A stretch of DNA of 64,000 bases. Origin: Methylobacter sp. KS41. Its GTDB lineage: Bacteria; Pseudomonadota; Gammaproteobacteria; Methylococcales; Methylomonadaceae. Position 1 is the stretch's first letter; each line of letters opens with the position of its first letter. The stretch covers positions 124,001 to 188,000 of the forward strand of contig PHSP01000003.1 of NCBI GenBank assembly GCA_002862125.1, in the 5' to 3' direction. Shown here piece by piece: positions 1 to 64,000 of this stretch. The notes below the pieces were generated by a model. The model did no database searches. It saw only the letters and a list, made by a program, of their open reading frames with translations, and was not told where the DNA came from. Position numbers and translations under genes: made by a program.

Positions 1-560
1 CCCATGCCGGATATTTTAATTACCAGTCTCGGCACTGAAATCTATTACGCCCCGCAGCTGATCGCCGACATCGCCTGGACGTACCCTATCGATCATTTGT
101 GGATGCCGCACGCGCTGCGGCGCATCTTTGCCGGGTTGCCCGGTTTGACGCCACAAGCCAAAAGCGAGCAGAGCCGGTTTAAACTTTCTTATCATTATGA
201 CAGCAATGCCGCGCCACCGATGGAAGAAATCCTTACACTACTACGCCAGCAAGAATTGCCGGCCAATCCGATATTCTCATTCGGACAGTTTTTCGACATC
301 GTCCCGGCCTGGGCTTCCAGGCCACGCCTTGCGTTACATTGCCAGGCAGTGGAATATTCCTTTGGAGCGTATCCTGGTAACGGGGGGGCGGCGCCGACGA
401 AGACATGCTTCGCGGCAATACCCTGGGAGTTGTCGTCGCCAAGCGCCACCGAGAGGGATTATCGATACTGGGCGATACCGAACACGTCTATTTTGCCGAG
501 CGGCCTCATGCCTGGGGCATATTGGAAGCCGTTGAACATTATGATTTTCTCGATCTCTAG
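1..560 (+). pseudogene. sps: Sucrose-phosphate synthase, C-terminal part, two frame breaks
   Basis: This is the C-terminal HAD-like part of a bacterial sucrose-phosphate synthase, which makes sucrose-6-phosphate from UDP-glucose and fructose-6-phosphate. The gene enters from the left edge, so the ATG at 4 is internal. Recognisable stretches are LITSLGTEIYYAP, then SRFKLSYHYD and FSFGQFFDIVPAWAS in frame 1, RYIARQWNIPLERILVTGG in frame 2, and GADEDMLRGNTLGVVVAKRH to HYDFLDL in frame 3, ending at the stop at 558-560. The first break lies near 310-325. The second lies at a run of seven G (382-388). The reading frame can be fully restored by two single-base edits, so sequencing error is as possible as real decay. 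It is followed 15 bases on by the sucrose-phosphatase gene, as in methanotroph sucrose operons. Confidence 0.8.
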
Positions 561-575
561 CGGAGCGCACAGTCT

Positions 576-1430
576 ATGAAAGAGCATATCCTGATTTGCA
601 CCGATCTTGACCGCACGCTGTTGCCGAACGGCAGACAGCCAGAATCACCCGGTGCGAGGGCTGCTTTCAGCCGTCTGGTTGCGCACCCGGAGGTGACCCT
701 GGCTTATGTCAGCGGCCGCCATCGCGAGTTGATTGAAGATGCTATCCGGGACTACGAACTGCCCTTGCCCGATTGGATCATCGGCGATGTCGGCACGACA
801 ATTTACCAGGTGCGTGCCGGGGAATGGCGGTATTGGCAGGAATGGGAACGGGACATCGGCGCGGACTGGCGAGGAATGACGGCAAACGATTTGCGGCCTT
901 TATTTACAGACCTGCAAGCGTTGCAATTACAAGAGGAAAGCAAGCAAAACCGTTATAAACTCAGCTATTACCTGCCTTTAGAAACGGATAGCAGCGCTTT
1001 GCAACGGGAGATGTCGCGGCGCCTTAACCTGGCAAGCATTGCGGCCAGCCTGATCTACAGTGTCGATCAGGCCACGTCGACGGGCCTCCTGGATGTGTTG
1101 CCGGCGCTCGCCACCAAACACCATGCCGTGGAGTTTTTAATGCAACATCAAGGCTTTGACTACAGCAACACAGTTTTTGCCGGAGACAGCGGCAACGATT
1201 TGCCGGTACTCGTCAGCCCGATTCATTCCGTATTGGTAGCCAACGCCGACTTTGAAGTCGCCGAGCAAGCTAAAACCCAAGCTTTGCAACAGGGAACATT
1301 GGCGGCATTATATCTGGCGCAAGGCGGTTTTCTGGGCATGAATGGCAATTACAGCGCAGGTATTCTTGAGGGCGTCGCCCATTATCATCCTGACGCCCGG
1401 TTTTGGATGGAGAAAGAACATGAGCAATAA
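576..1430 (+). CDS. spp: Sucrose-6-phosphate phosphatase (HAD family)
   Basis: A 284-residue soluble HAD-superfamily phosphatase that would remove the phosphate from sucrose-6-phosphate, the last step of sucrose synthesis. HAD motif I is near the N-terminus (CTDLDRTLLPNG, nucleophile Asp about residue 10). Motif II-like YVSGRH follows, and motif IV near residue 208 reads FAGDSGNDLPVL. The length and the EESKQNRYKLSYYL stretch fit the SPP family and resemble the HAD tail of the preceding synthase. It is intact although the genes on either side of the spp-fruK pair are broken. It starts 15 bases after sps and overlaps the fructokinase start by 11 bases, which implies one transcript. Confidence 0.9.
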   Translation: MKEHILICTDLDRTLLPNGRQPESPGARAAFSRLVAHPEVTLAYVSGRHRELIEDAIRDYELPLPDWIIGDVGTTIYQVRAGEWRYWQEWERDIGADWRGMTANDLRPLFTDLQALQLQEESKQNRYKLSYYLPLETDSSALQREMSRRLNLASIAASLIYSVDQATSTGLLDVLPALATKHHAVEFLMQHQGFDYSNTVFAGDSGNDLPVLVSPIHSVLVANADFEVAEQAKTQALQQGTLAALYLAQGGFLGMNGNYSAGILEGVAHYHPDARFWMEKEHEQ

Positions 1431-2304
1431 TGAGTCCCTGCATATTTTTGGTGAAGTGCTGTTTGACCACTTTCCCGGCGGCAACCGGGTTTTGGGTGGC
1501 GCACCATTCAATGTTGCATGGCACACACAGGCGTTCGGACAATCTCCCCGGCTCATCAGCAGGATTGGAGACGATCCGGCCGGACACGAAATCGCCTCGT
1601 TAATGGATGCCTGGGGAATGAGCCGTAATGCTTTACAGACAGATTGCGAGCATCCCACCGGCAGTGTCCGTGTGCTGATCCAGGACGGCGAACCGCATTA
1701 CGAAATCGTTGCGGATTGCGCCTACGACTTTATCGATGGAAAATTACTCGAGACTAAAAGCACCCAGGGAGTTTTGTATCACGGCTCGCTGGCAATCAGA
1801 AACCCGGTTGCGCACGCGGCTCTGCAAGCCGTTAAAGACCGGCATCAAGGAAAAGTTTTTATCGATGTCAATTTGCGGCCGCCTTGGTGGGACAGGGAAA
1901 CGCTGTTGCCGTTGCTTCAGGATGCGGATTGGGTCAAACTCAATGAAGCCGAACTGGCGGCACTATGTCCTGAAAGCCTTGGGGTGGAAGCTGCCATGTT
2001 GGAATTTTATCAGCTGTTTGATCTGGAAACGCTGGTGGTTACACGAGGCGAAAAAGGCGCTGTCGCTTGCGACAGCCGGATGCACTTCGTTGCCATCGAG
2101 CCTCCGGCAAGAACGACAGTGGTCGATACTGTGGGTGCGGGCGATGCTTTCGCCGCGCTGTTGCTGCTGGGGTTGAACCGGCAATGGCCTTTAGAGGAGA
2201 CCCTGGAACGGGCGCAAGAATTTGCCTGCGCAATGGTCGGCAGACGCGGCGCGACTGTCGCTGATAGAGAGTTTTATCGAGAGTTCATCGAGCGATGGGG
2301 CTAA
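1420..2304 (+). CDS. fruK: Fructokinase (PfkB/ribokinase family)
   Basis: A 294-residue PfkB-family sugar kinase, by context a fructokinase returning the fructose released from sucrose to fructose-6-phosphate. The N-terminal family signature reads GEVLFDHFPGG and VLGGAPFNVAWHTQAFG. The C-terminal anion-hole and catalytic-base motif DTVGAGDAFAALLL is around residue 240-250. ATG 1420 was chosen because MSNNESLHIFGEVLFD matches the usual short N-terminus; farther upstream starts would run deep into spp. Translationally coupled to spp. No frame damage is visible. Confidence 0.9.
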   Translation: MSNNESLHIFGEVLFDHFPGGNRVLGGAPFNVAWHTQAFGQSPRLISRIGDDPAGHEIASLMDAWGMSRNALQTDCEHPTGSVRVLIQDGEPHYEIVADCAYDFIDGKLLETKSTQGVLYHGSLAIRNPVAHAALQAVKDRHQGKVFIDVNLRPPWWDRETLLPLLQDADWVKLNEAELAALCPESLGVEAAMLEFYQLFDLETLVVTRGEKGAVACDSRMHFVAIEPPARTTVVDTVGAGDAFAALLLLGLNRQWPLEETLERAQEFACAMVGRRGATVADREFYREFIERWG

Positions 2305-2385
2305 ATGCCTCCGTTGGCGAGGATAAATGCTGAACTACACAATATTTGCCTTGCCGGAGGGGCAAAGCAAGCCTAGGATAACAGT

Positions 2386-3405
2386 ATGTGCGAACAAGTT
2401 TCCCACTCGCTTTTGAATGCCATTCTGGATGATTTAAAACCGGAAATCAGAAGACAGGATTTGCGCCATTTTTATACCCGGCTGGGCGCTAATTTTTATG
2501 CCATTTATTCGCTGTTTTTTTTACCCTCTACGGACACCGCGACGATTTTAAGCCGCAAATGCTGCGTCTGGTGGAAGCGATGGCAAAAGGCTATATCAAT
2601 CGTTCGGCGGAACTGGAAGGCGTCGACATACAGGGCGAACAGGATCATAACTGGTTTTTGTCGCAAAAATGGGTAGGGATGGCGCTTTATACCAATGGTT
2701 TTGCGGCGTTGACATACTGCGGCTCGACGCTGTCGCTTTTCTCTGGAAAAAAATCGGCGCCGCCTGCCAGAACGAGCGCAATGCGCATCTGATTCTCCAG
2801 TTGATGAAGGACTGTTGCCAGGTGACCGCGCCCGGCGTATTGTTTATCGCCGAGGCGATCGTCGCGCCGGTTGAAGTTATAAAATACTTCGGCGAAGATG
2901 CGATTATCGCCAAGGAATGTGAAATTGCTTATAACGCCACCTTGATGGCGTTGCTGTGGGACGGCATCGCTACCAAAAACACCAAATTGCTTTATCAGGG
3001 AGTCAAAAATATGCCGGCCAAACTTGAGCGGGCGACCTGGCTTAACTATGTGCGCTGCCATGATGACATCGGCTTTGGTTTTGACGACAACGATGTCCGG
3101 GCGGCAGGTTACGAGCCATTCGCGCACCGGCAATTTCTGGTTGATTATTTCAGCGGCCAGTTCGACGCTTCTCTTGCCAGGGGCATGGTCTTTATCCGTT
3201 TCAATCATCAACGTCCGTCGGAACGGGTTCTGGTGATCGCCAATTTTGATGCCAATCCCCAATATTTTGATCTGGAGGTCATCAGCGGTCGAGGCATTAA
3301 CCTTTTGGTCATTCTATCGACTTATACAGCACTAGAACATCCGCCCAGTATGATCGTCGGATCGTTTTACAGCCTTATCAATTTTATTGGTTGACGGAAA
3401 TATAA
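2386..3405 (+). pseudogene. ams: Amylosucrase remnant (two internal deletions, frameshifts)
   Basis: A GH13 amylosucrase would split sucrose and build an alpha-glucan; family members are about 630-650 residues, while only about 340 codons survive here. Visible pieces are LKPEIRRQDLRHFYTRLGANFYAIYSLFF (here split over frames), then LYGHRDDFKPQMLRL after a break at eight T (2515-2522). KWVGMALYTNGFA is then joined near 2700-2712, out of frame, to VDILRLDAVAFLWKKIG, with loss of roughly 180 residues. A long good stretch runs to FSGQFDASLARGM, which is joined in frame to RFNHQRPSERVLVIANFDA with loss of about 120-130 residues. After a further shift the native end (QPYQFYWLTEI) is read to the stop at 3403-3405. 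Two large deletions cannot be sequencing slips, so this is a real pseudogene. Confidence 0.85.
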
Positions 3406-3539
3406 GGCGGCAGTCACGGGCTTGCCTCCGGACGATGAGTTCGCCGCCCTTATGAATGCGTGGCGAAAGCCGGATTATGTGTTTCAACATCAAGACCTTA
3501 TTCGCCCCGGTGACGGGTTTTGAAACCGCCAGGAGAAAT

Positions 3540-6278
3540 ATGATCAGATTGAATAAGCATGCGAAAGCTGATCCCGAAGCCAAAGCGGAGATGGCTGATC
3601 AGCACCGGATTATGTTGTCGGAACTGGAACAACGCCTGAAATGCACCGGCGCCGGGCTGGATAGCGTTGATGCAGCCCGGCGTTTGCAGGAATACGGCGG
3701 CAACGAGCTCCATGTTCGCAAGGATACTCCGGAAATTCTCAAGTTTTTCCGCCAGTTCACCAACTTTTTTGCTCTTCTGCTCATTGCCGGTTCCGCCCTG
3801 GCTTTCTTTGCGGATTATCTGAAGGCGGGCGAAGGAAATTTCTACATCGGTGTGGCCTTGCTGGCAGTCGTGTTGCTCAATGCGTCGTTCACCTACATTC
3901 AGGAACACGAGAGCGAACGGATCATGGAAAGCTTCCGCAATATGCTGCCGCCGATGATTTCCGTGTTGCGGGATGGCCGGGTGTCGCGTATTGAAGCCAA
4001 GCTGTTAGCGCCGGGCGACGTGATGGTGCTGGAAGAGGGCGATCGCGTACCGGCCGATGGACGTTTGCTTGAAGTTAATCAGCTTAAGGTCGATCATTCC
4101 GCGCTGACTGGCGAAAGCGAGCCGCAATTGCGCAATCTGGCCTGCACGCACGATAAAATCATGGAAAGCCGCAATATGGTGTTTTCCGGAACCTTGGTCC
4201 AAAGCGGCAACGGCAAGGCTCTTGTCTACGGCACCGGAATGAACACTCAGATTGGCCGCATCGTCCAGCTCACCAAGGACACCGCGCAGGTCGAGACCCC
4301 GATCCGCAAGGAGTTGAGGCGTTTTATACATATCATTTCTGCGATTGCGATTGGCCTGGGCGTGTTATTTTTCTTGCTCAGCGTCTTATTGGGTAAGCCC
4401 TACATCGCCAGTCTTATTTTCGCCATCGGCATTATCGTCGCCAATGTGCCGGAGGGCTTATTGCCTACCGTGACGCTGGCATTGACCATGGCCTCAAGGC
4501 GGATGGCCAAAAAAAATGCTTTGATCAGAAACCTGGAAGCCGTGGAAACGCTGGGTTCGACAACGGTTATCTGCACAGACAAGACCGGCACCATCACCCA
4601 GAACCGGATGAAGGTCTCGACGCTGGTGCTCGACGGTCGCGAATGGTCTGCTTATCATGGCGGCTTAAGCCGCGCAGACGGCCTGGATGAAGCCCTAGCG
4701 GCAATTACGCTATGCAATAACGCCCGGTTGTCCGGAAAGCATTATCAGGGCGACCCGACCGAGGGCGCGCTCTTGGTTTTCGCGCAGCGGTTGAAGCCGT
4801 GTGGCGATTTGCCGATCAGTTTTCCGCGTTTGCATGAAAGCCCGTTCGACTCGGCCACCAAACGCATGATTACCATTCACAGGGGCTTGGCCGGTCAACC
4901 TAATCTTGCCTATATGAAGGGGGCGCCGGAAGTGGTGTTCAGTAAGTGCAGTCAGCGCCGGGAGCGGGGTGCATTGGTTGAGTTCGATACGACTGCCAGG
5001 CAGCTGGCCCAGGACGCCTACGAACGGCTGGCCGCCCGAGGCGAAAGGGTGCTGGCGCTGGCCTTTAAAACCACCGGAAACCTCCAGGCCAGCGAAGAAG
5101 ATTTTATCTACCTGGGTCTGGTTGGGATGCTCGATCCGCCGCGTCCGGAAATCCCGGACGCTATCGATAGGTGCCGGACAGCCGGCATCCGGGTGTTCAT
5201 GATCACCGGAGATTACCATATCACTGCCGAGTCCATAGCCAGGCAAGTAGGGCTGTACACCGGCGACGGTCAAGTCGTCATGGACGGGCAACTGGAGAAC
5301 ATGGACCAGGACGAGCTTTCGAAATTGCTGGATAGCCGTGAGCTGGTGTTTGCTCGCGCCTCACCTATGCAAAAGTTACAGATCGTCAAGGCATTGCAAC
5401 AAAAAGGCGAGGTGGTCACCGTAACCGGCGATGGCGTCAACGATGCGCCGGCGCTGAAGAATGCCGATATGGGCGTGGCAATGGGAGTGTCCGGTACTGA
5501 AGTAGCCAAGGAGGCCTCGGATATGGTGTTAATGGATGACAACTTCGCGACCATTGTCAATGCGGTGGAAGAAGGACGCACGATTTTTTCCAACATCAAG
5601 AAATTCATCGCCTATGTCCTTACCAGCAACGTGCCGGAGATATTGCCGTTTATTGCCTTTGTGGTTTTCAATGCACCGTTGGCATTGACCGTAGTGCTGA
5701 TACTCAGCATCGATCTCGGCACGGACATGTTGCCGGCCCTGGGCTTGGGACGGGAATTGTCCGAGGTGGATGTAATGAAGCTGCCGCCACGCAAGCGCGA
5801 TGAGAGGCTATTAACTTGGCCGTTGTTGAGGATGAGCTACGGCATAATCGGCATGCTTCAGGCTGCGGCGGGTTTCTTTGCTTTTTTCGTGGTGCTTGAC
5901 CGTGGCGGCTGGGTGTGGGGCTCTCCGTTACCGGAAACCGGCGTCCTTTACCGGACTGCCGTCACTTCATTTTTTGCCGCGGTAGTGATCTGTCAGGTGG
6001 CCGATGTATTGATTTGCCGCACCCGGCGGCAAAGCATCCTGTCGGCGGGCATCTTTGCCAACAAGCTGATCTGGTTGGGCATCACCATGGAACTTGGCCT
6101 CGTGGCCGCTATTTCCCATGTGCCATTATTGCAACCCTTTTTCGGAACCGCGCCGATAGGCTGGTTCGAACTATCGCTTGGGATCCCCTTCGCGCTGGTC
6201 ATTCTCCTTGGAGACGAATTCAGACGCTGGATGATCCGGCGGGGTAATCCCTTTGTGCAACGTTGGCTGACCTGGTAA
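3540..6278 (+). CDS. Cation-transporting P-type ATPase, Na,K-ATPase-like (P2C type)
   Basis: A 912-residue P-type ATPase. An N-terminal cation-ATPase domain (LSELEQRLKCTGAGLDS) is followed by FFRQFTNFFALLLIAGSALAF (TM1) and the actuator motif SALTGESEP. The TM4 ion-site sequence NVPEGLLPTVTLALTMASRR is of the Na,K/H,K-ATPase kind. The phosphorylated Asp is residue 347 in CTDKTGTITQN, and the hinge TGDGVNDAPALK begins near residue 629. Four C-terminal helices follow. ATG 3540 has AGGAG just upstream; an in-frame ATG at 3456 would add 28 residues without family-like sequence. The transported ion cannot be read from sequence. Its position behind osmolyte (sucrose) genes suggests ion balance, as an inference. 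Confidence 0.9.
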   Translation: MIRLNKHAKADPEAKAEMADQHRIMLSELEQRLKCTGAGLDSVDAARRLQEYGGNELHVRKDTPEILKFFRQFTNFFALLLIAGSALAFFADYLKAGEGNFYIGVALLAVVLLNASFTYIQEHESERIMESFRNMLPPMISVLRDGRVSRIEAKLLAPGDVMVLEEGDRVPADGRLLEVNQLKVDHSALTGESEPQLRNLACTHDKIMESRNMVFSGTLVQSGNGKALVYGTGMNTQIGRIVQLTKDTAQVETPIRKELRRFIHIISAIAIGLGVLFFLLSVLLGKPYIASLIFAIGIIVANVPEGLLPTVTLALTMASRRMAKKNALIRNLEAVETLGSTTVICTDKTGTITQNRMKVSTLVLDGREWSAYHGGLSRADGLDEALAAITLCNNARLSGKHYQGDPTEGALLVFAQRLKPCGDLPISFPRLHESPFDSATKRMITIHRGLAGQPNLAYMKGAPEVVFSKCSQRRERGALVEFDTTARQLAQDAYERLAARGERVLALAFKTTGNLQASEEDFIYLGLVGMLDPPRPEIPDAIDRCRTAGIRVFMITGDYHITAESIARQVGLYTGDGQVVMDGQLENMDQDELSKLLDSRELVFARASPMQKLQIVKALQQKGEVVTVTGDGVNDAPALKNADMGVAMGVSGTEVAKEASDMVLMDDNFATIVNAVEEGRTIFSNIKKFIAYVLTSNVPEILPFIAFVVFNAPLALTVVLILSIDLGTDMLPALGLGRELSEVDVMKLPPRKRDERLLTWPLLRMSYGIIGMLQAAAGFFAFFVVLDRGGWVWGSPLPETGVLYRTAVTSFFAAVVICQVADVLICRTRRQSILSAGIFANKLIWLGITMELGLVAAISHVPLLQPFFGTAPIGWFELSLGIPFALVILLGDEFRRWMIRRGNPFVQRWLTW

Positions 6279-6527
6279 TATGCAGAAGTCTTTATGCAAT
6301 TTTAACCGCTAATTTCCTCAATATAGATAAAGAGTACCCAACGTTTTTGGGCATTGCGCAAGTGCTCAGGTATTCACCTTTGATAATTGACTTCAGCGTA
6401 CAATTTTTTCCCTTTTCGCCCAAGTTATTCCGCAGGGTTAATTTTAAACGCACATAAATTTGGCTAGAGGGTTGAGTAGATGTAACAATATCCAGCCGTT
6501 CTTAGTAGTAAGATTTAAAACCATATT

Positions 6528-7100
6528 GTGATTGACCAAATAAATGCTATTTTGCCGCAGACTCAATGCAGACAATGCGGCTTTCAGGGTTGCCGTCCTT
6601 ACGCTGAAGCTATCGCATCCGGAGCGGCGGACATTAATCAATGCCCGCCCGGCGGTAACGAGGGAATTATCGAGTTGAGCCGTTTATTAGGTGTTAGCCC
6701 TAAACCGCTTAATCCCCAATTCGGCCGGCATAAACTCAAAAGTGTTGCTTTCATTATTGAAAAAGACTGTATCGGTTGCGTTAAATGTATCGCCGCCTGT
6801 CCTGTTGACGCGATTCTGGGAGCGGCAAAGTTTATGCACACGGTTATCGCTTCGGAGTGCACTGGCTGTGAGCTTTGCGTTGCGCCTTGTCCGGTAGACT
6901 GTATTGTCATGAAGCCATTGCCTATGGATAAAGATCAGCCGCTTGCCCAGGCGCAGAAATACGCCCGTGCGCAACAGGCAAAGCGGCGCTATGATGCCCG
7001 CTGTTTACGCAAAGAAAAAGAAAACTTGGAAAAAGCCGGGCGTGCGAAACGAAAAATAGCAGAATTAATAAAGCTGAAATCAGAAAGTTCGCAACAATAA
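6528..7100 (+). CDS. RnfB-like ferredoxin, stand-alone
   Basis: A 190-residue iron-sulfur protein. Residues about 10-50 form the RnfB-type [4Fe-4S] domain ([15 protein letters not shown], later QCPPGG). Two bacterial ferredoxin repeats follow: [16 protein letters not shown] and [16 protein letters not shown]. The C-terminal 60 residues are Lys/Ala/Arg rich and look helical. There is no N-terminal membrane segment as in gamma-proteobacterial RnfB/RsxB, and no rnfA, C, D, G or E gene adjoins, so it is probably a soluble electron carrier like the stand-alone RnfB homologues of beta-proteobacteria. The start is GTG at 6528; no strong ribosome-binding site is visible. Confidence 0.85.
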
Positions 7101-7346
7101 TTACAGCCTTTATGCATCAGCCAAAATTACTCTTGCGGGCTAGCAACTGCGCATCAATAACCAAATGTGACAGGTTTAAAATTTTAACTGATAATGCGGT
7201 AATGCCAAATGAGAGCCGGCGAAGGTAATAAAAGGGCTTCAAAACCATCCCGAGCTGATCGACTTTTCTTCGCTTGTATAGTACTCTGCGCCGCTAAATC
7301 CCTGTTCAATTTTCAAAACGGCCCCCTACACCCCCAGAGATCACCA

Positions 7347-8336
7347 ATGAAAATCGTTGCACTTATATTCGCCTTTTTGCTGCAATCATGCAGCGCAAAT
7401 CTAACGCCCTCTACGACCCAGGCGGCTGCTCCACAGGCGAATACTCCAGCGCCCTCATGGCCGGCAGGTCTTCCCGTCTATGATCACATCGTGATCGTGA
7501 TAGAGGAAAACAAGAACTATGATGAAATCATAGGAAATCCGGCTGCGCCCTATATCAACGGCGCTTTAAAAGCGGAAGGGGCAAGCCTCACCCAGATGTA
7601 TGGAGAAGAACATCACAGTCAGGGAAATTACTTCTGGCTGTTTTCGGGCAGCAACCAGAACGTTGGATTTACAGACGATATACCTCAGAAACCTATTGCG
7701 GCAAGTAACTTGGGTGAACAATTAATCCGCTCTGGCCTTTCCTTTAAAGGCTATTCAGAAGATCTGCCGGTGATCGGCTCTCGGGTATCCAACTCCGGTC
7801 TTTACGCCCGCAAACACGTTCCTTGGATCAGCTTCAGCAATGTCCCGAAAGGCCCGGAAGTTTCGGCTTCGTCAAATCTGAGATTGGTGGATTTTCCCAG
7901 TGATTACAACTCTCTTCCTACCATTTCCATTGTGGTCCCCAATCTTGTCAATGATATGCACAATGGTCCCTTTCCGGATAATGTCATGGCTGGGGACAAG
8001 TGGCTGAGGGAACGCCTGAACGCTTATTACAACTGGGCCAAGGAGCATAACAGCTTGCTTATCCTCACCTTTGATGAGAACGATAAGAAAGGAGTGACAG
8101 GCTTGACCAATCCGGCCGATCTGGAACAAGAGGGAAGGAACCGGATCGTTACGATTCTTGCCGGCGCGCATATAAAGCATGGCGATTACCCTGAATATAA
8201 GGGCGTCACCCATGTTAATCTTTTGCGCACATTGGAAGCGATGTACAAGCTGAATAAGTCGGGAGCTCAACAGCAGAACGCGCTAAAGAGCGGCATAACC
8301 GATGACTTCATTATCACCGATGTATTTACCCGCTGA
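7347..8336 (+). CDS. Acid phosphatase/phosphoesterase-family lipoprotein
   Basis: A 329-residue exported protein of the phosphoesterase family PF04185 (acid phosphatase and phospholipase C relatives). ATG 7347 gives a clean signal sequence MKIVALIFAFLLQSCS with a lipobox-like LLQSC, followed by an Ala/Pro/Thr-rich linker. The core opens with YDHIVIVIEENKNYDEIIGN, carries EEHHSQGNYFWLFSGSNQ and NDMHNGPFPD, and ends with LILTFDENDKKGV and GVTHVNLLRTLEAMY. These are the family metal-site regions. A longer reading from 7209 would bury the signal peptide. It is monocistronic and could scavenge phosphate in the periplasm; the substrate is unknown. Confidence 0.85.
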   Translation: MKIVALIFAFLLQSCSANLTPSTTQAAAPQANTPAPSWPAGLPVYDHIVIVIEENKNYDEIIGNPAAPYINGALKAEGASLTQMYGEEHHSQGNYFWLFSGSNQNVGFTDDIPQKPIAASNLGEQLIRSGLSFKGYSEDLPVIGSRVSNSGLYARKHVPWISFSNVPKGPEVSASSNLRLVDFPSDYNSLPTISIVVPNLVNDMHNGPFPDNVMAGDKWLRERLNAYYNWAKEHNSLLILTFDENDKKGVTGLTNPADLEQEGRNRIVTILAGAHIKHGDYPEYKGVTHVNLLRTLEAMYKLNKSGAQQQNALKSGITDDFIITDVFTR

Positions 8337-8632
8337 CAACGGCCACTGCCGGAAGCTTGGAATCAGACTTATGGACTCAACAGAATGACAATTCCAGGTA
8401 GCATAGGCCGTCTTAATCCGGCAAAAACGCAAGTTATCCCGCGCCAAAACTTCTGAAACAGCATCATCTGAAATTGGAAAAATTTGCGTTATCAGTGATA
8501 GCTTTGGCCGGGAATCCGGTTCGCCTTTGAGTTTAGTTTGGTTCAACAGGTCTAAACGCTTTCGATGTTAGTGAAGGTGCGTTAAAATTTCCTTGCACCG
8601 TCATCATAACCATTGATTCGTGGAGATATACA

Positions 8633-9106
8633 ATGATCAATCAATCAACTATCGAGTATCTGTCGGCCCATGAGTTTTTCTCCGGGCTCAGCGATGACAT
8701 TCTGAAATTCCTGTGTGAGTGTTCGAGCCGGCGCGAGATTAAAGAAGGGCAGATTTTGTTCCGGCAGGGCGAAAACGCGGACAAATTCTACGTGATTCTC
8801 AATGGGTGCATTTCCATTCAAATGCCGGCGATAATGGGTCCGGCCATGGAAATCCAGAGTGTGGGTAAGGATCAGGTGTTGGGGTGGTCTTGGCTGATAT
8901 CACCTTATAAATGGAGTTTTCAAACCAGAGCCGAAGTAGATACGGAATTGCTCGAGTTTGACGGGACCGCCTTGCTTGCGCATTGTGAACAGGAACCGAA
9001 ATTCGGCTATGAACTGTTCAAGAAATTCGCAGGATTGATGTCTGAACGTCTAAGCGTGGCACGCCAGAAGATGATGGATGAATGGAATCCGGCCGGGTTC
9101 GCTTAA
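8633..9106 (+). CDS. Cyclic-nucleotide-binding domain protein without DNA-binding domain
   Basis: A 157-residue protein consisting of a single Crp-like cNMP-binding domain: HEFFSGLSDDILKFLCECSS, then EGQILFRQGENADKFYVILNGCISI, and a shortened phosphate-binding-cassette region (GKDQVLGWSWLISPYKWSFQTRAEVDTELLEFDG). It stops after the long C-helix (FGYELFKKFAGLMSERLSVARQKMMDEW) with no winged helix. It therefore cannot act as a Crp-type regulator by itself; it may sense a ligand for a partner. GGAG lies upstream of the ATG. Next gene downstream on the same strand is the amidoligase-like protein, 219 bases away. Confidence 0.85.
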   Translation: MINQSTIEYLSAHEFFSGLSDDILKFLCECSSRREIKEGQILFRQGENADKFYVILNGCISIQMPAIMGPAMEIQSVGKDQVLGWSWLISPYKWSFQTRAEVDTELLEFDGTALLAHCEQEPKFGYELFKKFAGLMSERLSVARQKMMDEWNPAGFA

Positions 9107-9325
9107 TACCGCATCAGGATGGTTATGCCGTTTGATAGTCCTTATGGGATTGCTATTAAAATTAATGAAACTTTCAAATGGCGAAAAATTAAATAGTTCT
9201 GTAGGATTCGCTGTTTGTTTATCGCCCTGAAAATGAAGAATATGCGCTCTATGAGGTCTCAACACGTTATCTATTTTCAACTGATTTAATTCGATCTATT
9301 ATTCTTCACGCACCTTACATAAGAA

Positions 9326-11158
9326 ATGGATAGAATCGAATTCGAGGAAATCGTAAAAGCACAAGATGATTTGATTCATGCTTTGGACTTTGATGTCTGG
9401 ATAGGCATGGAACCCACCTTTACCAGGCGCTTTGCCGAAACCCCGGAGTGGTTGTCGGAAGCTTTGGGCCCCGATAAATTAAAGGATGCATACGCGCTGC
9501 TAAATGAAGTGTACAAGCGCCAACCCGGAGGCGTTGTGTTGCGCACATTGGGCAGGCAATACGCAAACGAAGATTTGCCGCGATGGAACATCGGCTATTA
9601 TCAGGCAAGAAATAATCAGTTTTCTTGGGACGGGCCATTAGACCCCAGCCTTATTAAAAAATCAAAAGACGCCGCTTTTAATATATCCGTAGACATTGAA
9701 GCTTTTTGGCATGCTCTGAATAACGCTTTGAACCGGATTGGATGGCAATCCACGGCTTTCATCGTGAATGGGAGTCTCCGGTTTCGTATTTTATTCCGCT
9801 GCGATGGAGCGGTAGCAATTGCTGATGTCGGCACCAAACCCCAGTTGGCCCGTTCATCGGTTCACGGACAGCAGATACCGCTTACCGGTTTAACAGATGA
9901 ATTATCAGCAAATGAAGATTTTTTGCTATGTCTGGGTGCGCGCAATTCGGAAAGCCATCATGACGAAGGACCCAGCGCGGTAATCGAGTTGCCAGAGCTG
10001 CCGGATGTCCCCACCTTTATACAGCTATTGCAATGCATTGAGCAAGCAGCAAAAGAAGCTCATTTGGAAAGCCTGGTCATTCAAGGTTTTCCCCCTCCGG
10101 TGGATGCCGACGTTGCCTGGACAACCATAACACCGGATCCAGCCGTGATCGAAATCAATCAGGCGCCAGCAGACAATTCGGTTAATTTTTACCGCTACTG
10201 CGAGTTGTTCTACAGTGCGGCGCAAACGCTTGGATTGTTTCCTTATCGCTTGCACTACAATGGCGTTGTTTCCGATTCCGGCGGCGGTGGACAGTTTACC
10301 CTTGGCGGACCGGAGCCGTTGATTAGCCCGTTTTTCCTCTATCCGCATTTGTTGCCGCGTCTGGTCCGTTATCTTAATGCCCATCCGGTACTTTCGTATT
10401 GGTTTGCGCCGCCTTCAATCGGCAGCTCCAGTCAGTCACCGAGAACAGATGAAAGCGTATTTGAATCCTTTCTTGAGTTATCCTTAGCCTTGGAGCAACT
10501 GGAGAAAATTGAAAATCCGTCGCCGGAGTTTATCTGGCGCAGCTTAAGTCCGTTTTTGGTGGACCCATCCGGTAATCCTCACCGCAGCGAATTGAATATT
10601 GAAAAATTGTGGAATCCTTATTTGCCAGGACGAGGTTGTTTGGGCTTAGTTGAATTCCGTGCCTTTCGCATGTCGCGCAGTCCGCAATGCGCAACCGCAA
10701 TCTCGGTGCTGCTACGAAGTATCGCGGCTATGTTACGCCGGCAGGACAAAGCAGCTGCTCTGCTTAATCATGGTCTCGCACTGCATGATAAATACGCTTT
10801 GCCTTTTTATTTGCAGAGGGATTTCCGGGAAATTTTCAAAGATTTGCAGGATGCCGGATTGCCCTTGCATGACGCGATTAAAGCAGTTTTGCTGGAAGAG
10901 CCGGTCCGTTTTATCGGTAAAGCTTCGTTTCACGCTTGCAGTGTCGAATTGCATCATGCCCTGGAGTTTTGGCCCCTCGTTGGCGACGTTGCTTCACAGG
11001 AAAACGGCGGCTCACGTCTTATCGATGCCAGCACTACAAGAATACAAATTATCCTGAGCATGGAGCACGGTAAGGCTGCGCAGCTTGGTGATTGGGAGAT
11101 ATATCGATGGTTATCGCATACCATTGCGCCTGGAACAAGGCGAACAAGCGCCAATTAA
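9326..11158 (+). CDS. Putative amidoligase, DUF2126 (PF09899), without transglutaminase domain; reading frame broken near 3' end
   Basis: Matches the second part of the large transglutaminase-DUF2126 proteins (usually about 1100 residues). It begins at FDVWIGMEPTFTRRFAETP, followed by WLSEALGPDKL and LRTLGRQYANEDLPRWNIGYY. Later landmarks are DPAVIEINQAPA, GGGQFTLGGPEPLISPFF, SSQSPRTDE, DPSGNPHRSELNIEKLWNP and GLVEFRAFRMSRS. The N-terminal transglutaminase-like domain (about 290 residues) is absent, and a stop codon (9320-9322) just upstream shows it is not simply missed. The native frame is lost after LGDWEIY near 11098-11105, and the last residues to 11158 are out of frame; the true C-terminus is the next entry. 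Function is unproven; the Pfam name is putative amidoligase. Confidence 0.8.
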   Translation: MDRIEFEEIVKAQDDLIHALDFDVWIGMEPTFTRRFAETPEWLSEALGPDKLKDAYALLNEVYKRQPGGVVLRTLGRQYANEDLPRWNIGYYQARNNQFSWDGPLDPSLIKKSKDAAFNISVDIEAFWHALNNALNRIGWQSTAFIVNGSLRFRILFRCDGAVAIADVGTKPQLARSSVHGQQIPLTGLTDELSANEDFLLCLGARNSESHHDEGPSAVIELPELPDVPTFIQLLQCIEQAAKEAHLESLVIQGFPPPVDADVAWTTITPDPAVIEINQAPADNSVNFYRYCELFYSAAQTLGLFPYRLHYNGVVSDSGGGGQFTLGGPEPLISPFFLYPHLLPRLVRYLNAHPVLSYWFAPPSIGSSSQSPRTDESVFESFLELSLALEQLEKIENPSPEFIWRSLSPFLVDPSGNPHRSELNIEKLWNPYLPGRGCLGLVEFRAFRMSRSPQCATAISVLLRSIAAMLRRQDKAAALLNHGLALHDKYALPFYLQRDFREIFKDLQDAGLPLHDAIKAVLLEEPVRFIGKASFHACSVELHHALEFWPLVGDVASQENGGSRLIDASTTRIQIILSMEHGKAAQLGDWEIYRWLSHTIAPGTRRTSAN

Positions 11159-11468
11159 AATAACCGGCATCCGTTACCGGAATTTTCAACCGGGTATCGG
11201 TCTGCATCCGGGTATCGCGTCACGGGATTCCATTACCTTTGTGATTGCTCATCCTGGCCTGGATGAAGCACTGGAGATAACCTATAGCGAATGGCAGCCG
11301 CAAGGATTGCCTTATCCCGGTTTGCCCGAAGATATGGCGGAAGCCGAACAACGCCGTAATGAGCGTTTTATCACTAAAATAGTTCCGTTCAAAAATTCCG
11401 ATCAGTTTAAAACTCCGCCCGGTTCCGCGCTGACGGATTTTTGTGCAGACCTCCGGCGCTTCAATTGA
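11085..11468 (+). pseudogene. DUF2126 protein C-terminal end, shifted frame
   Basis: The C-terminal part of the preceding gene continues here in another frame: DGYRIPLRLEQGEQ, then GIRYRNFQPGIGLHPGIAS, where the family has GVRYRAWQPPSxLHP, then AHPGLDEALEIT, and an end rich in Glu/Arg (MAEAEQRRNERF). The frame break coincides with the short tandem repeat (AT)3 at 11099-11104. Adding one AT unit restores LGDWEIYIDGYRIP, so a two-base slippage is the simplest explanation. The nominal start is an internal TTG and is not real. Whether both parts make a working protein by frameshifting cannot be told. Confidence 0.7.
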
Positions 11469-11606
11469 GAATTGTTTGAAGCAGCCAGATCATGCCTTAA
11501 CAAATTAATTCCATGAAACTGGCAGGTGCTGATCCTGATCGTCTCCGTCCGCACACATCAAATAATGTTAAACTGTCATTTTGTGAAACTAATATTCTAA
11601 ATCCCG

Positions 11607-12740
11607 TTGCCGCCACTGAGTCTATATATTCACATTCCCTGGTGCATTAAAAAATGCCCTTACTGCGATTTTAATTCCCACGCGATTAAAACCGGCGCGC
11701 CGGAAGCCGCCTATATAGATGCGTTGCTGAATGATTTAAGCAAAGATTTGCAACGCTATCATATCGTCCGGCCCATCAGCAGCATTTTTATCGGGGGAGG
11801 CACGCCCAGCCTGTTTTCACCAGATTCCGTCAATCGCTTGTTACGCGGCATTGAGCGTCAGGTTACGCTAAAAGATCGCATCGAAATAACCCTCGAAGCC
11901 AATCCCGGCACTTTTGAGAGCCATAAATTTGCCGAATTCAGGGCGCTGGGGATTAACCGTTTATCCATCGGCATACAAAGTTTTAACGATAAACTGTTAA
12001 AGAAACTGGGCCGTGTGCATTCTGCTCACGAAGCCATAGTTGCCGCGGAAATCGCGCATCAGGCGGGATTTGAGAATTTTAATCTGGATTTGATGTTCGG
12101 CTTGCCCGGCTCCAGTCCGGAGGACGGCAAAACCGATGTTGCAACGGCCATTAGTCTGAAACCCGCGCACATTTCTTTTTACCAGTTAACTTTAGAAACC
12201 AATACCTATTTCCATAAATTCCCCCCTCAATTACCCAATGATGAAGTTATTTTTAAGACGCAAAAAAACTGCCAAAAACTATTGGCTAGTCATGGGTATC
12301 AACAATATGAGGTTTCAGCTTATAGTCAATCAGGCAAGCATTGCACTCATAATGTAAACTATTGGCAATTCGGCGATTATCTGGGTATAGGAGCCGGCGC
12401 TCACGGTAAAATAACCCAAGCGTTGCCTGATAAGATTACCCGCAATTTCAAACCCAAAAGCCCCGAGCAGTACTTAAACGACACCCATAAAAATGGCGGC
12501 GCAGATGTTATTGCTGTAGCTGATCTGCCTTTGGAGTTTATTATGAATCATTTGCGCCTGAAACAAGGCTTTACCTTGGAAACCTACCAATCAACAACAG
12601 GCCTGGCTACAACTACGCTGGAGCCCGCCTTGTCAGCATGTCTGAAACAGAAATTGCTTATCTATCAAGATAATCATTATTCTTGTTCAGAACAGGGCTG
12701 GAATTTTATGGACAACGTTTTAGAAAAATTCATGCCTTGA
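11607..12740 (+). CDS. hemW: HemW-like radical SAM protein (coproporphyrinogen III oxidase family)
   Basis: A 377-residue radical SAM protein. The cluster motif is C13-x3-C17-x2-C20 in HIPWCIKKCPYCDFNSH. Family landmarks follow: SSIFIGGGTPSLFSP, EANPGTFE, GINRLSIGIQSFNDKLLKKLGRVHSA, NLDLMFGLPG, the HISFYQLTLE stretch, and YQQYEVSAYSQSGKHCTHNVNYW. This fits HemW, a heme chaperone long annotated as anaerobic coproporphyrinogen oxidase. The reading frame is closed by a stop at 11598-11600, so the start is TTG 11607 (or a nearby non-ATG codon). There is no close operon partner. Confidence 0.88.
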   Translation: MPPLSLYIHIPWCIKKCPYCDFNSHAIKTGAPEAAYIDALLNDLSKDLQRYHIVRPISSIFIGGGTPSLFSPDSVNRLLRGIERQVTLKDRIEITLEANPGTFESHKFAEFRALGINRLSIGIQSFNDKLLKKLGRVHSAHEAIVAAEIAHQAGFENFNLDLMFGLPGSSPEDGKTDVATAISLKPAHISFYQLTLETNTYFHKFPPQLPNDEVIFKTQKNCQKLLASHGYQQYEVSAYSQSGKHCTHNVNYWQFGDYLGIGAGAHGKITQALPDKITRNFKPKSPEQYLNDTHKNGGADVIAVADLPLEFIMNHLRLKQGFTLETYQSTTGLATTTLEPALSACLKQKLLIYQDNHYSCSEQGWNFMDNVLEKFMP

Positions 12741-13243
12741 TTGGGCTATAGAATATAGTTGTCCGGAAAAATTTTGTTCCATTGAGATTACTTGTACGGC
12801 AGTTGCGGGCAAGTGTTAGGTAGAAATACGAAGGTAGATAGCCTTTGCCCATCAATCGCTTGTAGCGCAACCACCGGTCCGATTACGCTGAAGTGTGGTT
12901 GTCGAGCGCCAAGTACGCTCGATTGATCATAGAGTCAGCATTGGGTGAGGTGAATATTTGCCTGCTTGGAATAATTTATCCGTGTGGTGAGAGTATTTTT
13001 AGGCGCGGAACACCGGCAGAACTGACTATTGGATATTAATTTCGAGGAAGAAAATAATCGGATGCAGATTAACCTCGCTTTAGATAACCTAGCACTTAAT
13101 AACAAATTTTATACACCGCCTGAAATGGGCAAGCGAGGTGTTCGAGGGCAGCCGCAATAAGGAGAAGGCTAATGCCTGGTTCTGCTAATCCGCGAGCGTA
13201 CTGGATATAAAATTATTAGCGGCATGACTCTGGACTGGATTCT
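12741..13243. other. Intergenic region without recognisable gene
   Basis: About 500 bases between hemW and a small minus-strand gene. I see no coding region with family-like sequence. An imperfect inverted repeat, GCGCAACCAC against GTGGTTGTCGAGCGC, lies near 12865-12920. I would not call it an RNA gene. Confidence 0.5.
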
Positions 13244-13513
13244 TCAAATGCTATCTTCATCCGTGTAAAAAATATCGTTCTGTAAAAAACTTTTCATATC
13301 CATTATCCTTTTGTCCTGCCCTTGGTCATTTAGATACCAAACCCAGAATTTTGCTTTAGTCACCATTTCAAGCATTTCATGGACAAGGAGTAGTTTTGGA
13401 GCGGGATGTTTGTTCCACCATTCCATCAGGGACTGGTAATCACTTTCTAAAGCTTCTTCTTCTTCCTCTTGGTTATCCCAAACTTTTAGTTGTATTCTTC
13501 TGTCATTACTCAT
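13244..13513 (-). CDS. Small acidic hypothetical protein
   Basis: An 89-residue soluble protein of unknown function. It has an acidic run of five Glu near residue 16-20, a Trp/His-containing middle (LMEWWNKHPAPKLLLVHEMLEMV) and an acidic C-terminus. The start is supported by AAGGAGATGG about 8 bases upstream of the ATG on the minus strand. I do not recognise the family. It stands alone between hemW and the phosphatase region. Confidence 0.6.
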   Translation of the reverse strand: MSNDRRIQLKVWDNQEEEEEALESDYQSLMEWWNKHPAPKLLLVHEMLEMVTKAKFWVWYLNDQGQDKRIMDMKSFLQNDIFYTDEDSI

Positions 13514-13803
13514 TTTCTTACCATCTCCTTCAAATTCTTTTCGATAATTGAACGAAATGTGTCAATTTCATTCGGCTCGGCTGCTATTTATTCGCGTTAG
13601 GTCAAAAATTGAACCACTAATAAAATTATCAAAAGGTTCAATGGATTTTGCTGTTTCCTTTGATCTGTCCTTGGCGGGTTTTGAAAACTCAAGCATAGTT
13701 CATCACACGAGTTCTACAAGTGAAAAGGGTTTTTGAATTGGATTGCAGGCCCCTATAGCTGGAATGCAGAGAATGAAATATCCCTTACTCGATACTATGC
13801 CTT
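13514..13803. other. Gap without recognisable gene
   Basis: About 290 bases upstream of the 89-residue gene. A 62-codon open frame on the plus strand (13548-13736) has no ribosome-binding site and no protein-like features, so I do not call it. Confidence 0.4.
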
Positions 13804-14313
13804 TTAACCTGGGAGAACCGAACCCGTATGAATAGCAGAGCCAGTAAAGAATGTGAGGATAGGCTGGAAACAGTCTCCGCTATGGCCCAGCACTTGTGTT
13901 TTTTTACCCGGTTTAAGCGAGTCAAGCGCTTGCTGGCTAAGCATGCGGGAAAGCTTGAGCCAGTCAAAATTCATATTATTGGCGGGATTATCGGCAGGCA
14001 TGTATTCAACGACAGTTTTGTCGCCAGGGTAAAGCTTGCGATATTGAATGCCGCTGTTGGCTGTTTGCTCCCAAAGTTCGCCATAATCACCGCCGGCATC
14101 CTGTGTTTGGATCATATTTGTTTTCCGCCAGAAGAACCGGGTCTTGTTTGAAGCGGATTTGGTTTTGTCATGAGGAATCACTTTCATTTTATAACGGCAG
14201 GCAACTTCAGTTAAATTCCGGTCACTATTGCTTGCGCTAGCGGCGAGGCCTGATGCTGAAATACTGAAAAAGCCAAGGCCGATCAGTATTTTGAAAAAAT
14301 CAGATGTTTTCAT
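13804..14313 (-). CDS. Secreted hypothetical protein
   Basis: A 169-residue protein with an N-terminal signal sequence (MKTSDFFKILIGLGFFSISASGLAASA). The body is basic, with CRYKMKVIPHD, FFWRKTNMIQTQDAGGDYGELW and KTVVEYMPADNP. I do not recognise the family. The last 25 residues (GDCFQPILTFFTGSAIHTG) differ in character from the rest, so a frame change near 13870 is possible but unproven. It lies downstream of the alkaline phosphatase gene on the same strand, behind a clear terminator, so it needs its own promoter. Confidence 0.6.
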   Translation of the reverse strand: MKTSDFFKILIGLGFFSISASGLAASASNSDRNLTEVACRYKMKVIPHDKTKSASNKTRFFWRKTNMIQTQDAGGDYGELWEQTANSGIQYRKLYPGDKTVVEYMPADNPANNMNFDWLKLSRMLSQQALDSLKPGKKTQVLGHSGDCFQPILTFFTGSAIHTGSVLPG

Positions 14314-14335
14314 AAATGCGGTTAAATTGGATCAA

Positions 14336-14363
14336 TTAAAAAAGGGATACGAGTATCCCTTTT
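14336..14363 (-). terminator. Rho-independent terminator of the alkaline phosphatase gene
   Basis: Read on the minus strand: AAAAGGGATA, four-base loop, TATCCCTTTT, then further T. It is a perfect ten-base stem with a U tract, placed 50-75 bases after the stop of the phosphatase gene. Confidence 0.85.
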
Positions 14364-14411
14364 CATTAATGCTAACAGTCGTCTCGTTCTATTAAGACGA
14401 TAGCAGTCAGT

Positions 14412-16046
14412 TTACTTGCCGTGTTTCCCAGATTTGTCTTCATGCCCGTTTGCAGAATCATCATCGGCAAATCCCAGCGCTTCAGCCATCACATGATAAA
14501 TCACATTTTGTTCCATGATGCCGTGAAACAAATGCGCTTTAGGTCCGCCGGCAAAAATAGCGACATCTTCTGCAGCGTGAGTTTCAGAACCTAGCGGGAT
14601 GATCGCTTCCTGCAGATAATCAGGCCCCCGTACCTGAGGATTGGTGAGTGAAGGCCGTCCGGCCGCAGGAGAAAATTCCGACGGATTATGACCTTCGCTA
14701 CCTGATGACCATGATCCGGTAGCCGTATTGAGTGATTTTGAACCCGCACCCTGTAGATTTGATGCGCCGGTGTAGCCGGGACCGTTTGCGTAATTCAGCG
14801 TAGTGTACGGCAAGCCCAGCTTATCAAGATCGGGGGTTTTTGCGCCCACGCCTTGAGTCAGACCCAGGATAGGATTGCCGCGCTGAGGATAACCGCCGAT
14901 GGTAAATACATGGCTGTGATCAGCGGTAACGATGATCAAGGTATCTTTTGGATTGGTTTTATCCATAGCGGCTTGTACAGCGGCAGCCAATTGCCGGGTA
15001 TCGGTCAGTGCGCGATAGGCATTACCCGCATGGTGGGCGTGATCGATACGTCCGCCTTCGACCATCAGAAAATAACCGTTATGATTTTTTTTCAGAATAT
15101 CGATGGCTTTAGTCGTCATTTCGGTCAGCGAAGGCTCACCGGCTTTGTCGTGTGCGACACGGTCCGCTTCATAGTGCACGTGTGAAGATTCAAACAGACC
15201 CAGCAAATGATCTGTTGTTTCAGGGTCTATGGCGTCAAACTGTATTTTATTCCATACATATCGGGCATTGCTGTGTTTTGTTGTCCACTCAATAGTGAGA
15301 TCGCGGCTGTCTTTACGCTTACCGGCAACGCCATATTCCGGATCGGTAGCAGTTTTAGGAATAAAACGCGTCCGTCCGCCACCCAATGCAACATCAATGC
15401 CGCCGTTGATATTAAAGTCAACCAATTGCGCCGCGATGTCGGCAACTGTGGCATTATCGGGCTTATCAGAGTCGCCTTCCCAATTGCGATTTGCAGTATG
15501 GGCATAGGTTGCCGCAGGCGTCGCATGCGTGATCCGTGCAGTGGAAACAACGCCGGCTGAGAGACCATGTTCCTTGGCTTGCTCAAGAATCGTTTTGAGC
15601 TTGTTGGCATCGACCTTGCTGGCATCAGGCTCGCTATGGCTAACGTATTGATTAACGGAAATCGAATCGCCTATGGTTTTAACACCTGTAACAATTGCCG
15701 TCATGGTAGGAGCGGAGTCCGGGGTTTGTTGGTCGACGCTGTAGGTCTTTGATAAGGCCAGATAAGGCAGCTTTTCAAAGCTCAAGGAGTTTTCTTCTCC
15801 ATGTCCGCCTTTTTGTTGGCCGTCATAAATCCGCGCCGCAGTGATGGTGGAAACTCCCATGCCATCGCCGATAAACAAAATAACATTTTTTGCATGCCTT
15901 TTATTCGGATTCAAATGTTTGGCATCGATAACGGCCTGGCGTCCGGCCTTAAACCAAGCTTCCGGAGTTGGTTCGGCTGACTGTACGATACCGGTTATTA
16001 GAATGAAACACACGACCGCAACGCTGAGCCGTTTTAGAAATTGCAT
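14412..16046 (-). CDS. phoA: Alkaline phosphatase (PhoA family)
   Basis: A 544-residue exported alkaline phosphatase. The signal peptide ends near SVAVVCFILITGIVQSAEP. Metal ligand Asp61 lies in ILFIGDGMGVSTITA and the catalytic Ser is residue 111 in TPDSAPTMTAIVTGVKT. Further metal-site stretches are GGRIDHAHHAGN, IIVTADHSHVFTIGGY and GSETHAAEDVAIFAGGP. The C-terminus is short and charged (ANGHEDKSGKHGK). AAGGAG stands 8 bases before ATG. It would release phosphate from monoesters in the periplasm. It is divergent from a calcineurin-like phosphoesterase, and a Pho-box-like sequence lies about 100 bases upstream. Confidence 0.92.
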   Translation of the reverse strand: MQFLKRLSVAVVCFILITGIVQSAEPTPEAWFKAGRQAVIDAKHLNPNKRHAKNVILFIGDGMGVSTITAARIYDGQQKGGHGEENSLSFEKLPYLALSKTYSVDQQTPDSAPTMTAIVTGVKTIGDSISVNQYVSHSEPDASKVDANKLKTILEQAKEHGLSAGVVSTARITHATPAATYAHTANRNWEGDSDKPDNATVADIAAQLVDFNINGGIDVALGGGRTRFIPKTATDPEYGVAGKRKDSRDLTIEWTTKHSNARYVWNKIQFDAIDPETTDHLLGLFESSHVHYEADRVAHDKAGEPSLTEMTTKAIDILKKNHNGYFLMVEGGRIDHAHHAGNAYRALTDTRQLAAAVQAAMDKTNPKDTLIIVTADHSHVFTIGGYPQRGNPILGLTQGVGAKTPDLDKLGLPYTTLNYANGPGYTGASNLQGAGSKSLNTATGSWSSGSEGHNPSEFSPAAGRPSLTNPQVRGPDYLQEAIIPLGSETHAAEDVAIFAGGPKAHLFHGIMEQNVIYHVMAEALGFADDDSANGHEDKSGKHGK

Positions 16047-16148
16047 GCAGGATTCTCCTTGATACGATTTTCAATCTATAAAAACGGCTGCCGGAGCCGG
16101 CGTCGGCTGCGATTGATAACCGGGGAACTGAAATTTTATTTTAAAGTC

Positions 16149-16166
16149 GTGACAGGATAATGAAAT
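16149..16166 (-). promoter_or_regulatory. Candidate Pho box upstream of phoA
   Basis: On the minus strand the sequence is ATTTCAT-TATC-CTGTCAC, that is two 7-base half sites spaced by four, against CTGTCAT-N4-CTGTCAT. The second half is near perfect and the first matches at 5 of 7. It lies about 100 bases before the phoA ATG. Confidence 0.4.
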
Positions 16167-16409
16167 CTCTGTTAGCAACAGGATGAAAACCTAAGGAAAG
16201 CATTTGTTGCCAGTCACCGTCGAAATTAGCCAGGAGAATATTATTACGACAGCATTTTTAAATGAGTCTAATAATGAATTGATGAAGGTTAATCAGCAAT
16301 CCCGGATATTTGTTGCGCAACATACCCTATTCTAACGTCATACAAAAGACAAAACAGCGGGGTATCATAATAATTCCGCCCTTTTAAAATTTCTTATCAG
16401 GAGTTATCA

Positions 16410-17453
16410 ATGCCGGTCTTCAATAAAACAGCGGTTTGCAGCCTTGTCGCTCTAGCCATTGCAGGTGGTTTTAATACGGCCACTGCGCGTAAAAACAAGC
16501 ATGACAAATACGAAACTGAAGAGTTCAGCTTTGCGCTTTGGGGCGACATGCCTTACGCAAAAAATGGCGACTCAACTAAAATTATGTCCTTGGTAGACGA
16601 CATCAACGCCTCCAGCGTCTCGTTCACTATATACGATGGCGATATCAAGGACGGGAGCTCACGCTGCGACGATTGGCAATACATCGAGGCTGCCGGACGC
16701 TTCAATCTTTTTAAGAAACCCATGGTCTATGTTCCCGGCGATAATGAGTGGACCGACTGCCACCGCGCCAATAACGGCGGGTACAGTAATCTGGAAAGAC
16801 TGGCTCACCTCCGTCAGGTCATGTTCAGTAGTCCAAACAGTTTCGGGCAGAAGAAAATGAAGCTTGAGCACCAGGGCGAACCGGGGCGCGAATATGCAGA
16901 AAATATACGCTGGAAATACGGCAATGTGGTGTTTGCCGGCTTGAATATTCCGGGCAGCAATAACAACAAAGTCAGCAGTGATGCCGAATGCATCTATAAA
17001 AGCAAACGATCTTTGCAAGACTGCGAAGCTGATAATGCCGAATATCTGGCTCGAGATGCGGCAAACATTGAATTTGTCAGAGAATCGTTTCAAAAAGCGA
17101 GGGATGACAAGGCACGGGGTCTAGTCATCACGATTCAGGCCGATCCCGGCTTTGATTTGCCGGAAACGGAAGGAATTAACGAGCGTACATTGGCCGGATT
17201 CGACGGCTATACCAACTTTCTAAGGGTCTTGGAGGAAGAAACCGGCAATTTCGACGGCGAAGTGCTGCTGGTCCATGGCGACGTACATTTCTTTAAAATT
17301 GACAAACCACTAATTGATCAGGCTCATCTGATCAAAAATTTTACGCGGGTGGAAACATTCGGCAGTCCCAATATTCATTGGATAAAAGTGTCGGTCCGAC
17401 CCGGAAGCCGGAATCTCTTCACTATTGAGCCGATGATAGTTCCGGGGAATTAA
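16410..17453 (+). CDS. Secreted calcineurin-like metallophosphoesterase
   Basis: A 347-residue exported protein with a signal sequence (CSLVALAIAGGFNTATA). The metallophosphoesterase motifs occur in order: FALWGDMPY (D-x-D/H variant), IYDGDIKDG, VYVPGDNEWTDCHR (GDNE in place of the usual GNHE), and near the C-terminus LLVHGDVHFFKI. GGAG stands upstream of ATG. It may act on phosphoesters outside the cytoplasm. It is divergent from phoA across 363 bases, so a shared phosphate control region is plausible. The substrate is unknown. Confidence 0.85.
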   Translation: MPVFNKTAVCSLVALAIAGGFNTATARKNKHDKYETEEFSFALWGDMPYAKNGDSTKIMSLVDDINASSVSFTIYDGDIKDGSSRCDDWQYIEAAGRFNLFKKPMVYVPGDNEWTDCHRANNGGYSNLERLAHLRQVMFSSPNSFGQKKMKLEHQGEPGREYAENIRWKYGNVVFAGLNIPGSNNNKVSSDAECIYKSKRSLQDCEADNAEYLARDAANIEFVRESFQKARDDKARGLVITIQADPGFDLPETEGINERTLAGFDGYTNFLRVLEEETGNFDGEVLLVHGDVHFFKIDKPLIDQAHLIKNFTRVETFGSPNIHWIKVSVRPGSRNLFTIEPMIVPGN

Positions 17454-17514
17454 GATTTTCTCTGCCGGATGATCAGGGCATGCCTTTATGGAAATTCATT
17501 TCTTTCGCGGTTTC

Positions 17515-17907
17515 TTATTTGTCAGTAATGACTTCAACATCTAGACGGCTGCGTTTTATACAGTCCGCGTAGCTTTCATCAAGATTTTCGGCTGCCTGGG
17601 CTTTTTTAAGACAAGCGGTTGAAACCTCTAGATACTCTGTTGGATCAGCGCGCGGAACCGGCCAACCAGTATGTTTCATACAGTCCAGAAAGGCATTTTC
17701 CTCGTAAGCAACCGGAATTTCGACAACAGTTGCCGTTTTTCCGGTAGGCACATTAAATGCCTGTTTTTGCATGGCGGATTGGCGGCATTTTGACGCGTCT
17801 GAAAAATAGCTGCGTTTGGCATCCGGGTTATTGTGCTTTACCAAATCGTTGTCCGCGCAGCCTGAAAGTAGGGCTAGGCACAAAAGCGCCCGTCGAAAGT
17901 TGATCAT
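17515..17907 (-). CDS. Small Cys-containing hypothetical lipoprotein
   Basis: A 130-residue protein with a lipoprotein signal (MINFRRALLCLALLSGC, lipobox LLSGC, lipidated Cys17). The mature part has regularly placed Cys (KCRQSAMQ, FLDCMKHTGWPVP, TACLKKAQ, YADCIKRSR), which could form two disulfides. No family was recognised. It is convergent with the phosphoesterase gene with 61 bases between them. Confidence 0.7.
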   Translation of the reverse strand: MINFRRALLCLALLSGCADNDLVKHNNPDAKRSYFSDASKCRQSAMQKQAFNVPTGKTATVVEIPVAYEENAFLDCMKHTGWPVPRADPTEYLEVSTACLKKAQAAENLDESYADCIKRSRLDVEVITDK

Positions 17908-18336
17908 TAATCGCTTCCATCTTATTCGTTAAAAAGACCGGTAACTGTAACTAACAGTATGCCGAAACAAATGTTCATTGTAAATTAATCGTGGATACCA
18001 GTCCAAACGGGACAAATTTAGTTCGTCCATCGCTCAAGTCAACACTCATAAATCCCTTGTTACAAAGATATTTTCTGCCGCTGGAACCTTGATTTCATAC
18101 GTGGAACATACCACCCAGCCCTTAATTGTATCCGCCTTCAGCTTTCTGAATCCGGATAATCCAGGCTCCTAAATAAAAACCTAAGCCTTATTCATCGCAC
18201 CAACCACAGTGAAACATCTGCATCATAGGCTAAACTCCATTCGGCGGAATCCGATAAAACCGGTTCCGCCTTAAGCGTGTTACATCATCATTCATTTAGC
18301 GGGCAGAAAAGCATTGCCTTCCTTGGCTTCACAAGC
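17908..18336. other. Intergenic region with one REP-like palindrome
   Basis: About 430 bases between the lipoprotein start and the 3' end of the PEP-CTERM gene. Apart from the palindrome at 18243-18270 I see no gene or strong signal. Confidence 0.5.
18243..18270. repeat. REP-like palindrome GGCGGAA-loop-TTCCGCC
   Basis: Seven-base arms GGCGGAA (18243-18249) and TTCCGCC (18264-18270). It is one of five related palindromes in the window. Located 67 bases past the stop of the PEP-CTERM gene, where it may also act on the transcript end. Confidence 0.6.
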
Positions 18337-21300
18337 TTATGCAGCAAGTTTTTCCCAGTTGTTACGCCTTAAGCAAGCCATGGCCAATATACCGGAACCG
18401 AATAACCAGACGCCTGCCGGTAAAGGTACGGCCTTCACGTCTACATTTCCATTGATGGCCAGTTGGGAAAAATCAAGCCGATTTTTATCAAATCCGGTCA
18501 CCAGAATTTTCGAAAGGTCAAATGATCCAGCAAAACTGGTGAAATCAAACAGATGAAAAAGAGTGTCCGCTGTTGGGGAATATGCGGCAAAGTTAAGCAC
18601 CAACTCACCGCTGAAGCTTAAGAGATTGATATGCTTCAATTGATCATATTGAGTACCGGCCTGATTGCCGGAAATATTAATATCCAAAATAGAGGTGAGG
18701 CCGAACTGTAGATTGCCGCCGCCAAAATCGATTTGCGCTGCCGAATTTCCCGGTGCGTAACTGCCTTCGATGTCCACGGTTCCGGGGCCGGAGAAATTCC
18801 CTGTTCCGTGTAAATTTCCCAAAAACTCGGTAGTGGCACCGCTATCCGTTTTAATGTTGCCGCTGTTAAAGGTAACGTCATCAGTGAAAGCAAGCAGGCC
18901 GTTTTTGGCTTCAATTAAGCCGCTGCTTTGGTTTAGCGTCACCGCGCCATTGACTTGCGAAGTACCGGTAGAGGTAAGGTTTCCGCCGATTTTCAGACCG
19001 TTGCCAAAAGTCGCTGCGGCATTGTCCAAAGACAATTCCGCCACGCTGTTTAGATTGGTTACGCCACTCACCTTAAGCGGCTGTCTGGAGGTGGCAGCAC
19101 CGGTTAAATGGATAGTAGCATTTTGATTTATTTGCATGTCGCCATTTACAGTAATTGAACCGCCGGTACTAACACCGACCTCGGTTCTATTGGTACTCGA
19201 ACCGCCTAATCGAAATTGTCCCGTTTGGCCGTTAGCGCCTACAACAAGCGCGCCGCCGTTGGTAATATCCAAACGGGTCCGCCCTGCCCCAGTCATATCG
19301 AGTTTATGATCGACAGTCCATTGGGAAGCCGAATCTTGAATGCTCATGCTAACATCCGCCGTTGCCTTGGTGGCAACCTGGGCATCGCTGCTGCCCAGAG
19401 CGCCGCCTTGGGTAAGCTTGAGATTAACAATACCGTCTTGACCTAAAAACATCAGGTTCTGGGCGCTCAGCTTGGAACCCGCTCCGTCAATTGCAATATA
19501 GGCGTTCGCATTCTGTTGCATACCCAAAGTGGCGTTTATACTACTGATATGGCCGCCGTTTTGAACGAAAAGATAACCCGAACCGCCGTCCGCCACCGTT
19601 AGATCGCGGGCGATTTGCGCGGACGTTGTAGCGCCGTCCACATACACTTTACCGCTACCATGGGTTCCTTGCCCGATGGTCAAACTATTAACAGTAAACA
19701 AACTGCCGGTATCGAGTGTTAAGCCCTCGCTCTTGTTGGAGCCTACCAACACATTTTGGTGGTTTAGCACAGTCACATGGGATAAAGCCAAGTCGTAACC
19801 GGCCAGATCTAGTTGTCCGGTAAATAACAAACCACTCTTGCCGCCATCCCATACTTGATGAGATCCCAATGTGATGTCCAAACCAATGGACTGGATGATG
19901 CTGCTTTGGTTGGTAATCGCCCCGGTATTGATTAACGAATTTCCGCGCAGGAGAAAATCGGTAAAACCGTGCAAAAACGTTATTCCGTTTACTGTGGTGA
20001 TAGTGTCATTGACAGAGGCATTGTTTCCAGAAGAGCTGCTGTCAAATACAATGGCGTCGCCATTGATTGGGGCATTGCTATCTTGCCAGTTCGCGCTTTT
20101 ACTCCACGTATCAGAAGTGGGGTCTTGTCCGTTCCAAATGGCGATATGGCTTGCAACCGGCGGGCCTTGCACTGTCACATCGAAGGCCTTACCCAGAAAA
20201 GACTTGAAATCCAGGCTGTAGGTCTGATCGAAGATATTGATGTTTCCTAAATTGCCGTTAGCCAGATTCCAGTTAAAGCCGTCAAAACCGGCAATATGCT
20301 GATTGATAAGATCCAGCGATCCTTTCAATACGCCGAAATCCAGGCTGCCGTTGACATTAAGGTCGGTTTTATTGGTGAAGCTGTTATCCAGGATAAAGGT
20401 CGGGGTGACAGTGGTGTTCTTATCGAATATAAATTGAATATCCTTCAAAGCATTCATGGAAACAGTGAAGGTATTGCTGGTGGAGTCATAGCTATCTCCA
20501 TTGAACAAACGTTCTACTGCGGTAATCGGGTGATCGAAAGACAAGGACACCATTAGGTTAGGATCGAACTTAAAGTCCTGGGCCAGATTAAAAGTAGCTG
20601 ATGAATTCAGATCGTAGAGTGTGCCTGAAGCCGATGCCACGCCGGCAAGAGTCAATTGCAGGTTGGGTGTCGGTAATCCGAGGACTGCGAGGGCTCCGTA
20701 TCCTAGAGGCGCCAAATCGACAGTGGTATTTAAAATTGGACTACTACTTGCACTGTGCAAGTTACCCTGAGAATCAGCGGAAGCGGTGTTTGTATCAACA
20801 ACGGGGGTATAGGGCGTGATCGAGCCGAGTGTCATGCCAACATTAGCAGTTCCGCTGGCGACTGGATCCGGTCCAACCACAACATCATAGGGTTGACCGA
20901 AATTGGCAGTTTGGGTAATGTTGTTCACAACAATATTGCCGTCTCCGTTGCGGTTATAGGAAGCCATGTCGAAGGGGGCCATGCTTACGCCGGTGTTAAA
21001 TGTATCCTGCTTACAATAACCTGCAATGCAACCCTCTATTTTTGTGGATGAAGGTATGTTTATATCTAAACTTTCGGTATAGGAAAGGCTTGAAAACTGG
21101 GTGCTCATCGAGGCATGGCCGGCAAGGGTCTTGCTGGAACCGGTGAAGCTGTACAAGCTGCCTGCCAAGATATTGTCCGGTAAGGCCAAACTGGCGTCGA
21201 AGCCGTAATCAATATTGATTTTACCGGGATTAATTTGGGTAGAAACGTCAAATCCTACCCGCCCTGGAGAGATGGTTGTCTTCATTTCAGCGCCGGTACT

Positions 21301-21570
21301 TGTGTCTTCTGTTCCTATATAAGGCACAGTTATTCCCGAATGATGAATATAACCAATTGTTGGGATGACCGTGGTGCCGAATGAAGTCCCGGCAAAAGCC
21401 GATTTTGAAAAGGTGTAGTCTGAATTAGGACCCCATAAATTACCGCCGTGATAGGTAAAATCCAGGGGTCCGCTATCGTAAGTAATTGCCTGGCCGGTTA
21501 TGGGCGAAAGCGTCATCAGAATGCCTGCCGTTAATGGGGCAAGCTTAAAGGCATGTGGTTTGATTTTCAT
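18337..21570 (-). CDS. Large PEP-CTERM surface protein with autotransporter-like repeats
   Basis: A 1077-residue exported protein. The signal peptide covers about residues 1-28 (LTAGILMTLSPITGQA). Residues about 30-470 are a beta-rich, Gly/Ser/Thr-rich region. From about 480, starting HIAIWNGQDPTSDTWSKSANW, it turns into repeats like those of autotransporter passengers, for example VYVDGATTSAQIARDLTVADGGSGYLF. The C-terminus is a sorting signal: VPLPAGVWLFGSGILA, then Arg-Arg. In bacteria with the PEP-CTERM/exosortase system this tail directs the protein to the cell surface with exopolysaccharide. No exosortase gene is present in the window. GGAG stands upstream of ATG. A divergent regulator-like gene follows. 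Confidence 0.85.
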   Translation of the reverse strand: MKIKPHAFKLAPLTAGILMTLSPITGQAITYDSGPLDFTYHGGNLWGPNSDYTFSKSAFAGTSFGTTVIPTIGYIHHSGITVPYIGTEDTSTGAEMKTTISPGRVGFDVSTQINPGKINIDYGFDASLALPDNILAGSLYSFTGSSKTLAGHASMSTQFSSLSYTESLDINIPSSTKIEGCIAGYCKQDTFNTGVSMAPFDMASYNRNGDGNIVVNNITQTANFGQPYDVVVGPDPVASGTANVGMTLGSITPYTPVVDTNTASADSQGNLHSASSSPILNTTVDLAPLGYGALAVLGLPTPNLQLTLAGVASASGTLYDLNSSATFNLAQDFKFDPNLMVSLSFDHPITAVERLFNGDSYDSTSNTFTVSMNALKDIQFIFDKNTTVTPTFILDNSFTNKTDLNVNGSLDFGVLKGSLDLINQHIAGFDGFNWNLANGNLGNINIFDQTYSLDFKSFLGKAFDVTVQGPPVASHIAIWNGQDPTSDTWSKSANWQDSNAPINGDAIVFDSSSSGNNASVNDTITTVNGITFLHGFTDFLLRGNSLINTGAITNQSSIIQSIGLDITLGSHQVWDGGKSGLLFTGQLDLAGYDLALSHVTVLNHQNVLVGSNKSEGLTLDTGSLFTVNSLTIGQGTHGSGKVYVDGATTSAQIARDLTVADGGSGYLFVQNGGHISSINATLGMQQNANAYIAIDGAGSKLSAQNLMFLGQDGIVNLKLTQGGALGSSDAQVATKATADVSMSIQDSASQWTVDHKLDMTGAGRTRLDITNGGALVVGANGQTGQFRLGGSSTNRTEVGVSTGGSITVNGDMQINQNATIHLTGAATSRQPLKVSGVTNLNSVAELSLDNAAATFGNGLKIGGNLTSTGTSQVNGAVTLNQSSGLIEAKNGLLAFTDDVTFNSGNIKTDSGATTEFLGNLHGTGNFSGPGTVDIEGSYAPGNSAAQIDFGGGNLQFGLTSILDINISGNQAGTQYDQLKHINLLSFSGELVLNFAAYSPTADTLFHLFDFTSFAGSFDLSKILVTGFDKNRLDFSQLAINGNVDVKAVPLPAGVWLFGSGILAMACLRRNNWEKLAA

Positions 21571-21730
21571 GTTTTTTTCTCCGTTGGTTGCATTATCAAG
21601 ACCCCAGTTGCCAAAAAAGATTTTCTAAAAACAACTTAGGCCACATTTTGTTTAAGTTTTCGGTGATCATTCAGAATTATGTTATCCTGCCGACGCTAAC
21701 GAATTTTATTGTATTTTCAAGGGATTACCG

Positions 21731-22684
21731 ATGGCAATTTCAACCCCTAATTTGCAACATTTTGCTCAACCCCAGTGGCTTCATCACCCCCCTCACCAAT
21801 GGGAAACCGGAACGTTAAGCCGGCAAGCCTTGTATGCCTGCGTCGATCAGTCGCTACTTGCTCCCGGTGCTCATGAGGCTTGCCGGGGCTTTGCCGAGAA
21901 TATGCTGGCTGCGTATGAATCGAGTTGGCTGCTGAATAAAATAGCGCGTGAAATTCCCCGTTTCGCGTTAATGGGGTTTGTGATGTACTTGCATCATCGC
22001 CGTGGACTTGACGAGCCAGGCGTAACTTATACGCGTATTCAGGAGCTGTATGCGCAAGGCAGTAATGCGGGCGTTTTGGCTTCGCCAACCCGTGTTAAAG
22101 CCATGTTGGGCTTGGCTGTGGTAGCGGGGCAATTAAGGCGGGTTGAGTCGCCGGATAAACGGGTTAAATTGCTGGAGCCGACGGATAAACTGATTGCCCC
22201 GGCCTTACATTGGTTAGAGAGTTATCTTAATGCCGTTGGGCGAGCTGTGCCGCTAATTAAATCGCCGCAAGAACTGGTTGCCGTACCGGACATTCTCGGC
22301 GAACTGATGACTTATATCGTACATGCCTATGTTCATGATTGTTTTGGCTTATCTGAGGCGTTTCCGGCCGTGAATTTTTTTTTGTCGCGTGAAAACGGCT
22401 ATTTGACCTTAATGGAGATTATCCGCACTTTGCGTTTTGATGAGGGCGCATGGCGCGCCCAAGCGCCTTCTGTGATCTTATCGAAAAGGTTTTCAATGGC
22501 GCGCGGCACGGTGCGCAATATGTTGATAAAGGGTGAAGAGCAAGGTTGGCTGGTTGCCGGTCCGCGCGGCGGTTATCAGCTGAGCGTATCCGATGCCTTC
22601 GCGACTATGTGCTATCGCTGGGTAACCTTGGAAATGGTTTGGATGGGGGGGTTGGTAAATGCAGCGGCAGTCAAGCTTATATAA
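21731..22684 (+). CDS. Hypothetical protein with a possible winged-helix segment
   Basis: A 317-residue cytoplasmic protein of unknown function. The part around residues 225-290 (RTLRFDEGAWRAQAPSVI, then SKRFSMARGTVRNMLIKGEEQG and a GPRGGYQLS wing) reads like a winged-helix DNA-binding unit, with the recognition helix in MARGTVRNML. The N-terminal two thirds are helical with no recognised family. It is divergent from the PEP-CTERM gene with 160 bases between starts, so it may regulate it. That role is inference. AAGGGA lies before the ATG. Confidence 0.6.
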   Translation: MAISTPNLQHFAQPQWLHHPPHQWETGTLSRQALYACVDQSLLAPGAHEACRGFAENMLAAYESSWLLNKIAREIPRFALMGFVMYLHHRRGLDEPGVTYTRIQELYAQGSNAGVLASPTRVKAMLGLAVVAGQLRRVESPDKRVKLLEPTDKLIAPALHWLESYLNAVGRAVPLIKSPQELVAVPDILGELMTYIVHAYVHDCFGLSEAFPAVNFFLSRENGYLTLMEIIRTLRFDEGAWRAQAPSVILSKRFSMARGTVRNMLIKGEEQGWLVAGPRGGYQLSVSDAFATMCYRWVTLEMVWMGGLVNAAAVKLI

Positions 22685-22811
22685 AGCAAATCATAGGCGG
22701 TCAATCCGTAAGACGGATAGGCACGGCAACTAAATGATTTACTATTGAAAATAGTTTTCGCCATTGTCTTCGCCGAACAACCATCTTTCAAAAAAGGAAT
22801 GCATCATAACC

Positions 22812-23738
22812 ATGGCAAGATTACCTTCAAAAATTTCCCGTATTATTGCTACATCGCGCCCCGCTTTTCTTTTGCTTACTCTCAGTAGTCTGTCGCTTCC
22901 GTTGGCTTTTGTAATTTCGCAAGGCGCGAGCATCAATTTACAGCGCTTATTGTTAATTTTTTCAGGCGCTTTGGCAGCTCATGTCAGCGTTAATATGCTT
23001 AATGAATACGGAGATTTTAAAAGCGGGCTCGATTTTCATACCCAACGCACGCCTTATAGCGGCGGCAGCGGCATACTTCCGGCTTTCCCTGAATTAGCTG
23101 AATCTGTCCGGATAGGGGGTATTGCCTGTTTGCTGATAACAGCATTGACCGGCATTTATTTTCTGATAGTCATTGGCAGGGGCCTGTTCCCGGCCGGTTT
23201 TTCCGGGCTTTTGCTGATTTACTTTTATACCCATAAAATTACTCATTGGCCGTTGATGTGTTTAATTGCACCGGGCTTGGCCTTTGGCCCGTTAATGGTT
23301 TGTGGCACCTACTTTATTTTAAGCGGCCACTACAGTTTGGCTATTACCATGGCATCATTAATAGTCTTTTTTCTAGTCAATAATTTGTTATTGCTCAATC
23401 AATTTCCAGACCTGGAGGCTGACAAAAATGCCGGTCGTTGCCACTATCCAATATTGATCGGCAGAAAAAAATCAGCCTGGATTTATGCCGGCTTTTTAGT
23501 AGCCGCCTATATGCTGTTGTTGATTTGTGTTTACCTTGATTTTTTACCCATCTACAGTTTGTTGGGGTTACTGTCTTTATTGTTTGCCATCCCGGCAGTC
23601 CGGATAATTCTTGGATACGCGGATGATATGGAAAGATTAAAACCGGCTTTGGCATTAAATGCCGCAGTGACATTAAGCACGCCAGTATTGGTCAGCTCTG
23701 GAATCATTTGGCACTATATTCTTTCACTTGCCTGGTAA
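22812..23738 (+). CDS. UbiA-family prenyltransferase
   Basis: A membrane protein of 308 residues with about eight or nine hydrophobic helices. The two Asp-rich prenyl-diphosphate motifs are present: N-x-x-x-D-type VNMLNEYGDFKSGLDF and the second LLNQFPDLEADKNAGR. The pattern is that of UbiA/MenA enzymes, which join a prenyl chain to an aromatic acceptor. MenA-like members share the NEYGD sequence, but no other menaquinone genes are near. ATG 22812 was preferred; an earlier TTG at 22764 would add 16 polar residues. The acceptor is unknown. Confidence 0.82.
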   Translation: MARLPSKISRIIATSRPAFLLLTLSSLSLPLAFVISQGASINLQRLLLIFSGALAAHVSVNMLNEYGDFKSGLDFHTQRTPYSGGSGILPAFPELAESVRIGGIACLLITALTGIYFLIVIGRGLFPAGFSGLLLIYFYTHKITHWPLMCLIAPGLAFGPLMVCGTYFILSGHYSLAITMASLIVFFLVNNLLLLNQFPDLEADKNAGRCHYPILIGRKKSAWIYAGFLVAAYMLLLICVYLDFLPIYSLLGLLSLLFAIPAVRIILGYADDMERLKPALALNAAVTLSTPVLVSSGIIWHYILSLAW

Positions 23739-23880
23739 ACAAGCTTGAGCTGTATGAAGCCGGGAATCCATGTTAGACCCGATGGAGGTAACATCCGGGA
23801 GCAGGGACATCAGAATTGACAAATGTAAGCGATAACCTTATTCTCCCTACCTACTATCCGCTTTTCCGCGAGGCCCAAAG

Positions 23881-24987
23881 TTGCCGCAATTGCGCACCCC
23901 TTATTATCTTATCGACGAAACCGGCCTGAAAAAAAATCTTGAAATCATACGGTTCATACGCGAGGAATCCGGAGCAAAGTCCGTCCTGGCGCTTAAATGT
24001 TTTTCAACCTGGTGTGTTTTCGATCTGATGCGCCAGTACATGGACGGCACAACCAGCAGCTCTCTTTTCGAGGCGCGGCTCGGCCGCGAAAAATTCGGCA
24101 AGGAGGTGCATGCCTATAGCGTGGCTTATTCCGCTGAAGAGTTTGAAGCTGTAGCCAGGTTTGCCGACAAGGTGATATTCAATTCCGTCTCTCAACTGAA
24201 AATGTTCCACGACCGGGCCGGGAGCCTGAACGTCGGTCTTCGGGTCAATCCGGGCATTAGTTATTCGCACTTTGATCTTGCCGACCCGGCACGCAGATAT
24301 TCACGACTGGGAGTATCCAGCGAACATGAACTTCATGCCGTAGCCGATTTGATCAGTGGCATGATGTTCCATTTTAACTGCGAAAATGATGATGCCGGAA
24401 ACATCGTTGCCGCCATAGAACAACTTGGCATAAAGTACGCAGACCTGCTGGAAAGGATGGAATGGGTCAGTTTCGGCGGGGGCATTTATTTTACGAAAGA
24501 CGGTTACCCGCTGGAAAAGTTTTGCCGGATATTGAAGAATTTCAGAGAAAGATACGGCGTACAGGTCTATCTTGAGCCGGGTGAAGCAGCCGTTACCCGG
24601 AGTGCCGAGCTGGTAACCACGGTGCTCGATGTCGTTCATAACGAAGTCGATATCGCTATCGTTGACGCCTCTGTAGAGGCGCACATGCTGGATCATCTGA
24701 TCTACCGGACAAACCCAAGGATTTCATCTCCCGGCCCCGGAACCAACCGGATTATGATCGCGGGCCGCACCTGCCTGGCAGGCGATATATTTGGCGGCTA
24801 CGAACTGGAAACCGCGCTGAAAATTGGCGACGAAGTCCGCATCGATGATGCAGCGGGATATACAATGGTTAAAAAGAACTGGTTCAACGGGATTGCGATG
24901 CCTTCGATTGCGGTACGGAGACTTAACGGCACTGTAGAGCGGGTTCGCGGTTTTGAATATGAAGATTACCTGGGCAGCTTATCATAA
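23881..24987 (+). CDS. nspC: Carboxynorspermidine decarboxylase
   Basis: A 368-residue fold type III PLP decarboxylase. The PLP lysine is K39 in VLALKCFSTW, where the family has LALKCFATW. Other landmarks are GLRVNPGISYSHFDLADPAR, FHFNCENDD, EWVSFGGGIYFT, YLEPGEAAV, GRTCLAGDIFGGYE (active-site Cys from the partner subunit) and DDAAGYTMVKKNWFNG. It turns carboxynorspermidine or carboxyspermidine into the triamine. The frame offers TTG at 23881 as first codon, where family N-termini begin. Its partner synthase starts 15 bases after its stop. Confidence 0.92.
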   Translation: MPQLRTPYYLIDETGLKKNLEIIRFIREESGAKSVLALKCFSTWCVFDLMRQYMDGTTSSSLFEARLGREKFGKEVHAYSVAYSAEEFEAVARFADKVIFNSVSQLKMFHDRAGSLNVGLRVNPGISYSHFDLADPARRYSRLGVSSEHELHAVADLISGMMFHFNCENDDAGNIVAAIEQLGIKYADLLERMEWVSFGGGIYFTKDGYPLEKFCRILKNFRERYGVQVYLEPGEAAVTRSAELVTTVLDVVHNEVDIAIVDASVEAHMLDHLIYRTNPRISSPGPGTNRIMIAGRTCLAGDIFGGYELETALKIGDEVRIDDAAGYTMVKKNWFNGIAMPSIAVRRLNGTVERVRGFEYEDYLGSLS

Positions 24988-25002
24988 GGAGTGATTCACA
25001 AC

Positions 25003-26415
25003 ATGAAAAAGAACGTAATGATTATCGGAGCAGGCGGAGTGGCGCACGTTGCGGCACACAAGGCGGCGATGAACAACGATGTTCTGGGCGATATTTGCAT
25101 CGCATCACGGACACAGGCAAAATGCGATGCAATCATCGAAAGCGTGATCCGGAAAGGGCATCTCAAGGACCCTTCCGGACGGTTTTATTCAGCTCAACTC
25201 GACGCACTGGATATTCCGGCGACAGTAAAGCTGATAAAGGAAAGCAACACTGGAATCGTGATTAATCTTGGGTCGGCCTTCCTTAATATGTCAGTGCTGG
25301 AAGCATGCATCGAAACCGGCGCGGCGTATATCGACACCGCCATTCACGAGGATCCGGACAAGGTCTGCGAGGAACCGCCCTGGTATGCCAATTACGAATG
25401 GAAGCGCAAGGAGCGATGCGTTGAAAAAGGGATAACCGCGATTCTCGGCGCCGGTTTTGATCCAGGAGTGGTCAATGCCTACTGCGCTCTTGCCGTCAAA
25501 CGTTACTTCGACAAGATCGATACGATAGACATCCTGGACGTGAACGCGGGAAGCCATGGCCGGTATTTTTCGACCAATTTTGACCCGGAGATCAATTTTC
25601 GCGAGTTCGTAAAAGTCTGGACCTGGATTGACCGGCAGTGGCAGGAGTTTCCCACCCATTCCGTGAAACGGGAATATGATTTCCCAGTGGCCGGAAAGCA
25701 GCCGGTTTACCTGAACGGTCATGACGAGCTGCACTCCCTGTCAAAGAATATCGATGCCAACAGCATCCGTTTCTGGATGGGTTTTGGCGACCACTACATT
25801 AACGTATTCACCGTGCTCCGCACTCTCGGTTTTCTGTCGCATCTGCCGGTAACACTGACTACCGGCCAGGAAGTCGTGCCGCTCAAGGTCGTCAAGGCGC
25901 TTCTCCCTGATCCGATGACGCTTGCGCCCGGTTATACAGGGAATACCTGCATAGGCGCTTTCGTAAAGGGCTGGAAGGACGGAAAAAAGCGCGAGGTGCT
26001 GATCTATCAGGTTTCTGACCATAAAAAATGCTACGAGGAGGTCGAGTCCCAGGGGATCAGCTACACAGCCGGCGTGCCACCGGTTGCGGCCGCTATGCTG
26101 GTTGCCGACGGAGTCTGGGATACCAAGAGAATGGTCAATGTCGAGGAACTTGATCCGGAGCCGTTCATCGAAATTCTTGACCGGATCGGCCTGCCTACCG
26201 AGATGAAGGAAATTAGGCCGGACAGTAAGCATTCATTCGACGGAACAGTCAGGCCGCTTGAGCAAGAGCTCTTAGAATCGACGGCTACGGTCACGGTTTC
26301 CGCAGCGAATCCAATGATTGCAATCGCTCCTGGCAAACCGGCCAAGTCAAAACGTTCAAAGGCTAAAGCGGATTCAGGAAAAGCTAAAAAATCGCACAAG
26401 AAGAAAGCGAAGTAA
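25003..26415 (+). CDS. nspA: Carboxynorspermidine synthase (saccharopine dehydrogenase family) with basic tail
   Basis: A 470-residue NADPH-dependent enzyme that joins aspartate semialdehyde to a diamine. The Rossmann start reads MIIGAGGVAHVAAHKAA. Other family stretches are ICIASRTQAKCDAI, IDTAIHEDPDK, ILGAGFDPGVVNAYCALA and YTAGVPPVAAAMLVADG. The common family length is about 400. Here a tail of about 60 residues follows, ending in a Lys/Ala/Ser run (KSKRSKAKADSGKAKKSHKK) that resembles histone H1-like tails. ATG 25003 was chosen, with AAGGAG at the nspC stop at suitable spacing. Operon with nspC. Confidence 0.9.
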   Translation: MKKNVMIIGAGGVAHVAAHKAAMNNDVLGDICIASRTQAKCDAIIESVIRKGHLKDPSGRFYSAQLDALDIPATVKLIKESNTGIVINLGSAFLNMSVLEACIETGAAYIDTAIHEDPDKVCEEPPWYANYEWKRKERCVEKGITAILGAGFDPGVVNAYCALAVKRYFDKIDTIDILDVNAGSHGRYFSTNFDPEINFREFVKVWTWIDRQWQEFPTHSVKREYDFPVAGKQPVYLNGHDELHSLSKNIDANSIRFWMGFGDHYINVFTVLRTLGFLSHLPVTLTTGQEVVPLKVVKALLPDPMTLAPGYTGNTCIGAFVKGWKDGKKREVLIYQVSDHKKCYEEVESQGISYTAGVPPVAAAMLVADGVWDTKRMVNVEELDPEPFIEILDRIGLPTEMKEIRPDSKHSFDGTVRPLEQELLESTATVTVSAANPMIAIAPGKPAKSKRSKAKADSGKAKKSHKKKAK

Positions 26416-26438
26416 AAGGTACTCGAAAGAAATAAATC

Positions 26439-26485
26439 GCCACAGATTCACAGATTAAATTATTTCTAATTAGTGAATCAGTGGC
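26439..26485. terminator. Inverted repeat between convergent polyamine genes
   Basis: Arms GCCACAGATTCAC (26439-26451) and GTGAATCAGTGGC (26473-26485), one-base offset in the middle. Placed between the convergent ends of nspA and the decarboxylase, so it could stop transcription from both sides. Related 'cacagattcacag' hairpins are common in this kind of genome. Confidence 0.5.
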
Positions 26486-26568
26486 AGCTTTTACCAGTTG
26501 AAAAACACAAAGAAATAAAGCGTTGTATGTTCGTGGTGAATAAAAAACTTTAAGCTGCAATAATCAGA

Positions 26569-27711
26569 TCAGCGGTTGACATGGACAACCGTGGCTGGCG
26601 GAAAACCGTTGAACCAGGTCGATGTCGCTCCGCTGTAGGCGCCGATATTTCTGCTGTAAAGAAACTCGTCGCGCTCCAGGTTAGAAGGGAGCTCTTCCGT
26701 CATCGAAATCACGTCCAGCCCGTCACAGGTAGGCCCGAACACTGTACAAATCTGAGTTGGTCCTTCCTTGAAAGAGCCCATGCGATACCGGCAGTGGTCG
26801 AAGATTATTCCGGAAAAAGTGTGATAGACCCCGTCATCGATGTAATAACATAGTTTCCCGTGTCTTACCGCCTTGCCGATAATCTTCGACACCGACGTCC
26901 CTGCGGTCCCGGCTATGAATCTTCCCGGCTCGGCAATAATTTTTATATCTGCAGGAAAGAGCCGGTCTAATTCGGCATTTATCCTCTTTGCCAATTCGCT
27001 GAAAGGCCTTACGGATTCATCGTAGGGAGCCGGAAAGCCGCCGCCAATATCCAGCAAATTCATCTTGTCATAACCGCGTTCCCTGGCTTCCCTGAATATT
27101 AGGGCAGCAAGATCGATGGCCTGCACATAATTCTCGAAATTGGTGGTCTGGCTGCCGACGTGGAAGCTCAGCCCTTCCACGCTAAGTCCTTCCTTTTCGG
27201 CCTCCAAAATCATGTCGACCGCTTCATCAGGTTCTGCTCCAAATTTTGAGGAGAGTTCCACCATGGCCCCTGCATTGGAAACCCTGAGGCGTAGCACAAG
27301 TCTGGAGTTAGGGGCGTACTGCCTGATCTTTTTGATTTCCTCGAGATTGTCGAAGGTGAGCAGCGGTTTGTATGAGTCAAGTTCTGCCAGCGTCTCGTTT
27401 GCCTTGATCGGATTTGCATAGATGATATTGTCCAAGATCCAGTCATGCCGCTCCTTCTCCGGCATATCTTTTATATTTTCGTGGACCACTAGAAATTCCG
27501 CAATGGACGATATATCAAAACTGGCCCCGGCATCGAATAAGGTCTTTACAATGGCCGGTTCAGGATTCGCCTTGACTGCGTAATAGGCCTGGACACGGGG
27601 AAGATATTTTTTAAAAGCCGCATAATTGCTCCGCACTTCGTCGTGATCGATCACGAATAAAGGCGTCCCGTGGGTTTCGGCAAGCTGTTGCAAAACTTTT
27701 GCAGAGATCAT
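26569..27711 (-). CDS. Ornithine/lysine decarboxylase, fold type III
   Basis: A 380-residue PLP enzyme of the eukaryotic-type ornithine decarboxylase family. PLP lysine K47 is in AYYAVKANPEP. HVGSQTTNFENY, LDIGGGFPAPYDE and IIAEPGRFIAGTAG follow, and the catalytic Cys is C329 in FGPTCDGLDVI. It would provide putrescine or cadaverine, the diamine for the convergent nspA-nspC pair. Whether it prefers ornithine or lysine cannot be read reliably. It is monocistronic. Confidence 0.88.
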   Translation of the reverse strand: MISAKVLQQLAETHGTPLFVIDHDEVRSNYAAFKKYLPRVQAYYAVKANPEPAIVKTLFDAGASFDISSIAEFLVVHENIKDMPEKERHDWILDNIIYANPIKANETLAELDSYKPLLTFDNLEEIKKIRQYAPNSRLVLRLRVSNAGAMVELSSKFGAEPDEAVDMILEAEKEGLSVEGLSFHVGSQTTNFENYVQAIDLAALIFREARERGYDKMNLLDIGGGFPAPYDESVRPFSELAKRINAELDRLFPADIKIIAEPGRFIAGTAGTSVSKIIGKAVRHGKLCYYIDDGVYHTFSGIIFDHCRYRMGSFKEGPTQICTVFGPTCDGLDVISMTEELPSNLERDEFLYSRNIGAYSGATSTWFNGFPPATVVHVNR

Positions 27712-27837
27712 TAAAATTTCCTTGGTATTGCTCTATTTTTACAAGAGACTGGGTATGAGAAGCGATAAAGCGCCACTCACGAATACGCTAATCAGCAGGC
27801 AGCTTGACTAAAATCCGGCAAGCTCCACGAACAAAAA

Positions 27838-27864
27838 GGGGATGGCGCTAACGCAGCCATCCCA
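27838..27864 (-). terminator. Rho-independent terminator after RNase T2
   Basis: On the minus strand GGGATGGC, nine-base loop, GCCATCCC, followed by CTTTTTG. Lies about 90 bases past the RNase T2 stop and before the decarboxylase start on the same strand. Confidence 0.75.
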
Positions 27865-27954
27865 AAAATGCCGGTATAAAAATCCTGGTTTTACTCGATT
27901 AAGTTGCGAATTATAGCATAAGCGGCTGATAATCCGAGATGCAGACCGCCTTTC

Positions 27955-28623
27955 TTATTCAGCCGGGGTAACCATGACTTTCTTGAGTTTCCGGCAGGTA
28001 TCCTGAGCTTCTTCGCAGCGGGTGAACTCATGGGTGTCCTTATCGAAGCATATCCGCACTTCGTCCAAGGTATTGCCGCTCTTCTTCGGTCCGCTCCCGG
28101 TGCAGGACAGGTAAATCTCGCCGGCATCGAGTCCGGGATTGTTTTCCATGAACAGCGCTTCGATCTTGTCGGGGTTTGGCGAACCCGATAAGCGGGGGAG
28201 CTTCAGCTTGCCGAAAAGATTCCCGATCAAATCGAAATAGGCGCTCCGGGCAAGACCGCTGCATGTGCCATGCTTGTCCCACTCATGCTGGATCAGAAAA
28301 TCAGAAGGCATGTAGGCATAGATTTTCTCCTTGTCAATTGCGTCTTCTGGACCGCTATCTTTGCAGCTTTGCGGGTTGCCGGCTCCGCATTCCGGCCATA
28401 GGCCGTGTACGATAAATTCGTTATGTTGTCTGCATTGCAGCTCATGGTTGCCAGGATGCGAGCGGCAAAATTCCGGCGACCACGATAAACTTAACGTATA
28501 GTACTTAAATTGGCCCGCAGTGTTATAGCTGCAGGCCTGTTCATCTTTTGCAGTCCAGTCAGCCGCCGACACTGCGGAAGCAAAAACCATAGCGGCAAAT
28601 AAAATTCTTCGAATCGTCTTCAT
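27955..28623 (-). CDS. Ribonuclease T2 family protein
   Basis: A 222-residue exported RNase T2. The signal peptide is MKTIRRILFAAMVFASAVSA. Both catalytic segments are present: CAS I FIVHGLWPEC and CAS II LIQHEWDKHGTCSG, with YTLSLSWSPEFC before them. Six or more Cys suggest disulfides. It would degrade RNA in the periplasm or outside the cell, giving nucleotides that the phosphatases in this region could strip of phosphate (inference). Confidence 0.92.
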   Translation of the reverse strand: MKTIRRILFAAMVFASAVSAADWTAKDEQACSYNTAGQFKYYTLSLSWSPEFCRSHPGNHELQCRQHNEFIVHGLWPECGAGNPQSCKDSGPEDAIDKEKIYAYMPSDFLIQHEWDKHGTCSGLARSAYFDLIGNLFGKLKLPRLSGSPNPDKIEALFMENNPGLDAGEIYLSCTGSGPKKSGNTLDEVRICFDKDTHEFTRCEEAQDTCRKLKKVMVTPAE

Positions 28624-28720
28624 TTCTCACTCTACTTTATGGTTGTTGAAAATTGGTCGGCGTTCCGATACAAAACAGGCGCAAAGGCGCTCCAGATTTT
28701 ACCAGCATACTATATTGTAA

Positions 28721-29322
28721 TGGTCAAGTAAAACAGGACACTTTCTTAAGCAGTCTTCTTATAGAATTCCCGCTCAAATTCCATCGGGGATTTGTAGCTT
28801 AATGTTGAATGTATTCGTTTGCCATTATAAAACGCCAAATAATCAATAATACTCAACTTTGCCGCCTCTTTAGTTTTGAATTTTTCGTAGTTTAGTTGCT
28901 CATGTTTTAAGCTTCGAAATAATCGCTCTGTCGGCGCATTATCCCAACAATCACCTTTACGGCTCATACTCTGTTGCATCTTCATTATCCCCAAATGACT
29001 TCGGTATTCATGGCTGGCATATTGGCTGCCCCGATCCGAATGATGCACCAGGCCTGGCTCAGGTTTTCGCCGCCAAAACGCCATTTGTAAGGCATTAACA
29101 CACAGTGAGGTGCGCATGTGATCTGCAATGGACCAGCCCAGCACTTGCCTGGAAAATAAATCAATAACAATCGCGACGTAGAGCCAGCCTTCAAGGGTCC
29201 GGACGTAAGTCGTCCAAACCTTATTGGGCGCAGCGACATCAAACTGTCTGTTCAATAGATTGGGAGAAATCGTCTCATTATGATCGCTGTCTGTAGTAAC
29301 TTTGAAGGGTTTTGGGTAGCGC
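28721..29322 (-). mobile_element. IS3-family insertion sequence remnant, one end only
   Basis: One end is visible at 28721 (TGGTCAAGTAAAACAGGACA), typical for IS3-family elements. The element holds only the 3' half of the transposase gene. The other end is lost where the sequence changes directly into an arsenite-pump gene near 29320, with the shared bases GCGCTAC at the junction. Confidence 0.75.
28746..29322 (-). pseudogene. IS3-family transposase OrfB, C-terminal part, catalytic Asp deleted
   Basis: The DDE integrase core is recognisable: NLLNRQFDVAAPNKVWTTY, EGWLYVAIVIDLFSRQVLGW, VHHSDRGSQYAS (second Asp), KGDCWDNAPTERLFRSLKHE (Glu) and a normal end TLSYKSPMEFE. Codons can be followed upstream of the first ATG (29255) to the junction near 29322. 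At 29206-29209 family members read TTDITYVRT, but here TTYVRT. Nine bases are missing and with them the first catalytic Asp. The protein cannot transpose. Confidence 0.85.
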
Positions 29323-30169
29323 TACGAGGAATTGCCCAAGGTTTTCAAGAACACTAAAGTTCTGCTGCTCTCCTTAGTCCAGAACTGGATAATAGGCCCG
29401 GTGCTTATGTTCGCGCTGGCCATTATTTTTCTGCGGGATTACCCGGAGTATATGGTGGGCTTGATCATTATCGGTCTGGCTCGTTGCATCGCCATGGTTC
29501 TGGTCTGGAATGAGTTGGCTCAGGGCGACACCGAATATTGCACGGGCCTGGTGGCATTTAACTCCATTTTCCAGATGCTGTTTTTTTTCCGTCTACACCT
29601 ACGTTTTTGTAACTATCCTGCCCGAATGGCTAGGTATCGCTTCCGGCCTGGAAGTACCGGTCACCATTCTTCAGGCCGCCAAAAGCGTGTTGATTTACCT
29701 CGGCATTCCTTTTTTTGGCGGCATGCTTAGCCGTTTTTTTATGGTGCGGCGAAAAGGATTGCAATGGTATGAGGAAAAATTTATCCCCAAAATAAGCCCA
29801 ATAACTCTCATAGCATTGCTGTTCACAATTCTGGTTATGTTCTCGCTTAAGGGCGAATATATTGTGCAACTGCCTCTGGATGTGGCGCGCATCGCCATTC
29901 CTCTGGTGATCTATTTTATTATCATGTTTCTGGTCACATTTTATATGTCGGCCAAGGCGGGAGCAGGGTATCGCATTAGCGCCACGCTTTCGTTTACGGC
30001 TGCCAGCAACAATTTTGAATTGGCCATCGCCGTGGCTGTCGCGGTTTTTGGCCTCCAGTCCGGCGAGGCATTTGCTGCGGTCATAGGTCCTTTGGTTGAA
30101 GTCCCGGTGCTAATCGGCCTCGTTAAAGTCGCCCTTTACTTCAGGCAAAAAAATATCATCCCTCTGTGA
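29320..30169 (+). pseudogene. ACR3-type arsenite efflux pump, 5'-truncated and frame-broken
   Basis: The sequence from [20 protein letters not shown] onward is an ACR3 arsenite permease: [35 protein letters not shown], then, after a break, [32 protein letters not shown], and the family signature [20 protein letters not shown]. About 75 N-terminal codons are missing, replaced by the IS3 remnant. The frame changes at a run of eight T (29581-29588). No arsR or arsC gene is near. Confidence 0.85.
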
Positions 30170-30173
30170 AATA

Positions 30174-30212
30174 GACCGGGTAAATTTCACCTCTGTTCCT
30201 GAGAGCCCGGTC
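30174..30212. terminator. Weak inverted repeat between convergent genes
   Basis: GACCGGG (30174-30180) and CCCGGTC (30206-30212) with a 25-base loop, between the ACR3 remnant and the sensor kinase end. There is no U tract, so this is only a possibility. Confidence 0.3.
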
Positions 30213-30269
30213 AAATAATGAATGTAAAAAGATATTAGCTGCGCTGTTAAATCAGGCTCCAAAATCATT

Positions 30270-32696
30270 TCATGCACGCTCCTGACACTCATCAGGTTTT
30301 ATTTGTGTTGGCAGGGTGAAATAAAAAGCGCAGCCCTTTCCGGATTTGCTTTTGAAATACAAAGTGCCGCCATGGGCTTCGAGCAGTGAGCGGCTGATGG
30401 ATAGGCCCATGCCCATGCCGTCCGGCTTGGTGGTATAAAAGGGCATAAATATTTTTTGTTGCCGGTCTTCATCAATTCCCGGTCCATTGTCCTTTATCCT
30501 TACCAGCACGGCATTTTTGAGCGTCAACCGGCTATGGATGCTTAACTGGCGTTGCTGATTTTCGGCTAGGTTTTGCAAGGCGTCAATGCTGTTCCGGATT
30601 AAATTTATGATGACCTGTTCAATATGTATATGATCGACATTAATAGGCGGCAGATCATTGTCCAGTTGCAAGGCCAGCTCTATGCCGTTTTGTTTAAGTT
30701 CAGCGGCGCACAGGCTGACAGCGTCCTGAATCAAGGTATTAATGCTGGCGGCTGAACTTTGTTTTGCATGCGATTTGACAAATTCCCTCATCCGGTGAAT
30801 TATCCGCCCGGCTCTTAAAGCCTGTTGCTGGGTTTTGTATAATACTTCGGCAAGCTTTACCAGATCAGGATTATCCTTGTTAATCAGGTTTAAACTGACT
30901 TGCGCATAGCTGGAAATTGCGGTGAGCGGCTGATTGACTTCATGAGCGATGCCCGAGGCCATTTCACCCATCAGCCCGAGCCGGGTGACATGAGCGAGCT
31001 GGTCCAGATGTTCCTTGTTTTTCCGCTCCCTGTGTTTGCGCAAACTCACGTCACGGACAATATAAGTAAAATAGCGTGCATTATCGATTGCATACTCGGC
31101 TATGGACAGGTCCACAGGCACCACTGAGCCATTTTTGTGAATACCTTCAAGCTCTTGAATTTTAGCGCCGGATTTTGCTGCGCTGGACATGAAGTTATCA
31201 TTTTTTTCTTTTGACCATGACGGCATGATTTGGTCAATACCGCACCCCGTCAGCTCTTCCGGCTGATAGCCAAAAATGGCTTCAACCGCGGTATTGGCAG
31301 ACACGATGACGCCGGATTTGTCGACAGTGATAATACCTTCCACTGAAGCATTAAAAATGGCGTTGAGCTTGGCTTCCATTGCTTTGCGCCCGGTAATGTC
31401 CCGGCAAAACACACAAAACTGCTGGAATTCAGGCAGGAAGGCGGCCGATATTTCAATATCAATGAGATGCCCGCCCTTATGACGGTGACGTGTTTCGAAT
31501 ATGTCATGACCTTGTGCAGCAATTTTTTCAATATGGGCTTTTATTTGCTGAGGATTTTCTATTGCCTCCAATTGACTGATGTGCATGCTCATCAATTCAT
31601 CAATCGAATAACCGATGATTTTTGCATAAGATTCATTGGTCTGCAGCAATTTACCATTCAGATCGGCTATCCAGAATCCGTCCTGCAATGTATCAACCAT
31701 CGTTTTGATCTGATTTAAGAGCTGATCAGCTTGCTTGCGCTCGCTGATGTCTCGAATGATGGCAATACCGCCTATGATCTTTCCTGATGCATCTCGGGAT
31801 GGAGCGCAGGTCATGTCTATCCACATACAGGCATCGCCGGAGTCGGGGCAATATTGGCCTTCGTAATAAACCATTTCGCCTTTCAGGGCATTTTTTGAAG
31901 CCGGGAGAATGGACTTATCCTCGAAATTATTCATGTCCAGGCCGACGATTCCGCTAACTGAATTGTGCATAATATTGGCGAAGCGCTCGTTGCAATAAGT
32001 AATGACGAGGTTCGTGTCGAAATGAAAAATGCCAACAGGCGAATGATTGAGTAGCAAGCGATAGTGTTCCTCGCTGGTTCTCACTGCTTCCTCGCGTGCG
32101 GCGGCTTCGAGACGTAAAACGATGTTCTCGGTCAGGCTCCTGTTGTTTTGACGATGACTGAGGATTATAAAGCCGAGGTACAACAAGACCGCCATGCCCA
32201 TTGCCACGGACAATCTGTTACCCGCTATAAACAGGCGGATTATCAGTGGCAGCAGAGAAGCTACGGAAAATACGATTGCGCTGAGCAGATCAGCTGAAAA
32301 TGCCATCACTCCGCCAGCCGTCAGGCCGGCCAGCATAAAGATCAGAAACATCTGATGCTGCGTATCATGGGCGGGGAACATAAGAAAACCGGTCGAACCC
32401 CACAAAACGCCGACGGCCAGAACGCCAAGACGAAACCTCAAGAGCCAAACATGAGTTGCTTCATCATCGGCTTTAGAACATAAATAAGCTTTCACAAGAG
32501 CAGCCCGTGAAAACCCGGCCAGCAGAATGAGGGAAAGCCAGCCAAGTATCACGGAAGACGCAATCGCTTCGCGCTGCATATAGGCAAGAATCAATGCGAG
32601 TATTGTGCTGGTGATCAGTGACAAAATACTCGAAGAAAACAGCTGTCGCAGCTGCGCGGATTGTATTGCTGTATTTATATTCAACTTGTTTATCAC
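30270..32696 (-). CDS. Membrane-bound PAS sensor histidine kinase, orphan
   Basis: An 808-residue kinase. About six hydrophobic segments fill residues 20-180. Three PAS domains follow, starting near YRLLLNHSPVGIFHFD, MVDTLQDGFWIADLNG and LNAIFNASVEGIITVDKSG, the first two with PAC-like ends (IIRDISERKQA, FCRDITGRKAM). The kinase core has the phosphorylated His585 in GIAHEVNQPLTAIS, then the N box VIINLIRNSIDAL, G1 IKDNGPGIDED, and G2 GMGMGLSISRSLLEAHGG. This order resembles FixL/NtrB-type kinases. No response regulator adjoins. The start is GTG 32694-32696, which lies in the CTAG/CACCTAG boundary of a repeat element; the original start may lie elsewhere. Confidence 0.88.
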   Translation of the reverse strand: MINKLNINTAIQSAQLRQLFSSSILSLITSTILALILAYMQREAIASSVILGWLSLILLAGFSRAALVKAYLCSKADDEATHVWLLRFRLGVLAVGVLWGSTGFLMFPAHDTQHQMFLIFMLAGLTAGGVMAFSADLLSAIVFSVASLLPLIIRLFIAGNRLSVAMGMAVLLYLGFIILSHRQNNRSLTENIVLRLEAAAREEAVRTSEEHYRLLLNHSPVGIFHFDTNLVITYCNERFANIMHNSVSGIVGLDMNNFEDKSILPASKNALKGEMVYYEGQYCPDSGDACMWIDMTCAPSRDASGKIIGGIAIIRDISERKQADQLLNQIKTMVDTLQDGFWIADLNGKLLQTNESYAKIIGYSIDELMSMHISQLEAIENPQQIKAHIEKIAAQGHDIFETRHRHKGGHLIDIEISAAFLPEFQQFCVFCRDITGRKAMEAKLNAIFNASVEGIITVDKSGVIVSANTAVEAIFGYQPEELTGCGIDQIMPSWSKEKNDNFMSSAAKSGAKIQELEGIHKNGSVVPVDLSIAEYAIDNARYFTYIVRDVSLRKHRERKNKEHLDQLAHVTRLGLMGEMASGIAHEVNQPLTAISSYAQVSLNLINKDNPDLVKLAEVLYKTQQQALRAGRIIHRMREFVKSHAKQSSAASINTLIQDAVSLCAAELKQNGIELALQLDNDLPPINVDHIHIEQVIINLIRNSIDALQNLAENQQRQLSIHSRLTLKNAVLVRIKDNGPGIDEDRQQKIFMPFYTTKPDGMGMGLSISRSLLEAHGGTLYFKSKSGKGCAFYFTLPTQIKPDECQERA

Positions 32697-32865
32697 CTAG
32701 GAGCCTGTCGGACTTAGCGAATCGATATTAGAAAAATTCCACTTTGAGTTTTAAAATATGTGTTTTCATGAAGAATTTCAACACTTAGACGTGTGTTTTT
32801 ATCAATATATGCCTTTATAAATCCACTCATGAGTGAAAAATAGCTTCTACCCGACAGACTACTAG
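32697..32865. mobile_element. Small inverted-repeat element flanked by CTAG
   Basis: CTAG at 32697-32700 and again at 32862-32865 enclose 161 bases whose ends are imperfect inverted repeats: GAGCCTGTCGGACTTA against TAGTCTGTCGGGTAGA. It has no coding capacity. This has the form of a MITE with a four-base target duplication; CTAG fits the YTAR target of IS5-type elements, but the parent element is not identified. Confidence 0.5.
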
Positions 32866-33490
32866 GTGTTAGTGGCCGGATACATCCCTAACGGCTGAAT
32901 TGGATTTGAGTTGTTGTTCGTACAGGTTGCTGGATTGTAGACTAAGCTGATCGGTGGATCATTAAATCATAAAGAACGGCTTCTTCAAAAATATTCATTT
33001 TGCCAGCGTCAAATTGCCAGTTGTCTAAAAAGTTGTTATCCAAGAATGTGTTTTTAATGTCAGCCCAGTGCTGAAATCAAAACTTGCAGCACACCTGTTG
33101 AATCAAATTATCTCTGACATTAAATCTTATGGTCTTCACTGATTTTTAGTTAGCCGTCAGGCAACCAGGGAAATAGAGAAGCAGGCGTAACAAACAAGCC
33201 GCCCCCGTTCGCCGCCTGACTTCAAACTAAGGGAAAATGCTTTAAATCTACCAATGTTCTTTGCAAAATAGATTATTTTCATATTTAATGAAAGAAAAGT
33301 TCTTAGATGCTGAACACATGATTGTTAATGATCCGGGAACTATTAAAGAGTCATGAATACCGGATATTTTGTGAGTAAACAGGCTCAGGGCATTCCATGC
33401 AGGAAGTATTTTAAAGCGGAATATAGCCGGAATGAAAAATTTAATAGTCAAGATAGATAGTCATCCATATATTTAAGCAAAAATGTAGTT
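32866..33490. other. Intergenic region, no gene called
   Basis: Over 600 bases with no supported gene. On the minus strand about 33080-32950 there is an open stretch of some 45 codons (for example DNWQFDAGKMNIFEEAV) with protein-like composition but no ribosome-binding site. It could be a gene remnant. A 67-codon frame at 33248-33451 (minus) looks accidental. Confidence 0.4.
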
Positions 33491-34120
33491 ATGAAACCAG
33501 GAAACAAAGAATTGGATGCGATCGAAAGCTTAACTCTGGGCCATTACAATCAAAATGCCGCGGCGTTTTGGAATGGCACAAAAGACCATGACGTAACCCA
33601 GAACTATGAGGCATTTTTAACGCCCTTTCCTGAAAATAAAAAGCTGGATATTCTGGATTTTGGTTGCGGGCCGGGAAGAGATGTTTATTATTTCAAGTCA
33701 TTAGGCCACAGGCCGGTGGGTCTGGACGGCAGCGAGGTCTTTTGCGGCATGGCCCGCAGGCATACTGGCTGCCATATTCTTCATCAAAAGTTTCTTAGCC
33801 TGGAGCTGGCAAGGCACGCATTCGATGGCATTTTCGCCAATGCCTCGCTGTTTCATGTTCCCTTGCAGGAGTTGCCGCGAGTACTCGATGATTTACATGC
33901 AGCATTAAAACCTGGCGGTATTTTATTTTTATCCAACCCTCGCGGCAATGGCGAAGGCTGGTCAGGCCAAAGATACGGTCATTACATGCAATTTGAAACC
34001 AGTAAAGCATTTCTGAAGGAGGCGGGATTTCAAGTGCTCGATCATTATTACCGGCCTTCTGGCAAACCCGATCATGAACAACACTGGTTAGCGATCGTAG
34101 CTCAAGCCGAGGCGTTATGA
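33491..34120 (+). CDS. SAM-dependent methyltransferase (class I)
   Basis: A 209-residue methyltransferase. SAM motif I is LDILDFGCGPGRDVYYFKS (about residues 53-71), followed by PVGLDGSEVFCGMARR, the post-motif GIFANASLFHVP and LKPGGILFLSNPRG. It resembles small UbiE/methyltransferase-11 type enzymes. The substrate is unknown. It heads a same-strand row with yceI and a glutathione S-transferase gene, 51 and 39 bases apart, perhaps one transcript linked to detoxification. Confidence 0.85.
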   Translation: MKPGNKELDAIESLTLGHYNQNAAAFWNGTKDHDVTQNYEAFLTPFPENKKLDILDFGCGPGRDVYYFKSLGHRPVGLDGSEVFCGMARRHTGCHILHQKFLSLELARHAFDGIFANASLFHVPLQELPRVLDDLHAALKPGGILFLSNPRGNGEGWSGQRYGHYMQFETSKAFLKEAGFQVLDHYYRPSGKPDHEQHWLAIVAQAEAL

Positions 34121-34171
34121 AAGTAACGTTATTGAAAAATAAAGGCAGGTATTTTTAATACGGGATCAATT

Positions 34172-34738
34172 ATGAAGAAGACAATTCTTGCACTGTTTAT
34201 CGGCAGTACATTAAGCTTTTCCGCCACGGCTGCGAATTCTTACACCGTTGATCCCAGGCATACCTTTCCCGGCTTTGAGATCAATCATCTGGGCTTTTCA
34301 ATTCAACGGGGCCGATTTAATCAGACTAGCGGCAAAGTGCTGCTTGATCCTGAATCGGCAAGCGGATATATTTTAATTTCTATCGAAACGGCTTCGATCA
34401 GTACAGGACTTGCCGAACTTGAAAAGCATTTACGCAGCAAGGAGTTTCTTGATGCTGAACGCTATCCACAGATCAAGTTTACGGGAGACAAGCTCAGCTT
34501 TAACAAAGACAAGCTTGTTGCCGCCGATGGCAAACTGACTCTGCACGGCATTTCCAAACCGGTACATCTGACCGTAGATCATTTTTATTGCGGTCTGAAC
34601 CCAATCAACATGAAGAACACCTGCGGCGCAAATGCAACAACCATGATCAAACGTTCTGATTTTGGCATAGACAAATATGCCCCGAAACTGGCTGATGAAG
34701 TTAAAATTGTCATTCAGATTGAAGCGGCAAAAGATTGA
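34172..34738 (+). CDS. YceI-family periplasmic lipid-binding protein
   Basis: A 188-residue exported lipocalin-like protein of the YceI family, which binds isoprenoid-type lipids. The signal peptide is LALFIGSTLSFSATAA. It starts with the typical YTVDPRHTFPGFEINHLGFS, has KHLRSKEFLDAERYPQIKFTG (split here only for quoting), HGISKPVHLTVDHFYC and MIKRSDFGIDKYAP. Two Cys (FYCGLN and NTCGAN) may form a disulfide. Confidence 0.9.
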   Translation: MKKTILALFIGSTLSFSATAANSYTVDPRHTFPGFEINHLGFSIQRGRFNQTSGKVLLDPESASGYILISIETASISTGLAELEKHLRSKEFLDAERYPQIKFTGDKLSFNKDKLVAADGKLTLHGISKPVHLTVDHFYCGLNPINMKNTCGANATTMIKRSDFGIDKYAPKLADEVKIVIQIEAAKD

Positions 34739-34777
34739 TTCGGCCTCATTAATAATTACAACCCGGAGGAATAAACA

Positions 34778-35383
34778 ATGAAACTCTATTACAGTCCAGG
34801 CGCCTGTTCGCTATCGCCTCATATCGTAGCCTGTGAAGCAGAGCTACCGGTTGAACTGATTAAAGTTGATCTGGAAAGCAAACTCACTGAAACCGGCGAA
34901 GATTTCCGGCAGTTGAATCCTAACGGTTATGTACCCCTGCTGATACTTGATGACGGCAACAGTCTCACTGAAGGCCCGGCCATTGTTCAGTATCTTGCCG
35001 ATCAGGCGCCGGATAAAAAAATCATCCCGCCGGCGGGTACATTCGAACGTTCAAAATTGCAGCAATGGCTGAATTTTATCTCAACCGAGATTCATAAAAG
35101 CTTTTCGCCGCTGTTTAATTCTGCAGCCCCTGATGGCGCTAAAGAATTAGCGGCGAGTATCCTGATGAGACGTCTGGAAACAGTCGCGGAACAGCTTTCG
35201 TCACAACCTTTTTTGCTCGGCGAGAATTTTACCGTGGCAGACGCTTATTTATTCGTCACGCTGAGTTGGGGTAAGTATGTTGATATTGATATCTCCCGTT
35301 GGCCGGCACTGGTAAGATATTCGGATAGAATTTCCGGGCGCCCTGCTGTGCAAAAAGCCATGAAAGAAGAAGGGCTTATTTAA
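34778..35383 (+). CDS. Glutathione S-transferase, beta-class-like
   Basis: A 201-residue two-domain GST. The N-terminal thioredoxin-like domain opens MKLYYSPGACSLSPHIVACE with the Cys10 and Ser/His arrangement of bacterial beta GSTs, and contains NPNGYVPLLILDDG (cis-Pro) and LTEGPAIVQYLAD (glutathione Glu/Gly site). The helical C-terminal domain carries the N-capping motif FTVADAYLFVTL. GGAGG precedes ATG. It conjugates or reduces electrophiles with glutathione; the substrate is unknown. Confidence 0.9.
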   Translation: MKLYYSPGACSLSPHIVACEAELPVELIKVDLESKLTETGEDFRQLNPNGYVPLLILDDGNSLTEGPAIVQYLADQAPDKKIIPPAGTFERSKLQQWLNFISTEIHKSFSPLFNSAAPDGAKELAASILMRRLETVAEQLSSQPFLLGENFTVADAYLFVTLSWGKYVDIDISRWPALVRYSDRISGRPAVQKAMKEEGLI

Positions 35384-35390
35384 CCCGCAA

Positions 35391-35417
35391 GGCGGATTCG
35401 CCGACAGGCAATCCGCC
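35391..35417. repeat. REP-like palindrome GGCGGATT/AATCCGCC
   Basis: Eight-base perfect arms GGCGGATT and AATCCGCC around CGCCGACAGGC, beginning 8 bases after the GST stop. It may protect or end the transcript. Confidence 0.65.
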
Positions 35418-35554
35418 ATAAACGATGCAGATGAAGTTAATGATTACTTAGGTTTTATCAAGCAGTTTGATGAAGCTGCTTTTTAAACGATTATAGTCTA
35501 CCACTTAAGGTGGTTTGCTATCGCTAAACTGCAATACCTGTTACAGAAACGTAG

Positions 35555-35579
35555 GGCGGATGCCGACAGGCGATCCGCC
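35555..35579. repeat. REP-like palindrome GGCGGAT/ATCCGCC
   Basis: Seven-base arms around GCCGACAGGCG, same loop type as the copy at 35391. Confidence 0.65.
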
Positions 35580-35605
35580 AAACAGCGGTTGGCTTCTTCA
35601 CATGC

Positions 35606-35630
35606 GGCGGAACCGCTATCGCGTTCCGCC
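35606..35630. repeat. REP-like palindrome GGCGGAA/TTCCGCC
   Basis: Seven-base arms around CCGCTATCGCG. It has the same arm type as the copies at 18243 and 49800. Confidence 0.65.
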
Positions 35631-35748
35631 TTACGAGTTGCCCGCCGATTTTGCCGAATTCTGCGTGGGGAAACGATAGAGCCGTTTGCACTCTACCGGG
35701 CAGAATCGGGGAGGCCGGCATGTTTGGCGCAATACGCTCAATTTTGGA

Positions 35749-35815
35749 ATATGAAATCAATGGATAATGTTAGTCTGATTTCCCCTCACCCAACCCTCTC
35801 GCTTTGGAGAATCGT
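35749..35815 (+). repeat. Partial copy of the TTAAAT inverted-repeat element
   Basis: The segment from ATGAAATCAATGGATAATGT through CTGATT to CTCTCGCTTTGGAGA repeats the inner part of the elements at 52134 and 62303, but the terminal inverted repeats are absent. Confidence 0.55.
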
Positions 35816-35864
35816 GGCATGAGTTCACCCGCATTCTCCGTTGCTTCTTGCTGTTTTCTTTTGT

Positions 35865-36170
35865 TTAAATAACCCCATTTTCAATCACTGGTAAAACCCA
35901 GTATTGAATACCCGAACCGGAAAATTCCCGGCGTAATTGCTCCAATAATGCCGGCAGCTGGTCTGCCGGTACATACATTTGGAAGCGGATTCGTTTCTGA
36001 CGGCCCGTCACTTGTTCCGGCAGCGATAAGCCTTTGTTAACATGATGATGAGCGCTGACCTGAAAACTGCTGAAGCCATATTCCGTTTCCAGCAGCAGCA
36101 GGCTGTCCACCATCATTTCTTCAAGGCTGGGCGGAATGTTGAGTGTCACCAAATATTCAGTGCAGTTCAT
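35865..36170 (-). CDS. DUF3240 family protein of a metal efflux operon
   Basis: A 101-residue cytoplasmic protein of the DUF3240 family, found at the end of CzcCBA-type operons. It looks like a PII-like ferredoxin fold: YLVTLNIPPSLEEMMVDSLL, then FSSFQVSAHHHVNKG with three His in a row, and QMYVPADQLPALLEQLRREF. The His cluster suggests metal sensing (inference). The ATG overlaps the stop of the RND pump gene by four bases (ATGA), so it is translationally coupled as last gene of the operon. Confidence 0.85.
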   Translation of the reverse strand: MNCTEYLVTLNIPPSLEEMMVDSLLLLETEYGFSSFQVSAHHHVNKGLSLPEQVTGRQKRIRFQMYVPADQLPALLEQLRREFSGSGIQYWVLPVIENGVI

Positions 36171-39100
36171 TGCTCAATCTCCTTAGGCGTGCCGAATAAT
36201 TTAAACAAAATAGGCAGTAAAAATAAGGTCAAAAAGGTGGAGGAAACCAGGCCGCCGATTACTACGATGGCTAAAGGCCTCTGGATTTCAGAACCGGGGC
36301 CGGTTGCAAATAACAGCGGTATCAAGCCAAATGCCGCGATGCTGGCGGTCATCATTACCGGTCTTAACCGGCGTGAAGAACCCAATGTCACCACTTTAAA
36401 CAAGTCCATGCCGGTTGCCCTGAGCTGGTTGAAATAACTGACCATCACCACGCCATTAAGTACGGCAATCCCCAGTAAAGCGATAAAACCGACGGATGCA
36501 GGAACGGATAAATATTCGCCGGATACCCACAGTGCAAAAACACCGCCGACCATAGCCAGCGGAATATTTGATAACACCAGGATTGCCTGCCGTATTGAAC
36601 CAAAAGTTGAAAATAACAGCAAAAAGATCAAGCCTAATGAGACCGGCACAACCAGCGACAATGTCGCCGCCGCGCGTTGTTGATTTTCAAACTGCCCGCC
36701 AAATTGAACGGTGTAGCCTGCTGGCAATTTGACTTTTCCGGCAACCGCTTTACGAGCTTCATCGACAAAACCGACTAAATCGCGATCTTGTACATTGCTG
36801 CGAATCACGGCAAAACGTTGCCCTCGCTCCCTGCTAATTGAAACTACGCCTTCTACTTTTTCGATTTTGGCAATGGCGGTAACTGGCACATGTTCGCCTG
36901 TGGGCAGTGTAATTTGCAGATTTTCAAAATCAGAGGTATTGCTGTTGCCGCGTAAAATCAACGGCGTGCGTTTAATCCCTTCCTGAACAATTCCCAGGTT
37001 TAAACCCTCAATCTGCGCGCGCAACAGGGTTTCAATGCTGTCGCTATCCAGGCCCAGGCGTCCCGCCGCCAATTTGTCAATGGTCAATTGTAAAAATTGC
37101 ATGCCGTTATTTTGTTTGAGAAACACATCGCTGGAGCCTTTAATGTGTTTCAGGATTTCAGCAATTTCAGTGGCTTTTTCATTTAAAACGGCAAGATCAT
37201 TGCCAAATAATTTTACCGCCACATCGCCGCGCGTTCCCGTGAGCATTTCTGAAACCCGCATCTCAATCGGCTGGGTAAAACCGAAGGCGATGCCGGGCGT
37301 TTCCGCCATAAATTTGCGAATCTCTTCGATCAATTCTTCCTTGCTGTGCATACGCCATTGGTCTTTGGGTTTAAGCACCAAAAAGGTATCGGTTTCATTC
37401 AAGCCCATGGGATCAAGACCCAGTTCATCAGAGCCCACCCGAGACACGATAGTCGCTATTTCAGGTATGTGCTTGAGTAGATTTTTTTGGACTTGAGTAT
37501 CCAGCGCCACCGATTCAGCCAAGGTAATTGACGGCAGTTTTTCCAGTTGCAGGATAATGTCGCCTTCATCCATGGCCGGCATAAAAGTGCTGCCTATCCG
37601 GGTAAATACCACGACGGTCATAAGTAATAAAACACCGGCCGCTGCAAATACTTTTTTATAATTATCCAAACACCACAATAAAACAGGCTGATAAAGTTTT
37701 TGCAGTTGCCTGGGCAGCCAGGGTTCTTCATGGGATACTTTTGTTAGCAAGTAGGATGCGATAACCGGAATCACGGTGAGCGACAATATCAGGGAGCCAC
37801 TGAGCGCAAACACAATAGTCAAGGCAACCGGGGTGAATAATTTGCCTTCCAGTCCCTGCAGGGTCAGCAACGGTAAGAAAACAATAATAATAATTAAAAT
37901 GCCTGAAGTGACAGGTCCTGCAACTTCCCTGGTTGCCCGGAAAATGACGTGCAGACGCGGCAAACGTTGGGCTTTCTCGACATGTGCGAGATGAGTGATC
38001 AGATTTTCAACCACAACCACAGCTGCGTCAACCAGCATGCCGATAGCAATGGCCAAACCGCCCAAGCTCATCAGGTTTGCCGACATATTCATATTTTTCA
38101 TCAATATGAAGGTGAACAAGGCCGCTAGCGGCAAGGCCAGAGCCACAACCAAAGCGGCGCGTAAATTACCCAGAAATAAAATCAGCAAAACCACGACTAA
38201 TGCTATCGCTTCCAACAAAGCATGTAAAACCGTGCTTACCGCCTTGTTAACAAGGTTGCCTCGATTGTAAAAGACCTTGGCTTCAACGCCTTTAGGAAAA
38301 CCCGGACTGATTTCGGCCAATTTTTTTTCAATGCCGGCAATTGTTTGTCTGGCATTGGCGCCGCGCAAACTCAGCACCAACCCCACCACCGCTTCGCCTT
38401 CGCCGTTTTCACTTACAGCGCCATAGCGCGTTAAAGCGCCGATTTTAATCACGGCAACATCGCCCACTGTGATGGGAATGCCGTTTTTATTAGCCACAAC
38501 GATAGTGCTGACATCCGCCAGGGTTTTGATACGGCCTTCAGCACGCACAATCAAGGCTTCTTCGCCGTCGGTCAGGCGGCCCGCGCCGTCGTTACTGTTA
38601 TTGCTTTGCAACGCTTGCACCACTTTGTCAATGCCGATGCCTCTAGCGGCTAAGCGGGTATTGTCGGGTATCACCTCAAAACTTCTGACCAAACCGCCCA
38701 GGGAATTAACATCGGCGACGCCGGAAACAGTCCGCAGCGCCGGACGGATAACCCAGTCCAGTAAACTGCGCCGCTCCATCAGGCTTAATCCGCCGCCTTC
38801 TATGGTAAACATGAACATTTCACCTAAAGGCGTCGTCATGGGTGCAATGCCGCCTTCGACGCCTTTAGGCAAATTGCCCCACATAGTATTCAAGCGTTCG
38901 GCAATCTGCTGGCGCGCCCAGTAAATATCAGTTCCTTCAGCAAAATCAACGGTAATGTCGGTTAATGCATATTTAGCAATTGAACGCAGCATGGTTTGAT
39001 GCGGAATACCCAGTAACTCAATTTCTATGCGCGCGGTGATTCTCGCTTCAACCTCTTCAGGCGTCATACCGGGCGCTTTAACGATAATCTTTACCTGAGT

Positions 39101-39229
39101 CGGCGAAACTTCGGGAAAGGCGTCTATAGGAATATTTTTAAACGCATAATAGCCGCCGCCAGCCAACAGCAACACCGATATCAATATCAGTAACCGCTGA
39201 CTCAGCGCAAAGCGAATCAGGTTAGTCAT
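36167..39229 (-). CDS. Heavy-metal efflux RND pump (CzcA/CusA family), first copy
   Basis: A 1020-residue inner-membrane proton/metal antiporter of the HME-RND family. TM1 follows ALSQRLLILISVLLLAGG. The family stretch FPEVSPTQVKIIVKAPGM, the TM4 proton-relay motif AIAIGMLVDAAVVVVEN, the docking region and a second set of six helices (GFIALLGIAVLNGVVMVSYF) are all present. The A-I-G-x3-D-A-A form of the TM4 motif is nearer to the CusA-like branch than to D-F-G CzcA pumps, but the metal is not certain. It is fused by TAATG to the adaptor gene upstream. Confidence 0.92.
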   Translation of the reverse strand: MTNLIRFALSQRLLILISVLLLAGGGYYAFKNIPIDAFPEVSPTQVKIIVKAPGMTPEEVEARITARIEIELLGIPHQTMLRSIAKYALTDITVDFAEGTDIYWARQQIAERLNTMWGNLPKGVEGGIAPMTTPLGEMFMFTIEGGGLSLMERRSLLDWVIRPALRTVSGVADVNSLGGLVRSFEVIPDNTRLAARGIGIDKVVQALQSNNSNDGAGRLTDGEEALIVRAEGRIKTLADVSTIVVANKNGIPITVGDVAVIKIGALTRYGAVSENGEGEAVVGLVLSLRGANARQTIAGIEKKLAEISPGFPKGVEAKVFYNRGNLVNKAVSTVLHALLEAIALVVVLLILFLGNLRAALVVALALPLAALFTFILMKNMNMSANLMSLGGLAIAIGMLVDAAVVVVENLITHLAHVEKAQRLPRLHVIFRATREVAGPVTSGILIIIIVFLPLLTLQGLEGKLFTPVALTIVFALSGSLILSLTVIPVIASYLLTKVSHEEPWLPRQLQKLYQPVLLWCLDNYKKVFAAAGVLLLMTVVVFTRIGSTFMPAMDEGDIILQLEKLPSITLAESVALDTQVQKNLLKHIPEIATIVSRVGSDELGLDPMGLNETDTFLVLKPKDQWRMHSKEELIEEIRKFMAETPGIAFGFTQPIEMRVSEMLTGTRGDVAVKLFGNDLAVLNEKATEIAEILKHIKGSSDVFLKQNNGMQFLQLTIDKLAAGRLGLDSDSIETLLRAQIEGLNLGIVQEGIKRTPLILRGNSNTSDFENLQITLPTGEHVPVTAIAKIEKVEGVVSISRERGQRFAVIRSNVQDRDLVGFVDEARKAVAGKVKLPAGYTVQFGGQFENQQRAAATLSLVVPVSLGLIFLLLFSTFGSIRQAILVLSNIPLAMVGGVFALWVSGEYLSVPASVGFIALLGIAVLNGVVMVSYFNQLRATGMDLFKVVTLGSSRRLRPVMMTASIAAFGLIPLLFATGPGSEIQRPLAIVVIGGLVSSTFLTLFLLPILFKLFGTPKEIEQ

Positions 39230-40341
39230 TACTCAGCGCCCCCCAGCCCCAGCCAGTTGGCTTTAAGCGCTGCCGCACCTTTGACGGCAATATCTTCATT
39301 GCCGGTCAAATCGCCGCTGATAAACGATTCCTCGCCCTGTTTGCCTATGACTGTTACCGGACTGACTTTAAATCCATTCTGAGTATGAATAAAAATAAAA
39401 GATTTACCCACGTTTTGGGCAATAGCGGTATTGGGTATTTTAAATGCAGGGTTTTTAACGGATTGGATAATCCGTGCGCTAATAGTTTGCCCGGCGCGTA
39501 TTTCAGCTTGATTAACCTTTATGACCGCTCGCGCCAGAACCGTTTTATTTACCGGATTGACACTTTGACCCAATAATGTGATTTCTCCTCTGACCGGGGT
39601 ATTTTCAATCTGCACCTGATCGCCGGCCTTAACACTGCCTATGCGCTCCTGTGGAATATCAATGTCCAGCCAAAGGTTGTTCAGATCAGCAAGCCGGTAT
39701 AATGGCGTCAACATATCCACGCGCTTTCCTGCTACAGTCATCTGCTCCATTACTGTACCTGAAATAGGCGCACGGACATTCAGCAGTGCGTTTAACTGGC
39801 GGGTTTTCCGCAGGCGGTCTATTTCGGCGTCTGTCATCCCCGCGATTTCCAGAAGTTGCTTTTGTTCACTAACCACGGAGGCAAAGGCATTATACTGGCT
39901 GCGTGTTTCCTGCCAGCGTCTTTCGGCGATTACGCCATCTTCGAGCAGTTTCTTATCGCGTTGGTAAGAAAGAGACCCTAACTGCATATCGCTGTCAGCT
40001 TTGAGATATAAACGCTGCATGGACAGTAGATCAGGACTGTCTAGTTGCGCCAATACTTCGCCTTTTTTAACCTTATCGCCGGTCGACGCATTCAGTTTAG
40101 TAATGAGTCCGGCCTGGGACGCGCTGACAATATATTCATGAGCTGGCGGAATTACCACTTTGGCAGGGGCGGTTAATATAGGGATTTGTTTGGCGGGCTC
40201 CGGTTTGCCCAGGACAACGCCCAGATTATTTAAATGATCTTCTGATATCTGGATAGTATTTTCCGCTATTGCCGGCGGCGGGCAGAACAGCATCGCCCAG
40301 CCTATAAAACTCAATGCCCGTAAAAATTGACAAGTTTTCAT
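39229..40341 (-). CDS. RND efflux membrane fusion protein (CzcB family), first copy
   Basis: A 370-residue periplasmic adaptor. The signal peptide ends near PPPAIAENT. The lipoyl-like half motifs are SASQAGLITKLNASTGDKVKKGEVLAQLDSP (long coiled hairpin follows, residues about 110-165) and RAPISGTVMEQMTVAGKRV. The beta-barrel part includes LWLDIDIPQERIGSVKAGD. It links the RND pump to the outer-membrane channel. It overlaps both neighbours: ATGA with the channel gene and TAATG with the pump gene. Confidence 0.9.
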   Translation of the reverse strand: MKTCQFLRALSFIGWAMLFCPPPAIAENTIQISEDHLNNLGVVLGKPEPAKQIPILTAPAKVVIPPAHEYIVSASQAGLITKLNASTGDKVKKGEVLAQLDSPDLLSMQRLYLKADSDMQLGSLSYQRDKKLLEDGVIAERRWQETRSQYNAFASVVSEQKQLLEIAGMTDAEIDRLRKTRQLNALLNVRAPISGTVMEQMTVAGKRVDMLTPLYRLADLNNLWLDIDIPQERIGSVKAGDQVQIENTPVRGEITLLGQSVNPVNKTVLARAVIKVNQAEIRAGQTISARIIQSVKNPAFKIPNTAIAQNVGKSFIFIHTQNGFKVSPVTVIGKQGEESFISGDLTGNEDIAVKGAAALKANWLGLGGAE

Positions 40342-41654
40342 GGCATAACTCCTACTGCCTGATTATAAAGGGCTTTATCCCGCTGCATCATGACAGATCG
40401 CTCTTTGGCGCTGAGAATGGCTTGTTGTGTCCGGGACTCAATTTTTAATAAATCAAACAGATTAATTTCACCCACGGAAAATGCCAGTTGCGTCATTTTT
40501 AACAATTCTTCGGAAACTTTTTTCTGTTCGTTGGCAGTGCCTAATTCGACCCGGTTAACTTCCAGATTATGTTCGGCTTCATGATGAGTTTGCTCTAAAT
40601 TGCGGTATAGCTGTTCACGTTCTGCGATTAATTTATTTAATTCTACATTTACAGCTGCGATGCGCGGTTGCAAGTGTGCGTTCCCGCCAAAGGGAATCAT
40701 CACGCCAACATTGAAAAACTCCGCACGGTTACTGCGCGGATCGGTTCCTTCATCGCTTAATATTCCCGCGATAAGATGGTTTTGGCCTGAACCTATTAAT
40801 CTAATGGCATTGATCTCAGCTTGTTTATGCTCGATCTGGCTATTTATAGCGACCATTGCCGGATGGCTTTGCCCGATTTCCTTTAGCGGCGCCAGTTTTT
40901 CTTCATAATTACCAGGCACCTTGGTCATTTGGGTAATGGAGGCATAACGTTTGCGTGTATGCATTAATTCCGCTTCAGACATTGTTAACGCTGAACGTTT
41001 TTGCAATAACTCGGTTTGCGCCAGCAATTCATCGGCGCGCGGCAGATCCCCCAGTTCAACGCGCCGCTTTATGGTAGCTAATAACTGTTCATAAATGCTC
41101 AGTTCCGATTTCGCCTGCTCGTAGCGGATTTTTGCCAGAGCGATATTCCACAAAGCAAATCTAACTAATCCCGCGACGCGCAATTTAATTCCCGACGCCT
41201 GCAATTCAGCGCTGGTTCCAGCCTGATCGGCCAGAATATGTTCGGCATCACGTTGTCCTAAATTCCAAATCGGCACCTGCACATTCCCAGTAGCCCAATT
41301 CAGACGCGTATTGTACATTGACTGATAGCCGATAATGACTATCGATGAACCAGCCGTCCAGCTTTTGCTGCGTTCTTCAATGGCGGCGGCCTCTTCTTCC
41401 AAAGATTTAAGCCAGGCGGTATCCGGATATTTTTCCATTGTTAAATCAACGAGTTTAGATAAAGTCAATGTTGCGTCAACTTCAATGGGATCTTGATGTG
41501 CAACCACAAATGGCGCATCATTTTGTTCCAATGCAGGGGGTTGGGAACGGGCTGTCCAGGGAATAAACGGCAAGGTTGCCAGCAAAAAAACAACATGCCC
41601 GGGCAGCGGTCCGGTAATGCGTTTCCTGGAAAAGTTAAAGGAAAACATAGGCAA
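40338..41654 (-). CDS. RND efflux outer-membrane channel (CzcC/TolC family), first copy
   Basis: A 438-residue TolC-type outer-membrane factor. An N-terminal signal (VFLLATLPFIPWTARS) is followed by two outer-membrane efflux repeats rich in long helices. The second contains IKLRVAGLVRFALWNIALAK, RRVELGDLPRADELLAQTE and near the C-terminus QLAFSVGEINLFDLLKIES, the usual family end. Operon order is channel, adaptor, pump, DUF3240. Confidence 0.9.
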   Translation of the reverse strand: MPMFSFNFSRKRITGPLPGHVVFLLATLPFIPWTARSQPPALEQNDAPFVVAHQDPIEVDATLTLSKLVDLTMEKYPDTAWLKSLEEEAAAIEERSKSWTAGSSIVIIGYQSMYNTRLNWATGNVQVPIWNLGQRDAEHILADQAGTSAELQASGIKLRVAGLVRFALWNIALAKIRYEQAKSELSIYEQLLATIKRRVELGDLPRADELLAQTELLQKRSALTMSEAELMHTRKRYASITQMTKVPGNYEEKLAPLKEIGQSHPAMVAINSQIEHKQAEINAIRLIGSGQNHLIAGILSDEGTDPRSNRAEFFNVGVMIPFGGNAHLQPRIAAVNVELNKLIAEREQLYRNLEQTHHEAEHNLEVNRVELGTANEQKKVSEELLKMTQLAFSVGEINLFDLLKIESRTQQAILSAKERSVMMQRDKALYNQAVGVMP

Positions 41655-41715
41655 AGCTCATTGCGGTGGTAACCGCGTTATAGATTTCGACGCGCTAATT
41701 GCGTCTGATTAAAGA

Positions 41716-41733
41716 GGCGCGAAAAATCGCGCC
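41716..41733 (-). terminator. Small GC hairpin between the leader gene and the efflux genes
   Basis: On the minus strand GGCGCG-ATTTTT-CGCGCC followed by TCTTTAAT. It lies in the 99-base gap before the channel gene. It could partly stop transcription and separate the small upstream gene from the pump genes. Confidence 0.5.
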
Positions 41734-41753
41734 GCTATGAAACGAGAGAAAAC

Positions 41754-42158
41754 CTATCGAGCAGGAGGCGCGCGTGGAGGGGGAGTTGGGATAATTAAAC
41801 GGTAAACTAATTGTTCCGGTTGCGGAGAAAAATTAGCATCATGCCTTGAGACAGGAGCATTGAATGAAACAGTCTGTTGATGCAGGTAATAATAGTTTTT
41901 TGAATCAGTCTGAGGATTCGCCTTATTTTGTTTAAGGCCCGCGTCAACGCCGACAATCAAGCCATCGACAGAGACATTGTATTGCAAGGTCTTCATTTGG
42001 TCCGAAAGCGGAGCATGTTCAACGCCAAAATGTTCAAGACCTGGAACATGCAGTCCCAGTTTTGAACTAAATCCGCTCGCATGGGCATGTACCAACGGTG
42101 CAATGAATTGCAGTATCGTCAGAAATATGACCAGAAATTTGCGGACTGATGAAAACAT
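41754..42158 (-). CDS. Small secreted His-containing protein heading the first efflux operon
   Basis: A protein of about 134 residues from the ATG at 42158 (MFSSVRKFLVIFLTILQFIA); a longer reading to 42206 adds 16 residues. The signal sequence ends at PLVHAHA. The mature part has scattered His (HASG, GLHVPGLEHFGVEH, YYLHQQTV, SRHDANFSP) and a Pro/Arg-rich end (IIPTPPPRAPPAR). I know no named family. Its position just before a CzcCBA operon suggests a periplasmic metal-binding accessory protein, as seen with small exported proteins in other metal loci. That role is inference. Confidence 0.65.
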   Translation of the reverse strand: MFSSVRKFLVIFLTILQFIAPLVHAHASGFSSKLGLHVPGLEHFGVEHAPLSDQMKTLQYNVSVDGLIVGVDAGLKQNKANPQTDSKNYYYLHQQTVSFNAPVSRHDANFSPQPEQLVYRLIIPTPPPRAPPAR

Positions 42159-42352
42159 GAGGATAATGCTATAGCAATAATAAACAATTAACAACTTGGC
42201 TGCCAACTTGGAACGTTGATTATAAGCCTAAATGTTAATTAAACCTTAAATATTTGCCAGGAGTTTGCTTCATTTACCCGAAGGATGCAGGGCTAGCCAG
42301 ACATGACAATTTTATTTAACCCGGTGATCGTATGAATAAATATACTAGTATT

Positions 42353-42532
42353 ATGCCCTTCGACAAGCTCAGGACCGGCTTTGACATGTTCCCGCGCCCT
42401 GCGTGGGAATGAAGACGAAGGTATGGCGTGTGTTCTGGATCGGCGGAATAATGTTTTGCCCGGATAGGTGGTGCTTTGATGTTTTGGGTTGAGATAAAAG
42501 CCGGTAGGCGTTCCCACGCAGAGCGTGGGAAC
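42353..42532. repeat. Cluster of common intergenic repeats including a perfect palindrome
   Basis: Contains GCCCTTCGACAAGCTCAGGA, TTCCCGCGCCCTGCGTGGGAA, and at 42510-42532 the perfect palindrome GTTCCCACGC-AGA-GCGTGGGAAC. All are of the kinds scattered through many proteobacterial genomes. The left copy of the direct repeat around mazEF begins directly after the palindrome. Confidence 0.6.
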
Positions 42533-42690
42533 GAGGAAAAGCTCTCCGGATAGGTAAAAGCGTTAGCCGTAACCCATCATAATTGATTTCTGATGAGATA
42601 GGTTTCGCGCGGCTATATCCATCCTACTCTTGGCTATCCACTTAAACCGGTGCAGATAGCATCCCTTAACATCAATGGACTCGATTGATT
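42533..42690 (+). repeat. Direct repeat, left copy, before mazEF
   Basis: About 158 bases, from GAGGAAAAGCTCTCCGGAT to CATCAATGGACTCGATTGAT, recur at 43350-43508 at roughly 85 percent identity (hand count). Inside each copy lies a palindromic part, TAGCCGTAACCCATCA against TGATGAGATAGGTTTCGCGC (imperfect). Confidence 0.8.
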
Positions 42691-42708
42691 GTTTTTCCTT
42701 CGTGAGTA

Positions 42709-42757
42709 TTGACAGATTAGATTTTCTGGTTATGATGGATATACATTGTTTATCCAT
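42709..42757 (+). promoter_or_regulatory. mazEF promoter with palindromic operator
   Basis: TTGACA at 42709-42714, 16-base spacer, TATGAT at 42731-42736, then the palindrome ATGGATA-N9-TATCCAT (42735-42757) overlapping the -10 box. An operator here is what autoregulated MazE-type antitoxins bind. ATG of mazE follows at 42771 with GGAG. Confidence 0.7.
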
Positions 42758-42770
42758 ACTGGAGAAAAAA

Positions 42771-43019
42771 ATGACTGTATCAGTCGCAAAATGGGGTAAT
42801 AGCCTTGCAGTACGCATTCCGGCATCTGAAGCGGCAAAAGCGGCAATCAAGGAAGGTGACGAAGTTGAATTATCCGCCTCGCAAAAAGGGCGCTTGATCA
42901 TACGAAAAATAAACAAAGATGAAAATTTTGATCATCTATATGCGCAAATGACAATCGATAATTGCCATTCGGAAACCGGCTGGGGTGTATCCGTGGGGCG
43001 TGAGAATATCGAATGGTAA
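42771..43019 (+). CDS. mazE: MazE-like antitoxin (AbrB/SpoVT fold)
   Basis: An 82-residue antitoxin. The N-terminal swapped-hairpin DNA-binding domain reads VAKWGNSLAVRIPASEAAKA, then EGDEVELSASQKGRLIIRK. The acidic C-terminal part (KDENFDHLYAQMTI) should bind and block the toxin. The ATG at 42771 is chosen for its ribosome-binding site and position behind the operator. It overlaps the toxin start by 7 bases. Confidence 0.9.
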   Translation: MTVSVAKWGNSLAVRIPASEAAKAAIKEGDEVELSASQKGRLIIRKINKDENFDHLYAQMTIDNCHSETGWGVSVGRENIEW

Positions 43020-43360
43020 ACGTTAGCGGCTATGTCCCCGAGCGTGGTGATCTGGTCTGGCTAAACTTTGATCCGCAGAAAGGCAGCGAACAAGCCGGTA
43101 TTCGCCCTGCGCTGGTATTGTCCCGTGCGGCTTATAACTGTTTTGGTCTATGCCTGCTGTGTCCCGTCACATCAAAAATAAAAGGTTATCCTTTCGAAGT
43201 CGTCTTACCGGAAGATTCAGCCATTCACGGCGCTGTTTTGTGCGATCAAATTCGCTCAGTTGACTGGCGCGCCCGTCGCGTCAAAAAAGCGGGGGAAATA
43301 AAGCCGGATACCATGGAAAACGTGACCTTTTTTTCAGCTGGACTTGTGCAAGGAAAATAG
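43013..43360 (+). CDS. mazF: MazF-like endoribonuclease toxin
   Basis: A 115-residue PemK/MazF toxin that cuts mRNA at short sequences. The fold signature is PERGDLVWLNFDPQKGSEQAGIRP (split for quoting), ALVLSRAAYN, LCPVTSKIKGYPFEVVLP, and GAVLCDQIRSVDWRARR, with the catalytic Arg/Thr region kept. The last codons and the stop TAG fall inside the right-hand direct repeat. The module sits alone between two metal-efflux operons. Confidence 0.92.
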   Translation: MVNVSGYVPERGDLVWLNFDPQKGSEQAGIRPALVLSRAAYNCFGLCLLCPVTSKIKGYPFEVVLPEDSAIHGAVLCDQIRSVDWRARRVKKAGEIKPDTMENVTFFSAGLVQGK

Positions 43361-43508
43361 CTCGCCGGATGAGTAAAAGCGTTAGCCGGAACCCATCATA
43401 ATTGATTTCTGATGCGCTGGGTTTCGCGCAGCTATATCCATCCTACTTTTGGCTATCATTTCAGCCGGGGCAGCTAGCATTCCTTAACATCAATGAACCC
43501 CATTGATG
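43350..43508 (+). repeat. Direct repeat, right copy, after mazEF
   Basis: Second copy of the repeat at 42533-42690, same orientation, starting within the last codons of mazF (AAGGAAAATAGCTCGCCGGA). Recombination between the copies would remove mazE and mazF exactly. Confidence 0.8.
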
Positions 43509-43630
43509 CCGCGTTACTCACGTTTTACAAGAAGTGCTATTCACTGCTTTCGTGCAAAATTAAAGGACGGCATAATATCTTTGCTTTTTCTTCGTGTCTT
43601 CGTGGTGACGTGCCTTTTGATGTGCAGGCA

Positions 43631-43957
43631 CTATCCCAAATCCGGATTTCTCTCACCGGTGCTGATCCTGCCACCCTCAAGCATATCAATGATATACACT
43701 TTGCCGTCGCCATGCTGTCCGCTATACGCAGCACGCATGATGGTTTCAAAAATGGTTTCCACCAGATTGTCCGGGGCGAAAATTTCAAGACGCTTTTTAG
43801 GCAGGAATGGTTTGTAATCCTGAATGTGGTGAGTACGCTCGCGTCCAAAACCCTCGCAATCGATAATCGACATGCCGGGAAAGCCTGGAATTTCCAGCAA
43901 TGCCAACGTTACTTGGCTTAGCTTGTGAGGTTGGATAAAGGCGCGTATTTCTTTCAT
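43631..43957 (-). CDS. PII-like protein of a metal efflux operon
   Basis: A 108-residue PII-fold protein. It begins like GlnB (MKEIRAFIQPHKLSQVTLAL) and contains FPGMSIIDCEGFGRERTHH, KKRLEIFAPDNLVETIFETI and GKVYIIDMLEGGRISTGE. The T-loop is much shorter than in GlnB, has no uridylylated Tyr and carries a His-His pair, so it should not do standard nitrogen signalling. PII homologues linked to heavy-metal RND genes are known as a separate group (PII-NG). AAAGGAAAA precedes ATG; it lies 9 bases after the pump gene as last gene of the operon. Confidence 0.85.
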   Translation of the reverse strand: MKEIRAFIQPHKLSQVTLALLEIPGFPGMSIIDCEGFGRERTHHIQDYKPFLPKKRLEIFAPDNLVETIFETIMRAAYSGQHGDGKVYIIDMLEGGRISTGERNPDLG

Positions 43958-43966
43958 GATTTTCCT

Positions 43967-46900
43967 TTAAAGTTCGTCAGGTTCTGCAAAATAGCGATAC
44001 AGCGCCGGCAACAGCGTCAAGGTCAAAATAGTCGCCGTCAGCAAACCGCCTATAATGACCACGGCGAATGGTTTTGCCGTTTCCGAACCGACACTGGTCG
44101 AAAGCGCTGCGGGAAACAGTCCCAGCATTGCCATCAGCGCGGTCATCACTACCGGCCTGAGACGGCTGACGGAGCCATTGACAATGGCATTATGCAACGA
44201 CTGGCCTTCCCTGCGCAGTTTATTCAGCTGCGAAACCAGAATCACGCCGTTTTGTACGGCAATGCCGAATAGCGCGATAAAACCGACCGCTGCCGAAACA
44301 CTGAGATTAATCCCGGTTGCCAATAAAATAAGGATACCACCGATCATCGCAAAAGGCACGTTCATGAGAATCAGAAACGCATTCTTAATGGACATAAAGG
44401 CCCAGAACAACAATACAAAGATCAGTCCCAAACTGATTGGCACGATGAACGACAAGCGCTTCATCGCGCGTTGCTGATTTTCAAATTGTCCGCTCCAGAG
44501 TATGTGGTAACCGTCCGGCAGATCCACCTGGGCCGCCACTTTTCGTTGGGCTTCGGCGACAAAGCTGCCCTGATCGCGGTCTATCAGATTACATTTGATC
44601 GCAATTCTGCGCATGTTCTCTTCCCGGCTGATCTTGGATGCGCCCTGATTGATTCTAATCTCGGCCAGTTCAGACAGTGGAATGCGCTTGCCATCAGGCG
44701 TTTGCACCGTCAGGTTTTCCAGCCCCGAAACCGAGTTACGGGCGTTATCTTCATAACGGAGAGTAATATCGAAACGCCGGTCCCCTTCCAGAAACTGCGA
44801 AGCCGCCTTGCCGCCCATGCCGATTTCGATCACGCGTTCGACATCAGCGACATTGATGCCGTAACGTGACACTTTGGCGCGGTCGATATCAACCATTACC
44901 TGCGCCAAACCCGCCTGCTGTTCCGCGGCGACATCGGTAGCGCCCTGAATCGAGGCAATAATGTGAGTGACTTGATTGGCCTTTTCCTGCAGGATTTTCA
45001 GATCGCCGCCGAATATTTTGACGGCAATTTCACCCTTGACCCCGGAAATGGCTTCTTCAACGTTATCCTGAATCACCTGCGAAAAGTTAGTGAGATTTCC
45101 CGGAAAGATAGACAGCATTTTGTCCATCGCCTCCACCAGATCGTCCTTTTTCTTATAACGCCAGGTGTTTTTGGGTTTGAGATCGATCAACACCTCAAGA
45201 TTGTTGAAACCCTTGGGATCGGTGCCGTCTTCCGGCCGTCCCAGCTGGGTCAACACCATTTTGGCCTCGGTAAATGTTTCCAGTTTCTCCCGCACCTTGC
45301 GTTCGAAATCCTTGGCGGTAGCCAGCGATACCGGAGTAGGCAAGGTAATGGTCAGCCAGATATTGCCTTCATCCAGCTTAGGCATGAATTCGGTGCCGAT
45401 CATGCGCACCAGCACGAAACTCAACGCCAACGCGGCGATTGCCGAAATAAATACGGTGCGGGCATTCTTCAGCACCCATTCCAGAATTCGCCGGTAATGA
45501 TGTTCCATCTTGTGAACCATCGGATTATGAGTTTCGGCAATTTTCGGCCCCAATAGATAGGTCAGCATAGCCGGTACAAAAGTCAGGCTGAACAGCATTG
45601 ATGCCACCAGTGCGAAACTGAGCGTAAAAGCCATTGGCGAGAAAATTTTAGCTTCCACCCGCTGAAAAGTAAAAATCGGTAAAAAAGCGCAGATGATAAT
45701 GGCTTTTGAAAACAAAATCGGCCGTCCCATATCCGTCGCCGTATTCAGCAGGGTTTGCCGTAAATGGCGCAGGTCGGCATTGCGCTGCAAATCCAGGGTC
45801 ACTTGCACCATTACCGCCTCGACCAATACCACGGCGCTGTCGACGATGATGCCGAAGTCAATGGCGCCCAGAGAAATCAAGTTGGCGGAAATGCCGTTGA
45901 GGTCGACCAGAATAAACGCGAACAGCAACGATAACGGAATGATCAGCGTGATCAGAAAGGCCGCCATAAAACGCCGCAGAAACACCAGCAGGATGATCAT
46001 GATCAGCGTAGCGCCCTCGAACATGTTGTGCTCGACTGTACGGATGGTATGGTCAACCAATTGCGTGCGATCATAAATCGGGGTGATTTTGACGCCGGGC
46101 GGCAGGCCAAAATCGTTCAGGTCGTCAATTTTCTCTTTGACGCCGGCCAGCACTTTGACTGCATCTTGGCCTTTGATCAGCAGCACGATGCCTTCGACAA
46201 TATCGTCGCGCTTGTCCATGGCGACGATGCCGGTGCGCGGCTGCGGGCCTATGCTGATATCGGCGACATCCTTGATGCGCACCGGCACGCCCTCATTAGC
46301 GGTGATGACGATGTCGCCGATTTCCCCGGCGGACTTCAACAAGCCTATGCCTCTCACAACCAGGGCTTCGTCGCCATATTTTATATAGCCTCCGCCGGTG
46401 TTGTTATTATTGGCGGCAATGGCGTCGAACACCTGGTTGAGATCGAGGCCGTAGTTTTTCAGGCGATCAGGTTTGGCGGCAACTTTGTACTCTTTGACGC
46501 CGCCGCCGAAAGATACGACATCCGCGACGCCCTGAACCGTGCGGATTTTCGGTTCTATCACCCAGTCCTGCAAGGCGCGTTGTTCGATCAACGGCAAATG
46601 TTTTGCATCGATGACATAACGTAAAATTTCGCCGATGCCGGTTGACAATGGTCCGAGCTGAGGCTTGCTGTCGCTGGGTATGTCAGCATTTTGCAAACGC
46701 TCCAATACCTGTTGCCGGGAAAAATAATCCTCGGCGGTATCATCGAAAGTCAGGGTAACCACCGATAGACCGAATATGGAAACAGAACGCATGTTCATCA
46801 AATGCGGCAAGCCGTTCATCACCCGTTCTATCGGCAACGATATAAGCTTTTCCACTTCTTCCGGCGCCTGGCCGGGATATTGCGTTACCACCTGCACGAA

Positions 46901-47035
46901 GACGTTTTGCACGTCGGGAAAAGCCTGTACCGGCAATTCTTCAAAGGCGATAACGCCGGAAATGGCAATCGCCAGCGTGGCGCCGATGACCATCAGCCGC
47001 TGCTGCAGGCAAAACGCGATAATGTGCCCAATCAT
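43967..47035 (-). CDS. Heavy-metal efflux RND pump (CzcA family), second copy
   Basis: A 1022-residue HME-RND pump: FEELPVQAFPDVQNVFVQVV, then YPGQAPEEVEKLISLPIERV, TM4 motif GAIDFGIIVDSAVVLVEAV and second helix set FIALFGIAVQNGVILVSQLN. The D-F-G-x3-D form of the TM4 motif is of the CzcA-like divalent-cation kind, unlike the first copy, so the two pumps probably handle different metals. The VEA ending in place of VEN is unusual. Gene spacing is 10 bases after the adaptor gene. Confidence 0.92.
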   Translation of the reverse strand: MIGHIIAFCLQQRLMVIGATLAIAISGVIAFEELPVQAFPDVQNVFVQVVTQYPGQAPEEVEKLISLPIERVMNGLPHLMNMRSVSIFGLSVVTLTFDDTAEDYFSRQQVLERLQNADIPSDSKPQLGPLSTGIGEILRYVIDAKHLPLIEQRALQDWVIEPKIRTVQGVADVVSFGGGVKEYKVAAKPDRLKNYGLDLNQVFDAIAANNNNTGGGYIKYGDEALVVRGIGLLKSAGEIGDIVITANEGVPVRIKDVADISIGPQPRTGIVAMDKRDDIVEGIVLLIKGQDAVKVLAGVKEKIDDLNDFGLPPGVKITPIYDRTQLVDHTIRTVEHNMFEGATLIMIILLVFLRRFMAAFLITLIIPLSLLFAFILVDLNGISANLISLGAIDFGIIVDSAVVLVEAVMVQVTLDLQRNADLRHLRQTLLNTATDMGRPILFSKAIIICAFLPIFTFQRVEAKIFSPMAFTLSFALVASMLFSLTFVPAMLTYLLGPKIAETHNPMVHKMEHHYRRILEWVLKNARTVFISAIAALALSFVLVRMIGTEFMPKLDEGNIWLTITLPTPVSLATAKDFERKVREKLETFTEAKMVLTQLGRPEDGTDPKGFNNLEVLIDLKPKNTWRYKKKDDLVEAMDKMLSIFPGNLTNFSQVIQDNVEEAISGVKGEIAVKIFGGDLKILQEKANQVTHIIASIQGATDVAAEQQAGLAQVMVDIDRAKVSRYGINVADVERVIEIGMGGKAASQFLEGDRRFDITLRYEDNARNSVSGLENLTVQTPDGKRIPLSELAEIRINQGASKISREENMRRIAIKCNLIDRDQGSFVAEAQRKVAAQVDLPDGYHILWSGQFENQQRAMKRLSFIVPISLGLIFVLLFWAFMSIKNAFLILMNVPFAMIGGILILLATGINLSVSAAVGFIALFGIAVQNGVILVSQLNKLRREGQSLHNAIVNGSVSRLRPVVMTALMAMLGLFPAALSTSVGSETAKPFAVVIIGGLLTATILTLTLLPALYRYFAEPDEL

Positions 47036-47045
47036 ACCGGCATCC

Positions 47046-48203
47046 TCACTTTTTCTTGCCGTCGCTATCGGCTTCGACTTGTTCTTCGGCGCGCAGCGTC
47101 AGCGCGCCTTCAGTCACCAATTGCTCGCCGGGTTTCAGGCCTCCTGTGACAACTGCTTTATCTTTCAAGCGCAGCCCTATTTCAACCGGACGCTGCTGAT
47201 AATGATTGCCGTCAAGGGCGATGAACACGAAATCGGCATCGCCTTCGGTAAAAACCGCCGTCAGCGGAATCATGATAGCCAGATCGCCGGGATTGCTGTT
47301 CACGATGATCGTGGCATACATCCCAGGCAATAAACGGCTGTCCGCATTGGGCAGATCACAACGCACCTGTATGGTACGGGATTTTTCGTCCAGCACCTGG
47401 CCAATATACTGCACCGTGGCCGGGAATAGTTCGCCGGGATAGGCCGGCACCGAAACCGATAATTTTTGTCCCAGTCTTATTTTGCCGATGTTAACCTCGA
47501 AAACTTCCATCAGCAGCGTCAGTTTTTTAATATTGGAAACCACAAACAAAGGCGTATTGTAATCGGGCCGCACTTCCATGCCCGGATTAACGTTGCGCTC
47601 GACCACCACGCCCGGAACTGGCGAGCGCAGCGCGAAACGGCCGTCGCTTTTGCCAGGGCTTATGTGCAAGTTTTTCAATCGATCCTGGGCGCGCTGCACA
47701 TCGCTACGAGTTAAATTAAAATCGTCTTGCGCCCGCTCCAGATCCTTTTGAGAGGTGACTTTTCCGGCATAAAGCTCTCGCTGGCGATTAAGGCTCTTGT
47801 CGGCCAGCGTTAAATCCGCTCGCGCCTTGGCATAATCCGCCTCGGCAGCGGCGACATCGGGACTGTCCAGTTCCAGCAATATCGAGCCGGTTTGAACCTG
47901 GGCGCCGAGCGCAAGCGGAATAGCAATAACACGGCCGGCGACTGGAGAACTGATCCGGGAGGTTACGCTTTCGTTATAGCTGATTTTGCCTACGAGAGGC
48001 TCCAGCAACGGATGCTGAGTCAAGCTTAGGCTGGCGGTTTTGACGTAGGCTTTTTTGGGCGAATCAGGCGACAGATATACTTCTCCCGGCATAATTGGCG
48101 GTTGCGGCTCCGGCTTGGTTTTTTCAGACGAATCGGAACAAGCCGTTATCATTGCCATAACCAGCAGCCCGCATAAAAAGTGTTTTTTTCTTTGATGATG
48201 CAT
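47046..48203 (-). CDS. RND efflux membrane fusion lipoprotein (CzcB family), second copy
   Basis: A 385-residue adaptor. It has a lipoprotein-type signal (LCGLLVMAMITACSDSSEK, Cys near residue 22). The lipoyl-like motif ISSPVAGRVIAIPLALGAQV precedes a hairpin of helices (residues about 115-175), and LRSPVPGVVVERNVNPGME follows. The C-terminal part has VVTGGLKPGEQLVTEGALTL, the usual end. It differs clearly from the first-copy adaptor. Confidence 0.9.
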   Translation of the reverse strand: MHHQRKKHFLCGLLVMAMITACSDSSEKTKPEPQPPIMPGEVYLSPDSPKKAYVKTASLSLTQHPLLEPLVGKISYNESVTSRISSPVAGRVIAIPLALGAQVQTGSILLELDSPDVAAAEADYAKARADLTLADKSLNRQRELYAGKVTSQKDLERAQDDFNLTRSDVQRAQDRLKNLHISPGKSDGRFALRSPVPGVVVERNVNPGMEVRPDYNTPLFVVSNIKKLTLLMEVFEVNIGKIRLGQKLSVSVPAYPGELFPATVQYIGQVLDEKSRTIQVRCDLPNADSRLLPGMYATIIVNSNPGDLAIMIPLTAVFTEGDADFVFIALDGNHYQQRPVEIGLRLKDKAVVTGGLKPGEQLVTEGALTLRAEEQVEADSDGKKK

Positions 48204-48270
48204 TGGTTTATTCTTTCATTATCTGCACAGGCTAATTCTTCGGTTAGGACGGACAGAGCCGGATAACCAA

Positions 48271-49617
48271 TTATAGTTTTGTATCATCATGGTTATGCGA
48301 GGCGGGCGCTTTACCGGCATCAACTTCCACGCCCAGTGATTTTTCCAGGTCGTAATAAGCATTGGCGCGGTTAATTTCCGCCGCGTAATAATCGCGCATC
48401 ACGCTCTTGTAACTGCGCTGGGCTTCGATAAAGTCCAACACGCTGGTCGCGCCCTTGCTGTAAGCCAGCTCGGAACTGTCTCTTACCGTGCGGGCATCAT
48501 CGAGCAGGCCGTCCCTGAAACGCTGCACTATTTTGTCGGCGCTGTTCCAGGCCGCCAAGGCGCTAATAACATCATTACGGATGCCGAGTTCAGTCTGCTC
48601 CGCCGTCAAACGGCTCTGGTTTAAATTGACCGCGGCTTTATCGGCTTCGCCCTTATATTGATAAAACAATGGCAGCGGCACGCTGAAGCCGACGAAGCCG
48701 GAATTAAGCGCATTGTTACTGGGATCGCGCGCGTAGCCGGCATTGACGGTGACATCGGGATATTTGAGCCTCCGGGCGAGCTCCAATTCCTTGTCTGCTT
48801 GATCGGCGCGAAGTTTGTCGGCCAGTAAATCCGGGCGTTGCTGCAAGGCCTTGTTGATCAATGCCTCTTTCGGCAGGCTTTGACCGATGTCTTTGACTTC
48901 AGGCCACTGTTCTTTGGCTTCGAATTGCAGGCTCCTGTCCGGCCAGCGTAAAATTACAGCCAAACCGGCTTGCGCCTGTTCTACCGCGGTCAACGCATTG
49001 TCCAGATCTGATTGCGCGCGCAGCGCTTCCATTTTGACCCGCAGGAATTCAGATTCAGAAATATCACCGCTTTTTAATCGCAGGCTGTTGGCTTTGGTAA
49101 TAACCTGATAATGATCGACAATTTCCTGAGCCAGCCAGCGATTTTTTTGCATCAGCAGCAACTGATAGTAGGCATCCCTGACCATGTTGGAAAAAATACG
49201 TACCGCATCGCGAAAATCGCTTTCCGCCGCCTGCGTGGCGAAACCGCTGCTTTGTATGCGCAAGCCGCGCTTGCCGGCAACTTCAATCAACTGGCTGAAG
49301 GAATAATACTCCGCAGCGCCACAGGAAACGTTTGAATCGTGGTTACAACCGATCGCACCGGACCCTCTGTTGGGCTTGGTACTAAGTTCAAGGAGCTGAA
49401 TACTTAGTGTTGGATTGGGGATTGCCGCTGCAATCACTGCGTCGGCGAAAGACTGGTCAATATTGTATTGAGCGGCAATCAGATCCAGATTACGCTGATA
49501 AAAAATCGACAGCACTTCATCAATAGAGAGCGCCTGATTTTGTCCATAAACGTCGAAGGCAATAAGAAAACTTAACAACAATACAGTTGCCGTTGATTTC
49601 AAGAAATTATTTTTCAT
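48271..49617 (-). CDS. RND efflux outer-membrane channel (CzcC family), second copy
   Basis: A 448-residue TolC-type channel. The signal peptide is ATVLLLSFLIAFDVYGQ. The two helical outer-membrane efflux repeats contain FYQRNLDLIAAQYNIDQSF, SRDAVRIF-like coiled parts, LRLKSGDISESEFLRVKME and AYSKGATSVLDFIEAQRSY. The end is acidic with His (APASHNHDDTKL). First gene of the second operon: channel, adaptor, pump, PII-like. Confidence 0.9.
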   Translation of the reverse strand: MKNNFLKSTATVLLLSFLIAFDVYGQNQALSIDEVLSIFYQRNLDLIAAQYNIDQSFADAVIAAAIPNPTLSIQLLELSTKPNRGSGAIGCNHDSNVSCGAAEYYSFSQLIEVAGKRGLRIQSSGFATQAAESDFRDAVRIFSNMVRDAYYQLLLMQKNRWLAQEIVDHYQVITKANSLRLKSGDISESEFLRVKMEALRAQSDLDNALTAVEQAQAGLAVILRWPDRSLQFEAKEQWPEVKDIGQSLPKEALINKALQQRPDLLADKLRADQADKELELARRLKYPDVTVNAGYARDPSNNALNSGFVGFSVPLPLFYQYKGEADKAAVNLNQSRLTAEQTELGIRNDVISALAAWNSADKIVQRFRDGLLDDARTVRDSSELAYSKGATSVLDFIEAQRSYKSVMRDYYAAEINRANAYYDLEKSLGVEVDAGKAPASHNHDDTKL

Positions 49618-50245
49618 GAATTTTGATTATAAGGGAAACATCCAGTCATTATTTAGCCGGCCCGGTATACTTTTTTAATTGACTCTCATCGTTGTTAAAT
49701 ACCACCCGGTCAATAACTGCACAATCCCAATACATAACTCAATCAACCTATCAAAATTCAATGTTGGACGGACTCAGAAACATTCATGAGGGCGGCCCGG
49801 GCGGAAAGTAAAGTACCGTTCCGCCACTGCCTTATATTCAGCTTTCTCATGGCAGTTAATCTGTAATAACCTGAGGGGGCATCCAAACATTCCGGTTAAT
49901 TCACGCCTGTTAAAAAATATGAAACTCTTTAATGCGGTAGGTAGCTCTTGAATTATTGAAATAAAGCGCTTCAATATTGCAATCGCATCAGGTCTTGCCA
50001 AACCATGCCGGAAGCACAACTTTTCCTGCATCAAACGGAAGAAAGTTATGCGATAAAGATTTCAATATCGCTATTGCACATATAAATAGAGATGCTTTTA
50101 TGGCGCAACAGTTTTTTGCGGTTTCAAGAGCAAGGAACAGTTGCTCAATTTTAACACGCACCCATTTAAACACCGTAATTTTTCGCGCTGCTTAAACTGT
50201 TTCAAAATCCTGATCGAGTTGGAAAGCGCACTATTTTCCGCTGGA
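49618..50245. other. Intergenic region with one REP-like palindrome
   Basis: About 630 bases between the second efflux operon start and the glycosyltransferase end. Only the palindrome at 49800-49825 was seen. Short open frames on both strands lack ribosome-binding sites and family features. Confidence 0.5.
49800..49825. repeat. REP-like palindrome GGCGGAA/TTCCGCC
   Basis: Seven-base arms around AGTAAAGTACCG. Fifth member of this palindrome type in the window. Confidence 0.55.
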
Positions 50246-51832
50246 CTAACCCTTAAGCACAGTGAGCCTGCAAACGCCAGCTCCCGGCACGGGTGAGGCA
50301 ATCGCCCACATATAATGCATTTCTTTTCCCACCGGCGGACGTCCCCATGCAAGTGAAAATTCTCCTTTTGCAGAAGCTTGACTGAATAACAGGGAATAAG
50401 GGTTGGGAACCGTTTCCGGTTTAACAGTTATGATAAAAGCGCCGCAAGCCGCCACGTCACTTGCGTTCACCCAGGGAGCTTCTTGATCGTTATTGTCAAT
50501 GAACAATGCGGGTTCCGGGCGCGCATGAAGCAGGACATTGCCGCCGGTCCAAGTATCCGAGATCACGATAGCTAATGGCGTCTTTTGTCGTTCATGCCAG
50601 ATTTCAGCCACTTTGTCAGACAGCTCTTGACCAGGGTAGAGCAGCGTCGCCTTGCGGCCGGTAACGGAGGGGTAGATCACTGCTCCCAGAAAGAAGAAAA
50701 TCAAAATAGCGGCCTGAGTCATCCATGCCAGCCTGCTGGCTTGTTTTAAAAGTTGCGTCTGATCGAAGCGATCAAAAAAACATTTTGTTATCAAAATCCC
50801 GGCAGGGAGGAAAAAGGCGCTGACCCAGTTGCTGTTCAACAGGCTTCCTTTCATCAGCGGAGTCATCAGGGCCAGGATCAGCGGGGTTAACAGTACAGTC
50901 AGCAAGAAGCGGCGGTCATAGTCCGCCCCATTCGGTTCGAATGAATGGGGCGCGGTAACCTTGATGACGCCTTTCTTGCTCAAATACCAAATCCACAGCA
51001 GCAGCGGGAGCAGAAAACTCAAGCGGATCAGCTGATTGGCAAAAAAACGCGCGAAAATGCTTACTCTGCTTCCTGATAGCGCCAGTTCATTATTAAGGTA
51101 GGAAAACGGCAGCCAGTTATGCTCAAACAGCCAGACTATATGAGGAGAAAATACCAGCATAAACACAATACTGCTGACCAGCAAACCTCTGATAATGCGA
51201 GTGTCGGTCCATAGCCGTTGCCAGACCATATATACAAAGAAGCTGGCCATTACCAATGCCGCGCTGTATTTTGTAAGCATCGCAAATCCGCAGACAAGGC
51301 CCAGCCACAACCAATTTGAGAGCCGCTTGGGATAGCGGAGCGCGCAGTAAAAGTAATACAACGCCGCGGCTGTGAACGGTAAGGACGCGGAATTGTGGTT
51401 AAACGGAAACGCCCTGAAGTTATGGTAGGCAATTAACGAGGTAATCAGTACCGAGACAATCGCCAGCTTTCGAGGCAGCATTTGTTTTGCGAGCAGCCAG
51501 ACATAAATGAGCGCCACCACATCACAACCCTGCGCCGCAAATGTAATAAGGCCTATCGAGGGACCGCCGAACAGGGAATTCAAGGCATGCAATAATGCGG
51601 ATGGCAGCGGCGGGTGCTTATAGTAACCCCATTGCCAGCTTTGCGACCACACCACTTGTTCAATGCTATCGAGTTCCGATGATAGGGGCAGGAAAGCGGC
51701 GAGCAGAGTCCAGGAAATTAAATAAACAGCCAAAAAAGCGAATAAGCCGAGCTCATCTTTATTCATAGCCGTGAAAGAGAACTTATCCCTGATTAAGCTA
51801 ATCGGATCGTCCATGCAGTTAATATTTTTCAA
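50246..51832 (-). CDS. Glycosyltransferase family 39 (ArnT/PMT-like) membrane protein
   Basis: A 528-residue GT-C glycosyltransferase with about 11-12 hydrophobic helices. The first periplasmic loop has the acidic GT-C motif and sequence LPLSSELDSIEQVVWSQSWQ, WGYYKHPPLPSALLHAL, and NHNSASLPFTAAALYYFYCA. The soluble C-terminal part is about 150 residues. Such proteins move a sugar from a polyprenyl phosphate carrier to lipid A or other acceptors. A start at the internal MNKDELGLF (23 codons later) is also possible. No partner gene adjoins. Confidence 0.85.
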   Translation of the reverse strand: MKNINCMDDPISLIRDKFSFTAMNKDELGLFAFLAVYLISWTLLAAFLPLSSELDSIEQVVWSQSWQWGYYKHPPLPSALLHALNSLFGGPSIGLITFAAQGCDVVALIYVWLLAKQMLPRKLAIVSVLITSLIAYHNFRAFPFNHNSASLPFTAAALYYFYCALRYPKRLSNWLWLGLVCGFAMLTKYSAALVMASFFVYMVWQRLWTDTRIIRGLLVSSIVFMLVFSPHIVWLFEHNWLPFSYLNNELALSGSRVSIFARFFANQLIRLSFLLPLLLWIWYLSKKGVIKVTAPHSFEPNGADYDRRFLLTVLLTPLILALMTPLMKGSLLNSNWVSAFFLPAGILITKCFFDRFDQTQLLKQASRLAWMTQAAILIFFFLGAVIYPSVTGRKATLLYPGQELSDKVAEIWHERQKTPLAIVISDTWTGGNVLLHARPEPALFIDNNDQEAPWVNASDVAACGAFIITVKPETVPNPYSLLFSQASAKGEFSLAWGRPPVGKEMHYMWAIASPVPGAGVCRLTVLKG

Positions 51833-52133
51833 ATTGTTGAGTCAGGTTATATTTAGTTAAACGCTTCTTTACTGAAGTTTCCCGGTTTTTAAAGAAGGCC
51901 AATCATCCCGTCTATGCGGGATAGCGATTTAATGCAAGGTATGCATAATTTATGGCAAACACCGCTTTAATTCGTTTTCATACAGTTATCACAAGCGCCA
52001 AACCGGAATCTTCAGTTCTTAGTAAAAAGCGCCATAAGGAACTTAAAAAAGCTTTTTCATAAAATTGGCGAAAGTAAGTCTTTAAAATTTATAAACACTA
52101 GTTTTTCAAAAAAATGAATCAGTAGAGGCTGCC

Positions 52134-52266
52134 TTAAATGTGAATTAAGAGCTCAGTTTTAAAGCATGAAATCAAAGGATTATGTTAATCTGATTACTCT
52201 CACCCAAGCCTCTCCCTCTGGCATATTTTCAGCACGATAGATGTTCAGCTCTTAATTCGCATTTAA
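52134..52266 (+). mobile_element. MITE-like element, copy 1 (TTAAATGYGAATTAAGAGCT ends)
   Basis: 133 bases bounded by inverted repeats of about 20 bases: TTAAATGTGAATTAAGAGCT at the left and the complement of TTAAATGCGAATTAAGAGCT at the right, one mismatch. Inside is ATGAAATCAAAGGATTATGT and a C/T-rich CTCACCCAAGCCTCTCCCTC. The same structure recurs at 62303. No coding capacity. Confidence 0.75.
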
Positions 52267-52398
52267 ATTAACCTCTTCATAAGGTCTAGGAGAATAAAGC
52301 TATTTCCGTGCCACAAGTTATTAACCTACAAATCACGAGTAATATCAACCCCAACTGCTAAACCTGCAGGGCTTAAAACAAATGAGAAAGGTGTTATA

Positions 52399-52435
52399 GG
52401 TTGAAATAAACCTTTTGTTAAGGTTTATTTCAACC
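52399..52435 (-). terminator. Perfect 16-base hairpin after the porin gene
   Basis: GGTTGAAATAAACCTT (52399-52414) and its exact complement (52420-52435) around a five-base loop, 61 bases past the porin stop. It is a very stable stem but no clear U tract, so it may protect or end the porin mRNA. Confidence 0.7.
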
Positions 52436-52495
52436 ACTGATTCTTCAACCAGACAGAACTGAAAAAATCCCGGAGGGTGTCAATAATTCCGTGCT

Positions 52496-54022
52496 TTAAA
52501 ATTCAAAATGCACTCTGGCCCCGTAAATATTCACGGGGCCGCGATCCGCATTGTACGCGGGATTGTTTATATGTTGATAATCAAAAGTTAACCAGGACGA
52601 TTTAACGACATGCCACTGGTAGAAAATATCGACAACCTTCTCGGGTTTGTAGTTGATCCTGCCGTCCCCGATAAACCCGTCAACTCCACCCATGTTTAGA
52701 TAAGCAACATGAGATTTTGAAATCCAGCTCTGCGCATAGCCAAGGCCTATCGTGTCTTTTTCCCGCCCCCAACGGAAGCCCTTCATTAACGCGCCAAAAG
52801 ATAACGATCTATCCGAGGATGTATAAGAGTAGACTTCAGTTTTGCCATCTGAATACATGCCCCTGAAAAACAGGCCGACATCTTCGGTAACTTTCTGCTC
52901 CATATTTATACCGATGCCCATTTTGATATTCGGTTTTCTGACCCAGCATAGATCGGGCGCCGATGAGTTATCAGAGCCATAATTAAAGCCCGTGCAGGTC
53001 GTCGCATTCCTTGCCGGATCGGTCTGGTATGCCGTAATAGCATCACTGAAGCTCCCCATGTTTTCACGGTTTCGATAAGCCAGCAGTTTTATCGCCCCCG
53101 GTTGTCCCTTGATAACATGTTTATGCTCTAATTCGGCCTGATCACCATAATACTTGAGCATGTAAAAATTTAGTTGTAACTGATTGGGATTCTTTGGGCC
53201 GGCAACTCGGGCGAATCGAAATGCCCAGTCATCAAAATAAAATTCGCCAACCAATCCCGTTGTGTAGCCTCGCGCATCGGCGGCAAAGTCATATGCGGCA
53301 TTGGCCAGAAAGGCCATATTAAAAAACTGGCGGCGAAGATCGCCTGCATAGGCATTTTTATCAAAAAAATCGAGAATGCTGAAAGTACCCGCTGTAAAAA
53401 CAAAGCGGCGGCTATCGACAGTCCCTGCTAATTGCAAGGGTCCGGAACTAACTTCGCTCGGTTTTCCACCGAATGATATTGTTTGTTTGTAATAGGCTCT
53501 CGACAAATACCAGGTGGCGCTTGCCGTGCCATTTTTTTGAAGTTCAAAGTTTTGAATGCTTCCGCCTAGTCCTTTTAGCCCCGAAAGAGGACGCTCGGAA
53601 ATCATTTCCGGGGCAACATAAAATTCCGCGCCAGTCCATGCCTTAAGTCCAAGATACGAAGTAAATGTTGCCGTAAAACCTCGTTCCGCGTTGGGCAATA
53701 ATGAATTGGGCGTTCCGTTTAAATTGGTATAGGCCGCAGGGAATGCTTGTTTAAAGCTCGAAATATAAGTCCCCTGTGAATACGCATTCCATCGCTCATC
53801 TTTCAGATTATGCAGACCATGCTTGGCCAATGTCCCCATCAGTGAAAATTCGTTATCATCATTTAAATCCGGGAAATTCTCGGCCTGCGCTGTCGTAGCC
53901 AGGAATACAGCGCTCAACAGCAAGATTATTGAAATCTTTATCCAGCTTAAACAGTCTGACCACTTTTGATTTAATTCACATTCGCCATGGAAGAACAACT
54001 TGACGGGTACTGGGCATTTCAT
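52496..54022 (-). CDS. Carbohydrate-selective porin, OprB family
   Basis: A 508-residue outer-membrane porin. An unusually long N-terminal part (about 28 residues, including a Cys pair) precedes the hydrophobic signal core SIILLLSAVFLATTAQAEN. The mature protein starts FPDLNDDNEFSLMGTLAKHG and has OprB-like stretches (YSQGTYISSFKQAFPAAYTN, GAEFYVAPEMI, SRAYYKQTISFG, FDFFDKNAYAGD-like LDFFDKNAYAGDLRRQF). It ends with NIYGARVHFEF, with the terminal Phe of a beta-barrel. It probably passes sugars; the substrate is unknown. Confidence 0.85.
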   Translation of the reverse strand: MKCPVPVKLFFHGECELNQKWSDCLSWIKISIILLLSAVFLATTAQAENFPDLNDDNEFSLMGTLAKHGLHNLKDERWNAYSQGTYISSFKQAFPAAYTNLNGTPNSLLPNAERGFTATFTSYLGLKAWTGAEFYVAPEMISERPLSGLKGLGGSIQNFELQKNGTASATWYLSRAYYKQTISFGGKPSEVSSGPLQLAGTVDSRRFVFTAGTFSILDFFDKNAYAGDLRRQFFNMAFLANAAYDFAADARGYTTGLVGEFYFDDWAFRFARVAGPKNPNQLQLNFYMLKYYGDQAELEHKHVIKGQPGAIKLLAYRNRENMGSFSDAITAYQTDPARNATTCTGFNYGSDNSSAPDLCWVRKPNIKMGIGINMEQKVTEDVGLFFRGMYSDGKTEVYSYTSSDRSLSFGALMKGFRWGREKDTIGLGYAQSWISKSHVAYLNMGGVDGFIGDGRINYKPEKVVDIFYQWHVVKSSWLTFDYQHINNPAYNADRGPVNIYGARVHFEF

Positions 54023-54399
54023 GAGCAGTTAGATATGATCCTGTGTCCTGAGGATATTTTTTGAAAGTGTGTTGTTTGCGCAACCCGCGCAGGGTGTTTG
54101 CTTGCTCAACGAAGGAAAAAAGAAAATGAGCGATCAGCTTGATGCCACGTTTATTTTCTTAGAAAGCCCGCTACGACGCCTGATTAAAATCGCCTTCCAG
54201 TCTTATGGCTAATCAAGGTTGTCTTAACCCGATAGATACTCAGCTTCCCGAATAGACAATATCATCTTTATTTTACATCAAGATGAAACTTTACCTGAAA
54301 ACATTTGCGGGGGCGGGACGGATTTGATTAAAACCTTAACGGGTTCTTGTTTTTCCATCAAGACTCAAAAGTTCCGTGGGATATGACAAGGGTAAATAA
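54023..54399. other. Intergenic region, no gene seen
   Basis: About 380 bases between the porin start and the end of the membrane protein gene; porin promoter expected here. I see no clear motif. The open frame 54347-54550 on the plus strand mostly covers the end of the minus-strand gene and is not called. Confidence 0.4.
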
Positions 54400-55113
54400 T
54401 TATTTATTAACCTCAAAAATACCCTTGTATGAGACATACATCATTGTTGAAGTCAGCATATACAAAACCGGCGTTAACAGAGGCGTTACCGATGTGCAAA
54501 GTATCGCCTCTGCAAATATAAACCCCAGCATCTTATACATGGCATTCTGATTTCTGCTAACCGCGTAATTACCCTCTTCAATCGCCTGACTCCAGCTATA
54601 GTTTTTAAACAGCATCAACGGATAACTGTACCAGCTGGCAAAAGTAGTCAGCATTAACAAGGTAAACATCAAGGTGATATCAGAATATGAATAAATCCAG
54701 TCAGCTATCTCGCGAGTTGATTTTTGGTTCAGGTTCTCCGGCGTTAACTCCCAAAAAAAGAAGAACTGGCCAATTTTATAAAATTCACCCGTAAAAAGAT
54801 TGGCTACAACCATAAACACAAACCAAAACACCATAATAGCGCCTGCCGCTAATACCGCTAACGGCAAGCTTTTATTAACCGCCCAGTAAAAGCCTACCGG
54901 ATTTTCTGCCGAATATTTAAGGTCGATGTATTTTGCGACGCCAACGCCGACAAATAAAGTCGTTACAGAAACTAAAATACCAAGCGCCAGGGAAGCTCGT
55001 CCAACCGTCATAAGAATGCCGGTAAACAACGTGTATCCAGCCCAAACCCAGGGGCCGCGGCTAACAAAAAGTAATGATTGTTTGAGCCAGTGGCTGAACT
55101 TTGCCTTTTTCAC
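54400..55113 (-). CDS. Hypothetical membrane protein, five to six helices
   Basis: A 237-residue integral membrane protein. Hydrophobic segments are [72 protein letters not shown] and [19 protein letters not shown]. It resembles the uncharacterised BPSS1780-type membrane proteins, but I am not certain. The ATG overlaps the trpS stop by four bases, so it is the last gene of the spmAB-mtaB-trpS row. Confidence 0.7.
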
Positions 55114-56132
55114 GATGAAATTCTGGAAATGCCTACGGCTTTGCGTAATTCCTTAATAAATGGCGCGCTGACCGCGCGCGCTTTCAGCGCGCCTTCCTGC
55201 AATTGTTCCTCGATATGCTCCGGCGCTTGCAATAAAGCCTCGTAGCGTTCCCGTGCCGGGGTGATATGATCATTAATATGCTCGAATAACACCCGCTTCA
55301 TTTCACCCCAGGCAATGCCTTCCGCATAGCGTTGACGTATTTCATGCACCTCCTCCCTTGTGGCAAAAGCTTTGTATATGCTGAACAAGGTGCAATTATC
55401 CGGGTCTTTTGGCTCCCCCGGCTCTAAAGAATTGGTTTTGATTTTATTAATCAATTTTCTTAATTTTTTCTCAGGCTCGAATAAAGGAATCGTATTGTTG
55501 TAGCTTTTGCTCATTTTGCGCCCGTCAAGACCGGACAAAGTCGCGCCATGCTCGTCAATCACAGCCTCCGGCAAGACAAAGTGTTCGCCAAAAATGTGAT
55601 TAAATCGTCCGGCAATATCCCTGGCCATTTCAATATGCTGTACCTGATCCTTGCCTACCGGGACTTTGTTGGCGTTAAACATCAGAATATCTGCCGCCAT
55701 AAGAATCGGGTAACTGAATAAACCCATCGTAATCCCTTTATCGGGATCGTTTTCTCCGCCTTGTTCATTTTCAGCAACCGCCGCTTTATAGGCATGCGCT
55801 CTATTCATCAAGCCTTTGGACGCAACACAGGTCAACATCCACGTCAATTCCATAATTTCCGGAACATCCGACTGCCGGTAAAAAACCGCGTTTGCAGTAT
55901 CCAGCCCCAAAGCCAGCCAAGTTGCCGCGATTTCCAGACTGGATTGCCGGACTCTTTCCGGCTCCTGACATTTAATCAAGGCATGATAGTCAGCGAGAAA
56001 ATAAAACGGCGAGACATTTTCATCTTTACTGGCTGCAATAGCGGGCCTGATAGCGCCGACATAGTTGCCCAAATGCGGAGTGCCGGTGGTAGTAATACCG
56101 GTTAAAATTATTTTTTTAGTCATGTGTTCCAT
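55110..56132 (-). CDS. trpS: Tryptophan-tRNA ligase
   Basis: A 340-residue class I aminoacyl-tRNA synthetase charging tRNA-Trp. The HIGH-type motif is [12 protein letters not shown], the Trp-binding region follows ([20 protein letters not shown]), then [31 protein letters not shown], and the KMSKS loop [10 protein letters not shown]. An internal ATG three codons later (56123) is an equally good start; both lack a strong ribosome-binding site. Confidence 0.93.
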
Positions 56133-56192
56133 CTTTTTAGCTTATTGCGGTTGAAATATTACATAACTGAAGTTAGGCAAGCCATAGAAAAT

Positions 56193-56227
56193 AACACGAA
56201 GACACGAAGAAATAAAAACTTCGTGTT
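56193..56227 (-). repeat. Hairpin AACACGAAG/CTTCGTGTT before trpS
   Basis: Nine-base arms with a loop of A-rich DNA; on the minus strand the hairpin is followed by ATTTTC. Similar 'cttcgtgtcttcgtg' sequence is found at 43590. It may attenuate transcription from mtaB into trpS. Confidence 0.4.
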
Positions 56228-56280
56228 CTTAGCGTCCTTGCGCCGGTTAAAAAATTATTACAAGGCACTGGGTATCAAGA

Positions 56281-57576
56281 CTAAGCGCCGCCCACAAGAT
56301 CCCCAAAAACACAGCCATCCCCCAGTGCTGTTAATCTCGCCGTAATAGTCTGATTCTCAACCGATTCATCGTTGCGTATCACACAACACACCCGAAGGTA
56401 GTTGGGCGTATAGCCAAACACCCGCTGTTTTCCGCGTTCAAGCGGTTCGCGGTAACCTTCCCACAACACCGGAAACTCACCGCCTATATTGTCCCTGCAA
56501 AACTTTAGCTTCATGTCATTGGCCAATTCATGCAACTGCCGGCTACGCTTTTTTTTAAGCTCATTGGCAACCTGATTGGGTAAAGTTGCGGCTTTTGTTC
56601 CTTCCCGGCTGGAATAGGTGAAGATATGAATATGGCCGAACCCCGTTTGTTTGATGAAGTCAAAACTGTCCTGCCATTCCTGCTCGGTTTCACCGGGGAA
56701 ACCGACGATAATATCGGTAGTGATATTAAAATAAGGGATTTGTGATCTTAATTTATTTACGATAGCGGTAAATTCTTCAGTTTTACAACGCCGCGCCATT
56801 CTGCGCAGCACGGTATCCGAACCGCTTTGCAAGGGCAAATGCAAATGCGGCATCAGGCGTGGATTATGGAATAGCATAAAGAAATCCTCCGGCAATTCCC
56901 AAGGCTCCAAAGAACCAAGCCTAAGTCTTGGGATGTCTGTTTCAGCCAGGATAGCTTTGATCAAATCAGACAAATTGTTGCCCAAATCACTGCCATAGCC
57001 TCCTAAATGCACGCCCGTCAAAATAACTTCTGTGATGCCTTGCCGATGCAGGGCATTGATTTCATCGATGACGGCCTGCACAGGGCGGCTCGCTTCTTCG
57101 CCGCGCGCCACGGTGACAATGCAAAACGTGCAGCGGTAACGGCAGCCATCCTGTACCTTAACAAAAGCGCGTTGTCTCCCGCGCGTGAACAATGAGATTT
57201 CACCGGGTTCCGTGGACATGGCTGGCATGGCATCCATGTCAAGTTCAGTTAAGGTTTTTTCCACCAGCTGATCCTTATCCTTGTTACTGATCACCAGATC
57301 CACGCCCATTAGAGACTCCGCTTCCTCCTGATTCAAGGTAGCGTAGCAGCCGCTGACAACCAGTTTGGCGTGCGGGTTGTCGCGGTGTATTTTGCGTATC
57401 AGATTGCGCGATTTTCTGGCGGCGTCCTGCGTAACCGCGCAAGAATTGATCACAATCAAATTCGCGGCTTCCGCCTGTTTGGTAATTGAATGGCCGGATT
57501 TTTGGAACACTTGCGCCCAGGTTTCCAATTCCGCTTCATTAAGACGGCAGCCGAGTGTTTTAAGGTGAACTTTCAT
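56281..57576 (-). CDS. mtaB: tRNA methylthiotransferase MtaB-like (MiaB/RimO family)
   Basis: A 431-residue radical SAM methylthiotransferase. The N-terminal domain has the three cluster Cys: C10 in TLGCRLNEAE, INSCAVTQDA and VVSGCYATLNQ. The radical SAM motif is QDGCRYRCTFCIVTVARGEE, followed by GVHLGGYG and a C-terminal TRAM-like part. The ITKQAEA..NSCAVT pattern fits MtaB, which modifies t6A37 in tRNA, better than MiaB. Starts 4 bases after the stop of the SpmAB-like gene. Confidence 0.88.
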   Translation of the reverse strand: MKVHLKTLGCRLNEAELETWAQVFQKSGHSITKQAEAANLIVINSCAVTQDAARKSRNLIRKIHRDNPHAKLVVSGCYATLNQEEAESLMGVDLVISNKDKDQLVEKTLTELDMDAMPAMSTEPGEISLFTRGRQRAFVKVQDGCRYRCTFCIVTVARGEEASRPVQAVIDEINALHRQGITEVILTGVHLGGYGSDLGNNLSDLIKAILAETDIPRLRLGSLEPWELPEDFFMLFHNPRLMPHLHLPLQSGSDTVLRRMARRCKTEEFTAIVNKLRSQIPYFNITTDIIVGFPGETEQEWQDSFDFIKQTGFGHIHIFTYSSREGTKAATLPNQVANELKKKRSRQLHELANDMKLKFCRDNIGGEFPVLWEGYREPLERGKQRVFGYTPNYLRVCCVIRNDESVENQTITARLTALGDGCVFGDLVGGA

Positions 57577-57579
57577 TTA

Positions 57580-58809
57580 TCATCCAAAGAACCAGTAAGC
57601 GACGAAAATCGCGGCAATAATGCCTGCAAAATCCGCTATTATCCCACAGGCGGCGGCATGCCGGATACGTTTGATGCCCACCGAGCCAAAGTAAATAGCC
57701 AGCACATAAAAAGTGGTTTCTGTGCTGCCTTGCACGATCGATGATAAACGTCCTGCAAACGAATCCGCGCCCAGTGTTTTCATCGTGTCAATCATCATCG
57801 CTCTTGAGCCGCTGCCGCTAAAAGGTTTCATCAAGGCGGTAGGAAGAGCGTCGACAAAGCGATCATCAAGCCTGAAATAATGCGCGATTGTTCTTGCCAG
57901 ATCAGCGAGCAAATCCAGCGCGCCGCTGGCCCTGAACACGCCAATGGCAGCCAGCATGGCGACCAGGTAGGGTATGATGAGTATGGCTGTATGAAAGCCT
58001 TCTTTGGCGCCTTCTATAAAAGCATCATAGGCGTTGACACCCTTGTAAATTGCGCCAAAAATGAAGCTGATGACTAATGAAAACAGAATCAAGTTGCTGA
58101 TGGCTGCCGATTGCTGGAGCATTTGCTGTTGCGGCAAACTGGAAAAATACGCCAATAGACCGCCAACCATCAGTGTGAAGCCGCCCATGTAAGCCATAAC
58201 GACTCTGTCCAGCAAATTTATTTTCTGCACGGCGGCAACGGCAAGCAAACCGGTCAGCGTTGATACATACGTAGCGATTAAAATCGGAATAAACACATCA
58301 GTGGGATTGGCCGCGCCGAGTTGGGCGCGATACGTAAAAATCGTCACCGGAAATAATGTAACTCCCGAGGTATTGATAACCAGAAACAGAATTTGCGCAT
58401 TGCTGGCGGTGTCCGGGTCAGGGTTAAGCGTTTGCAGTTCCTTCATGGCTTTAATACCCAACGGCGTTGCCGCGTTGTCCAATCCCAGGGCATTGGCGGA
58501 AATATTCATCACGATGGCCCCTAACGCCGGATGGCCTTTTGGCACATCAGGCATTAAGCGGCTAAATAAAGGCGTGAGACTTTGCGTTAGCAACTGGGTG
58601 AACCCGCTTTTTTCGCCAATCCTCATAATACCCAGCCAAAATGCCAGTACGCCGGTTAAGCCAAGCGAAATTTCAAAGGCGGACTTTGACATGCTGAACA
58701 TGGCCGCCATGATTTGCGCAAAAACCTGCTGGTCGCCCAGGAAAATCATTTTAAAAAATGCGGTAAAAAAAGCGGCGAGAAAAAAGCAAATCCAGATGAT
58801 ATTAAGCAC
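57580..58809 (-). CDS. SpmA-SpmB fusion, nucleoside-recognition (Gate) membrane protein
   Basis: A 409-residue membrane protein with two Gate-domain halves joined: an SpmA-like half (MIRIGEKSGFTQLLTQSLTPLF-type, ANALGLDNAATPLGIKAMKE, NTSGVTLFPVTI) and an SpmB-like half (GAKEGFHTAILIIPYLVAML, ALMKPFSGSGSRAMMIDTMK, VQGSTETTFYVLAIYFG). In Bacillus the separate proteins act in spore core dehydration. Fused forms occur in many non-sporulating Gram-negatives with unknown role, perhaps in transport. It is first gene of the row leading to mtaB, trpS and a membrane protein. Confidence 0.88.
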   Translation of the reverse strand: MLNIIWICFFLAAFFTAFFKMIFLGDQQVFAQIMAAMFSMSKSAFEISLGLTGVLAFWLGIMRIGEKSGFTQLLTQSLTPLFSRLMPDVPKGHPALGAIVMNISANALGLDNAATPLGIKAMKELQTLNPDPDTASNAQILFLVINTSGVTLFPVTIFTYRAQLGAANPTDVFIPILIATYVSTLTGLLAVAAVQKINLLDRVVMAYMGGFTLMVGGLLAYFSSLPQQQMLQQSAAISNLILFSLVISFIFGAIYKGVNAYDAFIEGAKEGFHTAILIIPYLVAMLAAIGVFRASGALDLLADLARTIAHYFRLDDRFVDALPTALMKPFSGSGSRAMMIDTMKTLGADSFAGRLSSIVQGSTETTFYVLAIYFGSVGIKRIRHAAACGIIADFAGIIAAIFVAYWFFG

Positions 58810-59094
58810 AATCGAAAAAAAGTTTAGTAACTGTTGACTTATTCTATTGCCTGGAAGCTTTGGTTGTCTTGTTTTTAAGGAAAAAAGAGGGGATTTGACC
58901 GGGCAATATTAAAATACGCCAGAAAAAAATTGAAAACGAATGATTTCAATCGGCGTAAAGAAGTCATCCGGAAAAAGTCATGAGATTTTTTCGATTAGAG
59001 ATTAATATGGCGCAAATAATACCTCATTTGAATGCGTATTCAACGGAATGTCCTGACTCCGATTTTATGATGGAGCTTAACTCTGGAGAACATT

Positions 59095-60168
59095 ATGAGC
59101 ATCCGGTTCCTGGTTTCATTGCTGCTGTGCATTTACGCGACCACAATTTACAGCGCTGAAAATCACGCAATCTCGTGCCGGCCCTTTTATGGCCGGTTGA
59201 GCGGCTTAAAGTTGCAGCAACCGCCGGGGCGGGTGCTGCTTGTGCCTTTATTGAGCAGTGATCCGTATACGAATGAGGGATCAAGGTGGTCTGAGCAACC
59301 CGCCCGCACTCTGGAAGCCTTTTACCGGAAACGGTTTAATGCGGATGTTAAGCTAATGCGGAATGTCTGGAGCTGGACGGATTATTACCGGCAAGTCGGG
59401 CAAATGGTGCGGCAGACACCTCTTTTCGACAGGGTTATTTTCATCAGTCATGGCGGCTTCGACGGTCCGATACTCAATAATACCGTGTTTTGGAAGGATT
59501 TTCAGGTAACCGGGAGCAAAGGCAAATTGCTGCAGTATTCCGAGTCGCAGCCGGGACTAAAGAACACGCTGTCCCTCACCTATGACACCCAAAAAAACCG
59601 CATATTCAGCGACTATATGACCTCGCATTGGCAGGAATTGGCGTCGATGTCATTCTCCGGTATCTGGCATCTGCTTACGGAACTTGAAAAACAGTTGCTG
59701 CCGCTGGACAGTGCTTGTTACCAGCGTTTCTGTCCGCCGGATAGACTGGCTGAACTGCAGGGACAGCAGCTTGAATACCAGCTCCATCTCTGTGAACTTT
59801 TTTGCCGCAAATCTCTTTTCAAGTTAAATACATCTGCTGAGATATCCCCTGAACGGTTCTTTTACTTCACAAAATCCCTGAGTTCGCTGGTAACGGCAAA
59901 CGGCCTGATTTTTTTCGGCGCCTGCAATCCAGGCACTCCGGCGCCGGAAAAAGTTGCGAAGCGGGATGAACCCGGTTTTTTGATCAACTCAACCCTTGCG
60001 GGCGGGCCGTACAGGAGCTATGTGAATCTGGCTAGCGCGGCAACCGGCCGCATCACCGCCGGACCGATAGGAGATAGCAGAGGCGAGGACATTGTAAACC
60101 GGATTATTTTGTTTGAGAACGGCAGTCCGCAACGGAATTTATGCGTCGCCGCTCCCGCAGTGAAGTGA
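59095..60168 (+). CDS. Secreted hypothetical protein with caspase-like His/Cys pair
   Basis: A 357-residue exported protein (signal FLVSLLLCIYATTIYSA). Named function is unknown to me. Two short features fit a clan CD (caspase/gingipain-like) fold: a hydrophobic strand ending in His-Gly, RVIFISHGGFDGP (His119), and a later strand ending in Ala-Cys, LIFFGACNPGTP (Cys277). GRVLLVPLLSSDPYTNEGSR near the N-terminus could be the first strand. Several further Cys (CYQRFCPP, LCELFC) may form disulfides. GGAG before ATG. It is convergent with another secreted protein showing the same pair. Confidence 0.7.
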   Translation: MSIRFLVSLLLCIYATTIYSAENHAISCRPFYGRLSGLKLQQPPGRVLLVPLLSSDPYTNEGSRWSEQPARTLEAFYRKRFNADVKLMRNVWSWTDYYRQVGQMVRQTPLFDRVIFISHGGFDGPILNNTVFWKDFQVTGSKGKLLQYSESQPGLKNTLSLTYDTQKNRIFSDYMTSHWQELASMSFSGIWHLLTELEKQLLPLDSACYQRFCPPDRLAELQGQQLEYQLHLCELFCRKSLFKLNTSAEISPERFFYFTKSLSSLVTANGLIFFGACNPGTPAPEKVAKRDEPGFLINSTLAGGPYRSYVNLASAATGRITAGPIGDSRGEDIVNRIILFENGSPQRNLCVAAPAVK

Positions 60169-60237
60169 TCATGTGGAAAGCGGTAATTTAGTTAAAAATT
60201 TCAAGTTCGAAGGAAGTGCTCTGTATATCGGCGTACA

Positions 60238-61011
60238 CTATTGCCGGCTCATGGTTAAGGCGCTATTTGCGCCAAAAACCGACTTTCCCGCTTTGGCTGA
60301 AATTCGCTGGTATTTGGCATAGGCGTTGCCGGCGGAACTGCGCAGCTCCGCTTCACTCGCATGATTGGCGAAACCCCGCGCAACCGCTTCCAATACATAG
60401 GCTTCCGGCGCCATGAAGCTGAATGTGGTTACTACCGGCTTTGCACCTGCGTCAAGCAAATGCCCGGTGAAAAAATCATCGCTCAGGCAGGCCAGAACAA
60501 CTGCTTGCTTATCATGCCCTGCGTGTTTCGGAAAGCGTTCTATGATTGGCAGGTTTTGTTCGTCCATTAAGCCATCATGGCCGATGAATACCACCATTTC
60601 CCGGTTTTCAGCATTGGGCGGAGTGGCTGCTTGTTGCATAAAGTCAAGCATCGCCTGGTCAATCCGGCTGCCGCGGTAGGCATCGGCGGTAACGGTCAGT
60701 TTGTCCTTCCAGGCAAACTGGCAGCGCTCCAATATGGTATCGCTAATATTATTTTCGCACCCCAGCTTACGCCAGCCATCCGCCTTGCTCAAAAAGGTTT
60801 TCACGCCATAAGCCGCGCCCCAATAGAGATTGCTGCGAGGATCATCGCCATTGCCGATTTTCGCAGGAACGGGCACGATGCCTTGAGACGCGTTGTCGAC
60901 CAGGGACACAATGACATAAATATGCGTGTTTGGCATGGCTGCGGTATAGGACGGCAATACCGTAAAATACAGCATGCAGAATAAACAAATCGAGCGTAGA
61001 GTGTTGGTCAT
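60238..61011 (-). CDS. Secreted hypothetical protein with caspase-like His/Cys pair, convergent partner
   Basis: A 257-residue exported protein from the ATG at 61011 (AGGG upstream); a TTG at 61038 would add nine residues. The signal is ICLFCMLYFTVLPSYTAAMP. The first strand is THIYVIVSLVDNASQGIV. MVVFIGHDGLMDE (His145) and QAVVLACLSDDFFTGHLLDAG (split; Cys175) place a His and a Cys as in clan CD peptidases. Two further Cys (KLGCENN, LERCQFA) may form a disulfide. Protease activity is inferred only from motif placement. Family not recognised. Confidence 0.7.
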   Translation of the reverse strand: MTNTLRSICLFCMLYFTVLPSYTAAMPNTHIYVIVSLVDNASQGIVPVPAKIGNGDDPRSNLYWGAAYGVKTFLSKADGWRKLGCENNISDTILERCQFAWKDKLTVTADAYRGSRIDQAMLDFMQQAATPPNAENREMVVFIGHDGLMDEQNLPIIERFPKHAGHDKQAVVLACLSDDFFTGHLLDAGAKPVVTTFSFMAPEAYVLEAVARGFANHASEAELRSSAGNAYAKYQRISAKAGKSVFGANSALTMSRQ

Positions 61012-61455
61012 GTGTATAACCCTGCTAAATGACAACAAAATTTCATTTGGGTGTATTTATGTTTCATAACAATAGGATGGGTTGATCGAGCTTGGAACCT
61101 GATTGTGAGAGTGTCCGTGTTTCTAAAACTCAAGGGACATATAGGGTGATTAATTGTCCATCGCTATGAGTTGATATTGACACATTCGATTAAGTATTCA
61201 GCGTTATTAACTTATTTGTTAATACATATCATAGGTTTCCGTCAAATATAAGCTGATCAATAACCATCCAAATTTGAATTGCTGTCAACGGACACGGACA
61301 ATAATTCGAAAAAACATATTAGGAGTTGGTTTTACAGTTACATTTTTTATCCCTTATGCCCTCCTGGATTAATTTATTTCGATACAACTGTATATGTTTG
61401 ATGAATGATTAACTTAACGCCCCCAAGCCTTAACCGCAAGTGTAACATAACCCTT
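61012..61455. other. AT-rich intergenic region
   Basis: About 440 bases without a gene. A ten-base inverted repeat, GTGTCCGTGT near 61112 and ACACGGACA near 61292, brackets about 190 bases; it may be a decayed element. Nothing else stands out. Confidence 0.4.
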
Positions 61456-62271
61456 TCAGCCGGATATAATCCGCGAGTTTATGATTCGTCTACCCAAGAC
61501 AGAAAGCTGCGTTTTCAGCGGTTCATCGCGGGAAGCTTGATCGACGTAGTCCAAAATAAGCTTAATTGAGGGAGCATTCAGACCATTTTGCATCTTGCCG
61601 GACAGGGTTGCAGGCAAGGCGTATGCCTGCCGATCGAGCTGAGAACTGGTGATTTCCACGGCGGCGAGGTAAGTATCCAGGTTGTGCAGCCGATGTAGCC
61701 AGCTCAGTGCGTCTTCGGGCCGTATTGGAGCGAGCGGATCAAGGGCGGCTTCCTTCATGATGAAATCGGTCATCAAGCCAAGCAGGACCTCCTTGGCAAA
61801 ATTTCCTGCGCTGTTGAGCACGGATGTCCAATAGTCTTGCCGCGCCTCGGCATCCATGAGCTTGAATGGCTGGTTCAAGGTCCAGGCATCAGGACCAAGC
61901 CCCTGATTTTGAAAAGCGGCGGAGTGGAACGTCCAGGCCTCGTCAGCCAGTATATCTCGAGTCACGAGTGTCGATGCACTGCTGAATTGCAAACTCAAAG
62001 TATCCAGGTAAACATTCGCCATGGCCATGCGGATCGCGTCGACAGCTTCTGCGGACAGCGGATTCTCCTGGTCCTCAGCGGTTTTCTCCAGAAATTCCAG
62101 GGCGATGCGGCCGGAGAAAGTGTCGCCTCTAACTACCCCGTTAGCTAGCGCGGCATATCGATAGCCGCGTTCGGCGAGTTCGTCATAGGCTTGCGCAAGC
62201 AGGCCATGAGTTATCAGTTGGCGGAAGTGGCTCAAGTCGTTTCTTGTCAGCGAGGCCGGATTGGTTGTCAT
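61456..62271 (-). CDS. Hypothetical protein, mainly helical
   Basis: A 271-residue soluble protein with no signal peptide and no family that I recognise. It is rich in Ala/Leu/Asp and looks all-helical: NDLSHFRQLITHGLLAQAYD, YRYAALANGVVRGDTFSGRI, SAEAVDAIRMAMANVYLDTL, and a C-terminal RRIINSRIISG. The regular protein-like composition supports a real gene. A MITE-like element ends 31 bases upstream of its start codon. Confidence 0.65.
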   Translation of the reverse strand: MTTNPASLTRNDLSHFRQLITHGLLAQAYDELAERGYRYAALANGVVRGDTFSGRIALEFLEKTAEDQENPLSAEAVDAIRMAMANVYLDTLSLQFSSASTLVTRDILADEAWTFHSAAFQNQGLGPDAWTLNQPFKLMDAEARQDYWTSVLNSAGNFAKEVLLGLMTDFIMKEAALDPLAPIRPEDALSWLHRLHNLDTYLAAVEITSSQLDRQAYALPATLSGKMQNGLNAPSIKLILDYVDQASRDEPLKTQLSVLGRRIINSRIISG

Positions 62272-62302
62272 AGTCAGCTCAGAGAGTGATTTAATAGTTT
62301 AC

Positions 62303-62440
62303 TTAAATATGGATTAAGAGCTCAACTTTAGACTATGAAATCAAAGGATTATGTTAGCCTGATCCCCGCCTCAACCAATACTCTCGCTTTGGAAAGGGCT
62401 TTTCTGCACGTTAGATGTTCAGCTCTTAATTCGTATTTAA
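62303..62440 (+). mobile_element. MITE-like element, copy 2
   Basis: 138 bases with inverted ends TTAAATATGGATTAAGAGCT and the complement of TTAAATACGAATTAAGAGCT. The interior ATGAAATCAAAGGATTATGT and CTCTCGCTTTGGAAAG match copy 1 and the partial copy at 35749. An 84-codon open frame beginning in it is a by-product. Confidence 0.75.
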
Positions 62441-62914
62441 CATGTGAACGGAATAAAATGACTTCTACCTGCGTGTCTAAATATCAAATAAATAAAGTTA
62501 GAGCAAGATTTAGTTTCCAAAAGCGGATTAAATTTCCAAACCCGGAGGTAGATATTCGTTTTATAACACCTCGCTCTACGTTCGTATAAATGGACTTTTA
62601 TTTTATCAAGTTTAATTGAACCTTAAAACCGGCAATATGCTTCGATAATCGCGAACATAAGTCCTGCCGCAAAATTTAAACGGAGGCATATATCTCTGAA
62701 TTTGTTAACAATTCAATGGTTAAAGCCTTGTTTTTACTCATGGATAATTGTTATGCGCAGGTTTTGAATCGAGAAGTCATCGTTATAGAGGGTGGCATCG
62801 GCTAAAGAAACGACGGTAGCGGCTGCCTTCGAAGAGCAATGATGCTGATTTTTAGCTTGCAAAGCCGCCCGTCAATGTGCTAACAAAGCATCGTTCAATT
62901 AAAAATGACTGGCT
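62441..62914. other. Intergenic region, no gene seen
   Basis: About 470 bases between the repeat element and the next gene. I see no coding or RNA feature. Confidence 0.4.
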
Positions 62915-63328
62915 ATGCAAAAAACGTCTTCAGTACTCAATGTCAAGACTGTTTCAGGGGCGGTGACTTTAATCACCACGGCAATCATTGTGACGCCGCT
63001 TTGCGGCTTGATATTTCAATGTGGCTGTGATTGGCCGTGGTTAGGACTGGACGTTGGGTGTAATTTTTATAAACCGGGAGCAGTTCACCGATGCCCATGG
63101 TGCGCATCCATGCCAACAGGTATATTCTCGACAGGGTCAGCCATAATCAGCAGTGTTTTAACGGCTATGGCGTCATCATCGGCGCTAGCGATGTACCGGT
63201 CCGTAAATGAAGTTGCAGTAAGAACCTTGGGAGGGTTGACGGTATTTATACTTGTAGCGATACTGACTGCCGGGTTAGCAGCCTTATTGCAGAATTATCC
63301 ACTCGGGATAGGAGGTTATTTACGTTAA
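62915..63328 (+). CDS. Hypothetical membrane protein with Cys-rich loop
   Basis: A 137-residue membrane protein with about three hydrophobic segments (VTLITTAIIVTPLCGLIF, STGSAIISSVLTAMASS, LGGLTVFILVAILTAGLAAL). Between the first two is a Cys/Trp loop: QCGCDWPWLGLDVGCNFYKP and HRCPWCASM. Five Cys and one His could bind a metal or form disulfides. No named family is known to me. Start ATG at 62915 in a context without a strong ribosome-binding site. Confidence 0.65.
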   Translation: MQKTSSVLNVKTVSGAVTLITTAIIVTPLCGLIFQCGCDWPWLGLDVGCNFYKPGAVHRCPWCASMPTGIFSTGSAIISSVLTAMASSSALAMYRSVNEVAVRTLGGLTVFILVAILTAGLAALLQNYPLGIGGYLR

Positions 63329-63546
63329 TCCGCCTTAATATAAGCGTCTGAAACGGCTGCTTCCGGCTAAACCCTGCGCTGATTTTTCACGATTTACTGA
63401 TCCTAAGGCCAGCTGAATGTGGATGGCTGCACTCCGTCGCATCGCTTCGGCATTGAGCCATAAACCGTTACAACGCACCGGTTGCTGCTATTTATGATAA
63501 TTCAAATTAAAACTTCTTAAGCCAGCAACATTGCCCCCGGTTTTAC

Positions 63547-63852
63547 CTAGCTATCCTTCTCTTCAGGGTCTTCCTGGGTTTCTGCAAGCATGGATCTAAG
63601 ATTTTCTTTTTGACGCAAAACAAAATCCTTGCTTTGTCCGGCGGTTTTGCTTGTGATTGAAATAATTTCCTTTCGGTATTTATGTGTCATATAACCGGCG
63701 GCAATACCCAGGCTGAGCATGACAAATGGGTGTTTGGCAAGTGTAGAGATGACACCTTTGCCGGTTTGTATGACTGTTGATGCTGCCACGGCTGTAGCGA
63801 CACCCTTGACTATCATTTCTCCTTTAGACGAGTGACTGCCTTCCATTACCAT
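63547..63852 (-). CDS. Hypothetical single-helix membrane-associated protein
   Basis: A 101-residue protein with an Ala/Thr/Val-rich N-terminal part (GVATAVAASTVIQTGKGVI), one hydrophobic stretch (HPFVMLSLGIAAGYMTHKY) and a charged, acidic C-terminal helix ending AETQEDPEEKDS. GGAGAAAATGG precedes the start on the minus strand. Function is unknown; it looks like small membrane-anchored stress or granule-associated proteins, but this is only an impression. Confidence 0.6.
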   Translation of the reverse strand: MVMEGSHSSKGEMIVKGVATAVAASTVIQTGKGVISTLAKHPFVMLSLGIAAGYMTHKYRKEIISITSKTAGQSKDFVLRQKENLRSMLAETQEDPEEKDS

Positions 63853-64000
63853 TTTCTCCTAATCTGTTTCTATACGGTTTGAAAAGGTTACCAAAAATAT
63901 GCGCTTTATCGGACACCCTGTATCTTAATTCAGATTCATTTAAGTCAATTTCTATAGCCAAGTCAATTAATATTCGAATTGATCTTTATATTAAGTGTTT

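Follow-up and report, generated by a model that had tools for sequence, protein, structure and literature searches.

Introduction

Restriction-modification genes are reported to insert with 'long and variable target duplications' (PMC1643837, PMC3031569), a mode of insertion that goes back to Nobusato et al. (2000, Gene 259:99-108) as recounted in passages of those two papers and of PMC4978471. Addiction models, in the portion of PMC2654758 drawn on here, lead to the expectation that a toxin will oppose the loss of its own module. In the literature searched, a set with most subscription papers outside it, no such target-duplicating insertion of a toxin-antitoxin module was found. A second group of relevant elements consists of the GTAG-tagged REP dimers, covered in part of PMC3733652, and the REPINs, covered in part of PMC3116915, both of which have a palindromic layout like that of the genus consensus described below.

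Here we analyze a mazEF locus in Methylobacter sp. KS41 at which the toxin-antitoxin pair is bracketed by two long direct repeats. The window is the whole 64,000-nucleotide stretch of DNA that was analyzed, and comparisons were made with a genus set of 35 genomes, its own included. We read the locus as a genuine and old insertion, at a REP-bearing site, of a toxin-antitoxin pair of a common type, most likely accompanied by a long target duplication.

Results

mazEF lies between two direct repeats

The principal features of the locus are as follows.

42537 to 42689, + strand: left copy of the 153-bp direct repeat
42690 to 43360, + strand: mazEF block, comprising both genes and about 80 bp upstream of them (alignment with five relatives, boundaries by eye)
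42771 to 43019, + strand: mazE antitoxin, 82 aa (PF04014, E = 2.1e-12; start chosen by agreement with relatives)
43013 to 43360, + strand: mazF, predicted endoribonuclease toxin, 115 aa (PF02452, E = 1.2e-27; NF007386)
43356 to 43507, + strand: right direct-repeat copy; the single copy in genome G022 is collinear with it
43631 to 43957, - strand: terminal P-II-like gene of the right-hand efflux operon, the locus anchor in relatives (PF00543, E = 1.1e-17)

The two repeats are 153 bp long, lie on the same strand and are 87% identical, close to the 158 bp and approximately 85% given in the initial annotation. A 153-bp query run against the 4.74-Mb genome (4 contigs; E <= 1) matched in two places, both at the mazEF locus and one on either side of the module, with E = 5.9e-47 for the second copy. 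The right copy had been said to begin within the end of mazF, and its start does fall in the last codon and stop of that gene. The module also sits, as originally proposed, between two metal-efflux operons, which we named CzcCBA-like by eye from their ORFs. An Rfam search of 42000-44200 gave no match up to E 1, and a plasmid collection searched in distant mode with 42400-43700 gave none at 1e-5. The attC layout of integron gene cassettes does not seem to fit the 153-bp repeat. Immediately left of the left copy lies another type of palindromic repeat, GTTCCCACGC...GCGTGGGAAC, whose two members (42378-42409 and 42511-42542) form an inverted pair with 32-nt arms that are 81% complementary.

By domains and order, the gene pair is a mazEF type II toxin-antitoxin module, in which MazF would cleave mRNA and be neutralised by MazE: a MazE-type domain lies upstream of a MazF/PemK domain, and PF04014 and PF02452 both score over their cut-offs. 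MazF passes the NCBIfam MazF equivalog NF007386 (132.2 vs. a cut-off of 120 bits) and matches the solved MazF structure 7d28 (E = 6.3e-33), while MazE falls under the cut-off of the MazE equivalog NF007312 (36.9 vs. 113 bits). The mazF start at 43013 is apparently an ATG that overlaps the mazE stop; the ATG found just after the mazE stop in relatives is absent from the window. A second, distant MazF-like gene with 40% identity is present elsewhere in the same genome (G000:C1:1602042-1602344).

The repeat combines a decayed REP doublet with site-specific DNA

Each copy of the repeat can be divided into segments of different kinds.

42548 to 42627, + strand: left copy of a decayed GTAG-type REP doublet, a REPIN-like palindrome (matches the genus-copy consensus; layout as in the cited part of PMC3733652)
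42631 to 42655, + strand: left copy of a second short interspersed repeat, GGCTATCNACTTAAACCGGG type (pattern search, genus genomes)
42657 to 42689, + strand: site-specific end, left copy (22-base pattern search in 35 genomes; alignment)
43367 to 43446, + strand: decayed REP doublet, right copy (genus-copy consensus)
43475 to 43507, + strand: site-specific end, right copy (22-base pattern search)

A window copy of the repeat was matched in 12 of the 35 genus genomes (E <= 0.01), and a consensus built from aligned copies was matched in 23 of them (E <= 0.001), with up to 47 matches per genome and four in the genome studied here. The core of this consensus is a palindrome of approximately 84 bp bounded by GTAG and CTAC. 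It consists of two inverted REPs with GTAG ends, copies in relatives match on both strands, and the left GTAG has been lost from the window copies. Most of the 153-bp repeat is, as judged from its letters, a decayed REP doublet of the GTAG/REPIN type. Folding of four window segments as DNA gave z-scores of -0.53 to -1.22.

The palindrome is followed by the second short interspersed repeat, found at no more than two mismatches in 22 of the 35 genomes (own included), and then by approximately 33 bp of site-specific DNA that closes each copy. A 22-base pattern taken from this end occurs at up to two mismatches twice at this locus and once in G022 among the 35 genomes. At three mismatches there are seven further matches, one in each of seven genomes, and the reversed control pattern gave three matches at up to three mismatches. 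Aligned in register from the printed letters, the left and right site-specific ends differ at 4 of 33 bases.

These observations bear on the possibility that two independent insertions of a common REP happened to flank mazEF. The core is indeed an interspersed family, present in 23 genomes of the set, as chance placement would suppose; however, the family has only four matches in this genome, and the two copies have, in register with each other, both the second repeat and the site-specific end. This shared end already contradicts that possibility. Since both copies share the site-specific end, they point to local duplication of one site as opposed to two chance REPs, and we regard coincidence as scarcely credible. 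The repeat was also part of the target, as it contains site-specific DNA.

The REP family adjoins a small transposase gene in two relatives. The G032:C139 protein matches Y1_Tnp (PF01797, E = 2.6e-6), and the protein at G031:C233 is 69% identical to it. A REP-flanked transposase gene fits the RAYT arrangement in section 16 of PMC3733652. The association was seen at 2 of 30 fetched transposase loci (38 matches), the other 28 being without this REP, and no REP was seen beside those fetched from the genome studied here.

REPs were also encountered in other settings. G031:C130 and G031:C233 (L178, L179) contain several REP copies interspersed with small genes that by eye resemble nucleotidyltransferase/HEPN-type pairs, together with a REP-associated transposase gene. 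At G022:C448 (L180, 686-5464) two REP doublets adjoin two similar genes, with MLNISDTLHLIK... proteins, which suggests that these REP copies lie inside a larger tandem duplication.

The mazEF block is flush with the repeat copies

Five genus members (G007, G024, G017, G029 and G033) carry mazEF homologues with 80-83% protein identity, in each case on a contig other than the one bearing the P-II gene. Homology between the window and these relatives starts at approximately 42692-42697 and ends at the mazF stop (boundaries by eye), so that the shared block is flush with the copies, to within approximately 8 bases on the left. No REP doublet was seen beside the five mazEF homologues in the stretches fetched, as far as their contigs reach; four of the five stretches are short on one side at a contig end, and the G033 contig ends 16 bases after mazF. 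In G033 the short second repeat lies upstream of mazEF. A third context for mazEF is found at G017:C251 (L097, 1815-10535), where the module lies among ORFs that look type I restriction-like by eye and where homology with other mazEF copies extends from approximately 65 bp upstream of mazE to just past mazF.

The right junction has one further feature.

43351 to 43357, + strand: microhomology AGGAAAA; the same letters occur at 42534-42540, before the left copy

The mazF bases overlapped by the start of the right copy, AAGGAAAATAG, are native to mazF in all five relatives aligned. The true boundary is therefore the mazF stop codon, with a short microhomology accounting for the overlap. AGGAAAA at the mazF end is likewise native to mazF (5/5 relatives). 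Its position fits illegitimate or template-switch joining, but this is suggestive only, as a 7-base microhomology can arise by chance.

A relative carries one repeat copy and no mazEF

The initial annotation proposed comparing this locus in relatives for empty sites with a single repeat. Such a site was found at G022:C56, in the same genus, where one repeat copy and no mazEF lie with the same two efflux operons and the P-II-like gene. Alignment with the window runs through the P-II gene (82% identity over 1621 bp), and the single copy is collinear with the window's right copy. The G022 assembly is fragmented (710 contigs, 87% complete). The counter-case, in which a common REP sits beside mazEF by chance and relatives show no empty site, thus departs from what was found: the core does belong to a REP family, yet the two copies represent a duplication and one relative has an empty site.

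Among 20 P-II loci read, the other efflux operon is kept only in G022 and G010; at 15 the left side is occupied by other genes, and three (G002, G015 and G026) are too short to judge. In G015 and G002, whose P-II flanks appear related by eye, no copy was present in the 315 and 622 bases, respectively, left of P-II to the contig end. The G022 interval also contains a Tim44-like gene (PF04280). In G010 a Tim44-like gene 85% identical to that of G022 precedes three ORFs, of which the first looks by eye like a transposase gene, and the interval has no repeat copy, though both efflux operons are present. The Tim44-like protein has no match in the genome studied here; the two sites therefore differ by more than mazEF, and the gene has probably been lost from this genome, to judge from these comparisons.

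The three repeat copies allow the age of the duplication to be considered. The left and right copies are identical at 124 of 141 positions, compared with 109/138 for left vs. G022 and 110/137 for right vs. G022. At 31 sites two of the three copies agree: left and right share a base against G022 at 19, left agrees with G022 at 6, and right agrees with G022 at 6. At 6 further variable sites all three differ. As the window copies are closer to each other than to the G022 copy, the duplication appears to postdate the divergence from G022, provided that gene conversion has not kept the copies alike; conversion between them could mimic a late duplication.

The same comparison is relevant to a history in which a repeat-mazEF-repeat arrangement was ancestral and mazEF was deleted in G022 when the copies recombined, one of them remaining as a scar. 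Such recombination, which the initial annotation said would delete the module cleanly, would leave a one-copy arrangement, and G022 has the expected product; gene conversion could also account for the likeness of the window pair. That pair is nevertheless closer to itself than to the G022 copy, G010, G015, G020 and G022 have no MazF match at E <= 1e-20, and no MazF lies beside P-II in G020 or G010. We consider ancestral presence followed by loss distinctly unlikely.

Alternatively, the REPIN and its flanks could have been duplicated in tandem before mazEF entered between the copies. Nearly identical REPINs with flanking sequences do occur in tandem arrays in Pseudomonas fluorescens SBW25, according to part of PMC3116915. 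This order requires two events, however, and mazEF must have landed at the tandem boundary for its ends to be flush, while the G022 site has no tandem pair. Prior tandem duplication is in our estimation unlikely.

REPs near other toxin modules

The initial annotation also suggested that the module could move as a cassette between sites carrying the repeat. In its explicit form, a mazEF circle with one repeat would integrate wherever the repeat is present. Related arrangements were seen in three other genomes, in which same-orientation REP pieces bracket toxin genes. At G020:C101 (L155, reverse strand 405-1622), HicB/HicA genes lie between two same-orientation REP doublets; the HicB-like protein matches PF15919 (E = 1.1e-8) and the HicA match is weak (22.1 bits, under the cut-off). 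A partial P-II gene on this contig has a flank like the window's and lies approximately 2.2 kb from the right REP doublet, with three ORFs between them, one of which was scanned and gave no Pfam match. TacA (PF08681) and a GNAT protein lie between two partial REPs at G012:C48, and ParE (PF05016), with a relative in G020:C555, lies between REP pieces at G015:C567. Elsewhere, REP pairs enclose no ORF, a transposase gene, or an ORF resembling CCDC90 that scores just below its Pfam cut-off. The proposal that other gene pairs would be found between two copies is therefore borne out in part, by toxin pairs between REPs, but these are bare or partial REPs in which no shared site-specific end was seen.

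Movement as a cassette was not supported. REP was found at 0 of 29 fetched MazF-family loci (of 35 matches beyond the window's own), a weak control because 22 of the 29 are from other genera and only 7 from this one. The five mazEF homologues lack the doublet to their contig ends, the repeat includes site-specific target DNA, and of 60 ParE and HicA loci fetched from seven REP-bearing genus members, 2 had a REP. Integration of circles at pre-existing repeats is on these grounds very unlikely.

ParE gave 52 matches, of which 30 were fetched, and HicA gave 30, all fetched, in the seven REP-bearing genus members. By coordinates, REP lies within 600 bp of at least 3 of the 22 unfetched ParE matches (G015:C231, G020:C555 and G020:C711). 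The number of ParE and HicA loci with REP is thus at least 5 of 82, a count in which G015:C567 and G020:C555 look like the same locus, and the rough expectation from REP density (181 matches in approximately 26 Mb) is 1 to 2. Across these 82 matches in seven genus members a general tie between REPs and toxin modules was not clearly found, and there may be a weak preference of toxin modules for REP-bearing gaps. A stronger proposal is that REPIN palindromes are preferred landing or break sites for toxin-antitoxin modules in these methanotrophs, with modules settling beside or between REPs (mazEF here, HicB/HicA in G020, TacA/GNAT in G012, ParE in G015) and direct copies allowing later loss. We view this proposal as doubtful.

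Discussion

Taken together, these data lead us to favor, by a modest measure, insertion of mazEF with an approximately 150-bp target duplication at a REPIN-bearing intergenic site. A target duplication should leave the single-copy target without the insert in a relative, which was seen at G022:C56, in one genome only and in an interval that also holds the Tim44-like gene. The repeat should also be target DNA, to which the 22-base end pattern and the five mazEF homologues lacking the REP doublet, to their contig ends, both point.

Under the favored reading, the intergenic target would already have held a REPIN-type palindrome before mazEF arrived. A block of approximately 670 bp would then have entered the site, with approximately 150 bp of target duplicated and one copy left on each side. 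The duplication would have been made in the insertion event itself, through a template switch or through additive illegitimate recombination, and the 7-base AGGAAAA microhomology would plausibly mark where the right joint formed. The module could be lost later if the two copies recombined, which would leave a one-copy arrangement like that of G022. MazF killing would be expected, by analogy, to counteract such loss, and recombination should now be less frequent because the copies have diverged.

If correct, this interpretation provides a before-and-after pair for the entry of a small toxin-antitoxin module into a chromosome, at a locus where the repeats enclose no transposase gene, and carries an insertion pattern known from restriction-modification genes over to a toxin-antitoxin pair. 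With its direct copies, the locus would also lend itself naturally to testing whether a toxin guards the DNA that encodes it against deletion.

In comparison with known systems, the genes themselves are like chromosomal mazEF modules in their antitoxin-toxin order, their overlap and their MazE_antitoxin and PemK/MazF domains, and no unusual feature was seen in them. The repeat resembles the GTAG REP dimers and REPINs with RAYT, as presented in parts of PMC3733652 and PMC3116915, in being an interspersed palindromic doublet with outward GTAG/CTAC ends that lies beside a Y1-type transposase gene at G032:C139 and G031:C233. It differs in the decay of both window copies and in that site-specific DNA beside the palindrome was duplicated along with it, which transposition of a REPIN by itself would not produce. 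A further parallel is with the insertions with long target duplication, as related in PMC1643837, PMC3031569 and PMC4978471: in both, a compact addiction-type unit lies between long direct repeats, and a related genome lacks the unit and the duplication. Those cases involve restriction-modification genes compared among Helicobacter pylori strains, whereas the locus described here involves a type II toxin-antitoxin pair, a comparison across species, and a duplicated target that contains a REPIN.
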